Below are positions 1 to 42,461 of a DNA stretch of 42,461 bases, piece by piece; positions within the stretch are counted from its first letter, which is position 1; the number at the start of each line of letters is the position of its first letter. The stretch spans positions 1 to 42,461 of the forward strand of contig JAAYHR010000045.1 in assembly GCA_012735275.1 (NCBI GenBank). The letters run 5' to 3'. The notes under the pieces were generated by a model. The model worked only from the letters and a program-made list of their open reading frames with translations. It did not search any database and was not told the DNA's origin. The translations under genes and the position numbers were made by a program. Source of the stretch: Erysipelothrix sp. Lineage in GTDB: Bacteria; Bacillota_I; Bacilli_A; Erysipelotrichales; Erysipelotrichaceae.

Positions 1-375
1 AGTGTTGAAAAGGTTCATTTAAATTATGCAAATCTTGAAGATAAGGATAAGGCTGTCGCTTATCTAAGGTCAATCTATACTAATGATGAGTACCATATTA
101 CTTCATCTCATTTCTCTAATCTTGAGATTACCCATAGAGATGCGACAAAGTATGCAGCTGTATTGAGGATTGCTCAGGAATTGAACATTGATTCCAACAA
201 TGTTTTAACAATTGGTGATGGTCAAAATGATCTTGGTATGTTTGAAGTTTCAAGTCATTCTGTCGCGATGGTAAACGGTCATGCTGATGTGAAAGCGAAA
301 GCAAATTATGTCACAGAAGTTGATAATGATAATAGTGGTTGGTCTAAATTTATCAAAGATTATATCTATTATTAA
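1..375 (+). CDS. Cof-type HAD-superfamily phosphatase, 3' end only
   Basis: The reading frame is open from the first base of the window, so the gene is cut at its 5' end and 124 codons remain. The C-terminal half of a Cof/YbiV-like HAD phosphatase is recognisable. A conserved lysine sits in the segment HRDATKYAAV, and the metal-binding HAD motif IV appears as TIGDGQNDLGMF. A typical tail follows, in which VAMVNGHADVKAKA matches the conserved 'vam-na-vk-A' block. Such enzymes hydrolyse sugar phosphates, nucleotides or flavin phosphates in the cytoplasm; the substrate cannot be read from sequence. The gene ends in TAA and is followed by a strong hairpin terminator, so it is the last gene of its unit. 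The family call is firm; the specificity is unknown. Confidence 0.85.
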   Translation, partial: SVEKVHLNYANLEDKDKAVAYLRSIYTNDEYHITSSHFSNLEITHRDATKYAAVLRIAQELNIDSNNVLTIGDGQNDLGMFEVSSHSVAMVNGHADVKAKANYVTEVDNDNSGWSKFIKDYIYY

Positions 376-399
376 TCAATAATAATTTATATATTTAAG

Positions 400-424
400 A
401 GCCAATATTATATTGGTTTTTTTA
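400..424 (+). terminator. Intrinsic terminator after the HAD phosphatase
   Basis: CCAATAT (402-408) and ATATTGG (410-416) form a perfect stem, followed directly by a run of seven T. Confidence 0.85.
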
Positions 425-488
425 TTTTAGCTTATAAAGCTAGAGAGATAACTGTTTCTGCTTACATGGTTTTGTTTATACAAAATAG

Positions 489-517
489 TGGAAATCAAGT
501 CTTGTTCTTGTTAAAAT
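489..517 (+). promoter_or_regulatory. Probable promoter of the lipoprotein gene
   Basis: An extended -10 TGTTAAAAT (509-517) is preceded at a 17-nt spacing by TGGAAA (489-494). A GAGGAGG ribosome site lies at 522-528. The rest of the 376-536 gap holds the upstream terminator and two small hairpins (around 428-444 and 472-487) of unknown role. Confidence 0.5.
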
Positions 518-536
518 CTTTGAGGAGGTTATTATT

Positions 537-1088
537 ATGAAGAAAAAATATTTAGTATTTATGTTAGTTGCTATGTTAGCACTAGTTGGGTGTTCAAGTA
601 GAAAAGCACCTGAAGGTAATGAAGGTAATCAAGGTGAAGAAACTTTAAAGATTGATATTTCAGTACAAATTATTGAAAAGTTAGATCAAGATTCAATCAA
701 AGCAATCTTAGTTGATAAAGAATTAGAATGAAAAGCTAGTTCATTAACAGATGACTCACAAATTGAATTATTCGCAGCAGTATCAGCTTCTGATGCTTCA
801 GCTTCTTACAAAGAATTTGCACAAATTGTTCATGACCAAATGGTTGCGGAAAAAGGTCATACTAACTCTGCATTCTTAGGTAGTGAAGATAAAGGTGTTA
901 AAGTAGTTGTCTTCCCACGTTTCGTTAAAGTTGATGAAGCTTTAGTTGAAGCAGTTAATGCAGAAGGTAATGAATCTGTTTACACTTACAAAAACGTTCT
1001 AGTAATAGTATCAGCTGATTTTGTTGAAGATGCTTCAGTTATCTTTACAAACTTAGATGCAGTTTTACCAGAAATGCAAACTAAATAA
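537..1088 (+). CDS. Putative lipoprotein with one in-frame UGA codon
   Basis: A lysine-rich, hydrophobic signal peptide ends in a lipobox with the lipidated Cys at residue 19 (LVGC). The mature part is about 165 residues, acidic and without cysteine, and I do not recognise its family. The frame is interrupted by a single TGA at 729-731 (codon 65) and continues in the same frame to TAA at 1086-1088. Codon use and composition are similar on both sides (LEDKELE before, KASSLTDDSQIELF after). If UGA is sense, most likely Trp, this is one intact 183-residue protein; if not, it is a broken gene. There is no second start with a ribosome site just after the TGA. It is monocistronic, with its own promoter, a strong GAGGAGG site and a terminator. 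Confidence 0.75.
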
Positions 1089-1100
1089 AATTACTTAATT

Positions 1101-1128
1101 AAGACTATCGCTGATAGTCTTTTTTTTT
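1101..1128 (+). terminator. Intrinsic terminator after the lipoprotein gene
   Basis: AAGACTATC, a GCT loop and GATAGTCTT are followed by an uninterrupted T run to 1128. Confidence 0.9.
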
Positions 1129-1158
1129 GTATAGACAAACCCACATATACTATGAAAG

Positions 1159-1167
1159 TGGTATAAT
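1159..1167 (+). promoter_or_regulatory. Extended -10 promoter of cutC
   Basis: TGGTATAAT is an ideal extended -10 element; no good -35 lies at the right distance. The ribosome site TAGGAGG (1191-1197) and ATG 1203 follow. Confidence 0.6.
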
Positions 1168-1202
1168 AGTTTTTGAAGTTAGAGCAATTATAGGAGGATT
1201 TT

Positions 1203-1940
1203 ATGTCGAAAATTAAAATAGAAGCTTGTTGTGGTAGTGTTAGTGATGTTGTTATTGCTGATCGTTTAGGCTTTGATCAAATCGAATTAAACTCATCACT
1301 TGAGAATGGTGGAATGACACCTTCAATTGGGACTTTGCGTATGGCTAAGAAATTAACGGATATACCGTTATATACAATGATTAGAGCTCGTCCCCAAGGA
1401 TTTAACTATAAGGAAGAAGATTATGAAGGCATGTTAATTGATGCGAAAGTATTAATTGAAAATGGTGCTGATGGTATCGTCTTTGGTTTTTTAAATGATG
1501 ATGCAACAATTAATGTTGAACGTACTCGTGAAATGGTTGAAGTAATTGGTGATAAACCTGCTATCTTCCATAAGGCTTTTGATTCAACTGCTGACTTAGA
1601 AGTCGCGATTCAGCAATTAATTGAACTGGGAATTAAGCGTATCTTAACAGGTGGCGGTATTGGTAATATTATGGATAACCTAGATGTTTTAAAACATTTA
1701 GAAGCTACTTATGGTGATAAAATTGATATTTTAATTGGTGGTGGTGTCAGAAATACGAATGTTAAAGAAATCTTAGAGCATACTGGTGTAAAACAAATTC
1801 ACTTCTCTGGCTCAGAGTTAATCTTTGATCAATCAACATTCACTACTTCACCAAACACAAACAAAGATGATTTCTCTTATGTTGGTTGTTCAGAAGCTAA
1901 GATGCAAGCAATCATTGATGAAATCAGAAAGGTTGCTTAG
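1203..1940 (+). CDS. cutC: CutC family protein (copper homeostasis protein homologue)
   Basis: This 245-residue TIM-barrel protein is the normal length for CutC. Family signatures are visible: the N-terminal IEACCGSVSD, the GFDQIELN strand, YTMIRARPQGFNY, GADGIVFGFL, FHKAFDS and the ILTGGG/ILIGGGVR phosphate-loop-like strands. CutC was first linked to copper tolerance in E. coli, but its enzymatic role is not settled, so the name indicates family rather than proven function. The start is ATG 1203, preceded by AGGAGG at good spacing. The gene lies 2 nt upstream of a HAD hydrolase and is almost certainly cotranscribed with it. Confidence 0.9.
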   Translation: MSKIKIEACCGSVSDVVIADRLGFDQIELNSSLENGGMTPSIGTLRMAKKLTDIPLYTMIRARPQGFNYKEEDYEGMLIDAKVLIENGADGIVFGFLNDDATINVERTREMVEVIGDKPAIFHKAFDSTADLEVAIQQLIELGIKRILTGGGIGNIMDNLDVLKHLEATYGDKIDILIGGGVRNTNVKEILEHTGVKQIHFSGSELIFDQSTFTTSPNTNKDDFSYVGCSEAKMQAIIDEIRKVA

Positions 1941-1942
1941 TA

Positions 1943-2608
1943 ATGATTAAAGCAGTTATATTTGATATGGATGGTACCGCACTTGACTCAATGACTTATG
2001 GCTATGCTAATAACATTACTTACTTAGAGTTACTTGGTGTTGATATGGATCATGCTGCGATTCCAAAACTTGCAAGTCGTGGTTGGAATTTAACAGCGGA
2101 TGAAGTTAATCAGGCTTTAGGAACTGACTTTTGTAATAAAGCATTTAAGGATGGTTATTTAGAAACGCATCATTTAATGTATCAAAATGAATATAAGTTA
2201 ATGCCGGGTTTCATTGAGTTTCTAGACTACTTAGATACTAAGGGTATTAAGTATGGTATCGCTACAGCAACGCGCTTATACGGAGCTGAAGAGGTCTTTA
2301 AACGCTTTGATTTACTTGATCGTTTAGATTTTATTACGACTGAGGGAAGAGTTGGTAAAACTAAGAATTTCCCTGATCTATATATTCATGCAGCTAACTT
2401 AGTTGGTTGTGATGCATCAAATACAATTGTCTTTGAAGACGCTTTATATGCTGTAAAGACAGCTAAGGATGCAGGCTTTAAAACAATCGCATTAAAAGAG
2501 AAGTTCTTTGAAGAAGACCATGCGGAAATTGAAGCAGTGGCAGATTTGTTTATCGAAGATTTTAATGATTTATTGAATAAGATAAACAAAGAAGATTATC
2601 AGTTATAG
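1943..2608 (+). CDS. HAD-IA hydrolase (beta-phosphoglucomutase-like phosphatase)
   Basis: A 221-residue HAD-superfamily subfamily IA protein. Motif I is AVIFDMDGTALDS at residues 4-16, with nucleophile and acid/base aspartates both present. A four-helix cap follows. Motif II is the IATAT strand, motif III includes the lysine in GRVGKTKNFPD, and motif IV is TIVFEDALYAVKTAKDAG. The DALYAV segment resembles phosphatases acting on sugar phosphates or pyridoxal phosphate; the substrate is not predictable. It starts 2 nt after the cutC stop and shares its transcript. It ends just before a bidirectional terminator that separates it from convergent nrdG. Confidence 0.85.
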   Translation: MIKAVIFDMDGTALDSMTYGYANNITYLELLGVDMDHAAIPKLASRGWNLTADEVNQALGTDFCNKAFKDGYLETHHLMYQNEYKLMPGFIEFLDYLDTKGIKYGIATATRLYGAEEVFKRFDLLDRLDFITTEGRVGKTKNFPDLYIHAANLVGCDASNTIVFEDALYAVKTAKDAGFKTIALKEKFFEEDHAEIEAVADLFIEDFNDLLNKINKEDYQL

Positions 2609-2610
2609 TA

Positions 2611-2656
2611 AAAACCCAATATTACAGATTTATTTCTGCTTAATATTGGGTTTTTT
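2611..2656. terminator. Bidirectional terminator between HAD hydrolase and nrdG
   Basis: A 14-bp stem pairs AAAACCCAATATTA (2611-2624) with TAATATTGGGTTTT (2641-2654). The loop contains a nested CAGA/TCTG stem. A run of A on one side and T on the other serves both strands. Confidence 0.9.
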
Positions 2657-2663
2657 ATATGCA

Positions 2664-3206
2664 TTATTTTAATTTATAAGAAATAGTTTCTGCTTGTTTA
2701 ATTGAAGCTTGCACATCAATTAATCTTTGATTAGATGAGCCACGATAATCAAGATTTAAATCGAGTAGCGATAAAACAAATCGACCATCGACTAAGACAT
2801 CAATAAACTGTGATATATGTTTAAAATCTGGATCTTGCATTAAGATCTCAAAACGTTCACCACTATAGAGCCAAACATTTAAGCCAAGATCTTTTACAAA
2901 TGGTAAGAGTTGACTCAAGGCTCCCATTTGAAAGAGTGGATCACCACCTGAGAAAGTTATCCCATTAATATACTTGTGGTTATTATTAACGATATCTAAC
3001 TTTAAATCTTCGACTAGTTGTACAAAGCCACCATCAATTGCCCATGTTTCTGGATTATGACAACCTTGACAGGCATGTAGACATCCTTGAAACCAGACAA
3101 CTAATCTTAAGCCTTCACCATTGACAACACTATCTACTTCTAAGGGTGATGATAATCTAACTTTACTTGTGTTTAACACGATCTGATTCTTCTGCTTGTT
3201 TGGCAT
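2664..3206 (-). CDS. nrdG: Anaerobic ribonucleoside-triphosphate reductase activating protein
   Basis: This 180-residue radical SAM activase makes the glycyl radical on NrdD. The cluster-binding motif is WFQGCLHACQGCHNPET, with three cysteines in CxxxCxxC spacing. It is followed by the SAM-binding ITFSGGDPLFQ. The length fits NrdG. The gene overlaps the 3' end of nrdD by 44 nt (3163-3206), so the two are translationally coupled. The overlap relies on the first ATG at 3206; a later start is possible because the first ~15 residues are poorly conserved in the family. It ends at a terminator shared with the convergent HAD gene. Confidence 0.92.
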   Translation of the reverse strand: MPNKQKNQIVLNTSKVRLSSPLEVDSVVNGEGLRLVVWFQGCLHACQGCHNPETWAIDGGFVQLVEDLKLDIVNNNHKYINGITFSGGDPLFQMGALSQLLPFVKDLGLNVWLYSGERFEILMQDPDFKHISQFIDVLVDGRFVLSLLDLNLDYRGSSNQRLIDVQASIKQAETISYKLK

Positions 3207-5424
3207 TATTGAAACGATCTAAAGTTCCAACTAAGTAGCCAGTAATTCTTCGAATACGCTCAAATGGAACACCATTTTCACGACGATTACAGCCAGGACA
3301 AACTTCCTTGATGATACCTGAGAAACCACAAACAGGATCACGATCTAGTGGGTGGTTAATTGCTCCATAACCCATACCAGCTTCCTTCATCATTTTAATC
3401 ACATTCATAAAGGCTTTTTGGTTAGTAATTAAATCGCCTTCAAGTTCAATGTATGAAATATGTCCAGCATTGGTAAATGAATGATAGATAGCTTCTTTAG
3501 CAATCTTATCTTGTGCTGATATTTCATAATAGACTGGAACATGGAATGAGTTTGTATAATAGTCTTTATCAGTTATTCCATCAATTACTCCAAAGCGGTC
3601 ACGATCGATTTTAACAAAGCGGCCTGATAGTCCTTCAGCAGGAGTTGCTAGTAGTGTAAAGTTTAGTGTTAATTCTTCTGCATACTGATCAGTTACTGAG
3701 CGCATAAACTCAATAATCTTAATTCCTAATGCTTGTGCTTCTTCTGATTCACCGTGGTGAACACCAATTAAAGCTTTTAATGTTTCCGCAAGTCCAATAA
3801 AGCCAATTGATAATGATCCATGTTTGTAAACATCTTTTAGATTATCATTAATTGTTAACTTATCAGAGTTCTTCCAGTTACCTTCACCGAGAAGGAATGG
3901 GAAGTTTGAAATATTTTTATTTGTTTGATACTCAAAGCGTTTGAGTAGTTGTTCTTTTACATGGTCCATTTGATCTTTTAATTCAGTAAAGAAAGCTTCT
4001 TCATTAAACTCATCATTTGATATAATTCCATGTTTAATTCCGAGTCTAACTAGGTTAACAGTTGTAAAGCTTAAGTTACCACGTGAGACGACTTCTTGTT
4101 GATTAGGATCGGTTACATCCGCTAAAACACGCGTACGACATCCCATATAGGCAACTTCTGTTTTTGGATTTTTAGCGTCATATAACTCATAGTTAAATGG
4201 TGCATCAATAAAGCTAAAGTTTGGAAACATCCGTTTAGCCGACACTTGGCATGCTAGTTCAAATAAGTCATAGTTCTTATCAGTTGGATTATAGTTAACG
4301 CCTTCCTTAACCTTAAAGATTGCGATCGGGAAGATTGGTGTTTCATGATTTCCAAGTCCGCTCTCTAAAGCTAGTAAGTAGTTCTTAGTAACCATACGGC
4401 CGGCTTCTGATTGATCAGTACCAAAGTTGATTGAAGAGAAAGGTACTTGCGCACCAGCACGTGAGTGCATAGTATTTAAGTTGTGGATAAAGCCAACCAT
4501 TGCTTTATAAGTTTCCTGATCAGTTTTTTCAAAAGTTAAGTTATAGATTTCTGAATCTAAGTCATTTTTAAAGATTTCAATTTGCTTAAACTCACTTAAA
4601 TTATCAATTGTTTTCGAGATAGCTTCAAAATCAATTGTCTGTGGATCTTTAACTAATCTTTGATAGTCAGCAATGATATTCTTATAGTGTTTCTTAAATG
4701 ATTTAAGTACACCTTTAGCCATATAGTAATCAAATAGAGGAACTGATTGTCCACCATGTTGATCATTTTGATTTGATTGAATTGCGATTGCAGCAAGGGC
4801 AGCATATGAAGTTATATGTTGGGGTTCACGTAAGTGACCATGTCCCGTATTAAAACCTTGGTTAAATAATTTTTCTAAGTCAATTTGTAAACAAGTAGTT
4901 GTTCCCATTGGGTAGAAATCTAAGTCATGAATATGAATATCTCCATCAGCATGAGCCTTACTAGTTTTATTATCTAACAGGTAAGCTGTTGTGAACTCTT
5001 TTGATAATGTTGATCCATATTGAAGCATAACTCCCATAGCGGTATTACCATCGACATTGGCATTTTCACGTTTGAAGTCATGATTTTTCGTTGTATCAAT
5101 TCCAATGTTTTCTAATTTCTTTAAGAATCCATGTTGATTGTTTGATAAGAACTCTCTTGATAAGGTTCTTTTTCTTCGATAAGTTACATACTCTTTAAAG
5201 ACATCTTCATAGTCTAAATCTAGTAGGGTATCTTCAACTAAGTCTTGGATTTCCTCAATTGACACTTCATCATTTTGAATTTTATTTTGGACAATAGTTT
5301 GAATCTTATCTATTTCCATATTAGTTACTGGTTTTTTAATTGCATGGAAAGCTTTTGATACAGCTGTTCCGATTTTATCTATATTAAAGTCTCTTCTTGT
5401 TCCATCTCTTTTTAATACTTTCAT
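3163..5424 (-). CDS. nrdD: Anaerobic (class III) ribonucleoside-triphosphate reductase
   Basis: This 753-residue oxygen-sensitive reductase converts ribonucleotides to deoxyribonucleotides. Residues ~1-95 form an ATP-cone allosteric domain (MKVLKRDGTRRDFN at the start). The catalytic barrel includes HIHDLDFYPMGTTTCLQID and QVPFSSINFGTD. Near the C-terminus lie a zinc-type cysteine cluster (C699, C709, C712) and the glycyl-radical segment RITGYLVG, with Gly729 the expected radical site. Only three cysteines are visible in the zinc region, where four are described for the phage T4 enzyme. A GGGAG ribosome site precedes ATG 5424. It implies an anaerobic or facultative lifestyle. Confidence 0.96.
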   Translation of the reverse strand: MKVLKRDGTRRDFNIDKIGTAVSKAFHAIKKPVTNMEIDKIQTIVQNKIQNDEVSIEEIQDLVEDTLLDLDYEDVFKEYVTYRRKRTLSREFLSNNQHGFLKKLENIGIDTTKNHDFKRENANVDGNTAMGVMLQYGSTLSKEFTTAYLLDNKTSKAHADGDIHIHDLDFYPMGTTTCLQIDLEKLFNQGFNTGHGHLREPQHITSYAALAAIAIQSNQNDQHGGQSVPLFDYYMAKGVLKSFKKHYKNIIADYQRLVKDPQTIDFEAISKTIDNLSEFKQIEIFKNDLDSEIYNLTFEKTDQETYKAMVGFIHNLNTMHSRAGAQVPFSSINFGTDQSEAGRMVTKNYLLALESGLGNHETPIFPIAIFKVKEGVNYNPTDKNYDLFELACQVSAKRMFPNFSFIDAPFNYELYDAKNPKTEVAYMGCRTRVLADVTDPNQQEVVSRGNLSFTTVNLVRLGIKHGIISNDEFNEEAFFTELKDQMDHVKEQLLKRFEYQTNKNISNFPFLLGEGNWKNSDKLTINDNLKDVYKHGSLSIGFIGLAETLKALIGVHHGESEEAQALGIKIIEFMRSVTDQYAEELTLNFTLLATPAEGLSGRFVKIDRDRFGVIDGITDKDYYTNSFHVPVYYEISAQDKIAKEAIYHSFTNAGHISYIELEGDLITNQKAFMNVIKMMKEAGMGYGAINHPLDRDPVCGFSGIIKEVCPGCNRRENGVPFERIRRITGYLVGTLDRFNNAKQAEESDRVKHK

Positions 5425-5560
5425 AATTATCTCCCTTTCTCACTGACTCTATTGTACAAGATTGATAGACTCGGGTCATGAAATTTATTAAGTTAAATAA
5501 ATAACTAATGCATCAAATTTGAGTTTATTTCGCTCTTGTGAATATAGATAATTTATTAAT

Positions 5561-5588
5561 TTGAATTATTTACTAATAAGGGTATACT
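5561..5588 (+). promoter_or_regulatory. Promoter of the PhnA-like gene
   Basis: TTGAAT (5561-5566), a 16-nt spacer and TATACT (5583-5588). The AGGAG/GTGAT ribosome site follows directly before ATG 5611. The minus-strand nrdD promoter must lie in the same gap; a TACAAT-like -10 (plus-strand 5450-5455) is a weak candidate. Confidence 0.65.
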
Positions 5589-5610
5589 TAATAGGAATAG
5601 GAGTGATAAT

Positions 5611-5949
5611 ATGAGTGAACAAATTATTTGTCCAAAATGTTCTTCACCATATGTTTATCAGGATCAAAATTTATATATCTGTCCTGAATGTGCACATGAA
5701 TATAGTATTGATTCCGCAGCTAATGAGAGTCAAGAGAAAATTTATAAGGATGCCCATGGAACACAGTTGTTCGATGGTGATGATGTAATAGTAATTAAAG
5801 ACTTAAAAGTTAAAGGATCATCAAATCCAATTAAGCAAGGAACTAAAATTAAAAATATTAAACTAAAAGATTCTGACCACGATATCGACTGTAAAGTTGA
5901 TGGTTTTGGTGCAATGGAATTAAAAACTGAGTTCGTTAAAAAAGCATAA
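5611..5949 (+). CDS. PhnA/YjdM family zinc-ribbon protein
   Basis: A 112-residue protein of the PhnA (YjdM) family. The N-terminal zinc ribbon is visible as [11 protein letters not shown] followed by [10 protein letters not shown], two CxxC knuckles 15-18 residues apart. The C-terminal SH3-like domain begins at [17 protein letters not shown] and contains the family block TKIKNIKL. The name derives from an old E. coli phosphonate-operon assignment; the protein is not a phosphonate hydrolase and its true role is unknown. It is monocistronic, with its own promoter and a strong terminator. No phosphonate genes lie nearby. Confidence 0.9.
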
Positions 5950-5956
5950 TTTTACT

Positions 5957-5983
5957 AAAGGCATAACTATATATGCCTTTTTT
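5957..5983 (+). terminator. Intrinsic terminator after the PhnA-like gene
   Basis: AAAGGCATA (5957-5965) pairs with TATGCCTTT (5972-5980), then further T residues. Confidence 0.9.
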
Positions 5984-6023
5984 GCTGCCTTATCTGAAAA
6001 ATAGAAAAAAGGAGTAATAATGT

Positions 6024-6051
6024 TTGAAAAAACAAATAAATTGTGTACAAT
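6024..6051 (+). promoter_or_regulatory. Promoter of guaC
   Basis: TTGAAA (6024-6029), a 16-nt spacer and TACAAT (6046-6051). The AAGGAGG ribosome site lies at 6068-6074. Confidence 0.7.
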
Positions 6052-6078
6052 GTAGGTTGGTTTTAATAAGGAGGAATT

Positions 6079-7053
6079 ATGGAAATATTTGATTATGAAG
6101 ATATTCAGTTGATACCACAGAAATGTATCGTTAAGAGTAGATCAGAGTGTGATACTTCTGTACAGTTTGGTAAACGCACATTTAAAATGCCGGTCGTACC
6201 AGCAAACATGCAGACGGTATTAGATACTGAATTAGCTATTTACTTAGCTGAACACGATTATTTTTATGTCATGCACAGATTTGATCCAGAAACAAGAATT
6301 GATTTTACGAAAGATATGCAAGCACGTGGTTTATTTGCTTCAATCTCAGTCGGTATTAAAGATGAAGAATATGACTTTGTACAAAAGTTAGTTGATGAAA
6401 ATCTAGTACCTGATTATGTAACAATCGATATTGCTCACGGACATAATGATCAAGTTATATCTATGATTAAACATATTAAAAAACTTATTCCTGAAACATT
6501 TGTTATTGCAGGAAACGTTGCTACACCGGCAGCTGTAATTGATTTAGAAGCAGCTGGAGCAGACGCAACAAAAATTGGCGTTGGCCCAGGTAAAGTTTGT
6601 ACTACTAAATTAAAAACTGGTTTTGGTACAGGTGGATGGCAATTAGCGGCAATCAATGAAATCTCAAAAGTCGCAAGAAAACCATTAATCGCAGACGGTG
6701 GTATTCGTACACACGGAGATATTGCTAAATCAGTAAGATTTGGAGCTTCGATGGTAATGATCGGATCACTATTTGCAGGTCATGATGAATCACCAGGAGA
6801 AATTATTGAAGAAGACGGCGTTCAATATAAAGAATACTTCGGTTCAGCTTCAGCATACCAAAAAGGTGAACATAAAAACGTTGAAGGTAAACGTATTATT
6901 GTTGAATACAAAGGACCAATTGAAAACACATTAAGAGAAATGCAACAAGATCTACAATCATCAATCTCTTATGCTGGTGGAACTAACTTAGATGCAATCA
7001 GAAAAGTTGATTACGTTATCGTTAAGTCATCAATCTTCAATGGCGATAGATAA
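6079..7053 (+). CDS. guaC: GMP reductase
   Basis: A 324-residue enzyme that reductively deaminates GMP to IMP with NADPH, returning guanine nucleotides to the purine pool. It lacks the CBS domains of IMP dehydrogenase and has the short GuaC length. The catalytic loop [18 protein letters not shown] carries the active-site Cys and the GMP-reductase-type residues after it. Other signatures are [13 protein letters not shown] at the N-terminus, the barrel strand IDIAHGH, and [15 protein letters not shown] with [14 protein letters not shown] for phosphate binding. The start is ATG 6079 with AAGGAGG upstream. It is monocistronic, flanked by its own promoter and a bidirectional terminator. Confidence 0.95.
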
Positions 7054-7064
7054 ATAATATTATT

Positions 7065-7103
7065 AAAAAGCATTATTAGAAAATATTCCAATAATGCTTT
7101 TTC
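7065..7103. terminator. Bidirectional terminator between guaC and chorismate mutase
   Basis: AAAAAGCATTATT (7065-7077) and AATAATGCTTTTT (7090-7102) form a 13-bp stem with A and T flanks, usable from both strands. Confidence 0.9.
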
Positions 7104-7140
7104 TATACCCTATTTTAAAAATACAAGATAAGTTTACTCT

Positions 7141-7407
7141 TTATTTACTTTTGATTATCTTAGCTTGCAGATCTTTAGAAATATCCATTTGAAACTTAAT
7201 AAACTCTTCATAATATTCAGCATAAGATTGATCATTTAACTTAGCCAAATTATTTTTAATAATTTCTAACTCACGTGCTTGATCATAAACCGGAATATCA
7301 TTTTCCAATTTATATAAACCAATCTCTTTTACTATGTCTAGTCGCTGCTCAAAGAGGACACGCATTTGCTCATCAATAGCATTTAACTCTAGTCGTTTAT
7401 TTTCCAT
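7141..7407 (-). CDS. Chorismate mutase, AroQ-class (monofunctional)
   Basis: An 88-residue, all-helical protein matching the chorismate mutase type II (CM_2) domain. It starts with the segment LNAIDEQMRVLFEQRLDIVKE (family pattern: R/L..ID..D..l..L...R). This is followed by IGLYKLENDIPVYDQARELEII, with the conserved K, D and RE residues. It would rearrange chorismate to prephenate for Phe/Tyr synthesis. The chorismate comes from the aro operon that begins 500 bp away on the other strand. No prephenate dehydratase or dehydrogenase is fused or nearby. Start ATG 7407 follows a GGTGATAAT site just downstream of an extended -10, one of three such cassettes in the window. Confidence 0.85.
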   Translation of the reverse strand: MENKRLELNAIDEQMRVLFEQRLDIVKEIGLYKLENDIPVYDQARELEIIKNNLAKLNDQSYAEYYEEFIKFQMDISKDLQAKIIKSK

Positions 7408-7423
7408 ATTATCACCTAAAGAG

Positions 7424-7432
7424 ATTATATCA
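7424..7432 (-). promoter_or_regulatory. Extended -10 promoter of chorismate mutase
   Basis: On the minus strand TGATATAAT is followed after 6 nt by AGGTGATAAT and the ATG. The inferred untranslated leader is only about 10 nt and consists essentially of the ribosome site. Confidence 0.65.
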
Positions 7433-7452
7433 TTTTTTAATTTAACTCCTAA

Positions 7453-7796
7453 TTATTTATTGAGATTGAAGGCGATGTGAGTGAAAATACCTTAATTGCT
7501 CCTAGTCATAATCCAAATTATCCGCCAAAAGTTTACGTTGAAGAATATCCTGATCTATCAAAGGTATGATTGTTACATACGCTGATGATGATTTAATTAA
7601 TAAAATTATCTATCCAGAAGGGGTTGATAATCCACTTCTAGAAGAAAAAACTCTGATTTGGAAAATTAAATATCAAGATAATTCTAGTGCTAGTGATTTG
7701 AAAACTTTTGGACCACAATTATCAAGTGGATTCTATTCGACTACGAATATTGTGGTCTGGCTAGTTTTTAAAGCAATCCATCGCTATCTATAACAA
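7453..7796 (+). pseudogene. Frameshifted remnant of an unrecognised gene
   Basis: Frame 7453-7566 encodes IEIEGDVSENTLIAP, then NPNYPPKVYVEEYPDLSK, and stops at TGA 7567. A -1 frame change near 7563 continues protein-like sequence, MIVTYADDDLINKIIYPEG onward, to TAA at 7791-7793. Neither half has a convincing ribosome site. The upstream part has no ATG, GTG or TTG near its beginning. The pieces look like one protein of at least ~112 residues that has lost its start and one base. Reading the TGA as Trp does not rescue it, because that frame soon stops at TAA. The family is not recognised; a decayed exported or surface protein is a guess. It lies between divergent chorismate mutase and aroB. 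A sequencing indel is an alternative. Confidence 0.45.
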
Positions 7797-7873
7797 GTTT
7801 GATAGCTAATCAATTAATTTTATACTTTTACTTTTAATCTGATTATTATTTATATAGGTAAGAAAAAGATACC

Positions 7874-7902
7874 TTGTGAACAATTAAACTTTATAGTATT
7901 AT
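7874..7902 (+). promoter_or_regulatory. Possible promoter of the aro operon
   Basis: TTGTGA (7874-7879), a 17-nt spacer and TATTAT (7897-7902). The aroB ATG follows 6 nt later, so this promoter would give a leaderless or nearly leaderless aroB mRNA. No T-box or other leader is visible in 7794-7908. Confidence 0.4.
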
Positions 7903-7908
7903 GAAGGT

Positions 7909-8889
7909 ATGAAAAAATTAATTAATGTCGAATTAAAAAATGGAAATTATCAAGTTATTATTGAAAGTAATTTATTGAAAAATATAGAAGATTATATTGA
8001 TCTTAGTCAGCGCTATTTTATTGTCACGGATGATAATGTTGCGGCTTATTATTTAGAGACTTTAACTAGTCAATTAAAGAACTTTGATTACATTGTCTTA
8101 GCAAATGGTGAAGCAGCTAAGTCTTTTTCTAATTTACAAATGATCTTAGAGAAACTCTTAGAATTAAACTATGAAAGAACTGATCAAATAATTGCGCTTG
8201 GTGGTGGGGTGATTGGTGATATTGCTGGTTTGGCTGCCTCCTTATATATGCGTGGAATAGCTTATATAAATATACCAACTTCAAGTCTTGCTCAAATTGA
8301 TGCGAGTGTTGGTGGAAAAGTGGCGATAGATTTAGCAGGCGTTAAAAATGTTATTGGTGATTTCTATAATTCAAGTCAAGTTTTAATTGATCCTGCTTTA
8401 ACGGCTAGCTTATCTAAAGAGCACTATCAAGCTGGTCTCGTTGAAGCCTTAAAGATTGGACTAACCTCAAATTCTAAATTAGTTTCAATGTTAGAGGCGG
8501 ATGCGGAATATAATTTAATTGTCAATCAAGCAATTAGAACTAAGTTAAGTATTGTTAAAGAAGATGAAATGGACTTAGGTTTAAGGAATATATTAAACTT
8601 TGGCCACACCTTTGGTCATGCTTTAGAGGTTAAATATAATTTAATCCATGGTGAAGCCGTCTTCTATGGCATGTACTATGATGATATTTCCTCGGACATT
8701 AAAAATATCTTAGATAAGTTTAAAGAGAAGTTTGACTATAAGCGTGAATTTGCGACGGATGGCTTAATGGATTTAATGATTAATGATAAGAAAGTAAGTA
8801 AAGATATGTGTAGCCTGATTAAACTTGATAAAGTTGGAGCAGGCACAGTTGCACGCTACCCCTTAGCATATTTAAAGGAGAAACTATAA
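7909..8889 (+). CDS. aroB: 3-dehydroquinate synthase
   Basis: This 326-residue NAD- and metal-dependent enzyme converts DAHP to 3-dehydroquinate, the second step of the shikimate pathway. The NAD-binding ALGGGVIGDIAGLAASLYMRG and the substrate segment IPTSSLAQIDASVGGKVAID are intact. The metal ligands are visible in NILNFGHTFGHALE and the preceding glutamate of AGLVEALKIG. It is slightly shorter than the usual ~350-360 residues, mainly at the C-terminus. The start is ATG 7909, only a few bases after a possible -10, with a weak AAGG. The stop TAA overlaps the aroC ATG by one base, and it is the first gene of a five-gene operon. No DAHP synthase is in the window. Confidence 0.95.
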   Translation: MKKLINVELKNGNYQVIIESNLLKNIEDYIDLSQRYFIVTDDNVAAYYLETLTSQLKNFDYIVLANGEAAKSFSNLQMILEKLLELNYERTDQIIALGGGVIGDIAGLAASLYMRGIAYINIPTSSLAQIDASVGGKVAIDLAGVKNVIGDFYNSSQVLIDPALTASLSKEHYQAGLVEALKIGLTSNSKLVSMLEADAEYNLIVNQAIRTKLSIVKEDEMDLGLRNILNFGHTFGHALEVKYNLIHGEAVFYGMYYDDISSDIKNILDKFKEKFDYKREFATDGLMDLMINDKKVSKDMCSLIKLDKVGAGTVARYPLAYLKEKL

Positions 8890-9989
8890 TGCATACACTA
8901 GGTAAGGTATTTCAAGTAAATATTTATGGCGAATCACACGGTGATTTAATGGCCTTAACTATTAATGGTATTGCCCCGGGAATAAAGCTCGACTTAGAAC
9001 AAATAAAAGCTGATCTATCTTCACGTCGTCCCAAGTTAAAAAGTGAAACTAGTCGCCATGAAGCTGACGAGTTTAAAATTACTTCAGGCTACTTTAATGG
9101 TTATACCACCGGTGCCCCTTTAATGATTACCCTTGAGAACAAGAATGTTAACTCAAAAGCCTATGATCACTTAAAGGATGTTTTTAGACCGATGCATGCG
9201 GATTATCCAGCTCATATGCACTATCAAGGCTTTAATGATTATCGTGGTGGAGGCATCTTTTCTGGTCGTTTAACCGCACTTTTAACGATCGCTGGTTCAA
9301 TTGCTAAAGGGATCTTATCAGATAAAGGTATTTCAATTATTACCCGTATTAAAACAGTTAAGGACCAATCAGATACTAACTTCTCCGCTAATATTGAAGA
9401 AGATATCCAAGCCATTAAAGAAAACTTAATTCCGGTTATAGCTACAGATTTTCAAAGAACAGTATTTGATATTATTAATAATGTTAAAGCGGAAGATGAT
9501 TCACTTGGAGCAATCTTAGAATCAAAAATTGTTGGCTTAGAAGCCGGCTTAGGTGAGCCACACTTTAATAAGTTAGATGCAAATCTTGCTTATAATATTA
9601 TGACGATACCCGCGATTAAAGGTGTTTCATTTGGTAGTGGTTTTGATTTAGCAAAGCTTAGTGGCAGTCAAATTCGTGATGAGTATTACTTAGATCAAGA
9701 TCAAGTAAAAACCAAATCAAATCACATGGGTGGAATCATTGGCGGTATGGCGACAGGTATGCCAGTTATTATTAACTCAATCGTTAAGCCAACCCCTTCA
9801 ATTAATCTTCCACTGACAACAATTAAGAAAGATTTAAAGACGGCTGTAAGTTTAAGTACTAAGGGTCGTCATGATTCATCGATATTTACGCGCATACCAA
9901 TTGTCGTTGATGCATTGATAGCTCTGACGATCTTAGATATGTACTGTATTCGCTATGGTTATATGTATCAAATAGGTGATAAAAAATGA
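8889..9989 (+). CDS. aroC: Chorismate synthase (ends at UGA, TAG three codons later)
   Basis: This 366-residue FMN-dependent enzyme makes chorismate from EPSP. Signature blocks are GESHGDLMALTINGIAPG near the N-terminus, HADYPAHMHY, YRGGGIFSGRLTA, the FMN/EPSP-binding NHMGGIIGGMATGMP and the GRHDSSIFTRIPIVVDAL block. The gene comes before aroEK and aroA although it acts last in the pathway. The annotated stop is TGA 9987-9989, overlapping the aroEK ATG at 9986. If UGA is sense here, the protein continues only three residues (W-S-V) to TAG 9996-9998. It overlaps aroB by one base. Confidence 0.95.
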   Translation: MHTLGKVFQVNIYGESHGDLMALTINGIAPGIKLDLEQIKADLSSRRPKLKSETSRHEADEFKITSGYFNGYTTGAPLMITLENKNVNSKAYDHLKDVFRPMHADYPAHMHYQGFNDYRGGGIFSGRLTALLTIAGSIAKGILSDKGISIITRIKTVKDQSDTNFSANIEEDIQAIKENLIPVIATDFQRTVFDIINNVKAEDDSLGAILESKIVGLEAGLGEPHFNKLDANLAYNIMTIPAIKGVSFGSGFDLAKLSGSQIRDEYYLDQDQVKTKSNHMGGIIGGMATGMPVIINSIVKPTPSINLPLTTIKKDLKTAVSLSTKGRHDSSIFTRIPIVVDALIALTILDMYCIRYGYMYQIGDKK

Positions 9990-11218
9990 TCGGTTTAGTT
10001 GGATATAATATAGGTTATAGTTTCTCGCCAATTATTCATAATTACTTAGGTTATGATTATGAAATATTTGATTTAGATGCCAGTGAATTTGATGAGTTTA
10101 TGCTTATGCGAAACTTTAAAGCGATTAATGTAACGATACCTTATAAGGAAGCAGTTATTCCTTATTTAGATGAACTACATTCCTCAGCTAAAGAGCTTGG
10201 TGTCGTCAATACAGTAGTTAATAAAGATGGTTATTTAATTGGCTATAATACTGATACGGCTGGATTTGATTTTGCCTTAAAATATAATCAGGTTGAAATA
10301 AAAGATAAGCAAGTGCTTATCTTAGGAACAGGCGCAACCGCAGAATCAATTAAAGCAAGTCTAATTAAATATGCACCATCAAAAATTCAAATGATTGGCC
10401 GAACAACGCCAGTTAATTATACAAATCTTGAACCTGTAAGTTCATCTAATATTATTATCAATACCAGTCCAATTGGTGTCTATCCCAATACTGATCAATC
10501 ATTACTTGATCTTAGTGTTTTTAAGCATCTTGAAACTGTCATTGATGTTATCTACAATCCACTTAATAGTCTCTTGATTAGTCAAGCTAAGGCATTAAAT
10601 ATTAAGGCTTATGGTGGCTTATTAATGTTAGTGGCACAAGCAGTTTTTGCAGCCGAATATTTCTTTGATAAAAATTATGATCAAAACATTATTGCAGATA
10701 CTTATCATCAAGTTATTAAGGATAAGGAAAATATTGTCTTAATTGGTATGCCGACATCAGGTAAGACCAGTCTTGGAACTATCTTGGCTGAAACTTTAAA
10801 TTTAAAGTTTTATGATGTTGATCAAGAAATAGAGAAAAGGGCAGAAATGGAAATTGCGACGATTTTTGCTAAGTATGGTGAAACTTATTTTCGTCAGTTA
10901 GAAAAAGAAGTAATTCTTGATTTATCTAAATTACATTCAGTTATTATCGCCACTGGTGGTGGTTCAGTCTTAGATCCAGCTAATCTTGATTACTTAAGAA
11001 TGAATGGAAGATTATTTCTGTTAGATCGATCACTAGCAAATTTAAAGTATTCGAGTGATCGTCCACTTAATTCATCAATAGAACAGTTAGAAAAGCTCTA
11101 TTATGAGCGTAAAGATATTTATCAAAAAGCAGCTGATGTGATTGTCGACAACAATCAATCATTAGCAATTACATTAGAAAAGATTATTGAGGTGAGCAAT
11201 GAAGATACTAATTATTAA
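9986..11218 (+). CDS. Bifunctional shikimate dehydrogenase-shikimate kinase (AroE-AroK fusion)
   Basis: A single 410-residue frame holds two enzymes. Residues 1-~245 are shikimate 5-dehydrogenase: substrate serines in GYSFSPIIHN, catalytic lysine in NVTIPYKEAV, aspartate in YNTDTAGFD, and the nucleotide loop GTGATAESIK. Residues ~250-410 are shikimate kinase: P-loop IGMPTSGKTSLG, shikimate-binding DVDQEIEKRA, TGGGSVLD, and the lid arginine in SSDRPLN. Both catalytic residue sets are present, so both should be active, turning dehydroshikimate into shikimate 3-phosphate. Only a few residues link the domains. The start overlaps the aroC end (ATGA) and the 3' end overlaps aroQ by 20 nt. Confidence 0.93.
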   Translation: MIGLVGYNIGYSFSPIIHNYLGYDYEIFDLDASEFDEFMLMRNFKAINVTIPYKEAVIPYLDELHSSAKELGVVNTVVNKDGYLIGYNTDTAGFDFALKYNQVEIKDKQVLILGTGATAESIKASLIKYAPSKIQMIGRTTPVNYTNLEPVSSSNIIINTSPIGVYPNTDQSLLDLSVFKHLETVIDVIYNPLNSLLISQAKALNIKAYGGLLMLVAQAVFAAEYFFDKNYDQNIIADTYHQVIKDKENIVLIGMPTSGKTSLGTILAETLNLKFYDVDQEIEKRAEMEIATIFAKYGETYFRQLEKEVILDLSKLHSVIIATGGGSVLDPANLDYLRMNGRLFLLDRSLANLKYSSDRPLNSSIEQLEKLYYERKDIYQKAADVIVDNNQSLAITLEKIIEVSNEDTNY

Positions 11219-11645
11219 CGGACCAAATATTAATATGCTAGGTATTCGTGATCAAGCGATTTATGGAACTAGTACATATGCTGATTTAGAAAAAATGGTA
11301 AGTGATTTTGCCCTAGAAAATAATATTGAGCTAGATATGCTTCAATCAAACTATGAAGGTGAGATTGTCACGATCATTCAAGATAACTATTTAAAATATG
11401 ACGGTTATATTATTAATCCGGCAGCCTATACCCATACTTCAATTGCGATATACGATGCACTCTTGGCTGTTTCAAAACCAACGATTGAAGTACATATCTC
11501 TGATGTTGATAATCGAGAAGACTTTCGTAAAGTTAATTTTATTCGATCAGCTTGTTTTAAATCAATCACAAATCTAGGTATTAATGGCTACCTTGAAGCA
11601 ATTCATGCGATGATCTTGCACTTGGATAAGACAAATGAAGATTAA
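11199..11645 (+). CDS. aroQ: Type II 3-dehydroquinate dehydratase
   Basis: This 148-residue dodecameric-type dehydroquinase removes water from 3-dehydroquinate. Family motifs are INGPNINMLGIRDQAIYG with the catalytic tyrosine, LQSNYEGEIV, NPAAYTHTSIAIYDAL with the histidine, and EVHISDVDNREDFR. The length is standard. It overlaps aroEK by 20 nt upstream and aroA by 11 nt downstream, so the whole aro block is tightly coupled in translation. The start ATG 11199 is preceded by a GAGGTGA ribosome site inside the aroEK coding sequence. Confidence 0.95.
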   Translation: MKILIINGPNINMLGIRDQAIYGTSTYADLEKMVSDFALENNIELDMLQSNYEGEIVTIIQDNYLKYDGYIINPAAYTHTSIAIYDALLAVSKPTIEVHISDVDNREDFRKVNFIRSACFKSITNLGINGYLEAIHAMILHLDKTNED

Positions 11646-12897
11646 AATTTCTAAGTCACAAGCTATGGGTGTGGTTGAGATTATTGCTTCTAAGTCATAT
11701 GTTCATAGGGCCCTGATTGCCGCGGCTTTAGCAAATTCCAAGTCAATAATTACTAATGTTGATTTAAATGACGATATTATTAGAACGCTGGAAGGATTAA
11801 ATGTTTTAGGGGCTAATATTACTTATGATGATCGCAAGCTTATGGTCACACCAATAATTGTTGATAAGCAGAAAAAGATTGTGATCAATGCCCATGAATC
11901 AGGATCAACCTTACGCTTTTTAATTCCACTCGCAACTTATTTATATGATGAGGTTATCTTTATTGCTAGTAAAGATTTGTTAGCTAGACCACTTGATGTT
12001 TATCTTGATCTATATGGTAAGGATAAGTTTACTTATCTTGATGAGAATACACTACTTGTTAAAGGCTTTCCAAAGCAAAGTGAGTATCATATCCTAGGTA
12101 ATATTTCATCGCAGTTTATTACTGGATTATTATTTACGCTTTCACTGATGGAATTTGATAGTAAAATAGTTTTAACGAGTGAGTTGGCATCAAAACCTTA
12201 TGTTGATATGACCTTAGCTATTATGGAGGAGTTTGGACTTGAAGTTAAATTAGCTAATAATCAATACTTAGTATCAGCTAATCAAACTTATATTGGAAAG
12301 GCTTTAATGGCTGAAGGTGATTTCTCCCAAGCTGCCTTCTTTACTGTCTTAGGCATCATTAATAATGATTTAAAAATTAAAAATTTAAACTTTAATTCGA
12401 TGCAAGGTGATAAGCAAATATTTCCAATCCTAGAAGCCTTAGGAGCCAAGTTTACTTATGATGATAATTCTGTTTCAGTTTACAAAACTACGATTAAAGG
12501 CGGACTGGTTGATTTAAATGATATTCCAGATTTAGGTCCTATCTTATTTGTTTTAGCTTTATTTGCAACCAGTGAAACTAGATTTATTAATATTGAGCGT
12601 TTAAGAATTAAAGAATCTGATCGCGTTGGGGCGATGGAGACTGAACTGAAGAAGTTTGGCGCTAAAATTTTGGTAATGGATAATGAGATGATTGTTTATC
12701 CCTTAGCCAAGTTTAATTATGTAGCTAGTGTTGATAGTCATAATGATCATCGGATTGCTATGGCATTATCGATCTTAGCCACATGTCTTGAGTATGACTT
12801 AGTTATAGAAAATGCAGAAGCGGTTAATAAATCATTTCCATCATTCTTTACTGAGTTAAGTAAATTAAATATTAAAGTTTCGGAAGATACACGCTAG
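11635..12897 (+). CDS. aroA: 3-phosphoshikimate 1-carboxyvinyltransferase (EPSP synthase)
   Basis: This 420-residue enzyme transfers enolpyruvate from PEP to shikimate 3-phosphate. Recognisable blocks are SKSYVHRALIAAALA at residues ~20-34, HESGSTLRFLIPL for the PEP/shikimate site, LRIKESDRVGAMETEL, and DSHNDHRIAMALSI near the C-terminus. It is somewhat divergent but complete. It is the last gene of the aro operon; its TAG stop lies inside the stem of the terminator hairpin. The operon covers all steps from DAHP to chorismate, lacking only DAHP synthase in this window. Confidence 0.94.
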   Translation: MKIKISKSQAMGVVEIIASKSYVHRALIAAALANSKSIITNVDLNDDIIRTLEGLNVLGANITYDDRKLMVTPIIVDKQKKIVINAHESGSTLRFLIPLATYLYDEVIFIASKDLLARPLDVYLDLYGKDKFTYLDENTLLVKGFPKQSEYHILGNISSQFITGLLFTLSLMEFDSKIVLTSELASKPYVDMTLAIMEEFGLEVKLANNQYLVSANQTYIGKALMAEGDFSQAAFFTVLGIINNDLKIKNLNFNSMQGDKQIFPILEALGAKFTYDDNSVSVYKTTIKGGLVDLNDIPDLGPILFVLALFATSETRFINIERLRIKESDRVGAMETELKKFGAKILVMDNEMIVYPLAKFNYVASVDSHNDHRIAMALSILATCLEYDLVIENAEAVNKSFPSFFTELSKLNIKVSEDTR

Positions 12898-12909
12898 TGT
12901 ATCTTTTTT
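12885..12909 (+). terminator. Terminator overlapping the aroA stop codon
   Basis: AGATACACGCTAGTGTATCT (12885-12904) is a perfect inverted repeat followed by T residues. The aroA TAG (12895-12897) sits at its centre. Confidence 0.9.
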
Positions 12910-12960
12910 AGTACTATTTTACTTTTAGTACTTGACAGTGTACAGTAGTGGGTGTAGTAT
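12910..12960 (+). promoter_or_regulatory. padR promoter with possible operator
   Basis: A consensus-like promoter, TTGACA (12932-12937), a 17-nt spacer and TAGTAT (12955-12960), precedes the PadR gene. An inverted repeat, AGTACT-type arms at 12910-12915 and 12928-12932, abuts the -35. It could be the PadR autoregulatory operator, but this is inference only. Confidence 0.7.
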
Positions 12961-12979
12961 AGTAGTTGAGGAGGCGCTT

Positions 12980-13303
12980 ATGAATACTCAATTCAAAAGA
13001 GGCGTGTTAGAACTAGTTGTTTTACTAACAATCAAGAAACAAGATATGTATGGCTATCAGTTAGTTAATGAAGTCAACAAAGTTATAACCGTCAATGAGG
13101 GGACTATCTATCCACTCTTAAGAAGATTAACTAATGAAAAGTATTTTGATACTTATTTAAGAGAATCTAATGAAGGACCACCAAGAAAGTATTATCGTCT
13201 ATCGGGTCCTGGAATGGAATATACAGCTGCTCTACTTAAAGAGTGGGAAACATTTGTAACAAGTGTCAATCAATTTATAAAGGAGGACATTGTCAGTGAA
13301 TAA
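12980..13303 (+). CDS. PadR family transcriptional regulator
   Basis: A 107-residue winged-helix regulator. The PadR pattern is clear: FKRGVLELVVLLTIKKQDMYGYQL, then the recognition region VNEGTIYPLLRRL, and PPRKYYRLSGPGMEY in the wing. The frame is open upstream to a TTG at 12932, but that codon lies in the -35 box. ATG 12980, preceded by GAGGAGG, is the real start. In Firmicutes such small PadR proteins repress an operon with a DUF1700/HAAS partner, as here: the next gene overlaps by a few bases. It likely controls its own operon; the inducing signal (often envelope stress or a drug) is unknown. Confidence 0.92.
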   Translation: MNTQFKRGVLELVVLLTIKKQDMYGYQLVNEVNKVITVNEGTIYPLLRRLTNEKYFDTYLRESNEGPPRKYYRLSGPGMEYTAALLKEWETFVTSVNQFIKEDIVSE

Positions 13304-14294
13304 ACTAAAATTTGAAGCTTACCTACGCAGTGAGTTAAGTATCTTACAAAATGATGAAATCGATGAAATCGTATCTGAGTACTTACAACATATTGATATG
13401 AAAGTCTTAGAAGGGGTTAGTGAAGAAGAAGCAATTGCTGACTTTGGAGACTTAAATGATTTGGTTGATGATTTACTATCAGCTTATAAAATTGATGCGC
13501 GTGATCGAACATTTAGTAATTTTGAAACAAAAAGTAAATCAATCTTAAACACAATCTTAAACTTTATTAACTCGATTGTTAGTCAGTTAATGAAACTATC
13601 AGCCAGCCAGATTATTGGTCTTATTATTGAATTTACGATTGTCTTATTATTACTTACAATCTTTTCATCAATTACCTCAAGTTTCTTATCATCAATTGGT
13701 CGTATGTTCTACTTTAGACCATACTTTATAACTTCGATAATTAGATTCATTATTTCAATTGTTGATGTTATTATCTCGCTATCAATTGCTTTTATTGTTT
13801 TATACTGGTTTGCTCAAGAGCGTATCTTAGGTAAACATGATAGTTTTGATAATCAAAAGGAAGAAAAAAAAGAAACTTTTAAACCAGCAGCTGAGACTAA
13901 AAGACCTGCAAGCGCAGAGTCAAGATCATCTAGTAAAGAAGAAAGTTTTGCTTTTAAACAAGAGAATGAAACAAGTCGCGCATATAAATCAGTCACAGAT
14001 AAAATAATTAATGAATCACCAAAGCGCAAACGTGGCATTGATCGCTCATTATTTACAGTAATTACTTATATCTTTAAAGCTTGTCTGTTACTAGTATTAA
14101 TTCCAGCAATTGTTATTAATGTACTTTCTACAATTGCTTATGTATATTTAGTATTCGCAACATTTTCAGGTTATGGCTCAGTTGGTTTAGTACTAATTGG
14201 AGCTGGATTCTTATTAATGTTATTCTCATTTAACGTATTTTTAATCAAACTAGTAGGAGGAAAAAAAGATGAAGAAGTTCATAATAATATTTAG
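13296..14294 (+). CDS. DUF1700/HAAS-domain membrane protein
   Basis: A 332-residue protein starting at GTG 13296. AAAGGAGG (13279-13286) is 9 nt from this GTG but only 3 nt from the upstream TTG at 13290. Residues ~1-70 form the HAAS/DUF1700 helical domain (MNKLKFEAYL start, then IDEIVSEYLQHIDMKVLEG and EEAIADFGDLNDLVDDLL). Four hydrophobic segments follow, two before and two after a charged, flexible cytoplasmic linker of about 80 residues rich in K, E and S. HAAS proteins usually pair with PadR regulators and act as membrane-bound partners. The gene overlaps padR and the downstream secreted-protein gene by 26 nt. Confidence 0.8.
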   Translation: MNKLKFEAYLRSELSILQNDEIDEIVSEYLQHIDMKVLEGVSEEEAIADFGDLNDLVDDLLSAYKIDARDRTFSNFETKSKSILNTILNFINSIVSQLMKLSASQIIGLIIEFTIVLLLLTIFSSITSSFLSSIGRMFYFRPYFITSIIRFIISIVDVIISLSIAFIVLYWFAQERILGKHDSFDNQKEEKKETFKPAAETKRPASAESRSSSKEESFAFKQENETSRAYKSVTDKIINESPKRKRGIDRSLFTVITYIFKACLLLVLIPAIVINVLSTIAYVYLVFATFSGYGSVGLVLIGAGFLLMLFSFNVFLIKLVGGKKDEEVHNNI

Positions 14295-14937
14295 TCTTGG
14301 TATCAGTTTAATGATTGCTGGTGGCGTCGTCTTTGCTTATGAATTATCAGAGTTCACAACTTATGATATTGTTGAAAATGAACTTAATCTTCCGGTTGTA
14401 TCAAATACTGTTGATTATGATATATCAGACTTTAAAACGCAAATTGCATTTTATGACTACTCTATGAATGGTATCTTCCCAGCAGAGACTGGTTTAGGAT
14501 CAAGTTCGAATAGTTATTCTAATCTAGATATCGTTGAAGATGAGTCACAAGTTCTTGGAACAATTTCCGTAAATGTTACTTACTTATCTAATATTGGCTC
14601 TTCGGCTTGCTACATGAGTTTCTATAATGAAGACTATGAAGAATACTCAGGTCGTCATCATGGTAAACGTGAGGGTAATCGAAAAGGTCAACACCACAGT
14701 GAAATGATGGCTAATCGAAATAATCGTCAAACACGTAGGTTAAGTAAAGAATTTAATCTTGATGTAACTTATCCAGTTAGTGGAATCATTACCTGTGAAT
14801 ATAATGGTCACAAGTTAGTAAATAATATCTTTGCTAATGATCATTTCAAAATGTTAATGAAAACGAAACAATTACCAACCGTTCCAACTAAAACAACGAT
14901 AGTTATTAATCCAAGTGATGCTGATAAAATTAGATAG
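14269..14937 (+). CDS. Secreted or membrane-anchored protein of the PadR-HAAS module, unknown function
   Basis: A 222-residue protein with an N-terminal signal or anchor helix (residues ~3-23, IIIFSLGISLMIAGGVVFA). The extracytoplasmic part has beta-rich stretches and a basic, His/Arg/Asn-rich stretch at about residues 126-155 (RHHGKREGNRKGQHH), plus two cysteines. I do not recognise the family. By position it replaces the DUF4097-type adhesin-like protein that often follows padR-DUF1700, but I see no clear DUF4097 repeats. Its AGTAGGAGG ribosome site is strong, and its stop overlaps a terminator hairpin, ending the three-gene operon. Confidence 0.75.
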   Translation: MKKFIIIFSLGISLMIAGGVVFAYELSEFTTYDIVENELNLPVVSNTVDYDISDFKTQIAFYDYSMNGIFPAETGLGSSSNSYSNLDIVEDESQVLGTISVNVTYLSNIGSSACYMSFYNEDYEEYSGRHHGKREGNRKGQHHSEMMANRNNRQTRRLSKEFNLDVTYPVSGIITCEYNGHKLVNNIFANDHFKMLMKTKQLPTVPTKTTIVINPSDADKIR

Positions 14938-14957
14938 TCAATGACTATCTTTTTTTT
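14932..14957 (+). terminator. Terminator of the padR operon
   Basis: AGATAGTC (14932-14939) and GACTATCT (14943-14950) form the stem, followed by seven T. The stem includes the preceding gene's TAG. Confidence 0.9.
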
Positions 14958-14973
14958 AGCGTCATTTTTAAGG

Positions 14974-14979
14974 TATAAT
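14974..14979 (+). promoter_or_regulatory. -10 element upstream of priA
   Basis: TATAAT lies 17 nt after a poor TTTTTT -35 in the terminator tail. AGAGGTGA precedes ATG 14997. Confidence 0.45.
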
Positions 14980-14996
14980 AGTCAAAGAGGTGAAAG

Positions 14997-17165
14997 ATGT
15001 TTATTGCTGAAGTTTTAATTCAATATGGTGCTTATCAAGTTGATAAGACCTTCTCATATTATACAGAAGCTGATAATGTCGCAGTTGGTATGCGTGTCTT
15101 AGTTAATTTCGCAAACCGTGATATTGTTGGTATTGTTTTAAGTGTGGAAAAATCAGAGTTAACACTTGAAGAATATGAAGAAGTAAATGGCTTTAAAATC
15201 TTGGAAATAAAGGGTTTATTAGATGAGTATGTAATATTAAATCAGGAGTTATTAGCCTTAGGTAAGTTTATGCAAAAGCAAACAATCTCTCCGCTAATTA
15301 ATTGCTATTCAGCTATGCTGCCATCAAAACTTAAACCAAATTATTCTAGTAAAGATGCCAAAATGCAAGTATATCTTTCGACAATCAAACACGATCAAAA
15401 GTTAACAAAACTACAAGCGCGTGGTTTTGATTTTATTAATAGTAAGTCTGAAGTTTCATTAACCGAATTTCATAAGGAGTTTCCAGGTCTTTTAGCGCGT
15501 TTAGAAGCTAAGGGCATAATTGTAAGAACTTTAAAAGAAGTCCGTTATGAAGCCGAAGAATTACCAATCCATCAGCATTTAACGCTAACTGTTGATCAAA
15601 AGTCAGTCTATGATGAGTTTTTAGCAACCAATCATTTAACTTACTTACTCCATGGTGTAACCGGTGCGGGTAAAACTGAGATTTACTTACAGTTAGCTGA
15701 GAAGAAAATTAAAGAAGGTAAGGATGTTCTAATTTTAGTTCCAGAAATATCACTGACCCCACAAATGATTAACTCAGTTAAAAGTCGTTTTGGAGATACA
15801 GTTGCGATCTATCATTCGCATTTAAATGATCAAGAGAAGTATGAACAATATCAAAGAGTTAATGAGAAAAAAGTTAAGTTGGTAGTTGGAACTCGTTCTG
15901 CCATCTTTATGCCATTTGAAAACATTGGTTTAATTATCTTAGATGAGGAACATGATAAATCTTATAAGCAAGCTTCATCACCGCGCTATCATGCTCGTGA
16001 TATAGCGATTGAGCGTGCTCGTAATCATAATGCGAAAGTCTTATTAGCCAGTGCGACACCGGCCTTAGAATCATATGCTAGAGCCCACCGTGGTATTTAT
16101 CACTTACTTAATCTTTCTAAAAAAATCGCTAAGAACCAAGTAATCCCTTATAAGATTATTGATACACAAAAAACGCTTTATGCTGGGGGTTCAAATATCT
16201 TAACTAAACCCTTACTTGAAGCAATCCAAGATCGCTTAGATAAGAAACAGCAAATTGTTATCTTACTAAATCGTCGTGGTTATGCCCCAGTCTTTACTTG
16301 TAAGAACTGCTTTGAAGTCAAGATGTGTAAAAACTGTGATATCTCAATGTCCTATCACCGTGATGATGCAAGTTTAATATGTCATATGTGTGGCTTAATT
16401 GAAAAGTTACCAGTCACTTGTGATGATTGTGGCCACCAAAGATTTGATTACTCAGGATTTGGAACGCAAAAGGTTGAACAAGAGTTAATTAAGTTCTTCC
16501 CTTACGCCCATATTGTCAGAATGGATAGTGATCAAGTTGGTAAAAAGGGTAGTCATGAACGCTTATTAAAAGAGTTTGAAAACAAGGGTGATATTTTACT
16601 TGGGACGCAAATGATTGCGAAAGGCTTGGACTTTCATCGGGTAACTTTAGTTTCAGTCTTAAATGCTGATGCTATGTTAGCGCGTAATTCTTATCGCTCA
16701 AGTGAAGATACCTTTAACTTAATTAATCAGGTATCCGGCCGTGGTGGTCGTGGTGACTTAGCTAGTGAGTTAATCGTCCAATCATTTGATGCTAAACACT
16801 ATGCCATTGTCTTAGCTTGTGAGGATGAATATATTCGTTTCTTTAATAATGAAATGCAATATCGTCATTTAGCAAATTATCCACCATATTCTTACCTAAT
16901 TAAGATTGTCTTATCAGGTATGAATGAAGAACTATTAGATGAGAAAACTCAAGTCTTAAAAGCAATGTTAGAGCAAGCGTCATTTGATCTACTTGGACCA
17001 AGTAGTTTATTAAAAATTAATCGTTTTGAAAGACGCCAATTTATAATTAGAGGGAAAAACCTCGAAACAATGATTGAAGAGTATACAAAAATACATAATG
17101 AAATCGTTAAGAAGTTATCAAGTATACAAATATTAGTGGATGTTAATCCAATGGAGATAGAATAA
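14997..17165 (+). CDS. priA: Primosomal replication-restart helicase PriA
   Basis: This 722-residue superfamily 2 helicase reloads the replisome at stalled forks. The N-terminal 3'-DNA-binding domain begins FIAEVLIQYGAYQVDKTFSYY. The helicase motifs are the Walker A HGVTGAGKTEIYL, the DEEH box ILDEEHDKSYKQ, SATPALESYA and QVSGRGGR. The inserted zinc domain has eight cysteines in CKNCFEVKMCKNC ... CHMCG ... CDDCG. The length is slightly below the ~730-800 typical. The gene opens the conserved Firmicutes block, but def and fmt, which normally follow, are absent: its TAA overlaps the rsmB ATG by one base. Confidence 0.96.
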   Translation: MFIAEVLIQYGAYQVDKTFSYYTEADNVAVGMRVLVNFANRDIVGIVLSVEKSELTLEEYEEVNGFKILEIKGLLDEYVILNQELLALGKFMQKQTISPLINCYSAMLPSKLKPNYSSKDAKMQVYLSTIKHDQKLTKLQARGFDFINSKSEVSLTEFHKEFPGLLARLEAKGIIVRTLKEVRYEAEELPIHQHLTLTVDQKSVYDEFLATNHLTYLLHGVTGAGKTEIYLQLAEKKIKEGKDVLILVPEISLTPQMINSVKSRFGDTVAIYHSHLNDQEKYEQYQRVNEKKVKLVVGTRSAIFMPFENIGLIILDEEHDKSYKQASSPRYHARDIAIERARNHNAKVLLASATPALESYARAHRGIYHLLNLSKKIAKNQVIPYKIIDTQKTLYAGGSNILTKPLLEAIQDRLDKKQQIVILLNRRGYAPVFTCKNCFEVKMCKNCDISMSYHRDDASLICHMCGLIEKLPVTCDDCGHQRFDYSGFGTQKVEQELIKFFPYAHIVRMDSDQVGKKGSHERLLKEFENKGDILLGTQMIAKGLDFHRVTLVSVLNADAMLARNSYRSSEDTFNLINQVSGRGGRGDLASELIVQSFDAKHYAIVLACEDEYIRFFNNEMQYRHLANYPPYSYLIKIVLSGMNEELLDEKTQVLKAMLEQASFDLLGPSSLLKINRFERRQFIIRGKNLETMIEEYTKIHNEIVKKLSSIQILVDVNPMEIE

Positions 17166-18403
17166 TGGAAAATGTAAAAAAAGCTTATGAAATAATATAC
17201 CAAACTAGATATAAGGCTGCCTTTGCTAGTTTAATGATTAAAGAGTTAGATGACTCTTATAACCCAGCCCTAATTACCGAGCTGGTTTATGGAACGCTCC
17301 GTAACTATTACTTAGTTAGAGAAAACTGGCGTCGTTTTACTAAGACCAAACTTAGTCAACAAATTTCATCACTCTTAGACTTAGGAATATATATGATTAT
17401 ATATTCAGATAAACCTGACTATGCAGTTGTTAATAATATTGTTGAAATATCAAAGAAAATTAAGAAGAAAAAATATACTAAATTAGTTAATGCTGTCTTA
17501 AACGAATTTATTCGTCAAGGACCTCTTAAATTTGATGAAGATGATATAACGCAATTATCAATTAAGTACTCAAATCCACTATGGTTAACTAACTTATGGA
17601 ATGCTCATTATGGTTTAGACCGTACTAAGGAAATTCTTAAGTATAATCTAACTCGTAATACCTTAACACTAAGAGTTAATCCGCATAAAATTTCACGTGA
17701 TCAACTACTAGCATTAGATAGTAATTTTAAAGCGGGCAGTCTTGCACCTGAGGAAATCTATTATGAAGGTAATATTTTTCAAACTGACTACTTTAAAGAT
17801 GGTTTAGTTTCAGTACAAGATGCTGCAAGTCAATTAGTTGCACATGCTGTTACTTTTATTGATACTGATAAAGTATTAGATGCTTGTTCAGCACCAGGTA
17901 CAAAAGCAACGCATATCGCAAGTTTAAGACATGATAAAGGTCATATTGATGCAGTCGAGTTATATGAATCAAGATCTAACTTAATTAGAAATAGTTTGGC
18001 TCGTTTAGATCTATCATCAATCTCTGTCTACAATCATGATGCGCGTTTCTTAGAAGAGATTTTAGAAGTTAATGATTATGATCATGTGTTATTAGATGTA
18101 CCTTGTACTGGCTTTGGAGTAATGCGCGGCAAAGCAGAAATTAAGATTAATACCAAGCCTGAAGATATTGACTCAATTGTTAAACTACAAGAAGAAATTA
18201 TTAATTCAGCACTACCAATGTTAAAGGTAGGTGGAAATTTAATTTATTCAACTTGTACTTTAAATAAGAAGGAAAATGAAAATCAAGTCGCAAGAATATT
18301 GCGCTTAAATCCAAACTTTGAGTTAGTAAGTGAAGAGACTATATTTGGTTATGAACACCAGAGTGATAGTTTTTACTTAGCAGTCTTAAAAAAATTGAAT
18401 TAA
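17165..18403 (+). CDS. rsmB: 16S rRNA (cytosine-967-C5)-methyltransferase RsmB
   Basis: A 412-residue protein with an N-terminal NusB-like helical RNA-binding domain (residues ~1-130, containing VNAVLNEFIR). The SAM-dependent Fmu/RsmB methyltransferase domain carries VQDAASQLVAH, LDACSAPGTKATHIA for SAM, and the DVPCTGFGVMRGKAEIK and STCTLNKKENENQV cysteine motifs. The two catalytic cysteines are present in PCTG and STCT. It methylates C967 of 16S rRNA. Its ATG overlaps the priA stop (TAATG), implying coupled translation. Confidence 0.93.
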   Translation: MENVKKAYEIIYQTRYKAAFASLMIKELDDSYNPALITELVYGTLRNYYLVRENWRRFTKTKLSQQISSLLDLGIYMIIYSDKPDYAVVNNIVEISKKIKKKKYTKLVNAVLNEFIRQGPLKFDEDDITQLSIKYSNPLWLTNLWNAHYGLDRTKEILKYNLTRNTLTLRVNPHKISRDQLLALDSNFKAGSLAPEEIYYEGNIFQTDYFKDGLVSVQDAASQLVAHAVTFIDTDKVLDACSAPGTKATHIASLRHDKGHIDAVELYESRSNLIRNSLARLDLSSISVYNHDARFLEEILEVNDYDHVLLDVPCTGFGVMRGKAEIKINTKPEDIDSIVKLQEEIINSALPMLKVGGNLIYSTCTLNKKENENQVARILRLNPNFELVSEETIFGYEHQSDSFYLAVLKKLN

Positions 18404-18423
18404 TGTGAGTAATTAAGTAAAAT
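18395..18423 (+). promoter_or_regulatory. Possible promoter of rlmN
   Basis: TTGAAT (18395-18400), a 17-nt spacer and TAAAAT (18418-18423) overlap the rsmB stop codon. A GGTGATC ribosome site follows. Confidence 0.5.
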
Positions 18424-18444
18424 AGAGAGTGAAGTGGTGATCAT

Positions 18445-19476
18445 ATGAAAGATATATATGGATATAATTTAAAAGATTTAGAAAAATATTTAGAAGAAAA
18501 AAATATGAAGAAATTTAGAGCTAAGCAACTATATGCTTGGCTATATAAAAAACGTGTTAACTCCTTTGATGAAATGAGTGATTTAGCTCGTGATTTTCGT
18601 GATGTCTTAAAATCAGAATTTGACATGAGTGAGTTAACATTAAAAGATAAACAAGAATCATCAGATGGAACAATCAAATATTTATTTGAATTAAGTGATG
18701 GTCATTTAATCGAAACAGTTTTAATGAACAATGATTATGGTAAAAGTGTTTGTGTAACTTCACAAGTTGGGTGTGCTATGGGCTGTAAGTTCTGTGCTTC
18801 AGGTTTACTCAAGAAAAAACGTGGACTAACAACCGGTGAAATGGTTAAGCAAATTTTATATGTTCAAAAACATTTAGATGAAAGAAATGATCGTGTGCGT
18901 AATATCGTAATTATGGGTATCGGTGAACCATTTGATAACTATGATAATGCGATTAACTTTATGAACATTGTTAATGATGATCATGGTTTAGAAATCGGTG
19001 CGCGTCGTATTACGGTTTCAACATGTGGACTTGCTCCAAAGATTCGTGAGTTTGCGGATGGAAACTACCAATATAATTTAGCGATTTCACTCCATGCTCC
19101 AAATGATGAGTTAAGAAATAAAATTATGCCAATTAATAAGGTATATCCTTTAAGTGAATTACTTGCGTCATTAGATTACTATAGTAATAAGTCTAATCGT
19201 CGGATTACTTTAGAGTACATTTTATTAAAAGGGGTAAATGATACGCATGAGTGTGCAAAAGAGTTAGCGGAAATTGTTAAAGGTCGAAATGCCTATGTTA
19301 ACTTAATTCCTTATAACTCAGTCGATGAGGCTGACTTTAAGTCAACTTCAGATTTAGAATCATTAAAATTCTACGATATGTTAATGAAATTAAATGTTAA
19401 GGCAACGCTAAGAGCAAAACATGGTGATGATATTGAGGCAGCTTGTGGACAATTAAGAGCCCAAGCAGAGAGGTAA
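18445..19476 (+). CDS. rlmN: Dual-specificity 23S rRNA/tRNA adenine-C2 methyltransferase RlmN
   Basis: This 343-residue radical SAM methyltransferase acts on A2503 of 23S rRNA and A37 of some tRNAs. The 4Fe-4S motif is GCAMGCKFCASG, with C110, C114 and C117. Further motifs are IVIMGIGEPFDNYDN, ITVSTCGL and ISLHAPNDELRNKIMPIN. The C-terminal cysteine that carries the protein methylene intermediate is in EAACGQLRAQ (C334). The start ATG 18445 is preceded by GGTGATC, complementary to the 16S 3' tail beyond the core anti-SD. It lies 3 nt before prpC. Confidence 0.96.
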   Translation: MKDIYGYNLKDLEKYLEEKNMKKFRAKQLYAWLYKKRVNSFDEMSDLARDFRDVLKSEFDMSELTLKDKQESSDGTIKYLFELSDGHLIETVLMNNDYGKSVCVTSQVGCAMGCKFCASGLLKKKRGLTTGEMVKQILYVQKHLDERNDRVRNIVIMGIGEPFDNYDNAINFMNIVNDDHGLEIGARRITVSTCGLAPKIREFADGNYQYNLAISLHAPNDELRNKIMPINKVYPLSELLASLDYYSNKSNRRITLEYILLKGVNDTHECAKELAEIVKGRNAYVNLIPYNSVDEADFKSTSDLESLKFYDMLMKLNVKATLRAKHGDDIEAACGQLRAQAER

Positions 19477-19479
19477 AAT

Positions 19480-20220
19480 ATGTATATTGCAGGAAAAAGT
19501 GATATTGGTCTCATCAGATCAACTAATCAGGACAACTATCTTATTGTAAAAAACAAAGATAATGATGTTCTAGCTTTAGTGTGCGATGGGATCGGTGGAT
19601 CAAAAGCAGGTGATGTCGCCAGTTTAAGTGTGATTAAATTTGTTGGTCATGCCTTTTCAAATACCGAAGCCTTCAGTTCCGCGGTTAGTGCAAAACTATA
19701 TCTTGAAAAAGTTATTCGCCTAGCTAATGACGATTTATTCGCAAAAACATTAGAGAGTGAAGAATACTCAGGTATGGGAACAACACTTGTTGGAGCATTA
19801 TTCTTAAGTGAACATACATTAGTTGTTAATGTTGGTGATTCACGTGCTTATACATTAAAAGATAATGAGTTAAGACAAGTAACAACCGATCATTCATTAG
19901 TTAATGATCTTTTACAAAATGGTCAAATATCAAGTGAAGAAGTAGATAACCATCCCCAAAGAAATATTTTAACAAATGCTTTGGGAGTAGCCCATTCACT
20001 AAAGATTGATATATTAGAAATTAATAACTATGACAAACTACTTTTATGTAGTGATGGTTTATCAGGTTATGTTGCAGCAGAAGCAATTAAAGATACCCTA
20101 AAGGAAGCTGATGCGCTAGAAAGTATTTTAAGTAAATTAATAAATATGGCAAACAATGCTGGCGGATATGATAATATCACTGTGATTGTAGCTGAGCGAG
20201 GAGAATATAGTAATGAATAA
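19480..20220 (+). CDS. prpC: PP2C-family Ser/Thr protein phosphatase (Stp/PrpC)
   Basis: This 246-residue metal-dependent phosphatase is the partner of the PASTA kinase encoded next. PP2C metal-binding motifs are intact: STNQDNYLI near residue 20, LVCDGIGGSKAGDVAS, SGMGTTLVGALF, VNVGDSRAYTL, LLLCSDGLSGYV and GGYDNITVIVAE. It would remove phosphates from the kinase and its substrates, including cell division and translation factors in related bacteria. It overlaps the kinase gene by 8 nt, the standard arrangement. Confidence 0.95.
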   Translation: MYIAGKSDIGLIRSTNQDNYLIVKNKDNDVLALVCDGIGGSKAGDVASLSVIKFVGHAFSNTEAFSSAVSAKLYLEKVIRLANDDLFAKTLESEEYSGMGTTLVGALFLSEHTLVVNVGDSRAYTLKDNELRQVTTDHSLVNDLLQNGQISSEEVDNHPQRNILTNALGVAHSLKIDILEINNYDKLLLCSDGLSGYVAAEAIKDTLKEADALESILSKLINMANNAGGYDNITVIVAERGEYSNE

Positions 20221-22000
20221 AGGAATATTAATAGCTAAAAGGTATAAAATAGAGAAAATTATTGGCCAAGGGGGAATGGCTGATGTCTATTTAGCTTACG
20301 ATATTCTTTTAGAACGTGAAGTTGCGATAAAAATCTTAAGAAATGAACTATCAAATGATGCTGTTTCACTTTTAAGATTTAAGCATGAAGCTGTCGCAGT
20401 CTCAAAATTAGATCACCCCAATATAATTGAGATTTTTGATATTGGCGAATATGATTCTCGTCAATATATTGTTATGGAATATGTCGAAGGCCAAACACTA
20501 AAAGAATTAGTAGTTGAACGTGGTTGACTATATATCGAGGAAGCCGTATATATTATGCGCCAATTAACCTCAGCAATCGTTGAGGCACACCGTAGTAATA
20601 TTATCCACCGCGATATCAAACCACAAAACATACTATTAAAATCAGATGGTTCAGTAATTATTACTGACTTTGGAATTGCTTTAGCCCAAAATGCTTTACA
20701 CCTAACGCAAAAAGAAATGGTAATGGGCTCTGTTCACTACTTAGCACCTGAGTTAGCACGTGGTGAAACCGCAACTTATCAAAGTGACATCTATGCTTTA
20801 GGCATTGTCTTCTATGAACTATTAACTGGTAGTGTGCCGTATAAAGGTGATACAGCAATTCAAATTGCTATGCAACATATTAATGATCCACTACCAAAGG
20901 TTAGAGATACTAATCCAATGATTCCACAATCAGTTGAGAATAATATTATTAAGGCTACTTACAAAAATCGTGAGTTGCGCTTTGCTTCAGCTGCGGATAT
21001 GTTAGCGGACTTAGATAGTGTCTTAAGTGAAGAGCGTAAAGATGAAGCTGTCCTAGCTGATATCATCTCATCAGGATCACATGATACAACTAAAGTTATC
21101 TCATCAATTGATGCTTTAGAAAACGATAAAAAGAAAAAGCAAAACGCCAAAAAGAAAAACTTAATTATTGCCCTAGCTAGTATTTTGGTAATATCAATTA
21201 TTGCAATTCTAGTTTGGCCACGTACAGAAATACCAGTCGAGATTGAAGTACCAGATATAGTTAATCTAACCATTGAAGAGGCGCGAGCGGCCCTGGAAGA
21301 ACTTGGCTTTGTCGTTGGCGATATTAGTCGTGAGTTAGATGAAGAAATCGAATTAAATAAAATCGTTTCGCAAGATCCAAAAGCCAAAGAACTAATTGAA
21401 GAAGGCTCAAGTATTAATCTAGTTATTTCCGATGGTAAATATATTACCTTTGAAAACTATGTTGGAAAGAATATTGATTCTGTTCGTGAGGAGTTAGCAA
21501 ATACTTCAATTAGAATTAGAATTGAATATGTGTCAGACATTTCAAAATCAATGGGAACTATTATTTCACAAAGTATTACCGCTGGTGAAAAACTTAACCC
21601 TAATACAGTCAGTGAAGTCCAATTTGTTGTTGTTAAAGCACCAGAGTTTACGATACCAGATTCAATCTATGGCTTAGATATCAATGGTGCCAAAGCGCTC
21701 TTAGAAAGCTTAGGGGCAACGGTAAGACTTGAAGCTATCACTGATGGTAATGGCTCACTTGTAGCAGGTGAGAAGATTAATATTGTTGAATACTCAAGTC
21801 CAGCCAAAGGTTCATTCTATGTTCAAAATGAGAGTAATGTCATTGTCCTTTACTACTACTCAAAAGAAATCCCAGTTGAACCAGATCCAAAACCTGAAGA
21901 AAAACCAAATGAGACACCACCGGCAAATAAAGGTGAAGAAGAAGCTGATGATAAGACGGCTGATAAAGGTAAAGAAGATACATCTAGAGGTAATGAATAA
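20213..22000 (+). CDS. prkC: Membrane PASTA Ser/Thr kinase (PrkC/Stk) with one in-frame UGA
   Basis: Read through one TGA at 20525-20527 (codon 105), this is a complete 595-residue kinase. The N-lobe has IGQGGMADVYLA and VAIKIL. Catalytic D134 lies in HRDIKPQN, the DFG aspartate is D152, and the activation segment ends GSVHYLAPE. One membrane helix lies at ~315-336. Three extracellular PASTA-like repeats follow (~340-550), then an acidic, Pro/Lys/Glu-rich tail. The UGA lies between the N-lobe and the alpha-E helix, in VERG-UGA-LYIEEAVYIMRQL, a variable position often Pro in relatives, so the inserted residue cannot be deduced. Frame and motifs are preserved afterwards, arguing for a functional gene. 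It overlaps prpC by 8 nt and rsgA by 1 nt. Confidence 0.9.
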
Positions 22001-22863
22001 TGCAAGGAAGAATAATTAAACTGATTTCTAATCAATATGAAGTATTATTAGAAAATCAAGAAATTGTTAAAACGATTGCGAGTGGAAAGATGCGAATTAT
22101 CCAATCACCACGGGCTGGTGATATAGTCACGATTGAAGTGCGTGAGGGTAAACATGTAATTGTTGAAATTAAAGAGCGCCTTAATGACTTGAATCGTCCT
22201 CCAATTGCTAACGTCGATCAAATGTTGATTGTCATGTCAGCTGTTGATCCAGACTTTTCTGTATCACTTGTTGATCAAATGCTAGTAATGGCTGCTTATC
22301 ATAATATCGATCCAATTATTATTGTTACGAAAGATGATTTAATTGATCCAAGTGATCCAGTTAATGAAGATATCAATGATTATATAAAAAGTGGTTATCA
22401 AGTTATTAGATCAGGAAAGGCTTATGATACAAGTGAAATTGAAGCCTTGGTTGCCAATAAGTTTACAGTATTAAGTGGTCAATCAGGTGCTGGTAAGTCA
22501 ACTTTACTTAATCGAATTAATCCTGAGTTTGAAATTAGAACACAAGAAACTTCAAAAGCCTTGGGCCGTGGTAAGCATACAACGCGTCATGTTGAGTTTA
22601 TGCCAATTGGTACCGGTTGGGTGGCAGATACTCCCGGTTTCTCTAAAATAGATTTAACAGTACTTTCCAAAGAAGATTTACGTGATTCAATGTTAGAGTT
22701 TAAAAAATTTTCCGAAGGCTGTCGCTTTCGCGACTGCTATCACATTAATGAGCCAGGTTGTGCTGTTACTAAAGCAGTTGAGAATAATGAGATACCAAGA
22801 AAACGCTATAACAATTATTTAAAACATTATAATGAAATTGACGATACTAGAAAGAGGTATTAA
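22000..22863 (+). CDS. rsgA: Ribosome small-subunit-dependent GTPase RsgA
   Basis: This 287-residue circularly permuted GTPase helps mature the 30S subunit. An N-terminal OB-fold (~1-65) is followed by the G domain in permuted order: G4 IVTKDDLID, then G1 LSGQSGAGKSTLLN, and G3 ADTPGFSK. The C-terminal zinc knuckle is CRFRDCYHINEPGCAV. The length is typical. It overlaps prkC (TAATG) and is followed within 2 nt by rpe. In Firmicutes RsgA is a known substrate of the PASTA kinase, consistent with the linkage. Confidence 0.95.
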   Translation: MQGRIIKLISNQYEVLLENQEIVKTIASGKMRIIQSPRAGDIVTIEVREGKHVIVEIKERLNDLNRPPIANVDQMLIVMSAVDPDFSVSLVDQMLVMAAYHNIDPIIIVTKDDLIDPSDPVNEDINDYIKSGYQVIRSGKAYDTSEIEALVANKFTVLSGQSGAGKSTLLNRINPEFEIRTQETSKALGRGKHTTRHVEFMPIGTGWVADTPGFSKIDLTVLSKEDLRDSMLEFKKFSEGCRFRDCYHINEPGCAVTKAVENNEIPRKRYNNYLKHYNEIDDTRKRY

Positions 22864-22864
22864 T

Positions 22865-23509
22865 ATGGTTAAAATTGCACCTTCAGTTTTATCTTTAGAT
22901 TTTACTAAGTTTAGTGAGCAAATGCTTGAAGTTAATAAATCATCAGATTGGATTCACTTTGATGTTATGGATGGACACTTTGTTCCAAACATTTCTTATG
23001 GACCAATTATTCTTGAAAACATTAAAAAGGTTTCTGATTTGTTTTGTGATGTCCATATAATGGTTGAAGAGCCTCGTAAGTTTTCTGAATGGTTTATTGA
23101 TGCTGGAGCCGATCAAATTACTTTCCACATTGAAGCTGTAGCGGATATCGCAGCTGCGAAAGAGTTAATTACTTATATTAAGTCCAGAGATGTTAAGGTT
23201 GGAATTTCAATTAAACCAGGCACGCCTGTAACAGCGATTAGTGAAGTCTTAGCTGATTTAGATCTAGTTTTAATTATGTCAGTTGAACCGGGCTTTGGTG
23301 GTCAAAAGTTTATGCCAGAAACCTTAGTTAAGGTTGAAGACTTAGTGAACTTAAGAGCAGACAATGATTATTCTTACTTAATTGAAATTGATGGTGGTAT
23401 TAATGGTGAAACAGGTAAGTTAGCTAAAGCTGCTGGTGTTGATGTATTAGTAGCTGGCTCTTATGTCTTTAATGGTGACATTGCTCAGCGAGTTAACTCA
23501 CTAAAATGA
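22865..23509 (+). CDS. rpe: Ribulose-phosphate 3-epimerase (ends UGA-UAG)
   Basis: This 214-residue TIM-barrel enzyme interconverts ribulose 5-phosphate and xylulose 5-phosphate in the pentose phosphate pathway. Motifs are IAPSVLSLDFTKFSEQ, HFDVMDGHFVPNISYGP with metal-binding His/Asp, VHIMVEEP, MSVEPGFGGQKFM and EIDGGING. The frame extends upstream to ATG 22832, but the conserved N-terminus and the AAGAGG site place the start at ATG 22865. It terminates at TGA 23507-23509, immediately followed in frame by TAG 23510-23512. If UGA is sense, only one residue is added. The thiN ATG overlaps the end. Confidence 0.95.
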   Translation: MVKIAPSVLSLDFTKFSEQMLEVNKSSDWIHFDVMDGHFVPNISYGPIILENIKKVSDLFCDVHIMVEEPRKFSEWFIDAGADQITFHIEAVADIAAAKELITYIKSRDVKVGISIKPGTPVTAISEVLADLDLVLIMSVEPGFGGQKFMPETLVKVEDLVNLRADNDYSYLIEIDGGINGETGKLAKAAGVDVLVAGSYVFNGDIAQRVNSLK

Positions 23510-24099
23510 TAGCTAAATTATTTATTCCACATTCTTTTGCGGTTGATACTAGTGATGGCTTTATAGTTGGTATTGACTATGGAGCTTATCAATTAGCGAG
23601 TAAGGGAATAAGTATGGATTTATCAATCGGTGATTTTGACTCTGTTAGTCCAGAGCAATTAAGTTTGATTGAAGAGTTTTCAAAAGAGGTTATCTATTTA
23701 TCAGTTGATAAAAATGAAATCGATAGTGAGGCAGCTATTATTGAAGTCATTAAACGTGGTTATCAAGAAGTTTGTCTATATGGAGATATAGGTCAGCGAC
23801 TAGATCACTTACTAACTAATATTAAGTTAGTTGCCAAGTATTCGATTAATTATATCTCGGATACTAATAAGATAGCTTATTATGGTCCTGGTACTCATCA
23901 AATAAAAAAAGACTATCCAGTATTATCACTGATAGTCTTAAATGATTGTGAGCTTTCTTTAAAGAATACTTTATATGAACTTGATCATAGAAAATTAAGT
24001 TTTAATGATAATTACACAACTTCTAATGCAATCATTAAAGATCATGCAATTTTAACTGTCCATTTTGGTAGTGTCATTACGATTGAAACAAAAGATTAA
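23506..24099 (+). CDS. thiN: Thiamine pyrophosphokinase
   Basis: A 197-residue enzyme making thiamine diphosphate from thiamine and ATP. The catalytic block is recognisable: IDYGAYQL, then SIGDFDSVSPEQL with the key aspartates, VDKNEIDSEAAI (family K-D-x-T-D-x-E-A), and YGDIGQRLDHLLTNI, matching GxxGxRxDH. Its position after rpe is the conserved Firmicutes arrangement. There is no evident ribosome site; start ATG 23506 overlaps the rpe end, so translation is probably coupled. The C-terminal thiamine-binding half is divergent. Confidence 0.9.
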   Translation: MIAKLFIPHSFAVDTSDGFIVGIDYGAYQLASKGISMDLSIGDFDSVSPEQLSLIEEFSKEVIYLSVDKNEIDSEAAIIEVIKRGYQEVCLYGDIGQRLDHLLTNIKLVAKYSINYISDTNKIAYYGPGTHQIKKDYPVLSLIVLNDCELSLKNTLYELDHRKLSFNDNYTTSNAIIKDHAILTVHFGSVITIETKD

Positions 24100-24104
24100 T
24101 ATAA

Positions 24105-24133
24105 TAAAAAAACACTTCTATTTGAAGTGTTTT
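24105..24133. terminator. Bidirectional terminator between thiN and rpmB
   Basis: AAAACACTTC and GAAGTGTTTT flank a TATTT loop, with A residues on one side and T on the other. Confidence 0.88.
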
Positions 24134-24151
24134 ATATTTCAACTTTATCTG

Positions 24152-24346
24152 TTATGCTCTACCTTGTGCTTTTAAAGCTTTAAGTTCGCGGGCAGATATA
24201 CGGACTTTAGTTGGTTTGCCATCAACCATAATAGTTGCATTTTGAGTATTAATGTTCCAACGACGTCTTGAAGCACGTAGTGAGTGTGAACGTTTATTCC
24301 CAAATAAAGGCTTTCTTGTTGAATTTACTGCATTGTTATTAGCCAT
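24152..24346 (-). CDS. rpmB: 50S ribosomal protein L28
   Basis: A 64-residue basic protein of the large ribosomal subunit. L28 features are the basic stretch [18 protein letters not shown] followed by the strand [19 protein letters not shown] and a C-terminal ALKAQGRA. The frame extends upstream to ATG 24367. The AAAGGGGG ribosome site at the right distance and the family N-terminus set the start at ATG 24346 (MANNNAVNS). No zinc-binding cysteines are present, so this is the zinc-free form. It is transcribed alone on the minus strand from a near-consensus promoter. Confidence 0.95.
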
Positions 24347-24380
24347 ACCGTAAACCCCCTTTCTCAAAGACTGCTTGAAT

Positions 24381-24409
24381 ATAATAACATATATAATTTA
24401 TCTTTGCAA
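24381..24409 (-). promoter_or_regulatory. Promoter of rpmB
   Basis: On the minus strand TTGCAA, a 17-nt spacer and TATTAT. The same two hexamers with the same spacing precede the tRNA-Arg at 42359-42387. Confidence 0.8.
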
Positions 24410-24476
24410 GATGATTATAACACATTTGCGCCAATAATTGCTAGATTATTAAACAAGTTCAGAAATGCTCATAAAA

Positions 24477-24556
24477 ATTGGTGAATAAGTCTAAAAGGAT
24501 AGGAATAAGGCGCTATTTCTAATCAAAGTCTAGAAATAAGATTGGGGAATAATTCT
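24477..24556 (+). repeat. Degenerate GAATAA repeats and an inverted repeat upstream of ftsA
   Basis: ATTGGTGAATAAGTCT (24477-24492) and ATTGGGGAATAATTCT (24541-24556) match at 14 of 16 bases. Two more GAATAAG-like copies lie between them (24503-24509, 24533-24540). An 8-bp inverted repeat, TATTTCTA (24514-24521) with TAGAAATA (24531-24538), lies in the same interval. The function is unknown; a regulator-binding region for ftsAZ is plausible. Confidence 0.5.
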
Positions 24557-24560
24557 TTAA

Positions 24561-24589
24561 TTGTTATGCATATTGTAGTATACTATAAA
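24561..24589 (+). promoter_or_regulatory. Probable promoter of ftsA-ftsZ
   Basis: TTGTTA (24561-24566), a 17-nt spacer and TATAAA (24584-24589). A TATACT overlaps at 24579-24584. Confidence 0.5.
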
Positions 24590-24615
24590 GTAAGGTAGTC
24601 TTGGGAGGTATGAGT

Positions 24616-25863
24616 GTGATTCAGAAAGAAATATATGCAAGTATAGAATTTTTACAATATGAAATTCGATTTACTCTTGGCGAGTTTCATAATAATCGTC
24701 TGAATATCTTAAATGTTGAAACATATCCTTCAAATGGAATTGATAAAAACAATATCATTAATCCTGAACTTTTGATTAATGATATTAAAGCGATGATTGC
24801 TGTCGTTAATAAAAAGATGTTCGTTAATGTTGAAAAAGTTATTGTTGTTTTACCAAGTAAATCATTAAGTGTCAATTCTAAGCGAATCACAATTAATGTC
24901 AAAGATAAAAAGATTACACATGAACTAGTCTATGACACTATTCATAATGTTGCAACACGCGAATTAGATAGTGATCGAATTCTTGTTAATGCGACTATTT
25001 ATAAATACTTTATTGATGGAGTATCGAAAAGTAAATTAACGCTTGATAAAGGTATTAATAACTTAGCTGTCGATGTTAACTTATATTCAAGTGATCAAGC
25101 GACGGTTTTTAATTATTTAAATATTGTTGAACAAGCAGGTTTAGAAATTATTGATATTTGTTTTGATTCAATTGCAATGGCCAATGAGATGGCGGCATTT
25201 GAGGCCTCACAAATTAAGAATATTCTCAACATTCGTTATGAGTTAGGTCAAATTAACTTATCCTTAATCTCAGGTGGTCGCGTCGTTTCGACATTCTCAC
25301 TTGAAAAAGGCTTTGTCGATATTGTTGAAGTATTACAAGCGGATCATCATTTATCCTTTGAGGCCGCAAGTAATTTAGTTTTAAATAATTCATATCTAAA
25401 TGCTAGTAATTTAGAATCAATGCCAGTATTCTTATATACAAGTGAAAATGAAACTAAGGCGATTGAAGATATCTATTTAAAAGATATTGCTACAAAAATA
25501 TTAGAAAAGCAATTCTCAGAAGTTTATGAAATTATTGATCCAATATTAATGAGTAAAGAGACAGATGTCTATATTACAGGCAAAGGAGCCGGAATTATTG
25601 GCTTAAGTGAATTATTATCCAATGTTTTAAAAACACCAGTCCAGGTTTATTTACCGGAGGTGATTGGAGCACGTGATTCATCCTATGTAGCCCTATTAGG
25701 CTCATTGTATAACTATCGTGATACAATAAAACTTGGAAATGAAAGTATTAACCAATCATGTTTAAGTGATGAAATTCGAGTTAAGAAAGATTCGAAATAT
25801 GAAAGAAATGAATCGGAAGATTCAATGACAAACAAATTAAAAGAATTATTTAAATTTAATTAA
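24616..25863 (+). CDS. ftsA: Cell division protein FtsA
   Basis: An actin-fold protein of about 415 residues. Length, position directly before ftsZ, and the C-terminal amphipathic tail TNKLKELFKFN that would tether FtsZ to the membrane all support FtsA. The ATPase motifs are divergent: phosphate-binding ILNIRYELGQINLSLISGG and VYITGKGAGIIGLSELL are recognisable. The IIDICFDSIAMANEM helix fits the domain after 1C. GGGAGG (24603-24608) is 7 nt before GTG 24616 but only 1 nt before ATG 24610, so GTG is the likely start. Identification rests partly on context. Confidence 0.88.
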   Translation: MIQKEIYASIEFLQYEIRFTLGEFHNNRLNILNVETYPSNGIDKNNIINPELLINDIKAMIAVVNKKMFVNVEKVIVVLPSKSLSVNSKRITINVKDKKITHELVYDTIHNVATRELDSDRILVNATIYKYFIDGVSKSKLTLDKGINNLAVDVNLYSSDQATVFNYLNIVEQAGLEIIDICFDSIAMANEMAAFEASQIKNILNIRYELGQINLSLISGGRVVSTFSLEKGFVDIVEVLQADHHLSFEAASNLVLNNSYLNASNLESMPVFLYTSENETKAIEDIYLKDIATKILEKQFSEVYEIIDPILMSKETDVYITGKGAGIIGLSELLSNVLKTPVQVYLPEVIGARDSSYVALLGSLYNYRDTIKLGNESINQSCLSDEIRVKKDSKYERNESEDSMTNKLKELFKFN

Positions 25864-25877
25864 GTAGGAGGAAAATA

Positions 25878-26960
25878 ATGTCAAATTTAGATTATAGTCA
25901 AGTAGCTAAAATTAAGGTCTTTGGTGTCGGTGGAGCTGGTACTAATGCTGTTAATAGAATGGTTGAAGAAGGACTAGAAGGTGTCGAGTTTTATATCGCT
26001 AATACTGATATGCAAAGTCTTCAAACTTCTCCTATTGAAAACAAAATTAACTTAGGAAAAGAGTTAACTAATGGTCGTGGAGCAGGGCATAATCCTGAAA
26101 TCGGCTATAAAGCAGCTCAAGAAAACGAAGATGAAATTAGAGAAATTATGAAAGATACCGACATGGTCTTTATTACTGCTGGAATGGGTGGCGGAACTGG
26201 AACAGGTGCAGCACCAGTATTTGCGAAAATCGCAAAAGAAGTTGGAGCACTAACAGTTGCGATCGTAACAACTCCATTTACTTTTGAAGGTAAGAAAACA
26301 ATCGGTTTTGCTGAACTTGGACTTGAGAACTTAAGACAACATGTTGACTCAATCATTATTGTTTCAAATAACCAGTTATTAGAAGTTATTGGCCATGTAC
26401 CAATTACTGAATCATTTAGAGAAGCGGATAATGTTTTACGTCAAGGTGTTCAAACAATTACTGACCTAACAGCAATCCCAGCTTTAATTAACATTGACTT
26501 TGCTGACGTTGAATCAACTATGAAAGATAAAGGAAATGCTTTAATTGGAATTGGTATGGCTGAAGGTGAAGATAAAGCAATCAACGCAGCGAAACAAGCA
26601 ATTCAATCACCACTATTAGAAGCAAAAATTATTGGTGCTAAAGATGCAATTGTAAATATTACTGGTGGACCAACTATTTCTATGTTTGAAGCTACGCAAG
26701 CAGTTGAATTTATTACTGATGCATCAGGTGGCGGAGTAGATATTATCTTTGGTGTTGCGATTAATGAAGCAGTTGGCGATGCAATTATCGTTACAGTAAT
26801 TGCGACAGGCTTTGATTCACCAGAAACTACACAAAACAATGAATTAACATTAAAACCAAAAACAGTTATACAAGCTAACAATGAAACAGCAATTGAAATT
26901 GAAGTTGAAGATTTAGAAAACAATGAAATTCCATCATTTATCCGTTCACGCGTAAAATAG
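25878..26960 (+). CDS. ftsZ: Cell division GTPase FtsZ
   Basis: A 360-residue tubulin homologue that forms the division ring. GTP-binding blocks are KVFGVGGAGTNAVNRM, ANTDMQSL, the tubulin signature GGGTGTGAAP at residues 104-113, and the T7 region ADNVLRQGVQ. The globular domain is followed by a short linker and the conserved C-terminal peptide EIPSFIRSRVK, which binds FtsA. The ribosome site is GTAGGAGG. The stop is TAG, 1 nt before the sortase ATG. Confidence 0.98.
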   Translation: MSNLDYSQVAKIKVFGVGGAGTNAVNRMVEEGLEGVEFYIANTDMQSLQTSPIENKINLGKELTNGRGAGHNPEIGYKAAQENEDEIREIMKDTDMVFITAGMGGGTGTGAAPVFAKIAKEVGALTVAIVTTPFTFEGKKTIGFAELGLENLRQHVDSIIIVSNNQLLEVIGHVPITESFREADNVLRQGVQTITDLTAIPALINIDFADVESTMKDKGNALIGIGMAEGEDKAINAAKQAIQSPLLEAKIIGAKDAIVNITGGPTISMFEATQAVEFITDASGGGVDIIFGVAINEAVGDAIIVTVIATGFDSPETTQNNELTLKPKTVIQANNETAIEIEVEDLENNEIPSFIRSRVK

Positions 26961-26961
26961 T

Positions 26962-27726
26962 ATGAAATTTTTTAAAGATACTTTACGGAAAATTGTTGTT
27001 ATAGTTGCCATTGGGGCAATTGTCTTTTCTTCATACCAACTTTATTTGATATATCAAGATGGGCGTAAAAGTGAACTAGTTGATGAAGAGATAAATGAAA
27101 TTATCGGTAAAGATGATGAAGAAGATATTAGTTTTATGACAACTGACGCTTTTAATAAGCTTAAGAATATTAATGAAGATGTGGTAGGTTATCTTTATTA
27201 TCCCTCACTGGATATTGAGGAAGTTATCGTTCGCGGTAATGATAATACTTATTACTTAGATCGTTCAATCTATAAAGATTACATGATTTATGGAACAGTC
27301 TTTATGTCATATGATCAAACTGATGCTAGTCAAAATAAAACACTATATGGTCACTGGATTCAAAACTCAGTGAAAAAATTTTCTAATTTACACAAACTAA
27401 AAGATCCTGCTAACTATGATAAGTATAAAACATTTGAGTATGCTGATGAGAACTATACTTATGAGTATGAAGTCGCTTATGTTATTTATCATGAAACTTA
27501 TGAAGATGATAACAACGTTCCTTATTGGCAAGGAGATTTTACTGATAGTGAGTTTGAAACTTTCGTAAATAACGCCAATCATCAAGCTATGTATGATACA
27601 GGTGTTGCGATAAATCGTGATGATAACTTATTATCACTTCAAACTTGTATTACTTATGATAGTGAAGAGCGTTTAGTAATTATTGCACGTGAAGTATCAC
27701 GTCAACCAATTAGTGAAGCAAAATAA
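26962..27726 (+). CDS. Class B sortase
   Basis: A 254-residue membrane-anchored transpeptidase with one N-terminal helix (residues ~11-30). The SrtB-type catalytic residues are H131 in TLYGHW, C229 in LSLQTC and R237 in SEERLVII; YYPSLDIEEVIVRGNDNTYYL is the typical class B N-lobe. Sortases join secreted proteins to cell-wall precursor. It begins 1 nt after ftsZ with no room for a separate promoter, so it is expressed with the division genes. No substrate with a sorting signal is in the window. It implies the cell has, or had, peptidoglycan. Confidence 0.92.
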   Translation: MKFFKDTLRKIVVIVAIGAIVFSSYQLYLIYQDGRKSELVDEEINEIIGKDDEEDISFMTTDAFNKLKNINEDVVGYLYYPSLDIEEVIVRGNDNTYYLDRSIYKDYMIYGTVFMSYDQTDASQNKTLYGHWIQNSVKKFSNLHKLKDPANYDKYKTFEYADENYTYEYEVAYVIYHETYEDDNNVPYWQGDFTDSEFETFVNNANHQAMYDTGVAINRDDNLLSLQTCITYDSEERLVIIAREVSRQPISEAK

Positions 27727-27731
27727 CAATT

Positions 27732-27761
27732 AGATAATATCCTAGGATATTATCTTTTTTT
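27732..27761 (+). terminator. Terminator of the ftsAZ-sortase operon
   Basis: AGATAATATCC (27732-27742) and its complement to 27755 form a perfect stem followed by a T run. Confidence 0.9.
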
Positions 27762-27797
27762 CGAAAAAACTTTAAATATTTATTTAAAACGATTGTG

Positions 27798-27826
27798 TTG
27801 ACTTTTATATCATGGCTATGTATAAT
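27798..27826 (+). promoter_or_regulatory. Promoter of the T-box-metNIQ transcript
   Basis: TTGACT (27798-27803), a 17-nt spacer and TATAAT (27821-27826). Confidence 0.88.
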
Positions 27827-27835
27827 GATTTTATT

Positions 27836-28099
27836 GTTAAAGACAGTGATTGGAAAAGTAAATTAATAAAAGTTTCTAAGAGAGTCTATGATTGGTGAAA
27901 ATAGATAAACAAAAATTAATTGAAAATGGCCCATGAGTTGCATACCGAAATTAAGTAGGCTATGCCGGTTGTACCCGTTAAACTACTAGAGTATAACTTT
28001 AATTTATTAAATCGTACTTGAAGAGGTGAATATAATGTTCATAAACTTAGGTGGTACCACGATAACTTCGTCCTATATGTATAGGATGGAGTTTTTTTT
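27836..28099 (+). promoter_or_regulatory. T-box leader with an AUG (Met) specifier
   Basis: A tRNA-sensing transcription attenuator. Recognisable elements in order are AAGAGAG in the Stem I base, the apical GGTGAAA, a specifier region TTGAAAATGG in which ATG is 27926-27928, the ACCCGTTA block near 27974, and the T-box AGGTGGTACCACG (28049-28061). A terminator follows, TCCTATA (28071-28077) / TATAGGA and a run of T. Uncharged tRNA-Met should stabilise the antiterminator. An AUG specifier agrees with the downstream methionine transporter genes. This leader fills the 391-nt gap before metN. Confidence 0.92.
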
Positions 28100-28117
28100 A
28101 TTAGGAGGTGTTGAGGG

Positions 28118-29122
28118 ATGTACAAACTCACAGGGGTGTCTAAACAATTTGTAAGTCAGGATCGAATCGTAAAGGCGGTAAGAGATGTTGATTTACATAT
28201 AGAAAAGAACGAAATATTTGGAATCATTGGATCAAGTGGAGCTGGGAAATCAACTTTAGTAAGATGTTTAAACTTACTTGAAAAACCTGATCAGGGACAA
28301 GTAGAGTATAAAGGCGTCGATCTAATGCAATTAAGTAAAAAAGACTTAAATGAAGAACGTAAGAATATTGGAATGATCTTTCAAAACTTTAACCTCTTCT
28401 CCTCACGAACTGTATTTGAAAACATTGCCTTCCCACTCAAAGGAAAGAGCAAAGACTTCATTAAGAATCGTGTAATGGAACTATTAAGTCTAGTTGATTT
28501 AAGTGATAAGGTAAATGCTTATCCAAGTCAATTATCCGGAGGACAAAAACAGCGAGTTGCAATAGCTAGGGCCCTAGCTAATGAACCCGATGTACTACTC
28601 TGTGATGAAGCGACAAGCGCACTTGATCCCCAGTCAACCAATTCAATCTTAGATTTATTAAAAGATTTGAATAAGCAAATGAACTTAACAATTATCCTAA
28701 TAACTCATGAAATGGATGTAATTAAACGTATTTGTGATCGAGTAGCGATCATGTCAGATGGTTACATTATTGAAATGGGCAGTGTAGTTGATGTCTTCGT
28801 TAATCCCAAAAAAGAAGCGAGTAAAGAGTTTACCCTTCAAACTTATGGCTTTAATGAAGTTAGAAAGTTACTTAAAAAACTTAACTATTCAGGTAAAAAT
28901 TTAGAATTAGTATATGGTGATAATTCTGCCAGTCAAGCCTTAATCTCAGTGATTAGTCAAAAGTTCAATGTTGAAATAAACATTATCTCAGGCTACATTG
29001 AAGTAATTAGTGATCAAACAATCGGAAGATTAGTCGTAAACATCGATGGTGAAGCAGATGCTATTGAAGCAGCTATCAACCATTTAAAAATTGAAGGGGT
29101 GATAGTAAATGATTTTATTTAA
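28118..29122 (+). CDS. metN: Methionine ABC transporter ATP-binding protein
   Basis: A 334-residue ATPase of the methionine importer. The Walker A is GSSGAGKSTL, the signature LSGGQKQR, the Walker B VLLCDEATSALDP and the H-loop ILITHEMDV. The C-terminal ~75 residues form the NIL/ACT-like regulatory domain that binds methionine for trans-inhibition. The ribosome site AGGAGGTG lies just after the T-box terminator. It overlaps metI by 14 nt. Confidence 0.96.
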   Translation: MYKLTGVSKQFVSQDRIVKAVRDVDLHIEKNEIFGIIGSSGAGKSTLVRCLNLLEKPDQGQVEYKGVDLMQLSKKDLNEERKNIGMIFQNFNLFSSRTVFENIAFPLKGKSKDFIKNRVMELLSLVDLSDKVNAYPSQLSGGQKQRVAIARALANEPDVLLCDEATSALDPQSTNSILDLLKDLNKQMNLTIILITHEMDVIKRICDRVAIMSDGYIIEMGSVVDVFVNPKKEASKEFTLQTYGFNEVRKLLKKLNYSGKNLELVYGDNSASQALISVISQKFNVEINIISGYIEVISDQTIGRLVVNIDGEADAIEAAINHLKIEGVIVNDFI

Positions 29123-29798
29123 TTTAGCAAATCTAATCCCAAATGTCATCGAACTAAAGGACGTAATTATTCATGAAACAATCGTTACGCTCCAGATGTT
29201 ATTAATTGCCGGACCAATCTCACTTATCTTTGGATTAGTCTACGCACTCTTATTAATACTATTTAGAGAAGATGGTTTATATCCAAATAAGATAATCTTC
29301 ACACTTCTATCATTTCCGATAAATATTATTCGTGCCTTACCATTTGTCATTATGCTACCAGCAATATTTCCGCTCACAAGATTTCTAATCGGAACGACAA
29401 TTGGTTTAGAAGGTTCAATTATTCCACTAATTATTGCGACAACACCACTCTTTGCCCGCCAATTTGAAACTGCACTACTAGAAGTAGATGCTGGTGTTAT
29501 CGAAGCGGCACAGGCTATGGGAACATCAAATGTGCAAATCCTATATCGTGTCTACTTAAAAGAATCGATGCCAGGATTAGTTAGAGCTACGACAATTACC
29601 CTTGTCTACTTGTTAGGTCTAACTGCCATGGTAGGAGCGATTGCCGGTGGTGGAATTGGCGACGTTTCATTAATCTACGGATTAAGAAGAAACTGGATAG
29701 ATGTTATCTATGCCGCAATTATCATTATCTTAATTATTGTTTATCTAATCCAAGCAATTGGAAATCTAGTCTTGAAAAAAATTGAAAGAGGAAAATAA
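29109..29798 (+). CDS. metI: Methionine ABC transporter permease
   Basis: A 229-residue integral membrane protein with about five helices. The EAA loop that docks onto MetN is EAAQAMGTSNVQILYRVYL. Other MetI-typical stretches are HETIVTLQMLLIAGPISL, FPINIIRALPFVI and GLTAMVGAIAGGGIGDVSL. It overlaps metN by 14 nt and is 2 nt from metQ. Confidence 0.95.
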   Translation: MILFNLANLIPNVIELKDVIIHETIVTLQMLLIAGPISLIFGLVYALLLILFREDGLYPNKIIFTLLSFPINIIRALPFVIMLPAIFPLTRFLIGTTIGLEGSIIPLIIATTPLFARQFETALLEVDAGVIEAAQAMGTSNVQILYRVYLKESMPGLVRATTITLVYLLGLTAMVGAIAGGGIGDVSLIYGLRRNWIDVIYAAIIIILIIVYLIQAIGNLVLKKIERGK

Positions 29799-29800
29799 AA

Positions 29801-30634
29801 ATGAAAAAAATAATCTTAAGTATTCTATTTATAGCACTATTAGTCGCATGTGGTTCAAAAGGAACTGAAGGCGAAACGGGCGAAACTGAAAATAAAAAAG
29901 TTGTTCTTGGTGTAGTTGGAGAACCATACAAATATTGGGATCCAGTAATTGAAAAATTAAAAGCAGATGGAATCGATTTAGAATTAAAAGTATACTCAGA
30001 ATACTCAATTCCAAACAACGCACTAAATGCAGGCGATATTGATATTAACGCTTTCCAACACTACCTATACTTAAATCAAGAAATTGAAAACTTTGACTAC
30101 AAAATTACAGTACTTGGTGATACAATCGTTGACCCATTAGGTTTATACACGAAAAAAGTTGAAAACTTAGACAGTGTTCCTGAAGGAGCGACAATCTTAA
30201 TTCCTGATGATATTTCAAACGGTGGACGTGCGCTAAAATTATTAGAAGCAGCAGGCCTAATTGAAGTAGACCCAGCAAAAGGTTACCTACCATCAGTCTT
30301 AGATATTACTTCTAATCCAAAAAATTTAGAAATTAAGTCATCACAATCTGACCTAACACCATCATTATTAGAAGATGTTGATTTAGCGGTCATCAATGGT
30401 GACTTAGCAATATCATTTGGTTTAAAACCATCTGAAGATACAATTTACCTTGAAGAATTAGACTTTGAAGCAAATCCAGCAGCTAAAGAATTAATCAACG
30501 TACTAGTTGTCCGTGAAGGTGATGAAAAACGTGAAGAACTATTAAAAATTAAAGAGTACTTCCAATCAGAAGAAGTAAAAGCAATCTTTGAAGATTACTA
30601 CTTCGGTGCATTTAAAGCAGCTTGGGAATACTAA
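29801..30634 (+). CDS. metQ: Methionine-binding lipoprotein
   Basis: A 277-residue NlpA-family substrate-binding lipoprotein. The signal peptide ends in LLVACGSKG with lipidated C17. The mature protein has the MetQ pattern, VVLGVVGEPYKYWDPV and ALNAGDIDINAFQHYLYL, then ILIPDDISNGGRAL and the hinge VINGDLAISFGL. It presents methionine to MetNI. It is the last gene of the T-box-controlled operon, with a terminator 10 nt after the stop. Confidence 0.95.
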   Translation: MKKIILSILFIALLVACGSKGTEGETGETENKKVVLGVVGEPYKYWDPVIEKLKADGIDLELKVYSEYSIPNNALNAGDIDINAFQHYLYLNQEIENFDYKITVLGDTIVDPLGLYTKKVENLDSVPEGATILIPDDISNGGRALKLLEAAGLIEVDPAKGYLPSVLDITSNPKNLEIKSSQSDLTPSLLEDVDLAVINGDLAISFGLKPSEDTIYLEELDFEANPAAKELINVLVVREGDEKREELLKIKEYFQSEEVKAIFEDYYFGAFKAAWEY

Positions 30635-30643
30635 GAGCTTAAG

Positions 30644-30668
30644 AAACACGATATATATCGTGTTTTTT
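30644..30668 (+). terminator. Terminator of metNIQ
   Basis: AAACACGATATATATCGTGTTT is a perfect inverted repeat ending in T residues. Confidence 0.9.
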
Positions 30669-30709
30669 CTATTTTGGTAAACCTAGAAAAATTATATGGC
30701 AAATAATAG

Positions 30710-30718
30710 TGCTATAAT
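30710..30718 (+). promoter_or_regulatory. Extended -10 promoter of the lipase-like gene
   Basis: TGCTATAAT, then 6 nt, then AGGTGATAAT and ATG 30735. An upstream in-frame ATG at 30696 lies before this -10 and would not be transcribed from it. Confidence 0.65.
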
Positions 30719-30734
30719 TGTAATAGGTGATAAT

Positions 30735-32738
30735 ATGACTAAGGTAACTAGTTTTTCCGATAAACTGCTACTTAAGGCAGCGAGTAGCTATGTGTATACG
30801 ATGTCAGATTATATAAAATACGAAGATCCGATTAAGCTTGTTAAAGAGCAGATAAAGGCTGATTTTTTAGATGTCTATACAATTGCAACTTATCAAAACA
30901 AGCGTTTTAAACGTGATGCTAGTGAGATTAATTTACGCTATCTACTAATTAATAAGACGGGTACAAATGAGTATGCGCTTATCTTTCAAGGCTCCAAAGG
31001 ACCACTTGCGACAATGTTTACTGGCCAAGATCATGATTGGGCCTATAACTTATCCTCAGCTGCTCACTTGAAATTAGATAATTACGCAAAGGCCTTAGCT
31101 GAGTTTAAATACCTTAAGAATGATTTAAATTATAATATCACGGCACTATCAGGCAACTCACTCGGAGGTGGCTATGCTTTACATATCGCTAGTCATAATG
31201 ATAATGTTAGGGCAATTGGACTTAATCCAGCACCACCAGAGTTTAATCAAAAATATATCAATAATGGTTACTCTACTATCGTTCTCCAATCATCAGATAT
31301 CCTTTATCGTTTATTAAAGACCGATAGTAAAAGGTCAAACTATGGAATAGAAAATCAGCTAACTGATATCTTTGGATTTAAACCATACATTATTGAACGC
31401 AGTATTCCCTATAATAATAGTTTAAACATGCAAGCATCGCATATCGGTGATTTTGCTGATCGTTATTCAATTATAGAAATGGTCTATCAAAGAAACTCTT
31501 TATATTATAATTCTAAAATAATTGGTTCAAATCAAGGCTTAAACTTTTCCAAGTACTTATTCGTTCAACTCTATCGTAACTTACCCCAAGTTGAATATTT
31601 TGACTTTATTGAAGATAAAATCTACAACAATATGTTTATTTCTAATCAAAGATTCATTGAATCATTTAGCGCTTATCCAGCTCTAGCAAACTTTGCTACT
31701 TATGATCTTCTAAGTAATCAACTACTTGATACTAAGATTGTCGTTAATAGTATTAAAAAAGAAGATTTAGGGATTAATTTAGAGGCGTCACTTAAAGACT
31801 ACGGAGAATCAATCGAATTCTTAACAAGCAATTCTTTAAGTGCAATCTTAGATAGTTTTATGAATGATAGTTTTACCTATAAGCGTCCAAAATTTCTAGG
31901 CCAAAAGTTAAAGTTAGATTTTGAATGGGATTGGGAAGTCTTTAAAATATTTTTAGATTTTCCACTATCAATTAAGCTTAAAGCGGGAGAGTTGTATGAG
32001 AAGTTTGCCAGGGATCTTAGTGAATCCAATAAACAGTTAACAAAGCTTGATAAGTTAGCATTAGAGCATGAGAGTAAGCTTGAGTATGATTATGCTAAGT
32101 CACTTTATGCAGCACTGAAAATACTTGATCAACAAGCAAAATCTATCGTTAATAATATTAAATTACTTAATAAAGTTATCAGAACTGAGGATAACCAATC
32201 TGAGGATTTTACTATAAGCAAATATAGTTTGGAACATTTACCTTATCTTGATGAAGGATTACTTAGAAAATCAATCGTCCGGAGTAAAACCTATATCAAT
32301 AATAATCCAGAAATGACTAAAAATTTGATTCGTGATTTTGCAGCCCTAATTGAAGATGGTCTCACTGAAGCTAAAACTGGTATTGAAACTAAAACTATTA
32401 AAGATGAGGCAATCAATCGTGATGTCGTACAAGCTCAAGTTGAAAGTTTAATTAAAGAGTTTGACTTTGAAGAAGTCTTATCAAATTTTATACTTGAGTT
32501 TGAAAATGAAATTACCCACTTACTAATGGAAGATAATAATGGAATATTAGTTTATTATAATCTTATTCAAATGCGTGAGCGTAACTTACAATTAAGATTA
32601 ATGCTTAAGAATTTAAGTGAGTATCTGAAATTATTACTAAGTGATAGTAAAGTTAAATATTTAGAGAGTAAACTTGATTTAGTAGCAGAGCAAATAGATT
32701 ATTTTGATAATTTAATTAATTCAATAATTAATGATTAA
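30735..32738 (+). CDS. Lipase-like alpha/beta-hydrolase with long helical C-terminal region
   Basis: A protein of about 667 residues. The first ~260 residues look like a class 3/Mbeg1-like lipase domain: the strand YALIFQGSKG, then the nucleophile elbow ALSGNSLGGGYAL (Ser ~142 from this start), AIGLNPAPPEFN, and a possible catalytic His in MQASHIGDF. No signal peptide is seen. The remaining ~400 residues are charged and strongly helical, with long coiled-coil-like stretches (for example 32020-32160 and 32540-32735). The substrate is unknown; a cytoplasmic or non-classically exported hydrolase are both possible. It is monocistronic, using the extended -10/GGTGATAATATG cassette. I prefer ATG 30735 because of that promoter and ribosome site. 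Confidence 0.7.
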   Translation: MTKVTSFSDKLLLKAASSYVYTMSDYIKYEDPIKLVKEQIKADFLDVYTIATYQNKRFKRDASEINLRYLLINKTGTNEYALIFQGSKGPLATMFTGQDHDWAYNLSSAAHLKLDNYAKALAEFKYLKNDLNYNITALSGNSLGGGYALHIASHNDNVRAIGLNPAPPEFNQKYINNGYSTIVLQSSDILYRLLKTDSKRSNYGIENQLTDIFGFKPYIIERSIPYNNSLNMQASHIGDFADRYSIIEMVYQRNSLYYNSKIIGSNQGLNFSKYLFVQLYRNLPQVEYFDFIEDKIYNNMFISNQRFIESFSAYPALANFATYDLLSNQLLDTKIVVNSIKKEDLGINLEASLKDYGESIEFLTSNSLSAILDSFMNDSFTYKRPKFLGQKLKLDFEWDWEVFKIFLDFPLSIKLKAGELYEKFARDLSESNKQLTKLDKLALEHESKLEYDYAKSLYAALKILDQQAKSIVNNIKLLNKVIRTEDNQSEDFTISKYSLEHLPYLDEGLLRKSIVRSKTYINNNPEMTKNLIRDFAALIEDGLTEAKTGIETKTIKDEAINRDVVQAQVESLIKEFDFEEVLSNFILEFENEITHLLMEDNNGILVYYNLIQMRERNLQLRLMLKNLSEYLKLLLSDSKVKYLESKLDLVAEQIDYFDNLINSIIND

Positions 32739-32759
32739 GCCATATATTACAAAAAGCTC

Positions 32760-32787
32760 TTGAATAATTTAATATGCGTGGTATAAT
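32760..32787 (+). promoter_or_regulatory. Promoter of the pyrP transcript
   Basis: TTGAAT (32760-32765), a 16-nt spacer and TATAAT (32782-32787) with an extended TGG before it. Confidence 0.75.
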
Positions 32788-32794
32788 ATTCAAC

Positions 32795-32872
32795 AGTAGG
32801 TCCTTTAAGTCAATCCAGAGAGGTTGATAAGGCGTAACAAAACCCTTAAGGACTCTTAACGGAGTCTTTTTC
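32795..32872 (+). promoter_or_regulatory. PyrR-type pyrimidine attenuator
   Basis: AATCCAGAGAGGTT (32812-32825) is the PyrR-binding loop consensus, held in a hairpin by CCTTT upstream and AAGG downstream. GGTCCTTTAAG (32799-32809) can pair with CTTAAGGAC (32844-32852) as an alternative fold. A terminator, AAGGACTC ... GAGTCTTTTT, ends at 32872. With UMP-bound PyrR the anti-antiterminator forms and transcription stops. It fits control of a uracil permease; pyrR itself is outside the window. Confidence 0.88.
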
Positions 32873-32908
32873 TATTAGTGGCCTGCAATAAAAGAAAGAG
32901 GGATATTT

Positions 32909-34198
32909 ATGAATAACAGATTAATTATTGGTGTTAACGAAAAACCAGCTCCTTTAGCTTGGTTCTTATTATCATTCCAACATGTATTTGCTATGTTTGG
33001 AGCAACAGTTTTAGTACCAATTTTAACAGGAATGCCAGTTAGTGTTGCATTATTTGCATCAGGAATTGGAACGCTAATCTATATTGCGATTACGAAAATG
33101 AAAGTACCAGTTTACTTAGGTTCATCATTTGCGTTTATAACAGCAGTAAATATAGCAAAAGAGGCAATGGGTGGGGATGTAAGTGGTGCGCAATCAGGAA
33201 TCATAATGGTTGGTTTAGTATATGTTGTCGTATCATTATTAATTAAAGTAGTTGGAACAGAGTGGTTGTCTAAAGTACTTCCACCAATCGTAATTGGTCC
33301 AATGATTATTATTATCGGTATCGGAATGGCTCCAACAGCAGTAGCGCAAGCAGGCTTAGTCGGAAATGCTGACTGGAGACATATCGCAGTTGCATTAGTT
33401 GCTTTCTCAACTACAGTATTATGTACATTAAAAGGAAAAGGATTTACAAAAATCATTCCATTCTTATTAGGAATTATCGCTGGCTACTTAGCAGCAATTG
33501 CACTACAAATTGTTGACTTAGCTCCAATCGCAGCATCAATGGAAAATGGATTCTTCCAAGTACCAGCATTCATGTTCCCATTTAAAGTTGGAAACTTTGA
33601 TACATGGACATTCCAATTATCAGATATTGCCTTATCAATTGTTCCAGTAGCATTTGTAACAATCTCAGAACATATTGGAGACCATACAGTTTTATCTGAA
33701 ATTGTTGGACAAGACTTCCTAACTGATCCAGGTTTAGATAAAACATTAATGGGAGACGGAGTTGCGACAGCAGTTTCAGCATTAATCGGTGGACCAGCAA
33801 ATACAACATACGGTGAAAACACTGGAGTTATCGGAATGACAAAAGTAGGTTCAATTTGGGTAATTATGGGAGCGGCATTAATCGCAATTATCTTATCATT
33901 CGTTGCACCATTTGCAGCATTAATCTCATCAATTCCAGCATCAGTTCTAGGTGGAATGTCAATCATTCTATTCGGAGTAATTGGATCAAACGGATTAAGA
34001 ATTCTAATTGATAATCAAGTTAACTTCAATGAACAAAGAAACTTAATTATCGCATCAACAATGTTAGTCTTAGGTCTTGGTGGAGCAGTTCTACAAGTGC
34101 CTGGTCTATTCACATTAGAAGGTATGTCATTAGCAGGATTAATCGGAATTATCTTAAACTTAGTCTTACCAAAAACTAAAGTTGAAGAAGTAAAATAA
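32909..34198 (+). CDS. pyrP: Uracil permease (NCS2/NAT family)
   Basis: A 429-residue membrane protein with 12-14 helices. The NAT-family blocks are visible: FQHVFAMFGATVLVPILTG in helix 1, the substrate-site region FVTISEHIGDHTVLSEIVG with the glutamate-histidine pair typical of UraA, and GGPANTTYGENTGVIGMTKV, matching the conserved PxTTYxENxG. It imports uracil by proton symport. The PyrR-type leader upstream supports uracil rather than xanthine. It is monocistronic. Confidence 0.95.
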   Translation: MNNRLIIGVNEKPAPLAWFLLSFQHVFAMFGATVLVPILTGMPVSVALFASGIGTLIYIAITKMKVPVYLGSSFAFITAVNIAKEAMGGDVSGAQSGIIMVGLVYVVVSLLIKVVGTEWLSKVLPPIVIGPMIIIIGIGMAPTAVAQAGLVGNADWRHIAVALVAFSTTVLCTLKGKGFTKIIPFLLGIIAGYLAAIALQIVDLAPIAASMENGFFQVPAFMFPFKVGNFDTWTFQLSDIALSIVPVAFVTISEHIGDHTVLSEIVGQDFLTDPGLDKTLMGDGVATAVSALIGGPANTTYGENTGVIGMTKVGSIWVIMGAALIAIILSFVAPFAALISSIPASVLGGMSIILFGVIGSNGLRILIDNQVNFNEQRNLIIASTMLVLGLGGAVLQVPGLFTLEGMSLAGLIGIILNLVLPKTKVEEVK

Positions 34199-34215
34199 TA
34201 ATAATTTAATAGATT

Positions 34216-34245
34216 GGAGCTAGCACATAAACTAGTTCCTTTTTT
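34216..34245 (+). terminator. Terminator after pyrP
   Basis: GGAGCTAG (34216-34223) pairs with CTAGTTCC (34232-34239), allowing a G-T pair, then a T run. Confidence 0.75.
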
Positions 34246-34259
34246 ATTTATCTAAAGTC

Positions 34260-34288
34260 TTGCTAAAAGGCTAATTGTCTAGTATAAT
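34260..34288 (+). promoter_or_regulatory. Promoter of the polyamine operon
   Basis: TTGCTA (34260-34265), a 17-nt spacer and TATAAT (34283-34288). Confidence 0.75.
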
Positions 34289-34342
34289 TTAAAAGTTCGC
34301 TATTTAAAACAAAAAGTTTAATAAATACAACAGGGGGTTATT

Positions 34343-34876
34343 ATGGACATCGGAAATAGATTAAAAGATTTACGTTTGAAAAATGATTTAACTTTAGAAG
34401 AGTTAGCGTCAAGGTCAGAATTAACTAAAGGATTTCTATCGCAAGTTGAACGTGATTTAACATCACCATCAGTATCAACGCTATCCGATATACTTGAAGC
34501 TTTAGGTATATCCTTCACAGATTTCTTCAAACTTGAAAAACCAGTACAAAAAGTATTTAAGGAAGAAGATTTTTTTGTCGATGAACAAAATGATTATACG
34601 ATTAATTGGATTGTTCCAAACTCACAAAAAAATATGATGGAGCCAATAATTATTGAAATTAATCCACAATCATCATCAATGGAAATTGAACCTTTTGATG
34701 GTGAAGAATTTGGCTATGTCCTTAAAGGTGAAATTGAACTAGTTTTTAAAGATGAAGTAAAGAAAGTTAAGACTGGTGAAACTTTTTATCTATTAGGTGA
34801 TGAAGTTCATACTTTATTAAATAGAAAGAATACAGTAGCGAAAGTAATGTGGGTTGTAAATCCACCGATATTTTAG
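34343..34876 (+). CDS. XRE-cupin transcriptional regulator of the polyamine operon
   Basis: A 177-residue regulator. An N-terminal HTH of the Cro/CI type (residues ~5-60, LKDLRLKNDLTLEELASRS then KGFLSQVERDLTSPSVSTL) is followed by a C-terminal cupin barrel (GEEFGYVLKGEIELVF and GETFYLLGDEVHTLLN). This architecture is common for regulators of polyamine genes such as PuuR, and in Firmicutes it often heads potABCD as here. It probably senses polyamines and controls its own operon. A strong GGGGG-type ribosome site precedes ATG 34343. potA follows after 12 nt. Confidence 0.9.
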   Translation: MDIGNRLKDLRLKNDLTLEELASRSELTKGFLSQVERDLTSPSVSTLSDILEALGISFTDFFKLEKPVQKVFKEEDFFVDEQNDYTINWIVPNSQKNMMEPIIIEINPQSSSMEIEPFDGEEFGYVLKGEIELVFKDEVKKVKTGETFYLLGDEVHTLLNRKNTVAKVMWVVNPPIF

Positions 34877-34888
34877 GGAGGTAATTTT

Positions 34889-35935
34889 ATGTCGAAAGAA
34901 TTAATTAGATTTGAAAATATTGTAAAGGAATATGATGGTCAACTTATCTTAAAGTCAATTAACCTTGCGGTTGAAGAAAACGCATTTGTCACACTTTTAG
35001 GACCATCAGGGTCAGGTAAAACGACCTTGTTAAGAATATTAGGTGGCTTTGTTGAAGCAGACGAAGGCTCAGTATATTTTGATTCTCAAGATATAACTAA
35101 TAAAGCACCATACTTAAGAGAGATTAATACCGTCTTCCAAAAGTATGCTTTATTTCCACATATGAATGTTTTTGATAATGTTGCCTTTGGTTTAACGATA
35201 AAAAAAGAATCTAAAGCTAATATTGTTACAAAAGTAAAAGAAATGCTCCGCCTAGTTGGATTATCAGGATTCGAAGAACGTGAAATCTCAACGCTATCAG
35301 GAGGACAACAACAAAGAATCGCTATTGCTCGTGCGCTTATTAATGAGCCAAAAGTTCTTCTATTAGATGAGCCATTAGGAGCACTAGATTTACGCTTAAG
35401 AAAAGAAATGCAATTAGAGTTAAAGAAAATTCAAAAAGAAGTTGGAATTACATTCCTATATGTAACACATGATCAAGAAGAAGCACTAACTATGTCAGAT
35501 GAAATCGTTGTTTTAAACAATGGTGATATCCAACAAATTGGGAGTCCGATCGACATCTACAATGAACCACAAAACCGTTTTGTTGCTGAATTCATTGGTG
35601 ATTCCAATATTGTTGAAGCAATCATGTTAGAAGACTTTAAAGTTTCGATTGATGGTAAAGTATTTGAATGTATCGACTTTGGATTTAACACTGATGAAGC
35701 TGTCGAAGTTGTGATTAGACCAGAAGACTTTGAAATCGTTGACTTAGATAAAGGTATGATTCAAGGAGTAGTTACATCAGTAATCTTCAAAGGTGTTCAT
35801 AATGAAATTAATGTTAAAACAGCAGAACGTGATTATATTATTCATACAATCAAGAGTTTTCCAATTGATAAAGAAGTTGGTCTAACAATTGATAAAGAAG
35901 ATATCCACGTTATGAGTAAATATGGGGGCTACTAA
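34889..35935 (+). CDS. potA: Spermidine/putrescine ABC transporter ATP-binding protein
   Basis: A 348-residue ATPase with Walker [14 protein letters not shown]-loop [13 protein letters not shown], signature LSGGQQQR, Walker [13 protein letters not shown] and H-loop [10 protein letters not shown]. The C-terminal ~110 residues are the TOBE-type regulatory domain ([10 protein letters not shown]). It energises polyamine import through PotBC. Its TAA overlaps the potB ATG region with zero spacing. Confidence 0.95.
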
Positions 35936-36775
35936 ATGAAATCCTTTCGCCAACTAGTCTATCCATACATGGTATGGATTTCACTCTTTATCTTAGTGCC
36001 AATGTTACTAATTGTATTATATGCATTTACTAAACAAGGTAACTCAGTAAACTCAATCCAATTTACTCTCGATAACTTCGTTAGTTTCTTTAATGAAGAC
36101 TTTATCAAGGTTTTAGTTCGATCATTTATTATGGCGTCCTCAACAACAATCTTATGTGTCTTAATTGGTTATCCAACAGCACTAGCTATCTCAAAGTTAA
36201 AAGTATCGTCACAAGCTTTAGTTATTTTAGTTGTTACAGCACCACAATGGATTAACATGTTAATTAGAACTTATGCATGGATTGGAATCCTAAATGATAA
36301 AGGACTATTAAATCAGTTTTTAGCAATCTTTAATATCGCACCATTAAAGATTATGAATACAAATATTGCGGTCTTAATTGGTATGGTATATAACTTCCTA
36401 CCATTTATGATTCTACCGATCTATACTGTTTTAGCAAAACTAGATAACTCATTAGTTGAAGCTGCTTATGATCTTGGAGCTAATCGCTTTGAGACCTTTA
36501 AGAAAATTGTCTTACCATTATCAATGCCAGGAGTTGTTGCTGGTATTACGATGGTATTCTTACCATCAATTTCAACATTCTTTATCCCGAAATTACTCGG
36601 TGGTGGAAAATCATTATTGATAGGTAACTTAATAGAAGAGAAATTTATTACCAGTGGAGATTGGAACTTTGGATCAGCAATCTCACTAATCTTAGCGATA
36701 CTTGTTTTAATCTCAATTTACTTTACGCGTAAAGTTGATAGTGATAAAGACGGATCGGTCAAAGGAGTACTATAA
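35936..36775 (+). CDS. potB: Spermidine/putrescine ABC transporter permease PotB
   Basis: A 279-residue inner-membrane permease with six predicted helices. The EAA docking loop is EAAYDLGANRFETFKKIVLPLSMPG. PotB-like segments include WINMLIRTYAWIGIL and FLPSISTFFIPKLLGGG. It starts directly after the potA stop and overlaps the potC ATG by one base (TAATG). Confidence 0.95.
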   Translation: MKSFRQLVYPYMVWISLFILVPMLLIVLYAFTKQGNSVNSIQFTLDNFVSFFNEDFIKVLVRSFIMASSTTILCVLIGYPTALAISKLKVSSQALVILVVTAPQWINMLIRTYAWIGILNDKGLLNQFLAIFNIAPLKIMNTNIAVLIGMVYNFLPFMILPIYTVLAKLDNSLVEAAYDLGANRFETFKKIVLPLSMPGVVAGITMVFLPSISTFFIPKLLGGGKSLLIGNLIEEKFITSGDWNFGSAISLILAILVLISIYFTRKVDSDKDGSVKGVL

Positions 36776-37581
36776 TGAAAGCAAGAAAACATATAATCTC
36801 AAAAATATGGATTGGAATTACCTTACTTTTCTTATACATTCCAATTATTACAATGATGATTTTCTCATTCAATGAGAAAAGATCACTAAGCGTCTGGGGC
36901 GGCTTTTCATTAAAATGGTATGCCAAACTATTCGCTGGCCGTCAAATGATGGAAGCTGTCGCAAATACACTAGTTATCGCAGTTATCGCAACAATCGTCT
37001 CAGTTATCATTGGTGTTATTACAGCAATTGGACTATCAAAATCACGTAAGATTATTCGTGCGATCGTCCTAAACATTTCTGATCTACCAATGCTTAATCC
37101 AGAGATCGTTACCGCGATTGGACTAATGTTACTCTTTACAGCAATTGGGCTTCCAAAAGGCTTTGTGACTGTTCTCTTAGCTCATATTATCTTCTGTATT
37201 CCTTATGTAATACTATCGATCTTACCAAAAATTAGATCACTAGATGAAAACTTAGTTGAAGCAGCGATGGACCTTGGAGCAACACCATTTCAAGCCTTAA
37301 TAAAAGTAATCCTACCACAGTTAAAACCAAGTATAATTGCGGGGGCACTAATTGCCTTTACCATGTCATTTGATGATTATATTATCTCTTACTTTGTCAC
37401 AGGTAATGGTTTTAAAAACGTCTCAATTTTAGTTTCAACAATGGGTAGAAGAACTAATCCATCTGTTAATGCACTGTCGACACTTTTTGTCCTCGTTATT
37501 TTCTTAGGTTTAGTTTTATACAATATAGCAATGCTAATCTCGAAAAAGAAAGGAGTAAATAAATATGCGAAAAATTCTTAG
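36775..37581 (+). CDS. potC: Spermidine/putrescine ABC transporter permease PotC
   Basis: A 268-residue permease with six helices. The EAA loop is EAAMDLGATPFQALIKVILPQ, and SFDDYIISYFVTG is a PotC/PotI-type signature. It overlaps potB by one base and potD by 17 nt. Confidence 0.95.
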   Translation: MKARKHIISKIWIGITLLFLYIPIITMMIFSFNEKRSLSVWGGFSLKWYAKLFAGRQMMEAVANTLVIAVIATIVSVIIGVITAIGLSKSRKIIRAIVLNISDLPMLNPEIVTAIGLMLLFTAIGLPKGFVTVLLAHIIFCIPYVILSILPKIRSLDENLVEAAMDLGATPFQALIKVILPQLKPSIIAGALIAFTMSFDDYIISYFVTGNGFKNVSILVSTMGRRTNPSVNALSTLFVLVIFLGLVLYNIAMLISKKKGVNKYAKNS

Positions 37582-38614
37582 TTTATTTATTATTTTAATC
37601 CTTCTAACAGGCTGTCTTAATGGTGGTCAAACTGATAAGAAAGTCCTGCGTGTCTTTATGCCATCTGAGTACATTGATGAGAATACAATCTACGAGTTTG
37701 AAGATGCCTTCAATGTTCGTGTTATTACAGAAGAGTTTGAATCAAATGAGCAAATGTATACTAAGTTAATGGCAGGAAACTCATATGATATTCTAATTCC
37801 TTCAGACTACATGATTGATCGTTTAATCGAAGAAGATTACTTACAAAAAATTGATTCTTCAATGATTCAAAACTTAGAGTATGTTAAAAGTGATTTAAGA
37901 AATTCAGACTATGATCCTAACAATGAATACTCGGTTCCATACTTCTTTGGGTCAGTCGGAATTGTCTATGATAAAATGCGTGTAAGTGAGAGTCAATTAG
38001 AGGATGAAGGTTGGTCAATCTTTAAGAATAAGGATTATGTTAATGATATCTACTTCTATGATTCAGAACGCGATGCCTTTATGATTGCTCTTAAAGCATT
38101 AGGTTTCTCAATGAATACTGACAATCTTGATGAGATTGATCAAGCTTATAACTGGTTAAGTGACTTCTCAGAAACAATGGATCCAGTCTTTGTCTTAGAT
38201 ACTGTAATTGAATCAATGCTCGATGCTAATAAAGCGATGGCAGTTATGTACTCCGGTGACGCTGCATATATTATGAGTGAGAATGAAGACTTAGGTTTCT
38301 TTATGCCAAATGAAGGGACTAATATCTGGGTTGATGCCATGGTTATTCCAAAAGATGCGCGTGAGATTGAATTAGCTCATGAATGGATGAACTTTATGCT
38401 TGACTATGATATTGCTATGATGAACTCTGAAGAGGTAGGTTATTCTTCACCAGTATCAGATGTCTATGATGAACTAGCTGGCGAAGATGGTTTATTCTAT
38501 GAGAATGTCGCTTATACACCACGCCTTGATGGTGAGAATGATGAAACATTTAGTCATAATGAAGCGCTAAGACAAGCAATCTCAAACCTATGGATAAAAG
38601 TAAAAGCTAAATAA
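37565..38614 (+). CDS. potD: Polyamine-binding lipoprotein PotD
   Basis: A 349-residue substrate-binding protein. The lipobox LLTGC puts the lipidated Cys at residue 17. The mature protein follows the PotD/PotF pattern: LRVFMPSEYIDENTI, YDILIPSDYMIDRLI, VPYFFGSVGIVYD, and VMYSGDAAYIMSENEDLGFFMP, with the hinge and acidic polyamine-binding residues. It delivers spermidine or putrescine to PotBC. It ends the operon. Confidence 0.95.
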   Translation: MRKILSLFIILILLTGCLNGGQTDKKVLRVFMPSEYIDENTIYEFEDAFNVRVITEEFESNEQMYTKLMAGNSYDILIPSDYMIDRLIEEDYLQKIDSSMIQNLEYVKSDLRNSDYDPNNEYSVPYFFGSVGIVYDKMRVSESQLEDEGWSIFKNKDYVNDIYFYDSERDAFMIALKALGFSMNTDNLDEIDQAYNWLSDFSETMDPVFVLDTVIESMLDANKAMAVMYSGDAAYIMSENEDLGFFMPNEGTNIWVDAMVIPKDAREIELAHEWMNFMLDYDIAMMNSEEVGYSSPVSDVYDELAGEDGLFYENVAYTPRLDGENDETFSHNEALRQAISNLWIKVKAK

Positions 38615-38620
38615 AAAACA

Positions 38621-38645
38621 ATCCAGTCCTAAGTGACTGGATTTA
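38621..38645 (+). terminator. Hairpin after potD, weak terminator
   Basis: ATCCAGTC (38621-38628) pairs with GACTGGAT (38635-38642), but only a short T tail follows (TTTAC). Some readthrough into the next transcript is possible. Confidence 0.65.
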
Positions 38646-38646
38646 C

Positions 38647-38675
38647 TTGACAAACTATTGAAAGCGCTTTATACT
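38647..38675 (+). promoter_or_regulatory. Near-consensus promoter with an embedded cre-like box
   Basis: TTGACA (38647-38652), a 17-nt spacer and TATACT (38670-38675). The spacer contains TGAAAGCGCTTTAT (38659-38672), which closely matches the CcpA catabolite-response element. CcpA bound here would block polymerase. No protein gene follows on this strand for 800 bp. Confidence 0.8.
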
Positions 38676-38681
38676 ATGTAT

Positions 38682-38778
38682 ATACTCCAATAAAAAATGT
38701 GTCTCATATTATTGTCAGTTAACTCCTACGTTCACATTTTTTAGAGAAAAAAGATACGATCATTCGTATCTTTTTCTT
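38682..38778 (+). ncRNA. Candidate small RNA with anti-Shine-Dalgarno loop
   Basis: Between the promoter (38647-38675) and an intrinsic terminator (38747-38778) lies a transcript of about 97 nt with no convincing gene. A 10-bp perfect stem pairs AAAAAATGTG (38692-38701) with CACATTTTTT (38733-38742). Its 31-nt loop includes AACTCCTAC (38721-38729), complementary to Shine-Dalgarno sequences such as GTAGGAG. The terminator hairpin pairs AAAAAGATACGA with TCGTATCTTTTT. A 15-codon ORF inside it lacks a ribosome site. The layout resembles trans-acting sRNAs of Gram-positives that block ribosome sites. This is inferred from sequence only. Confidence 0.55.
38747..38778. terminator. Bidirectional terminator, sRNA candidate and YkgJ-like gene
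   Basis: AAAAAGATACGA (38748-38759) pairs with TCGTATCTTTTT (38764-38775); A and T tracts flank it on either side. Confidence 0.9.
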
Positions 38779-38783
38779 TGGTG

Positions 38784-39407
38784 TTAATCAATAACTAAAT
38801 CATTTAATTTAGAGAAAACATAAGATCTAAATTCAGGTTTCAAAAACTGACTATAATAGTACCAGAGCGGATAAGCTGTTGGTTTAACATTAGCTTGATC
38901 TAACATTCTTGTATTCTCATATAATGGATAAAGGTGATAGTTAGTAAAATCATCCTCTTGATAATCATTATTTTGAATATACTCACAAGTAACAGTTGTT
39001 CCGTACTTCCGACAAGTATTAGGTCGATACTTATAGATGGAACAGCGACCATTAGTTAGAAAGATACAGGCCGGAAGTTTTGGATAATTAATGTATTCTC
39101 CTTCAGAAAAATCAACGACCTGATTAGCCAGTAAGAAAGGGGCTTTAAATGATAAACGATCGAGTTCATTATTTAAATACTTTTTAAAGTAGGCTTCGGT
39201 TTTAAGCGACTTATTGTAAAAGTAGTCTAAATTATAAGGCATCTCACTTAGGGCTTGTAAGCTCATAAAGAACTCAGGTAGTGAAGCATAAAAATAGTCG
39301 TAACAGCAATCACTACAACCGTTTAAACACTTAACTAAATATCCGTGCTTAGCTAAGAAACTATCAACATATTCTATGTTTATTTTCATTTTATTTATTG
39401 TTTTCAT
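38784..39407 (-). CDS. YkgJ-like cysteine-cluster protein
   Basis: A protein of about 207 residues with the zinc/iron-chelating cysteine pattern of the YkgJ (UPF0153) family. An N-terminal CLNGCSDCCYDYF is followed by ACIFLTNGRCSIYKYRPNTCRKYGT. The function is unknown; metal or Fe-S binding is assumed from the family. The frame is open up to ATG 39491, but an extended -10, TGTTATAAT (plus-strand 39414-39422), lies inside that stretch. The start is therefore ATG 39407 (leaderless, 6 nt after the -10) or ATG 39389 (short leader). Neither has a clear ribosome site. Confidence 0.75.
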   Translation of the reverse strand: MKTINKMKINIEYVDSFLAKHGYLVKCLNGCSDCCYDYFYASLPEFFMSLQALSEMPYNLDYFYNKSLKTEAYFKKYLNNELDRLSFKAPFLLANQVVDFSEGEYINYPKLPACIFLTNGRCSIYKYRPNTCRKYGTTVTCEYIQNNDYQEDDFTNYHLYPLYENTRMLDQANVKPTAYPLWYYYSQFLKPEFRSYVFSKLNDLVID

Positions 39408-39413
39408 ATATGA

Positions 39414-39422
39414 ATTATAACA
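39414..39422 (-). promoter_or_regulatory. Extended -10 of the YkgJ-like gene
   Basis: On the minus strand TGTTATAAT lies 6 nt before ATG 39407, pointing to leaderless or very short-leader translation. Confidence 0.5.
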
Positions 39423-39491
39423 TAAATGTATTAGACAATAGTATGTTGATGGAGTAAAATAGTAACTAGACGTAAATCGGAAAGGAATCAA

Positions 39492-40547
39492 ATGAAAAAA
39501 ATAATTAATTTTTTTAAAAATCCATTTGTAAATGTGGTGTTGATATTATCTTTATCAATTGGTGCCTTGTATTTTACCATGCGTGGCGATTGGCAGTCAG
39601 TAATTAGTGCAGTCTTTGCTGTAAACCCAATCTATTATTTACTATTTGCTTTTTGGGTTTTAACACATCAATATACAATGGGGGTTATCTTAACACTAAT
39701 CATCCGTTCAATTAAACCAAATTATAAATATCATCAAGGTTTTGTAAATGCAATTTCAACTTCATTCTTTAATGGAGTTAGTCCGGGAGCGACTGGTGGT
39801 CAGTTCTCCTTACTCTATATTAATACTAAGCAGGGGATTTCTGGTAGTGAGTCATCATCAATCTTATGGTTTGATTTTATGACTTATCAGGGATCACTCT
39901 CGATTACAGTATTTCTCTTATTAGTATTTGGTAAAGATTACTTTTGGGATCATCATTCAAACTTACTACCGTTTATCTTAGCTGGTTTTGTCGTTTCAAT
40001 TGGTATCTTTGTTGGACTATGGGCCTTAGTTAGATTTAAATGGGTATATAATTTTATATCTAAGTTAATCTTTACAGTTGGAGTAAAATTAAGAATCATC
40101 AAAAATCCAGAAAATGCGATCGCTAACTTAGATCGTCAAATTGAAATCTTTGAAACTGAGACAGTTAAGTTTAAAAACTCTAAGAAGTTAGGTGCAATTG
40201 TACTAACTTTAAATATTATTCGAAACTTAATGCACTTTACTTTCCCCTTTATTGTTATCTACACAGTAGTTCCAGGAGCAACATTTAAAATGTTGCTGCC
40301 ATCGATGACATTAATGGCTTGTATTGACTTAATTGACGTCTTTTTTATTGTACCGGGAGCAGCAGGTTTAACTGAAGGACTCTTTGCTCTACTCTTTGGA
40401 GGACTATTTGAGTCAATGGGCTTAGATACAATGCTTGTATCATCAGTATTACTTATTTGGAGGTTCTTCTCTTATTATTTCATTATGATAGTTGGGGCCT
40501 TAACCTTTACTGGCTTTAAAATATTTCATATTAAACGATCAACTTAA
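39492..40547 (+). CDS. YbhN/UPF0104-type membrane protein (LPG-synthase flippase-like domain)
   Basis: A 351-residue integral membrane protein with about eight helices, related to the membrane domain of lysylphosphatidylglycerol synthase (MprF). The conserved block ISTSFFNGVSPGATGGQFSLLYI and the later IVPGAAGLTEGLFALLF are family signatures. There is no C-terminal aminoacyl-transferase domain, so it is not a complete MprF. A lipid-flippase role is suggested by family only. GGAAAGG precedes ATG 39492. A terminator follows immediately. Confidence 0.85.
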   Translation: MKKIINFFKNPFVNVVLILSLSIGALYFTMRGDWQSVISAVFAVNPIYYLLFAFWVLTHQYTMGVILTLIIRSIKPNYKYHQGFVNAISTSFFNGVSPGATGGQFSLLYINTKQGISGSESSSILWFDFMTYQGSLSITVFLLLVFGKDYFWDHHSNLLPFILAGFVVSIGIFVGLWALVRFKWVYNFISKLIFTVGVKLRIIKNPENAIANLDRQIEIFETETVKFKNSKKLGAIVLTLNIIRNLMHFTFPFIVIYTVVPGATFKMLLPSMTLMACIDLIDVFFIVPGAAGLTEGLFALLFGGLFESMGLDTMLVSSVLLIWRFFSYYFIMIVGALTFTGFKIFHIKRST

Positions 40548-40570
40548 ATCACTATTACAGTGATTTTTTA
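40546..40570 (+). terminator. Terminator after the YbhN-like gene
   Basis: AAATCACT (40546-40553) pairs with AGTGATTT (40559-40566), followed by T residues; it overlaps the stop codon. Confidence 0.88.
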
Positions 40571-40576
40571 TTTTGG

Positions 40577-40672
40577 GTAAAAGAAAAGAAGGACGATTGT
40601 CCTTCTAGGTAATAATTGTAGAATTTGCTACGTAATTTTGTAATTCTACGCATCCCTTTTGGAATAAGGGAA
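40577..40672 (-). terminator. Three hairpins ending the tRNA transcript
   Basis: Downstream of tRNA-Leu(CAA) on the minus strand lie three hairpins, given in plus coordinates. TCCCTT/AAGGGA is at 40653-40671, GTAGAATT/AATTCTAC at 40618-40649, and AGAAGGAC/GTCCTTCT at 40587-40606. The last is followed on the minus strand by TTTTCTTTT and is the likely terminator. Confidence 0.7.
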
Positions 40673-40682
40673 AAATAGTTTT

Positions 40683-40768
40683 TGGTAGGGATAGAGGGAC
40701 TTGAACCCTCACGAACAAAGTTCATTGGATTTTGAGTCCAATGCGTCTACCAGTTCCGCCATATCCCC
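40683..40768 (-). tRNA. tRNA-Leu(CAA)
   Basis: A long-variable-arm tRNA. The anticodon loop CTCAAAA gives anticodon CAA, reading UUG. The T arm GAGGGTTCAAGTCCCTC and an encoded CCA are present. The first acceptor pair is G-U rather than G-C. Confidence 0.95.
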
Positions 40769-40776
40769 ATTTTGGT

Positions 40777-40797
40777 AAAAAAAAACCTTTTCAGGTT
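40777..40797 (-). terminator. Terminator-like hairpin between the two tRNA-Leu genes
   Basis: On the minus strand AACCT-GAAA-AGGTT is followed by a long T run, between tRNA-Leu(UAA) and tRNA-Leu(CAA). It may act as a partial terminator or processing signal. Confidence 0.6.
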
Positions 40798-40808
40798 GAT
40801 TAAATAAA

Positions 40809-40895
40809 TGGTGGGGTCGGGGGGACTTGAACCCCCACGAGCTTACACTCATTGGATTTTAAGTCCAATGCGTCTACCGATTCCGCCACGACCCC
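40809..40895 (-). tRNA. tRNA-Leu(UAA)
   Basis: The anticodon loop CTTAAAA gives anticodon UAA, reading UUA, the main leucine codon in this window. The acceptor GGGGTCG/CGACCCC, a long variable arm and an encoded CCA are seen. Confidence 0.95.
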
Positions 40896-40905
40896 ATATA
40901 TTTTT

Positions 40906-40980
40906 TGGAGGTTCCTGTCGGATTTGAACCGACGGTCACAGAGTTGCAGTCTGTTGCCTTACCAGCTTGGCTAAGGAACC
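40906..40980 (-). tRNA. tRNA-Cys(GCA)
   Basis: The acceptor GGTTCCT/AGGAACC, anticodon loop CTGCAAC (anticodon GCA), T arm GTCGGTTCAAATCCGAC and encoded CCA give a complete cloverleaf. It is first in the minus-strand tRNA transcript. Confidence 0.95.
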
Positions 40981-41010
40981 AAATGCTTCTGTCTCTCTTG
41001 GCGCTTATTC

Positions 41011-41039
41011 ATTATACAACAGGTTAATTTTAAATACAA
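41011..41039 (-). promoter_or_regulatory. Promoter of the tRNA cluster
   Basis: On the minus strand TTGTAT, a 17-nt spacer and TATAAT, 30 nt before tRNA-Cys. Confidence 0.75.
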
Positions 41040-41135
41040 GCCCAAAATTAACTTTTGTTTAATAAGCATTCTTTCTTGCTACAGAAGATATTATACAATA
41101 AATAAATTTAAAATGCTAGTCCTATTTTTAAAATG

Positions 41136-41144
41136 TGTTATTAT
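41136..41144 (+). promoter_or_regulatory. Extended -10 promoter of the MFS gene
   Basis: TGTTATTAT, then 6 nt, then GGTGATAAT and ATG 41160, the same cassette as upstream of chorismate mutase and the lipase-like gene. Confidence 0.6.
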
Positions 41145-41159
41145 GGCTATGGTGATAAT

Positions 41160-42335
41160 ATGAAAAAAATATCCATGAAGCGATGGTTAGTTGTTACAGT
41201 CTTGTTTGCAGTCTTTGCTAACATAGCACATCCGGTAACACCTAGGTTTATTAAAGAGTTAGGTTTAGGGGATGCAATGTTTGGATGGGCATTTGCAGGT
41301 ATGGCTATAACCAACTTCTTATTCTCGCCAATGTGGGCGAAATTATGTGAAAAATACGGATCAATTAAATTAACAATGGTTTCTTTATTCTTCTACGGTG
41401 TTGCACAATTAATGTTTGGCTTTTCAACAACAGCAAGTTCAATTATGTTTGCAAGATTATTAGGTGGGTTCTTTGTTGGAGGATTATACGTTTCTCAACT
41501 TGTCTATATAGTTAATAATACAAGTGATGAAGAAAAGGGTCCAGCCATGGTTAATAACTCAACGATGCAAATTGTTGCAGGAACAATCGGATACCTACTT
41601 GGTGGTCTCATTGGTGACTATTCAATTAGAGCGGCATTCTATTTCCAATTCTCTGGTTTAGTCTTAGCAGTTATCTATGTTTACTTCTTTGTAGCTGAGA
41701 ATGAAATCACAGCTAATAATGAAAAATTAACTTTAGCAAAAATTAATCCTTTCAATACCTTTAAGAAAACAGGTGTTGATTCAAGTGTCTTTTTAAGAAA
41801 TATCTTTATCGTATCAATCTTGGCTTCAGTAGCTTCAGTATTATATGATCAAACCTTTAATTATTATATGGCAGATTTCTTTAACTTTGCACCAAGTGTT
41901 AATGGGGTAATTAAAGCAATTACGGGTGTCTTAGCATTTATCGCAAACTCGACACTAACTATCTGGTTAATTAAGAAGACAGATATCTCAAAATCTTTAG
42001 CTTATATATATATGGTTGTAGCAATTTTAATTATTGCGCTTATTTCAATCAATGTTCCAGTCTTATTCTTAGCGATTAATATAATCTACTTTACAATCCA
42101 TGCATCTTATATTCCTTTAATCCAAAAAATCGTTACTGATCATTCAACGGATCAAAATACTGCGGTTGGGAAAATTAACTCACTTAAATCATTAGGTATG
42201 ATTATTGGTGCGGTCATTGCGGGACAAGGTTATGCGATTTCTAAGCAGCTGCCTTTCATACTTGCAGCCGTTATATTTATTATAAGTGGACTAATAACCC
42301 TATATAACGTGAGAAACAGGGGCTTTCAGCAATAA
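41160..42335 (+). CDS. Major facilitator superfamily transporter
   Basis: A 391-residue membrane protein with 12 predicted helices in two halves. The first half has the MFS loop 2-3 region (MWAKLCEKYGSIKLTMVSL), a degenerate form of GxxxDRxGRR. ARLLGGFFVGGLYVSQLVYI resembles the drug-efflux subgroup (MdtG/YkuC-like), but the substrate is not predictable. The frame is open to ATG 41133, but that codon overlaps the extended -10 element. ATG 41160, with GGTGAT, is the better start. It is monocistronic; no terminator stem is obvious before the tRNA-Arg promoter. Confidence 0.85.
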   Translation: MKKISMKRWLVVTVLFAVFANIAHPVTPRFIKELGLGDAMFGWAFAGMAITNFLFSPMWAKLCEKYGSIKLTMVSLFFYGVAQLMFGFSTTASSIMFARLLGGFFVGGLYVSQLVYIVNNTSDEEKGPAMVNNSTMQIVAGTIGYLLGGLIGDYSIRAAFYFQFSGLVLAVIYVYFFVAENEITANNEKLTLAKINPFNTFKKTGVDSSVFLRNIFIVSILASVASVLYDQTFNYYMADFFNFAPSVNGVIKAITGVLAFIANSTLTIWLIKKTDISKSLAYIYMVVAILIIALISINVPVLFLAINIIYFTIHASYIPLIQKIVTDHSTDQNTAVGKINSLKSLGMIIGAVIAGQGYAISKQLPFILAAVIFIISGLITLYNVRNRGFQQ

Positions 42336-42358
42336 AAAAAAGAAAAGCACGATTGATG

Positions 42359-42387
42359 TTGCAATTTCAATTAATATTTGTTATTAT
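42359..42387 (+). promoter_or_regulatory. Promoter of tRNA-Arg
   Basis: TTGCAA (42359-42364), a 17-nt spacer and TATTAT (42382-42387), about 32 nt before the tRNA. Confidence 0.75.
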
Positions 42388-42419
42388 ATTAAGGCGCCGA
42401 AAAGAGCGTGCGTAATAAC

Positions 42420-42461
42420 GCGCCCATAGCTCAACTGGATAGAGTGCTTGACTACGAATCA
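42420..42461 (+). tRNA. tRNA-Arg(ACG), 5' part, cut by the window end
   Basis: Acceptor GCGCCCA, D arm TAGCTCAACTGGATAGAGT and anticodon arm with loop CTACGAA give anticodon ACG. The sequence ends just inside the 3' anticodon stem. Confidence 0.9.

Follow-up and report, generated by a model that had tools for sequence, protein, structure and literature searches.

A predicted stand-alone small RNA with a cre-like operator and two anti-Shine-Dalgarno segments in Erysipelothrix

The locus and the anatomy of the predicted RNA

The window (the whole stretch of DNA analysed, 42,461 nucleotides of an Erysipelothrix sp.) is contig C24 of the source genome G000, which comprises 1.07 Mb in 63 contigs. 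The region of interest lies between a potD-like spermidine/putrescine-binding protein gene (37565..38614, plus strand, identified by Pfam SBP_bac_8 and related models), which is the upstream neighbour, and a convergent YkgJ-like gene (38784..39491, minus strand, Pfam CxxCxxCC). The terminator scan places a hairpin directly after potD (AATCCAGTC-CTAAGT-GACTGGATT, 38620..38643, on no particular strand); its T-rich tail is found on the minus strand only, so this hairpin may stop antisense transcription rather than the potD mRNA.

A promoter of the form TTGACA-17-TATACT is found at 38647..38675 on the plus strand, with the -35 box at 38647-38652, a 17-bp spacer and the -10 box at 38670-38675, based on direct reading, a promoter scan and alignment with G002, a relative of the same genus. 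It agrees with the consensus at 11 of 12 positions, and the G002 version is TTGACA-17-TATAAT, with the -35 box unchanged. An alternative promoter (TTGAAA-17-TATACT, 38658-38686) is less likely; it would remove the 5' anti-Shine-Dalgarno (anti-SD) segment described below, and its -10 box reads CATACT in G002. The right part of the main promoter's spacer is filled by a cre-like operator, TGAAAGCGCTTTAT (38659..38672, no strand), which reaches 3 nt into the -10 box, contains the perfect inner palindrome AAAGCGCTTT and departs from the strict 14-nt cre consensus TGWAANCGNTTWCA at two positions, both on one side. The original prediction had placed a cre-like block in the spacer of this same promoter, and direct reading bears this out.

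Assuming a start 7 nt past the -10 box, the transcript would be a small RNA (sRNA) of about 97 nt (38682..38778, plus strand), present as a single copy in the G000 genome. The 97-nt sequence folds with -22.4 kcal/mol (z -5.9), a stability that 0 of 200 shuffled sequences equalled, and the corresponding G002 RNA folds with a z of -6.0. At its 5' end, the block AUACUCCAAUAAAAAAUGUGU (38682..38702, plus strand) carries an anti-SD segment, ACUCC (38684-38688), whose CUCC is predicted to be unpaired with a probability of 0.85-1.0. An A/U-rich stem is formed by a 5' arm, AAAAAATGTG (38692..38701, plus strand, pair probabilities of 0.97-1.0), and a 3' arm, CACATTTTTT (38733..38742, plus strand, from the fold and pair probabilities), and is extended by one further A-U pair. 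The 31-nt loop between them (38702-38732) displays AACUCCUAC, with AACTCCTAC at 38721-38729 and an unpaired probability of 0.81-0.97 for its CUCCU; the loop anti-SD and most of the 3' arm belong to a second block, UUAACUCCUACGUUCACAUUUUU (38719..38741, plus strand). The agreement of ACTCCTACG with the core of a 16S rRNA primer site was regarded as a coincidence. The unit ends at an intrinsic terminator with a 12-pair stem (38748..38775, no strand), which has a T tail on the plus strand and a T-rich tail on the minus strand as well, and is therefore probably common to the sRNA and the convergent ykgJ-like gene. The 10-bp stem with its 31-nt loop, and the unit of about 97 nt closed by a strong terminator, are thus found just as originally described, to which the present analysis adds the 5' anti-SD segment, AUACUCCAAUA, and better candidate targets.

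Considering the G000 and G002 RNAs together, the CUCC segments are unpaired with probabilities of 0.81-1.0 and neither molecule contains a GG anywhere, so that the RNA should bind G-rich partners, foremost Shine-Dalgarno (SD) sites.

Conservation, distribution and independence from the neighbouring genes

The comparison involved two other genus members: G002 (Erysipelothrix sp. isolate AS09scLD_16, a metagenome-assembled genome, with the sRNA on contig JAAZDN010000013.1) and G001, which is 66% complete. Neutral sites between G000 and G002 are close to saturation, with 42% identity at fourfold-degenerate codon positions (3963/9431), versus 84% over the approximately 100 nt of the element. The operator, the 21-nt block AUACUCCAAUAAAAAAUGUGU and the 23-nt block UUAACUCCUACGUUCACAUUUUU are conserved letter for letter, while the spacer to the left of the operator differs. 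Promoter spacers normally drift freely, and the identity of 14-15 palindromic spacer nucleotides in G002 speaks for an operator here. The loop differs in its middle as well (including a 2-nt indel), and the terminator has a quite different sequence with the same structure; it is the only part in which structure is preserved through sequence change, the stem being invariant across the two available sequences. As judged from this alignment, the changes lie at places where they should do a functional RNA little harm, that is, in the left spacer, the loop middle and the terminator. As a side observation, a three-tRNA cluster on the minus strand of the window (40686-40980), in which two of the tRNAs have long variable arms, has G002 counterparts that are about 92-93% identical.

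Gene order also bears on the nature of the element. In G002 it is preceded by a GNAT-type ORF (identified by reading) and potD lies elsewhere; the potD orthologues of the genus are 68-74% identical, and in neither G001 nor G002 is the gene followed by the sRNA. The YkgJ-like gene, in turn, adjoins the sRNA in both carrier genomes (65% identical in G002, 51% in G001), and in G001 potD and the YkgJ-like gene are about 70 nt apart, with no sRNA between them. What marks a trans-acting, terminator-ended sRNA was found here, namely its own promoter and an intrinsic terminator, with no conserved ORF. A conserved element with a different upstream gene, and whose sole reading frame is cut in G002, points to an independent non-coding gene, and we consider it a predicted stand-alone sRNA gene.

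Three readings that would deny this can be weighed on the same comparison. That the RNA is a piece of the potD mRNA 3' UTR, or an element antisense to the ykgJ-like gene, is improbable: some read-through from potD is conceivable, given the poor plus-strand T tail of the hairpin after it, and the ykgJ-like gene is indeed a constant neighbour, but the element keeps its own promoter next to a GNAT-type gene in G002 (a gene order on which the 3' UTR version was rejected), and the terminator towards the ykgJ-like gene looks bidirectional, so that the two transcripts would barely overlap. That promoter, palindrome and hairpins have come together by chance and serve no function is very improbable; promoter-like matches are frequent in this AT-rich DNA (21 found versus 17 expected in the promoter scan), but the conservation of whole blocks against near-saturated neutral sites strongly contradicts it. 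Finally, a tiny peptide gene starting at an ATG within the stem and encoding MCLILLSVNSYVHIF is hardly credible, since the 15-codon frame, although it spans the stem-loop, has no ribosome site before its ATG and ends after 7 codons in G002 (MCISIIN), where there is also the 2-nt indel, in line with the earlier statement that the region holds no convincing gene.

The distribution of the element, as far as the available sequences tell, is narrow. DNA searches, pattern searches allowing 3 mismatches and a covariance model all led to G000 and G002 only, and no convincing further homologue was found among the 273 family genomes covered by the covariance model (including G001 and 270 others). Weak covariance-model matches in G067 and G289 (E 0.1-0.4) were discarded, both genomes being without the element, and pattern matches elsewhere look like chance, as reversed-pattern controls gave similar or higher numbers. 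An exact-core scan returned only the G002 contig among the named genomes and nothing among viral contigs. It had been stated in advance that a loop and stem poorly kept in relatives would speak against the RNA, with a covariance search as the check: the RNA withstands this test in one of the two same-genus relatives, G002, while G001 and more distant genomes yielded no homologue.

Predicted control and candidate targets

In the mechanism we propose, a CcpA-like LacI-family repressor, together with HPr-Ser-P produced by HPr kinase, would occupy the cre-like palindrome. In known CcpA systems, a cre site between the -35 and -10 boxes is repressing, and the RNA is accordingly expected in the absence of the preferred sugar: the promoter would be shut while that sugar is present and, once it runs low, the strong sigma-70-type promoter and the intrinsic terminator of the gene would yield a trans-acting RNA of about 97 nt. 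Its two unpaired segments, AUACUCCAAUA at the 5' end and UUAACUCCUACGUU in the loop, would then pair with SD regions and block ribosome binding. We give this overall reading, a stand-alone, CcpA-repressed sRNA which blocks ribosome binding on a few mRNAs through two anti-SD segments, a probability of roughly 0.55.

Putative components of such a control are encoded in the genome. The CcpA-like protein of G000 (G000:C14:8778-9776) scores 259 bits against the ccpA model, whose curated cut-off is 442; among proteins of solved structure, its best matches are CcpA throughout (209 bits, the next LacI-family protein other than CcpA reaching 97 bits), and an alignment gives it a CcpA-like DNA-binding domain. 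HPr kinase is found above its curated cut-off in both G000 and G002, and within the sampled stretches other cre-like sites precede PTS, amylase and solute-binding genes (the proteins having been identified by reading).

Regarding targets, the ranking covered the leaders of 391 G000 genes and 328 G002 genes (about 409 kb and 357 kb of DNA, respectively, in stretches partly picked for pattern matches). Any sequence with a CUCC will match a large number of ribosome sites. The GTAGGAG matches first pointed out, in the ftsZ ribosome site (25864-25870) and within TAGTAGGAGG (14251-14260), do exist, but 7 of the 391 sampled genes have this motif in their ribosome sites, and it is not special; with ranks 14 and 13 of 391, ftsZ and the gene at 14269 are unremarkable and were given up as targets. 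The proposed layout of a carbon-responsive, SD-blocking sRNA thus keeps its stand-alone gene and conserved cre-type operator and loses these two targets.

The best present candidates would be a DUF349-domain gene and gapA. The DUF349 leader gives the rank 1 duplex in both genomes (391 and 328 genes), whose contigs were in the sample because of the match; the pairing, AACGUAGGAGU, comprises 11 bp including the SD and lies at the apparent very 5' end of the mRNA. Flank-shuffled anti-SD sequences reached its joint score in 49 of 1000 cases by energy and in 20 of 1000 by z, and we regard this pairing as suggestive only. G001, in which the sRNA was not detected, has retained the DUF349 leader, GCGTAGGAGTGATTT, as well, which means that the sRNA is not the sole cause of the leader's conservation. 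The G000 copy of the gene (G000:C47:25367-26695, L180) contains one in-frame TAA, which is either a nonsense change or an assembly error, the G002 and G001 orthologues being full-length. The gapA leader (gene identified by its N-terminal sequence) can pair over 11-12 bp in both species through AGGAGUUAAUU, and as a predicted target it fits a sugar-controlled regulator, but it ranks only 13th and 12th by core energy among the sampled genes of the two genomes.

The T-box-like leaders that precede alaS and a valS-like gene (L172 on G000:C47; L155 and L141 in G002) share TTTTTTTATTGGAGG at the junction between terminator and ribosome site; in both species it offers 13 nt complementary to the 5' segment of the sRNA. 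For the best pair, 27 of 600 shuffles were as good, although six bases of the 13-nt pairing are A's tied up in the stem of the sRNA. A more ambitious version, in which the 5' arm (CUCCAAUAAAAAA) acts on the alaS/valS-like T-box synthetase junction (TTTTTTATTGGAG) and the loop on gapA and DUF349, so that a lineage-specific, catabolite-controlled RNA couples sugar supply to glycolysis and tRNA charging, is a speculation with a small chance of being right. The window itself contains another T-box leader (27837-28078; Rfam, 128 bits); a U tract and TTAGGAGG come after it, ahead of the gene at 28118.

The main rival for the control of the RNA is a local sugar regulator, a different repressor of the LacI family, that would make the same sRNA respond to a specific sugar instead of general catabolite control. 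Palindromes of the AAAGCGCTTT type are general LacI-family operators, the candidate cre site is off consensus at two positions, and there are further LacI-family matches (three in G000 and four in G002). Against this, the protein nearest to CcpA carries a CcpA-like DNA-binding domain, HPr kinase is present, and the sRNA has no LacI-family gene beside it, either in the window or in the G002 contig as far as this was read, so we hold this alternative to be rather unlikely. It is quite unlikely that the RNA acts mainly on another small RNA, as a sponge or as a partner. There are precedents in RosA (acting on RoxS in Bacillus subtilis) and RsaI, two CcpA-controlled stand-alone RNAs that act on sRNAs (PMC8216469), but these use G-rich segments on C-rich partners, and the present RNA, with C-rich segments and no GG, could only take the role of the RNA that is sponged; no partner sRNA was found.

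Comparison with known small RNAs

No sRNA of the Erysipelotrichaceae was found described in the literature searched, and the element matches no Rfam sRNA family at the cut-off; with E values up to 10, Rfam gives chance-level matches only, RsaI/RsaOG not being among them. SR1 of Bacillus subtilis is a sugar-repressed sRNA linked to gapA biology, encoding the peptide SR1P, which binds the GapA protein; in contrast, no ORF is conserved in the present RNA, and its link to gapA is limited to the predicted targeting of the mRNA.

Also in Bacillus subtilis, RosA (S345) is a stand-alone, CcpA-repressed RNA that sponges RoxS and FsrA via G-rich segments (PMC8216469). The stand-alone nature and CcpA repression (predicted here) are the likeness, whereas G-rich sponge segments are not present in our RNA. 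RsaI (RsaOG) of Staphylococcus aureus, which CcpA represses when glucose is in excess and which pairs with the SDs of the glcU_2 and fn3K mRNAs (PMC9266662), resembles it in being a stand-alone intergenic sRNA for which CcpA repression and SD pairing are predicted here; it differs in belonging to a different clade and in its G-rich segments, which bind C-rich sRNAs (PMC8216469). The streptococcal csRNAs, which are controlled by CiaR, are small, mostly two-hairpin, intergenic RNAs with an unpaired anti-SD and their own promoter and terminator (PMC3091779). The unpaired anti-SD sequence is shared, but lies between hairpins in csRNAs and, in the present RNA, within the loop and 5' tail; additionally, csRNA promoters contain the CiaR repeat TTTAAG-N5-TTTAAG, which does not occur in 38640-38676, where the cre-like site is found instead, and the present sRNA is single copy. 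We treat RsaI and the csRNAs as analogues, and not as established homologues, of this RNA.

If our reading is correct, this is a small and testable regulator, whose operator and pairing segments are explicit, and catabolite-controlled, ribosome-site-blocking sRNAs would also exist in the Erysipelotrichaceae, with an origin probably independent of RsaI, RosA and the csRNAs.
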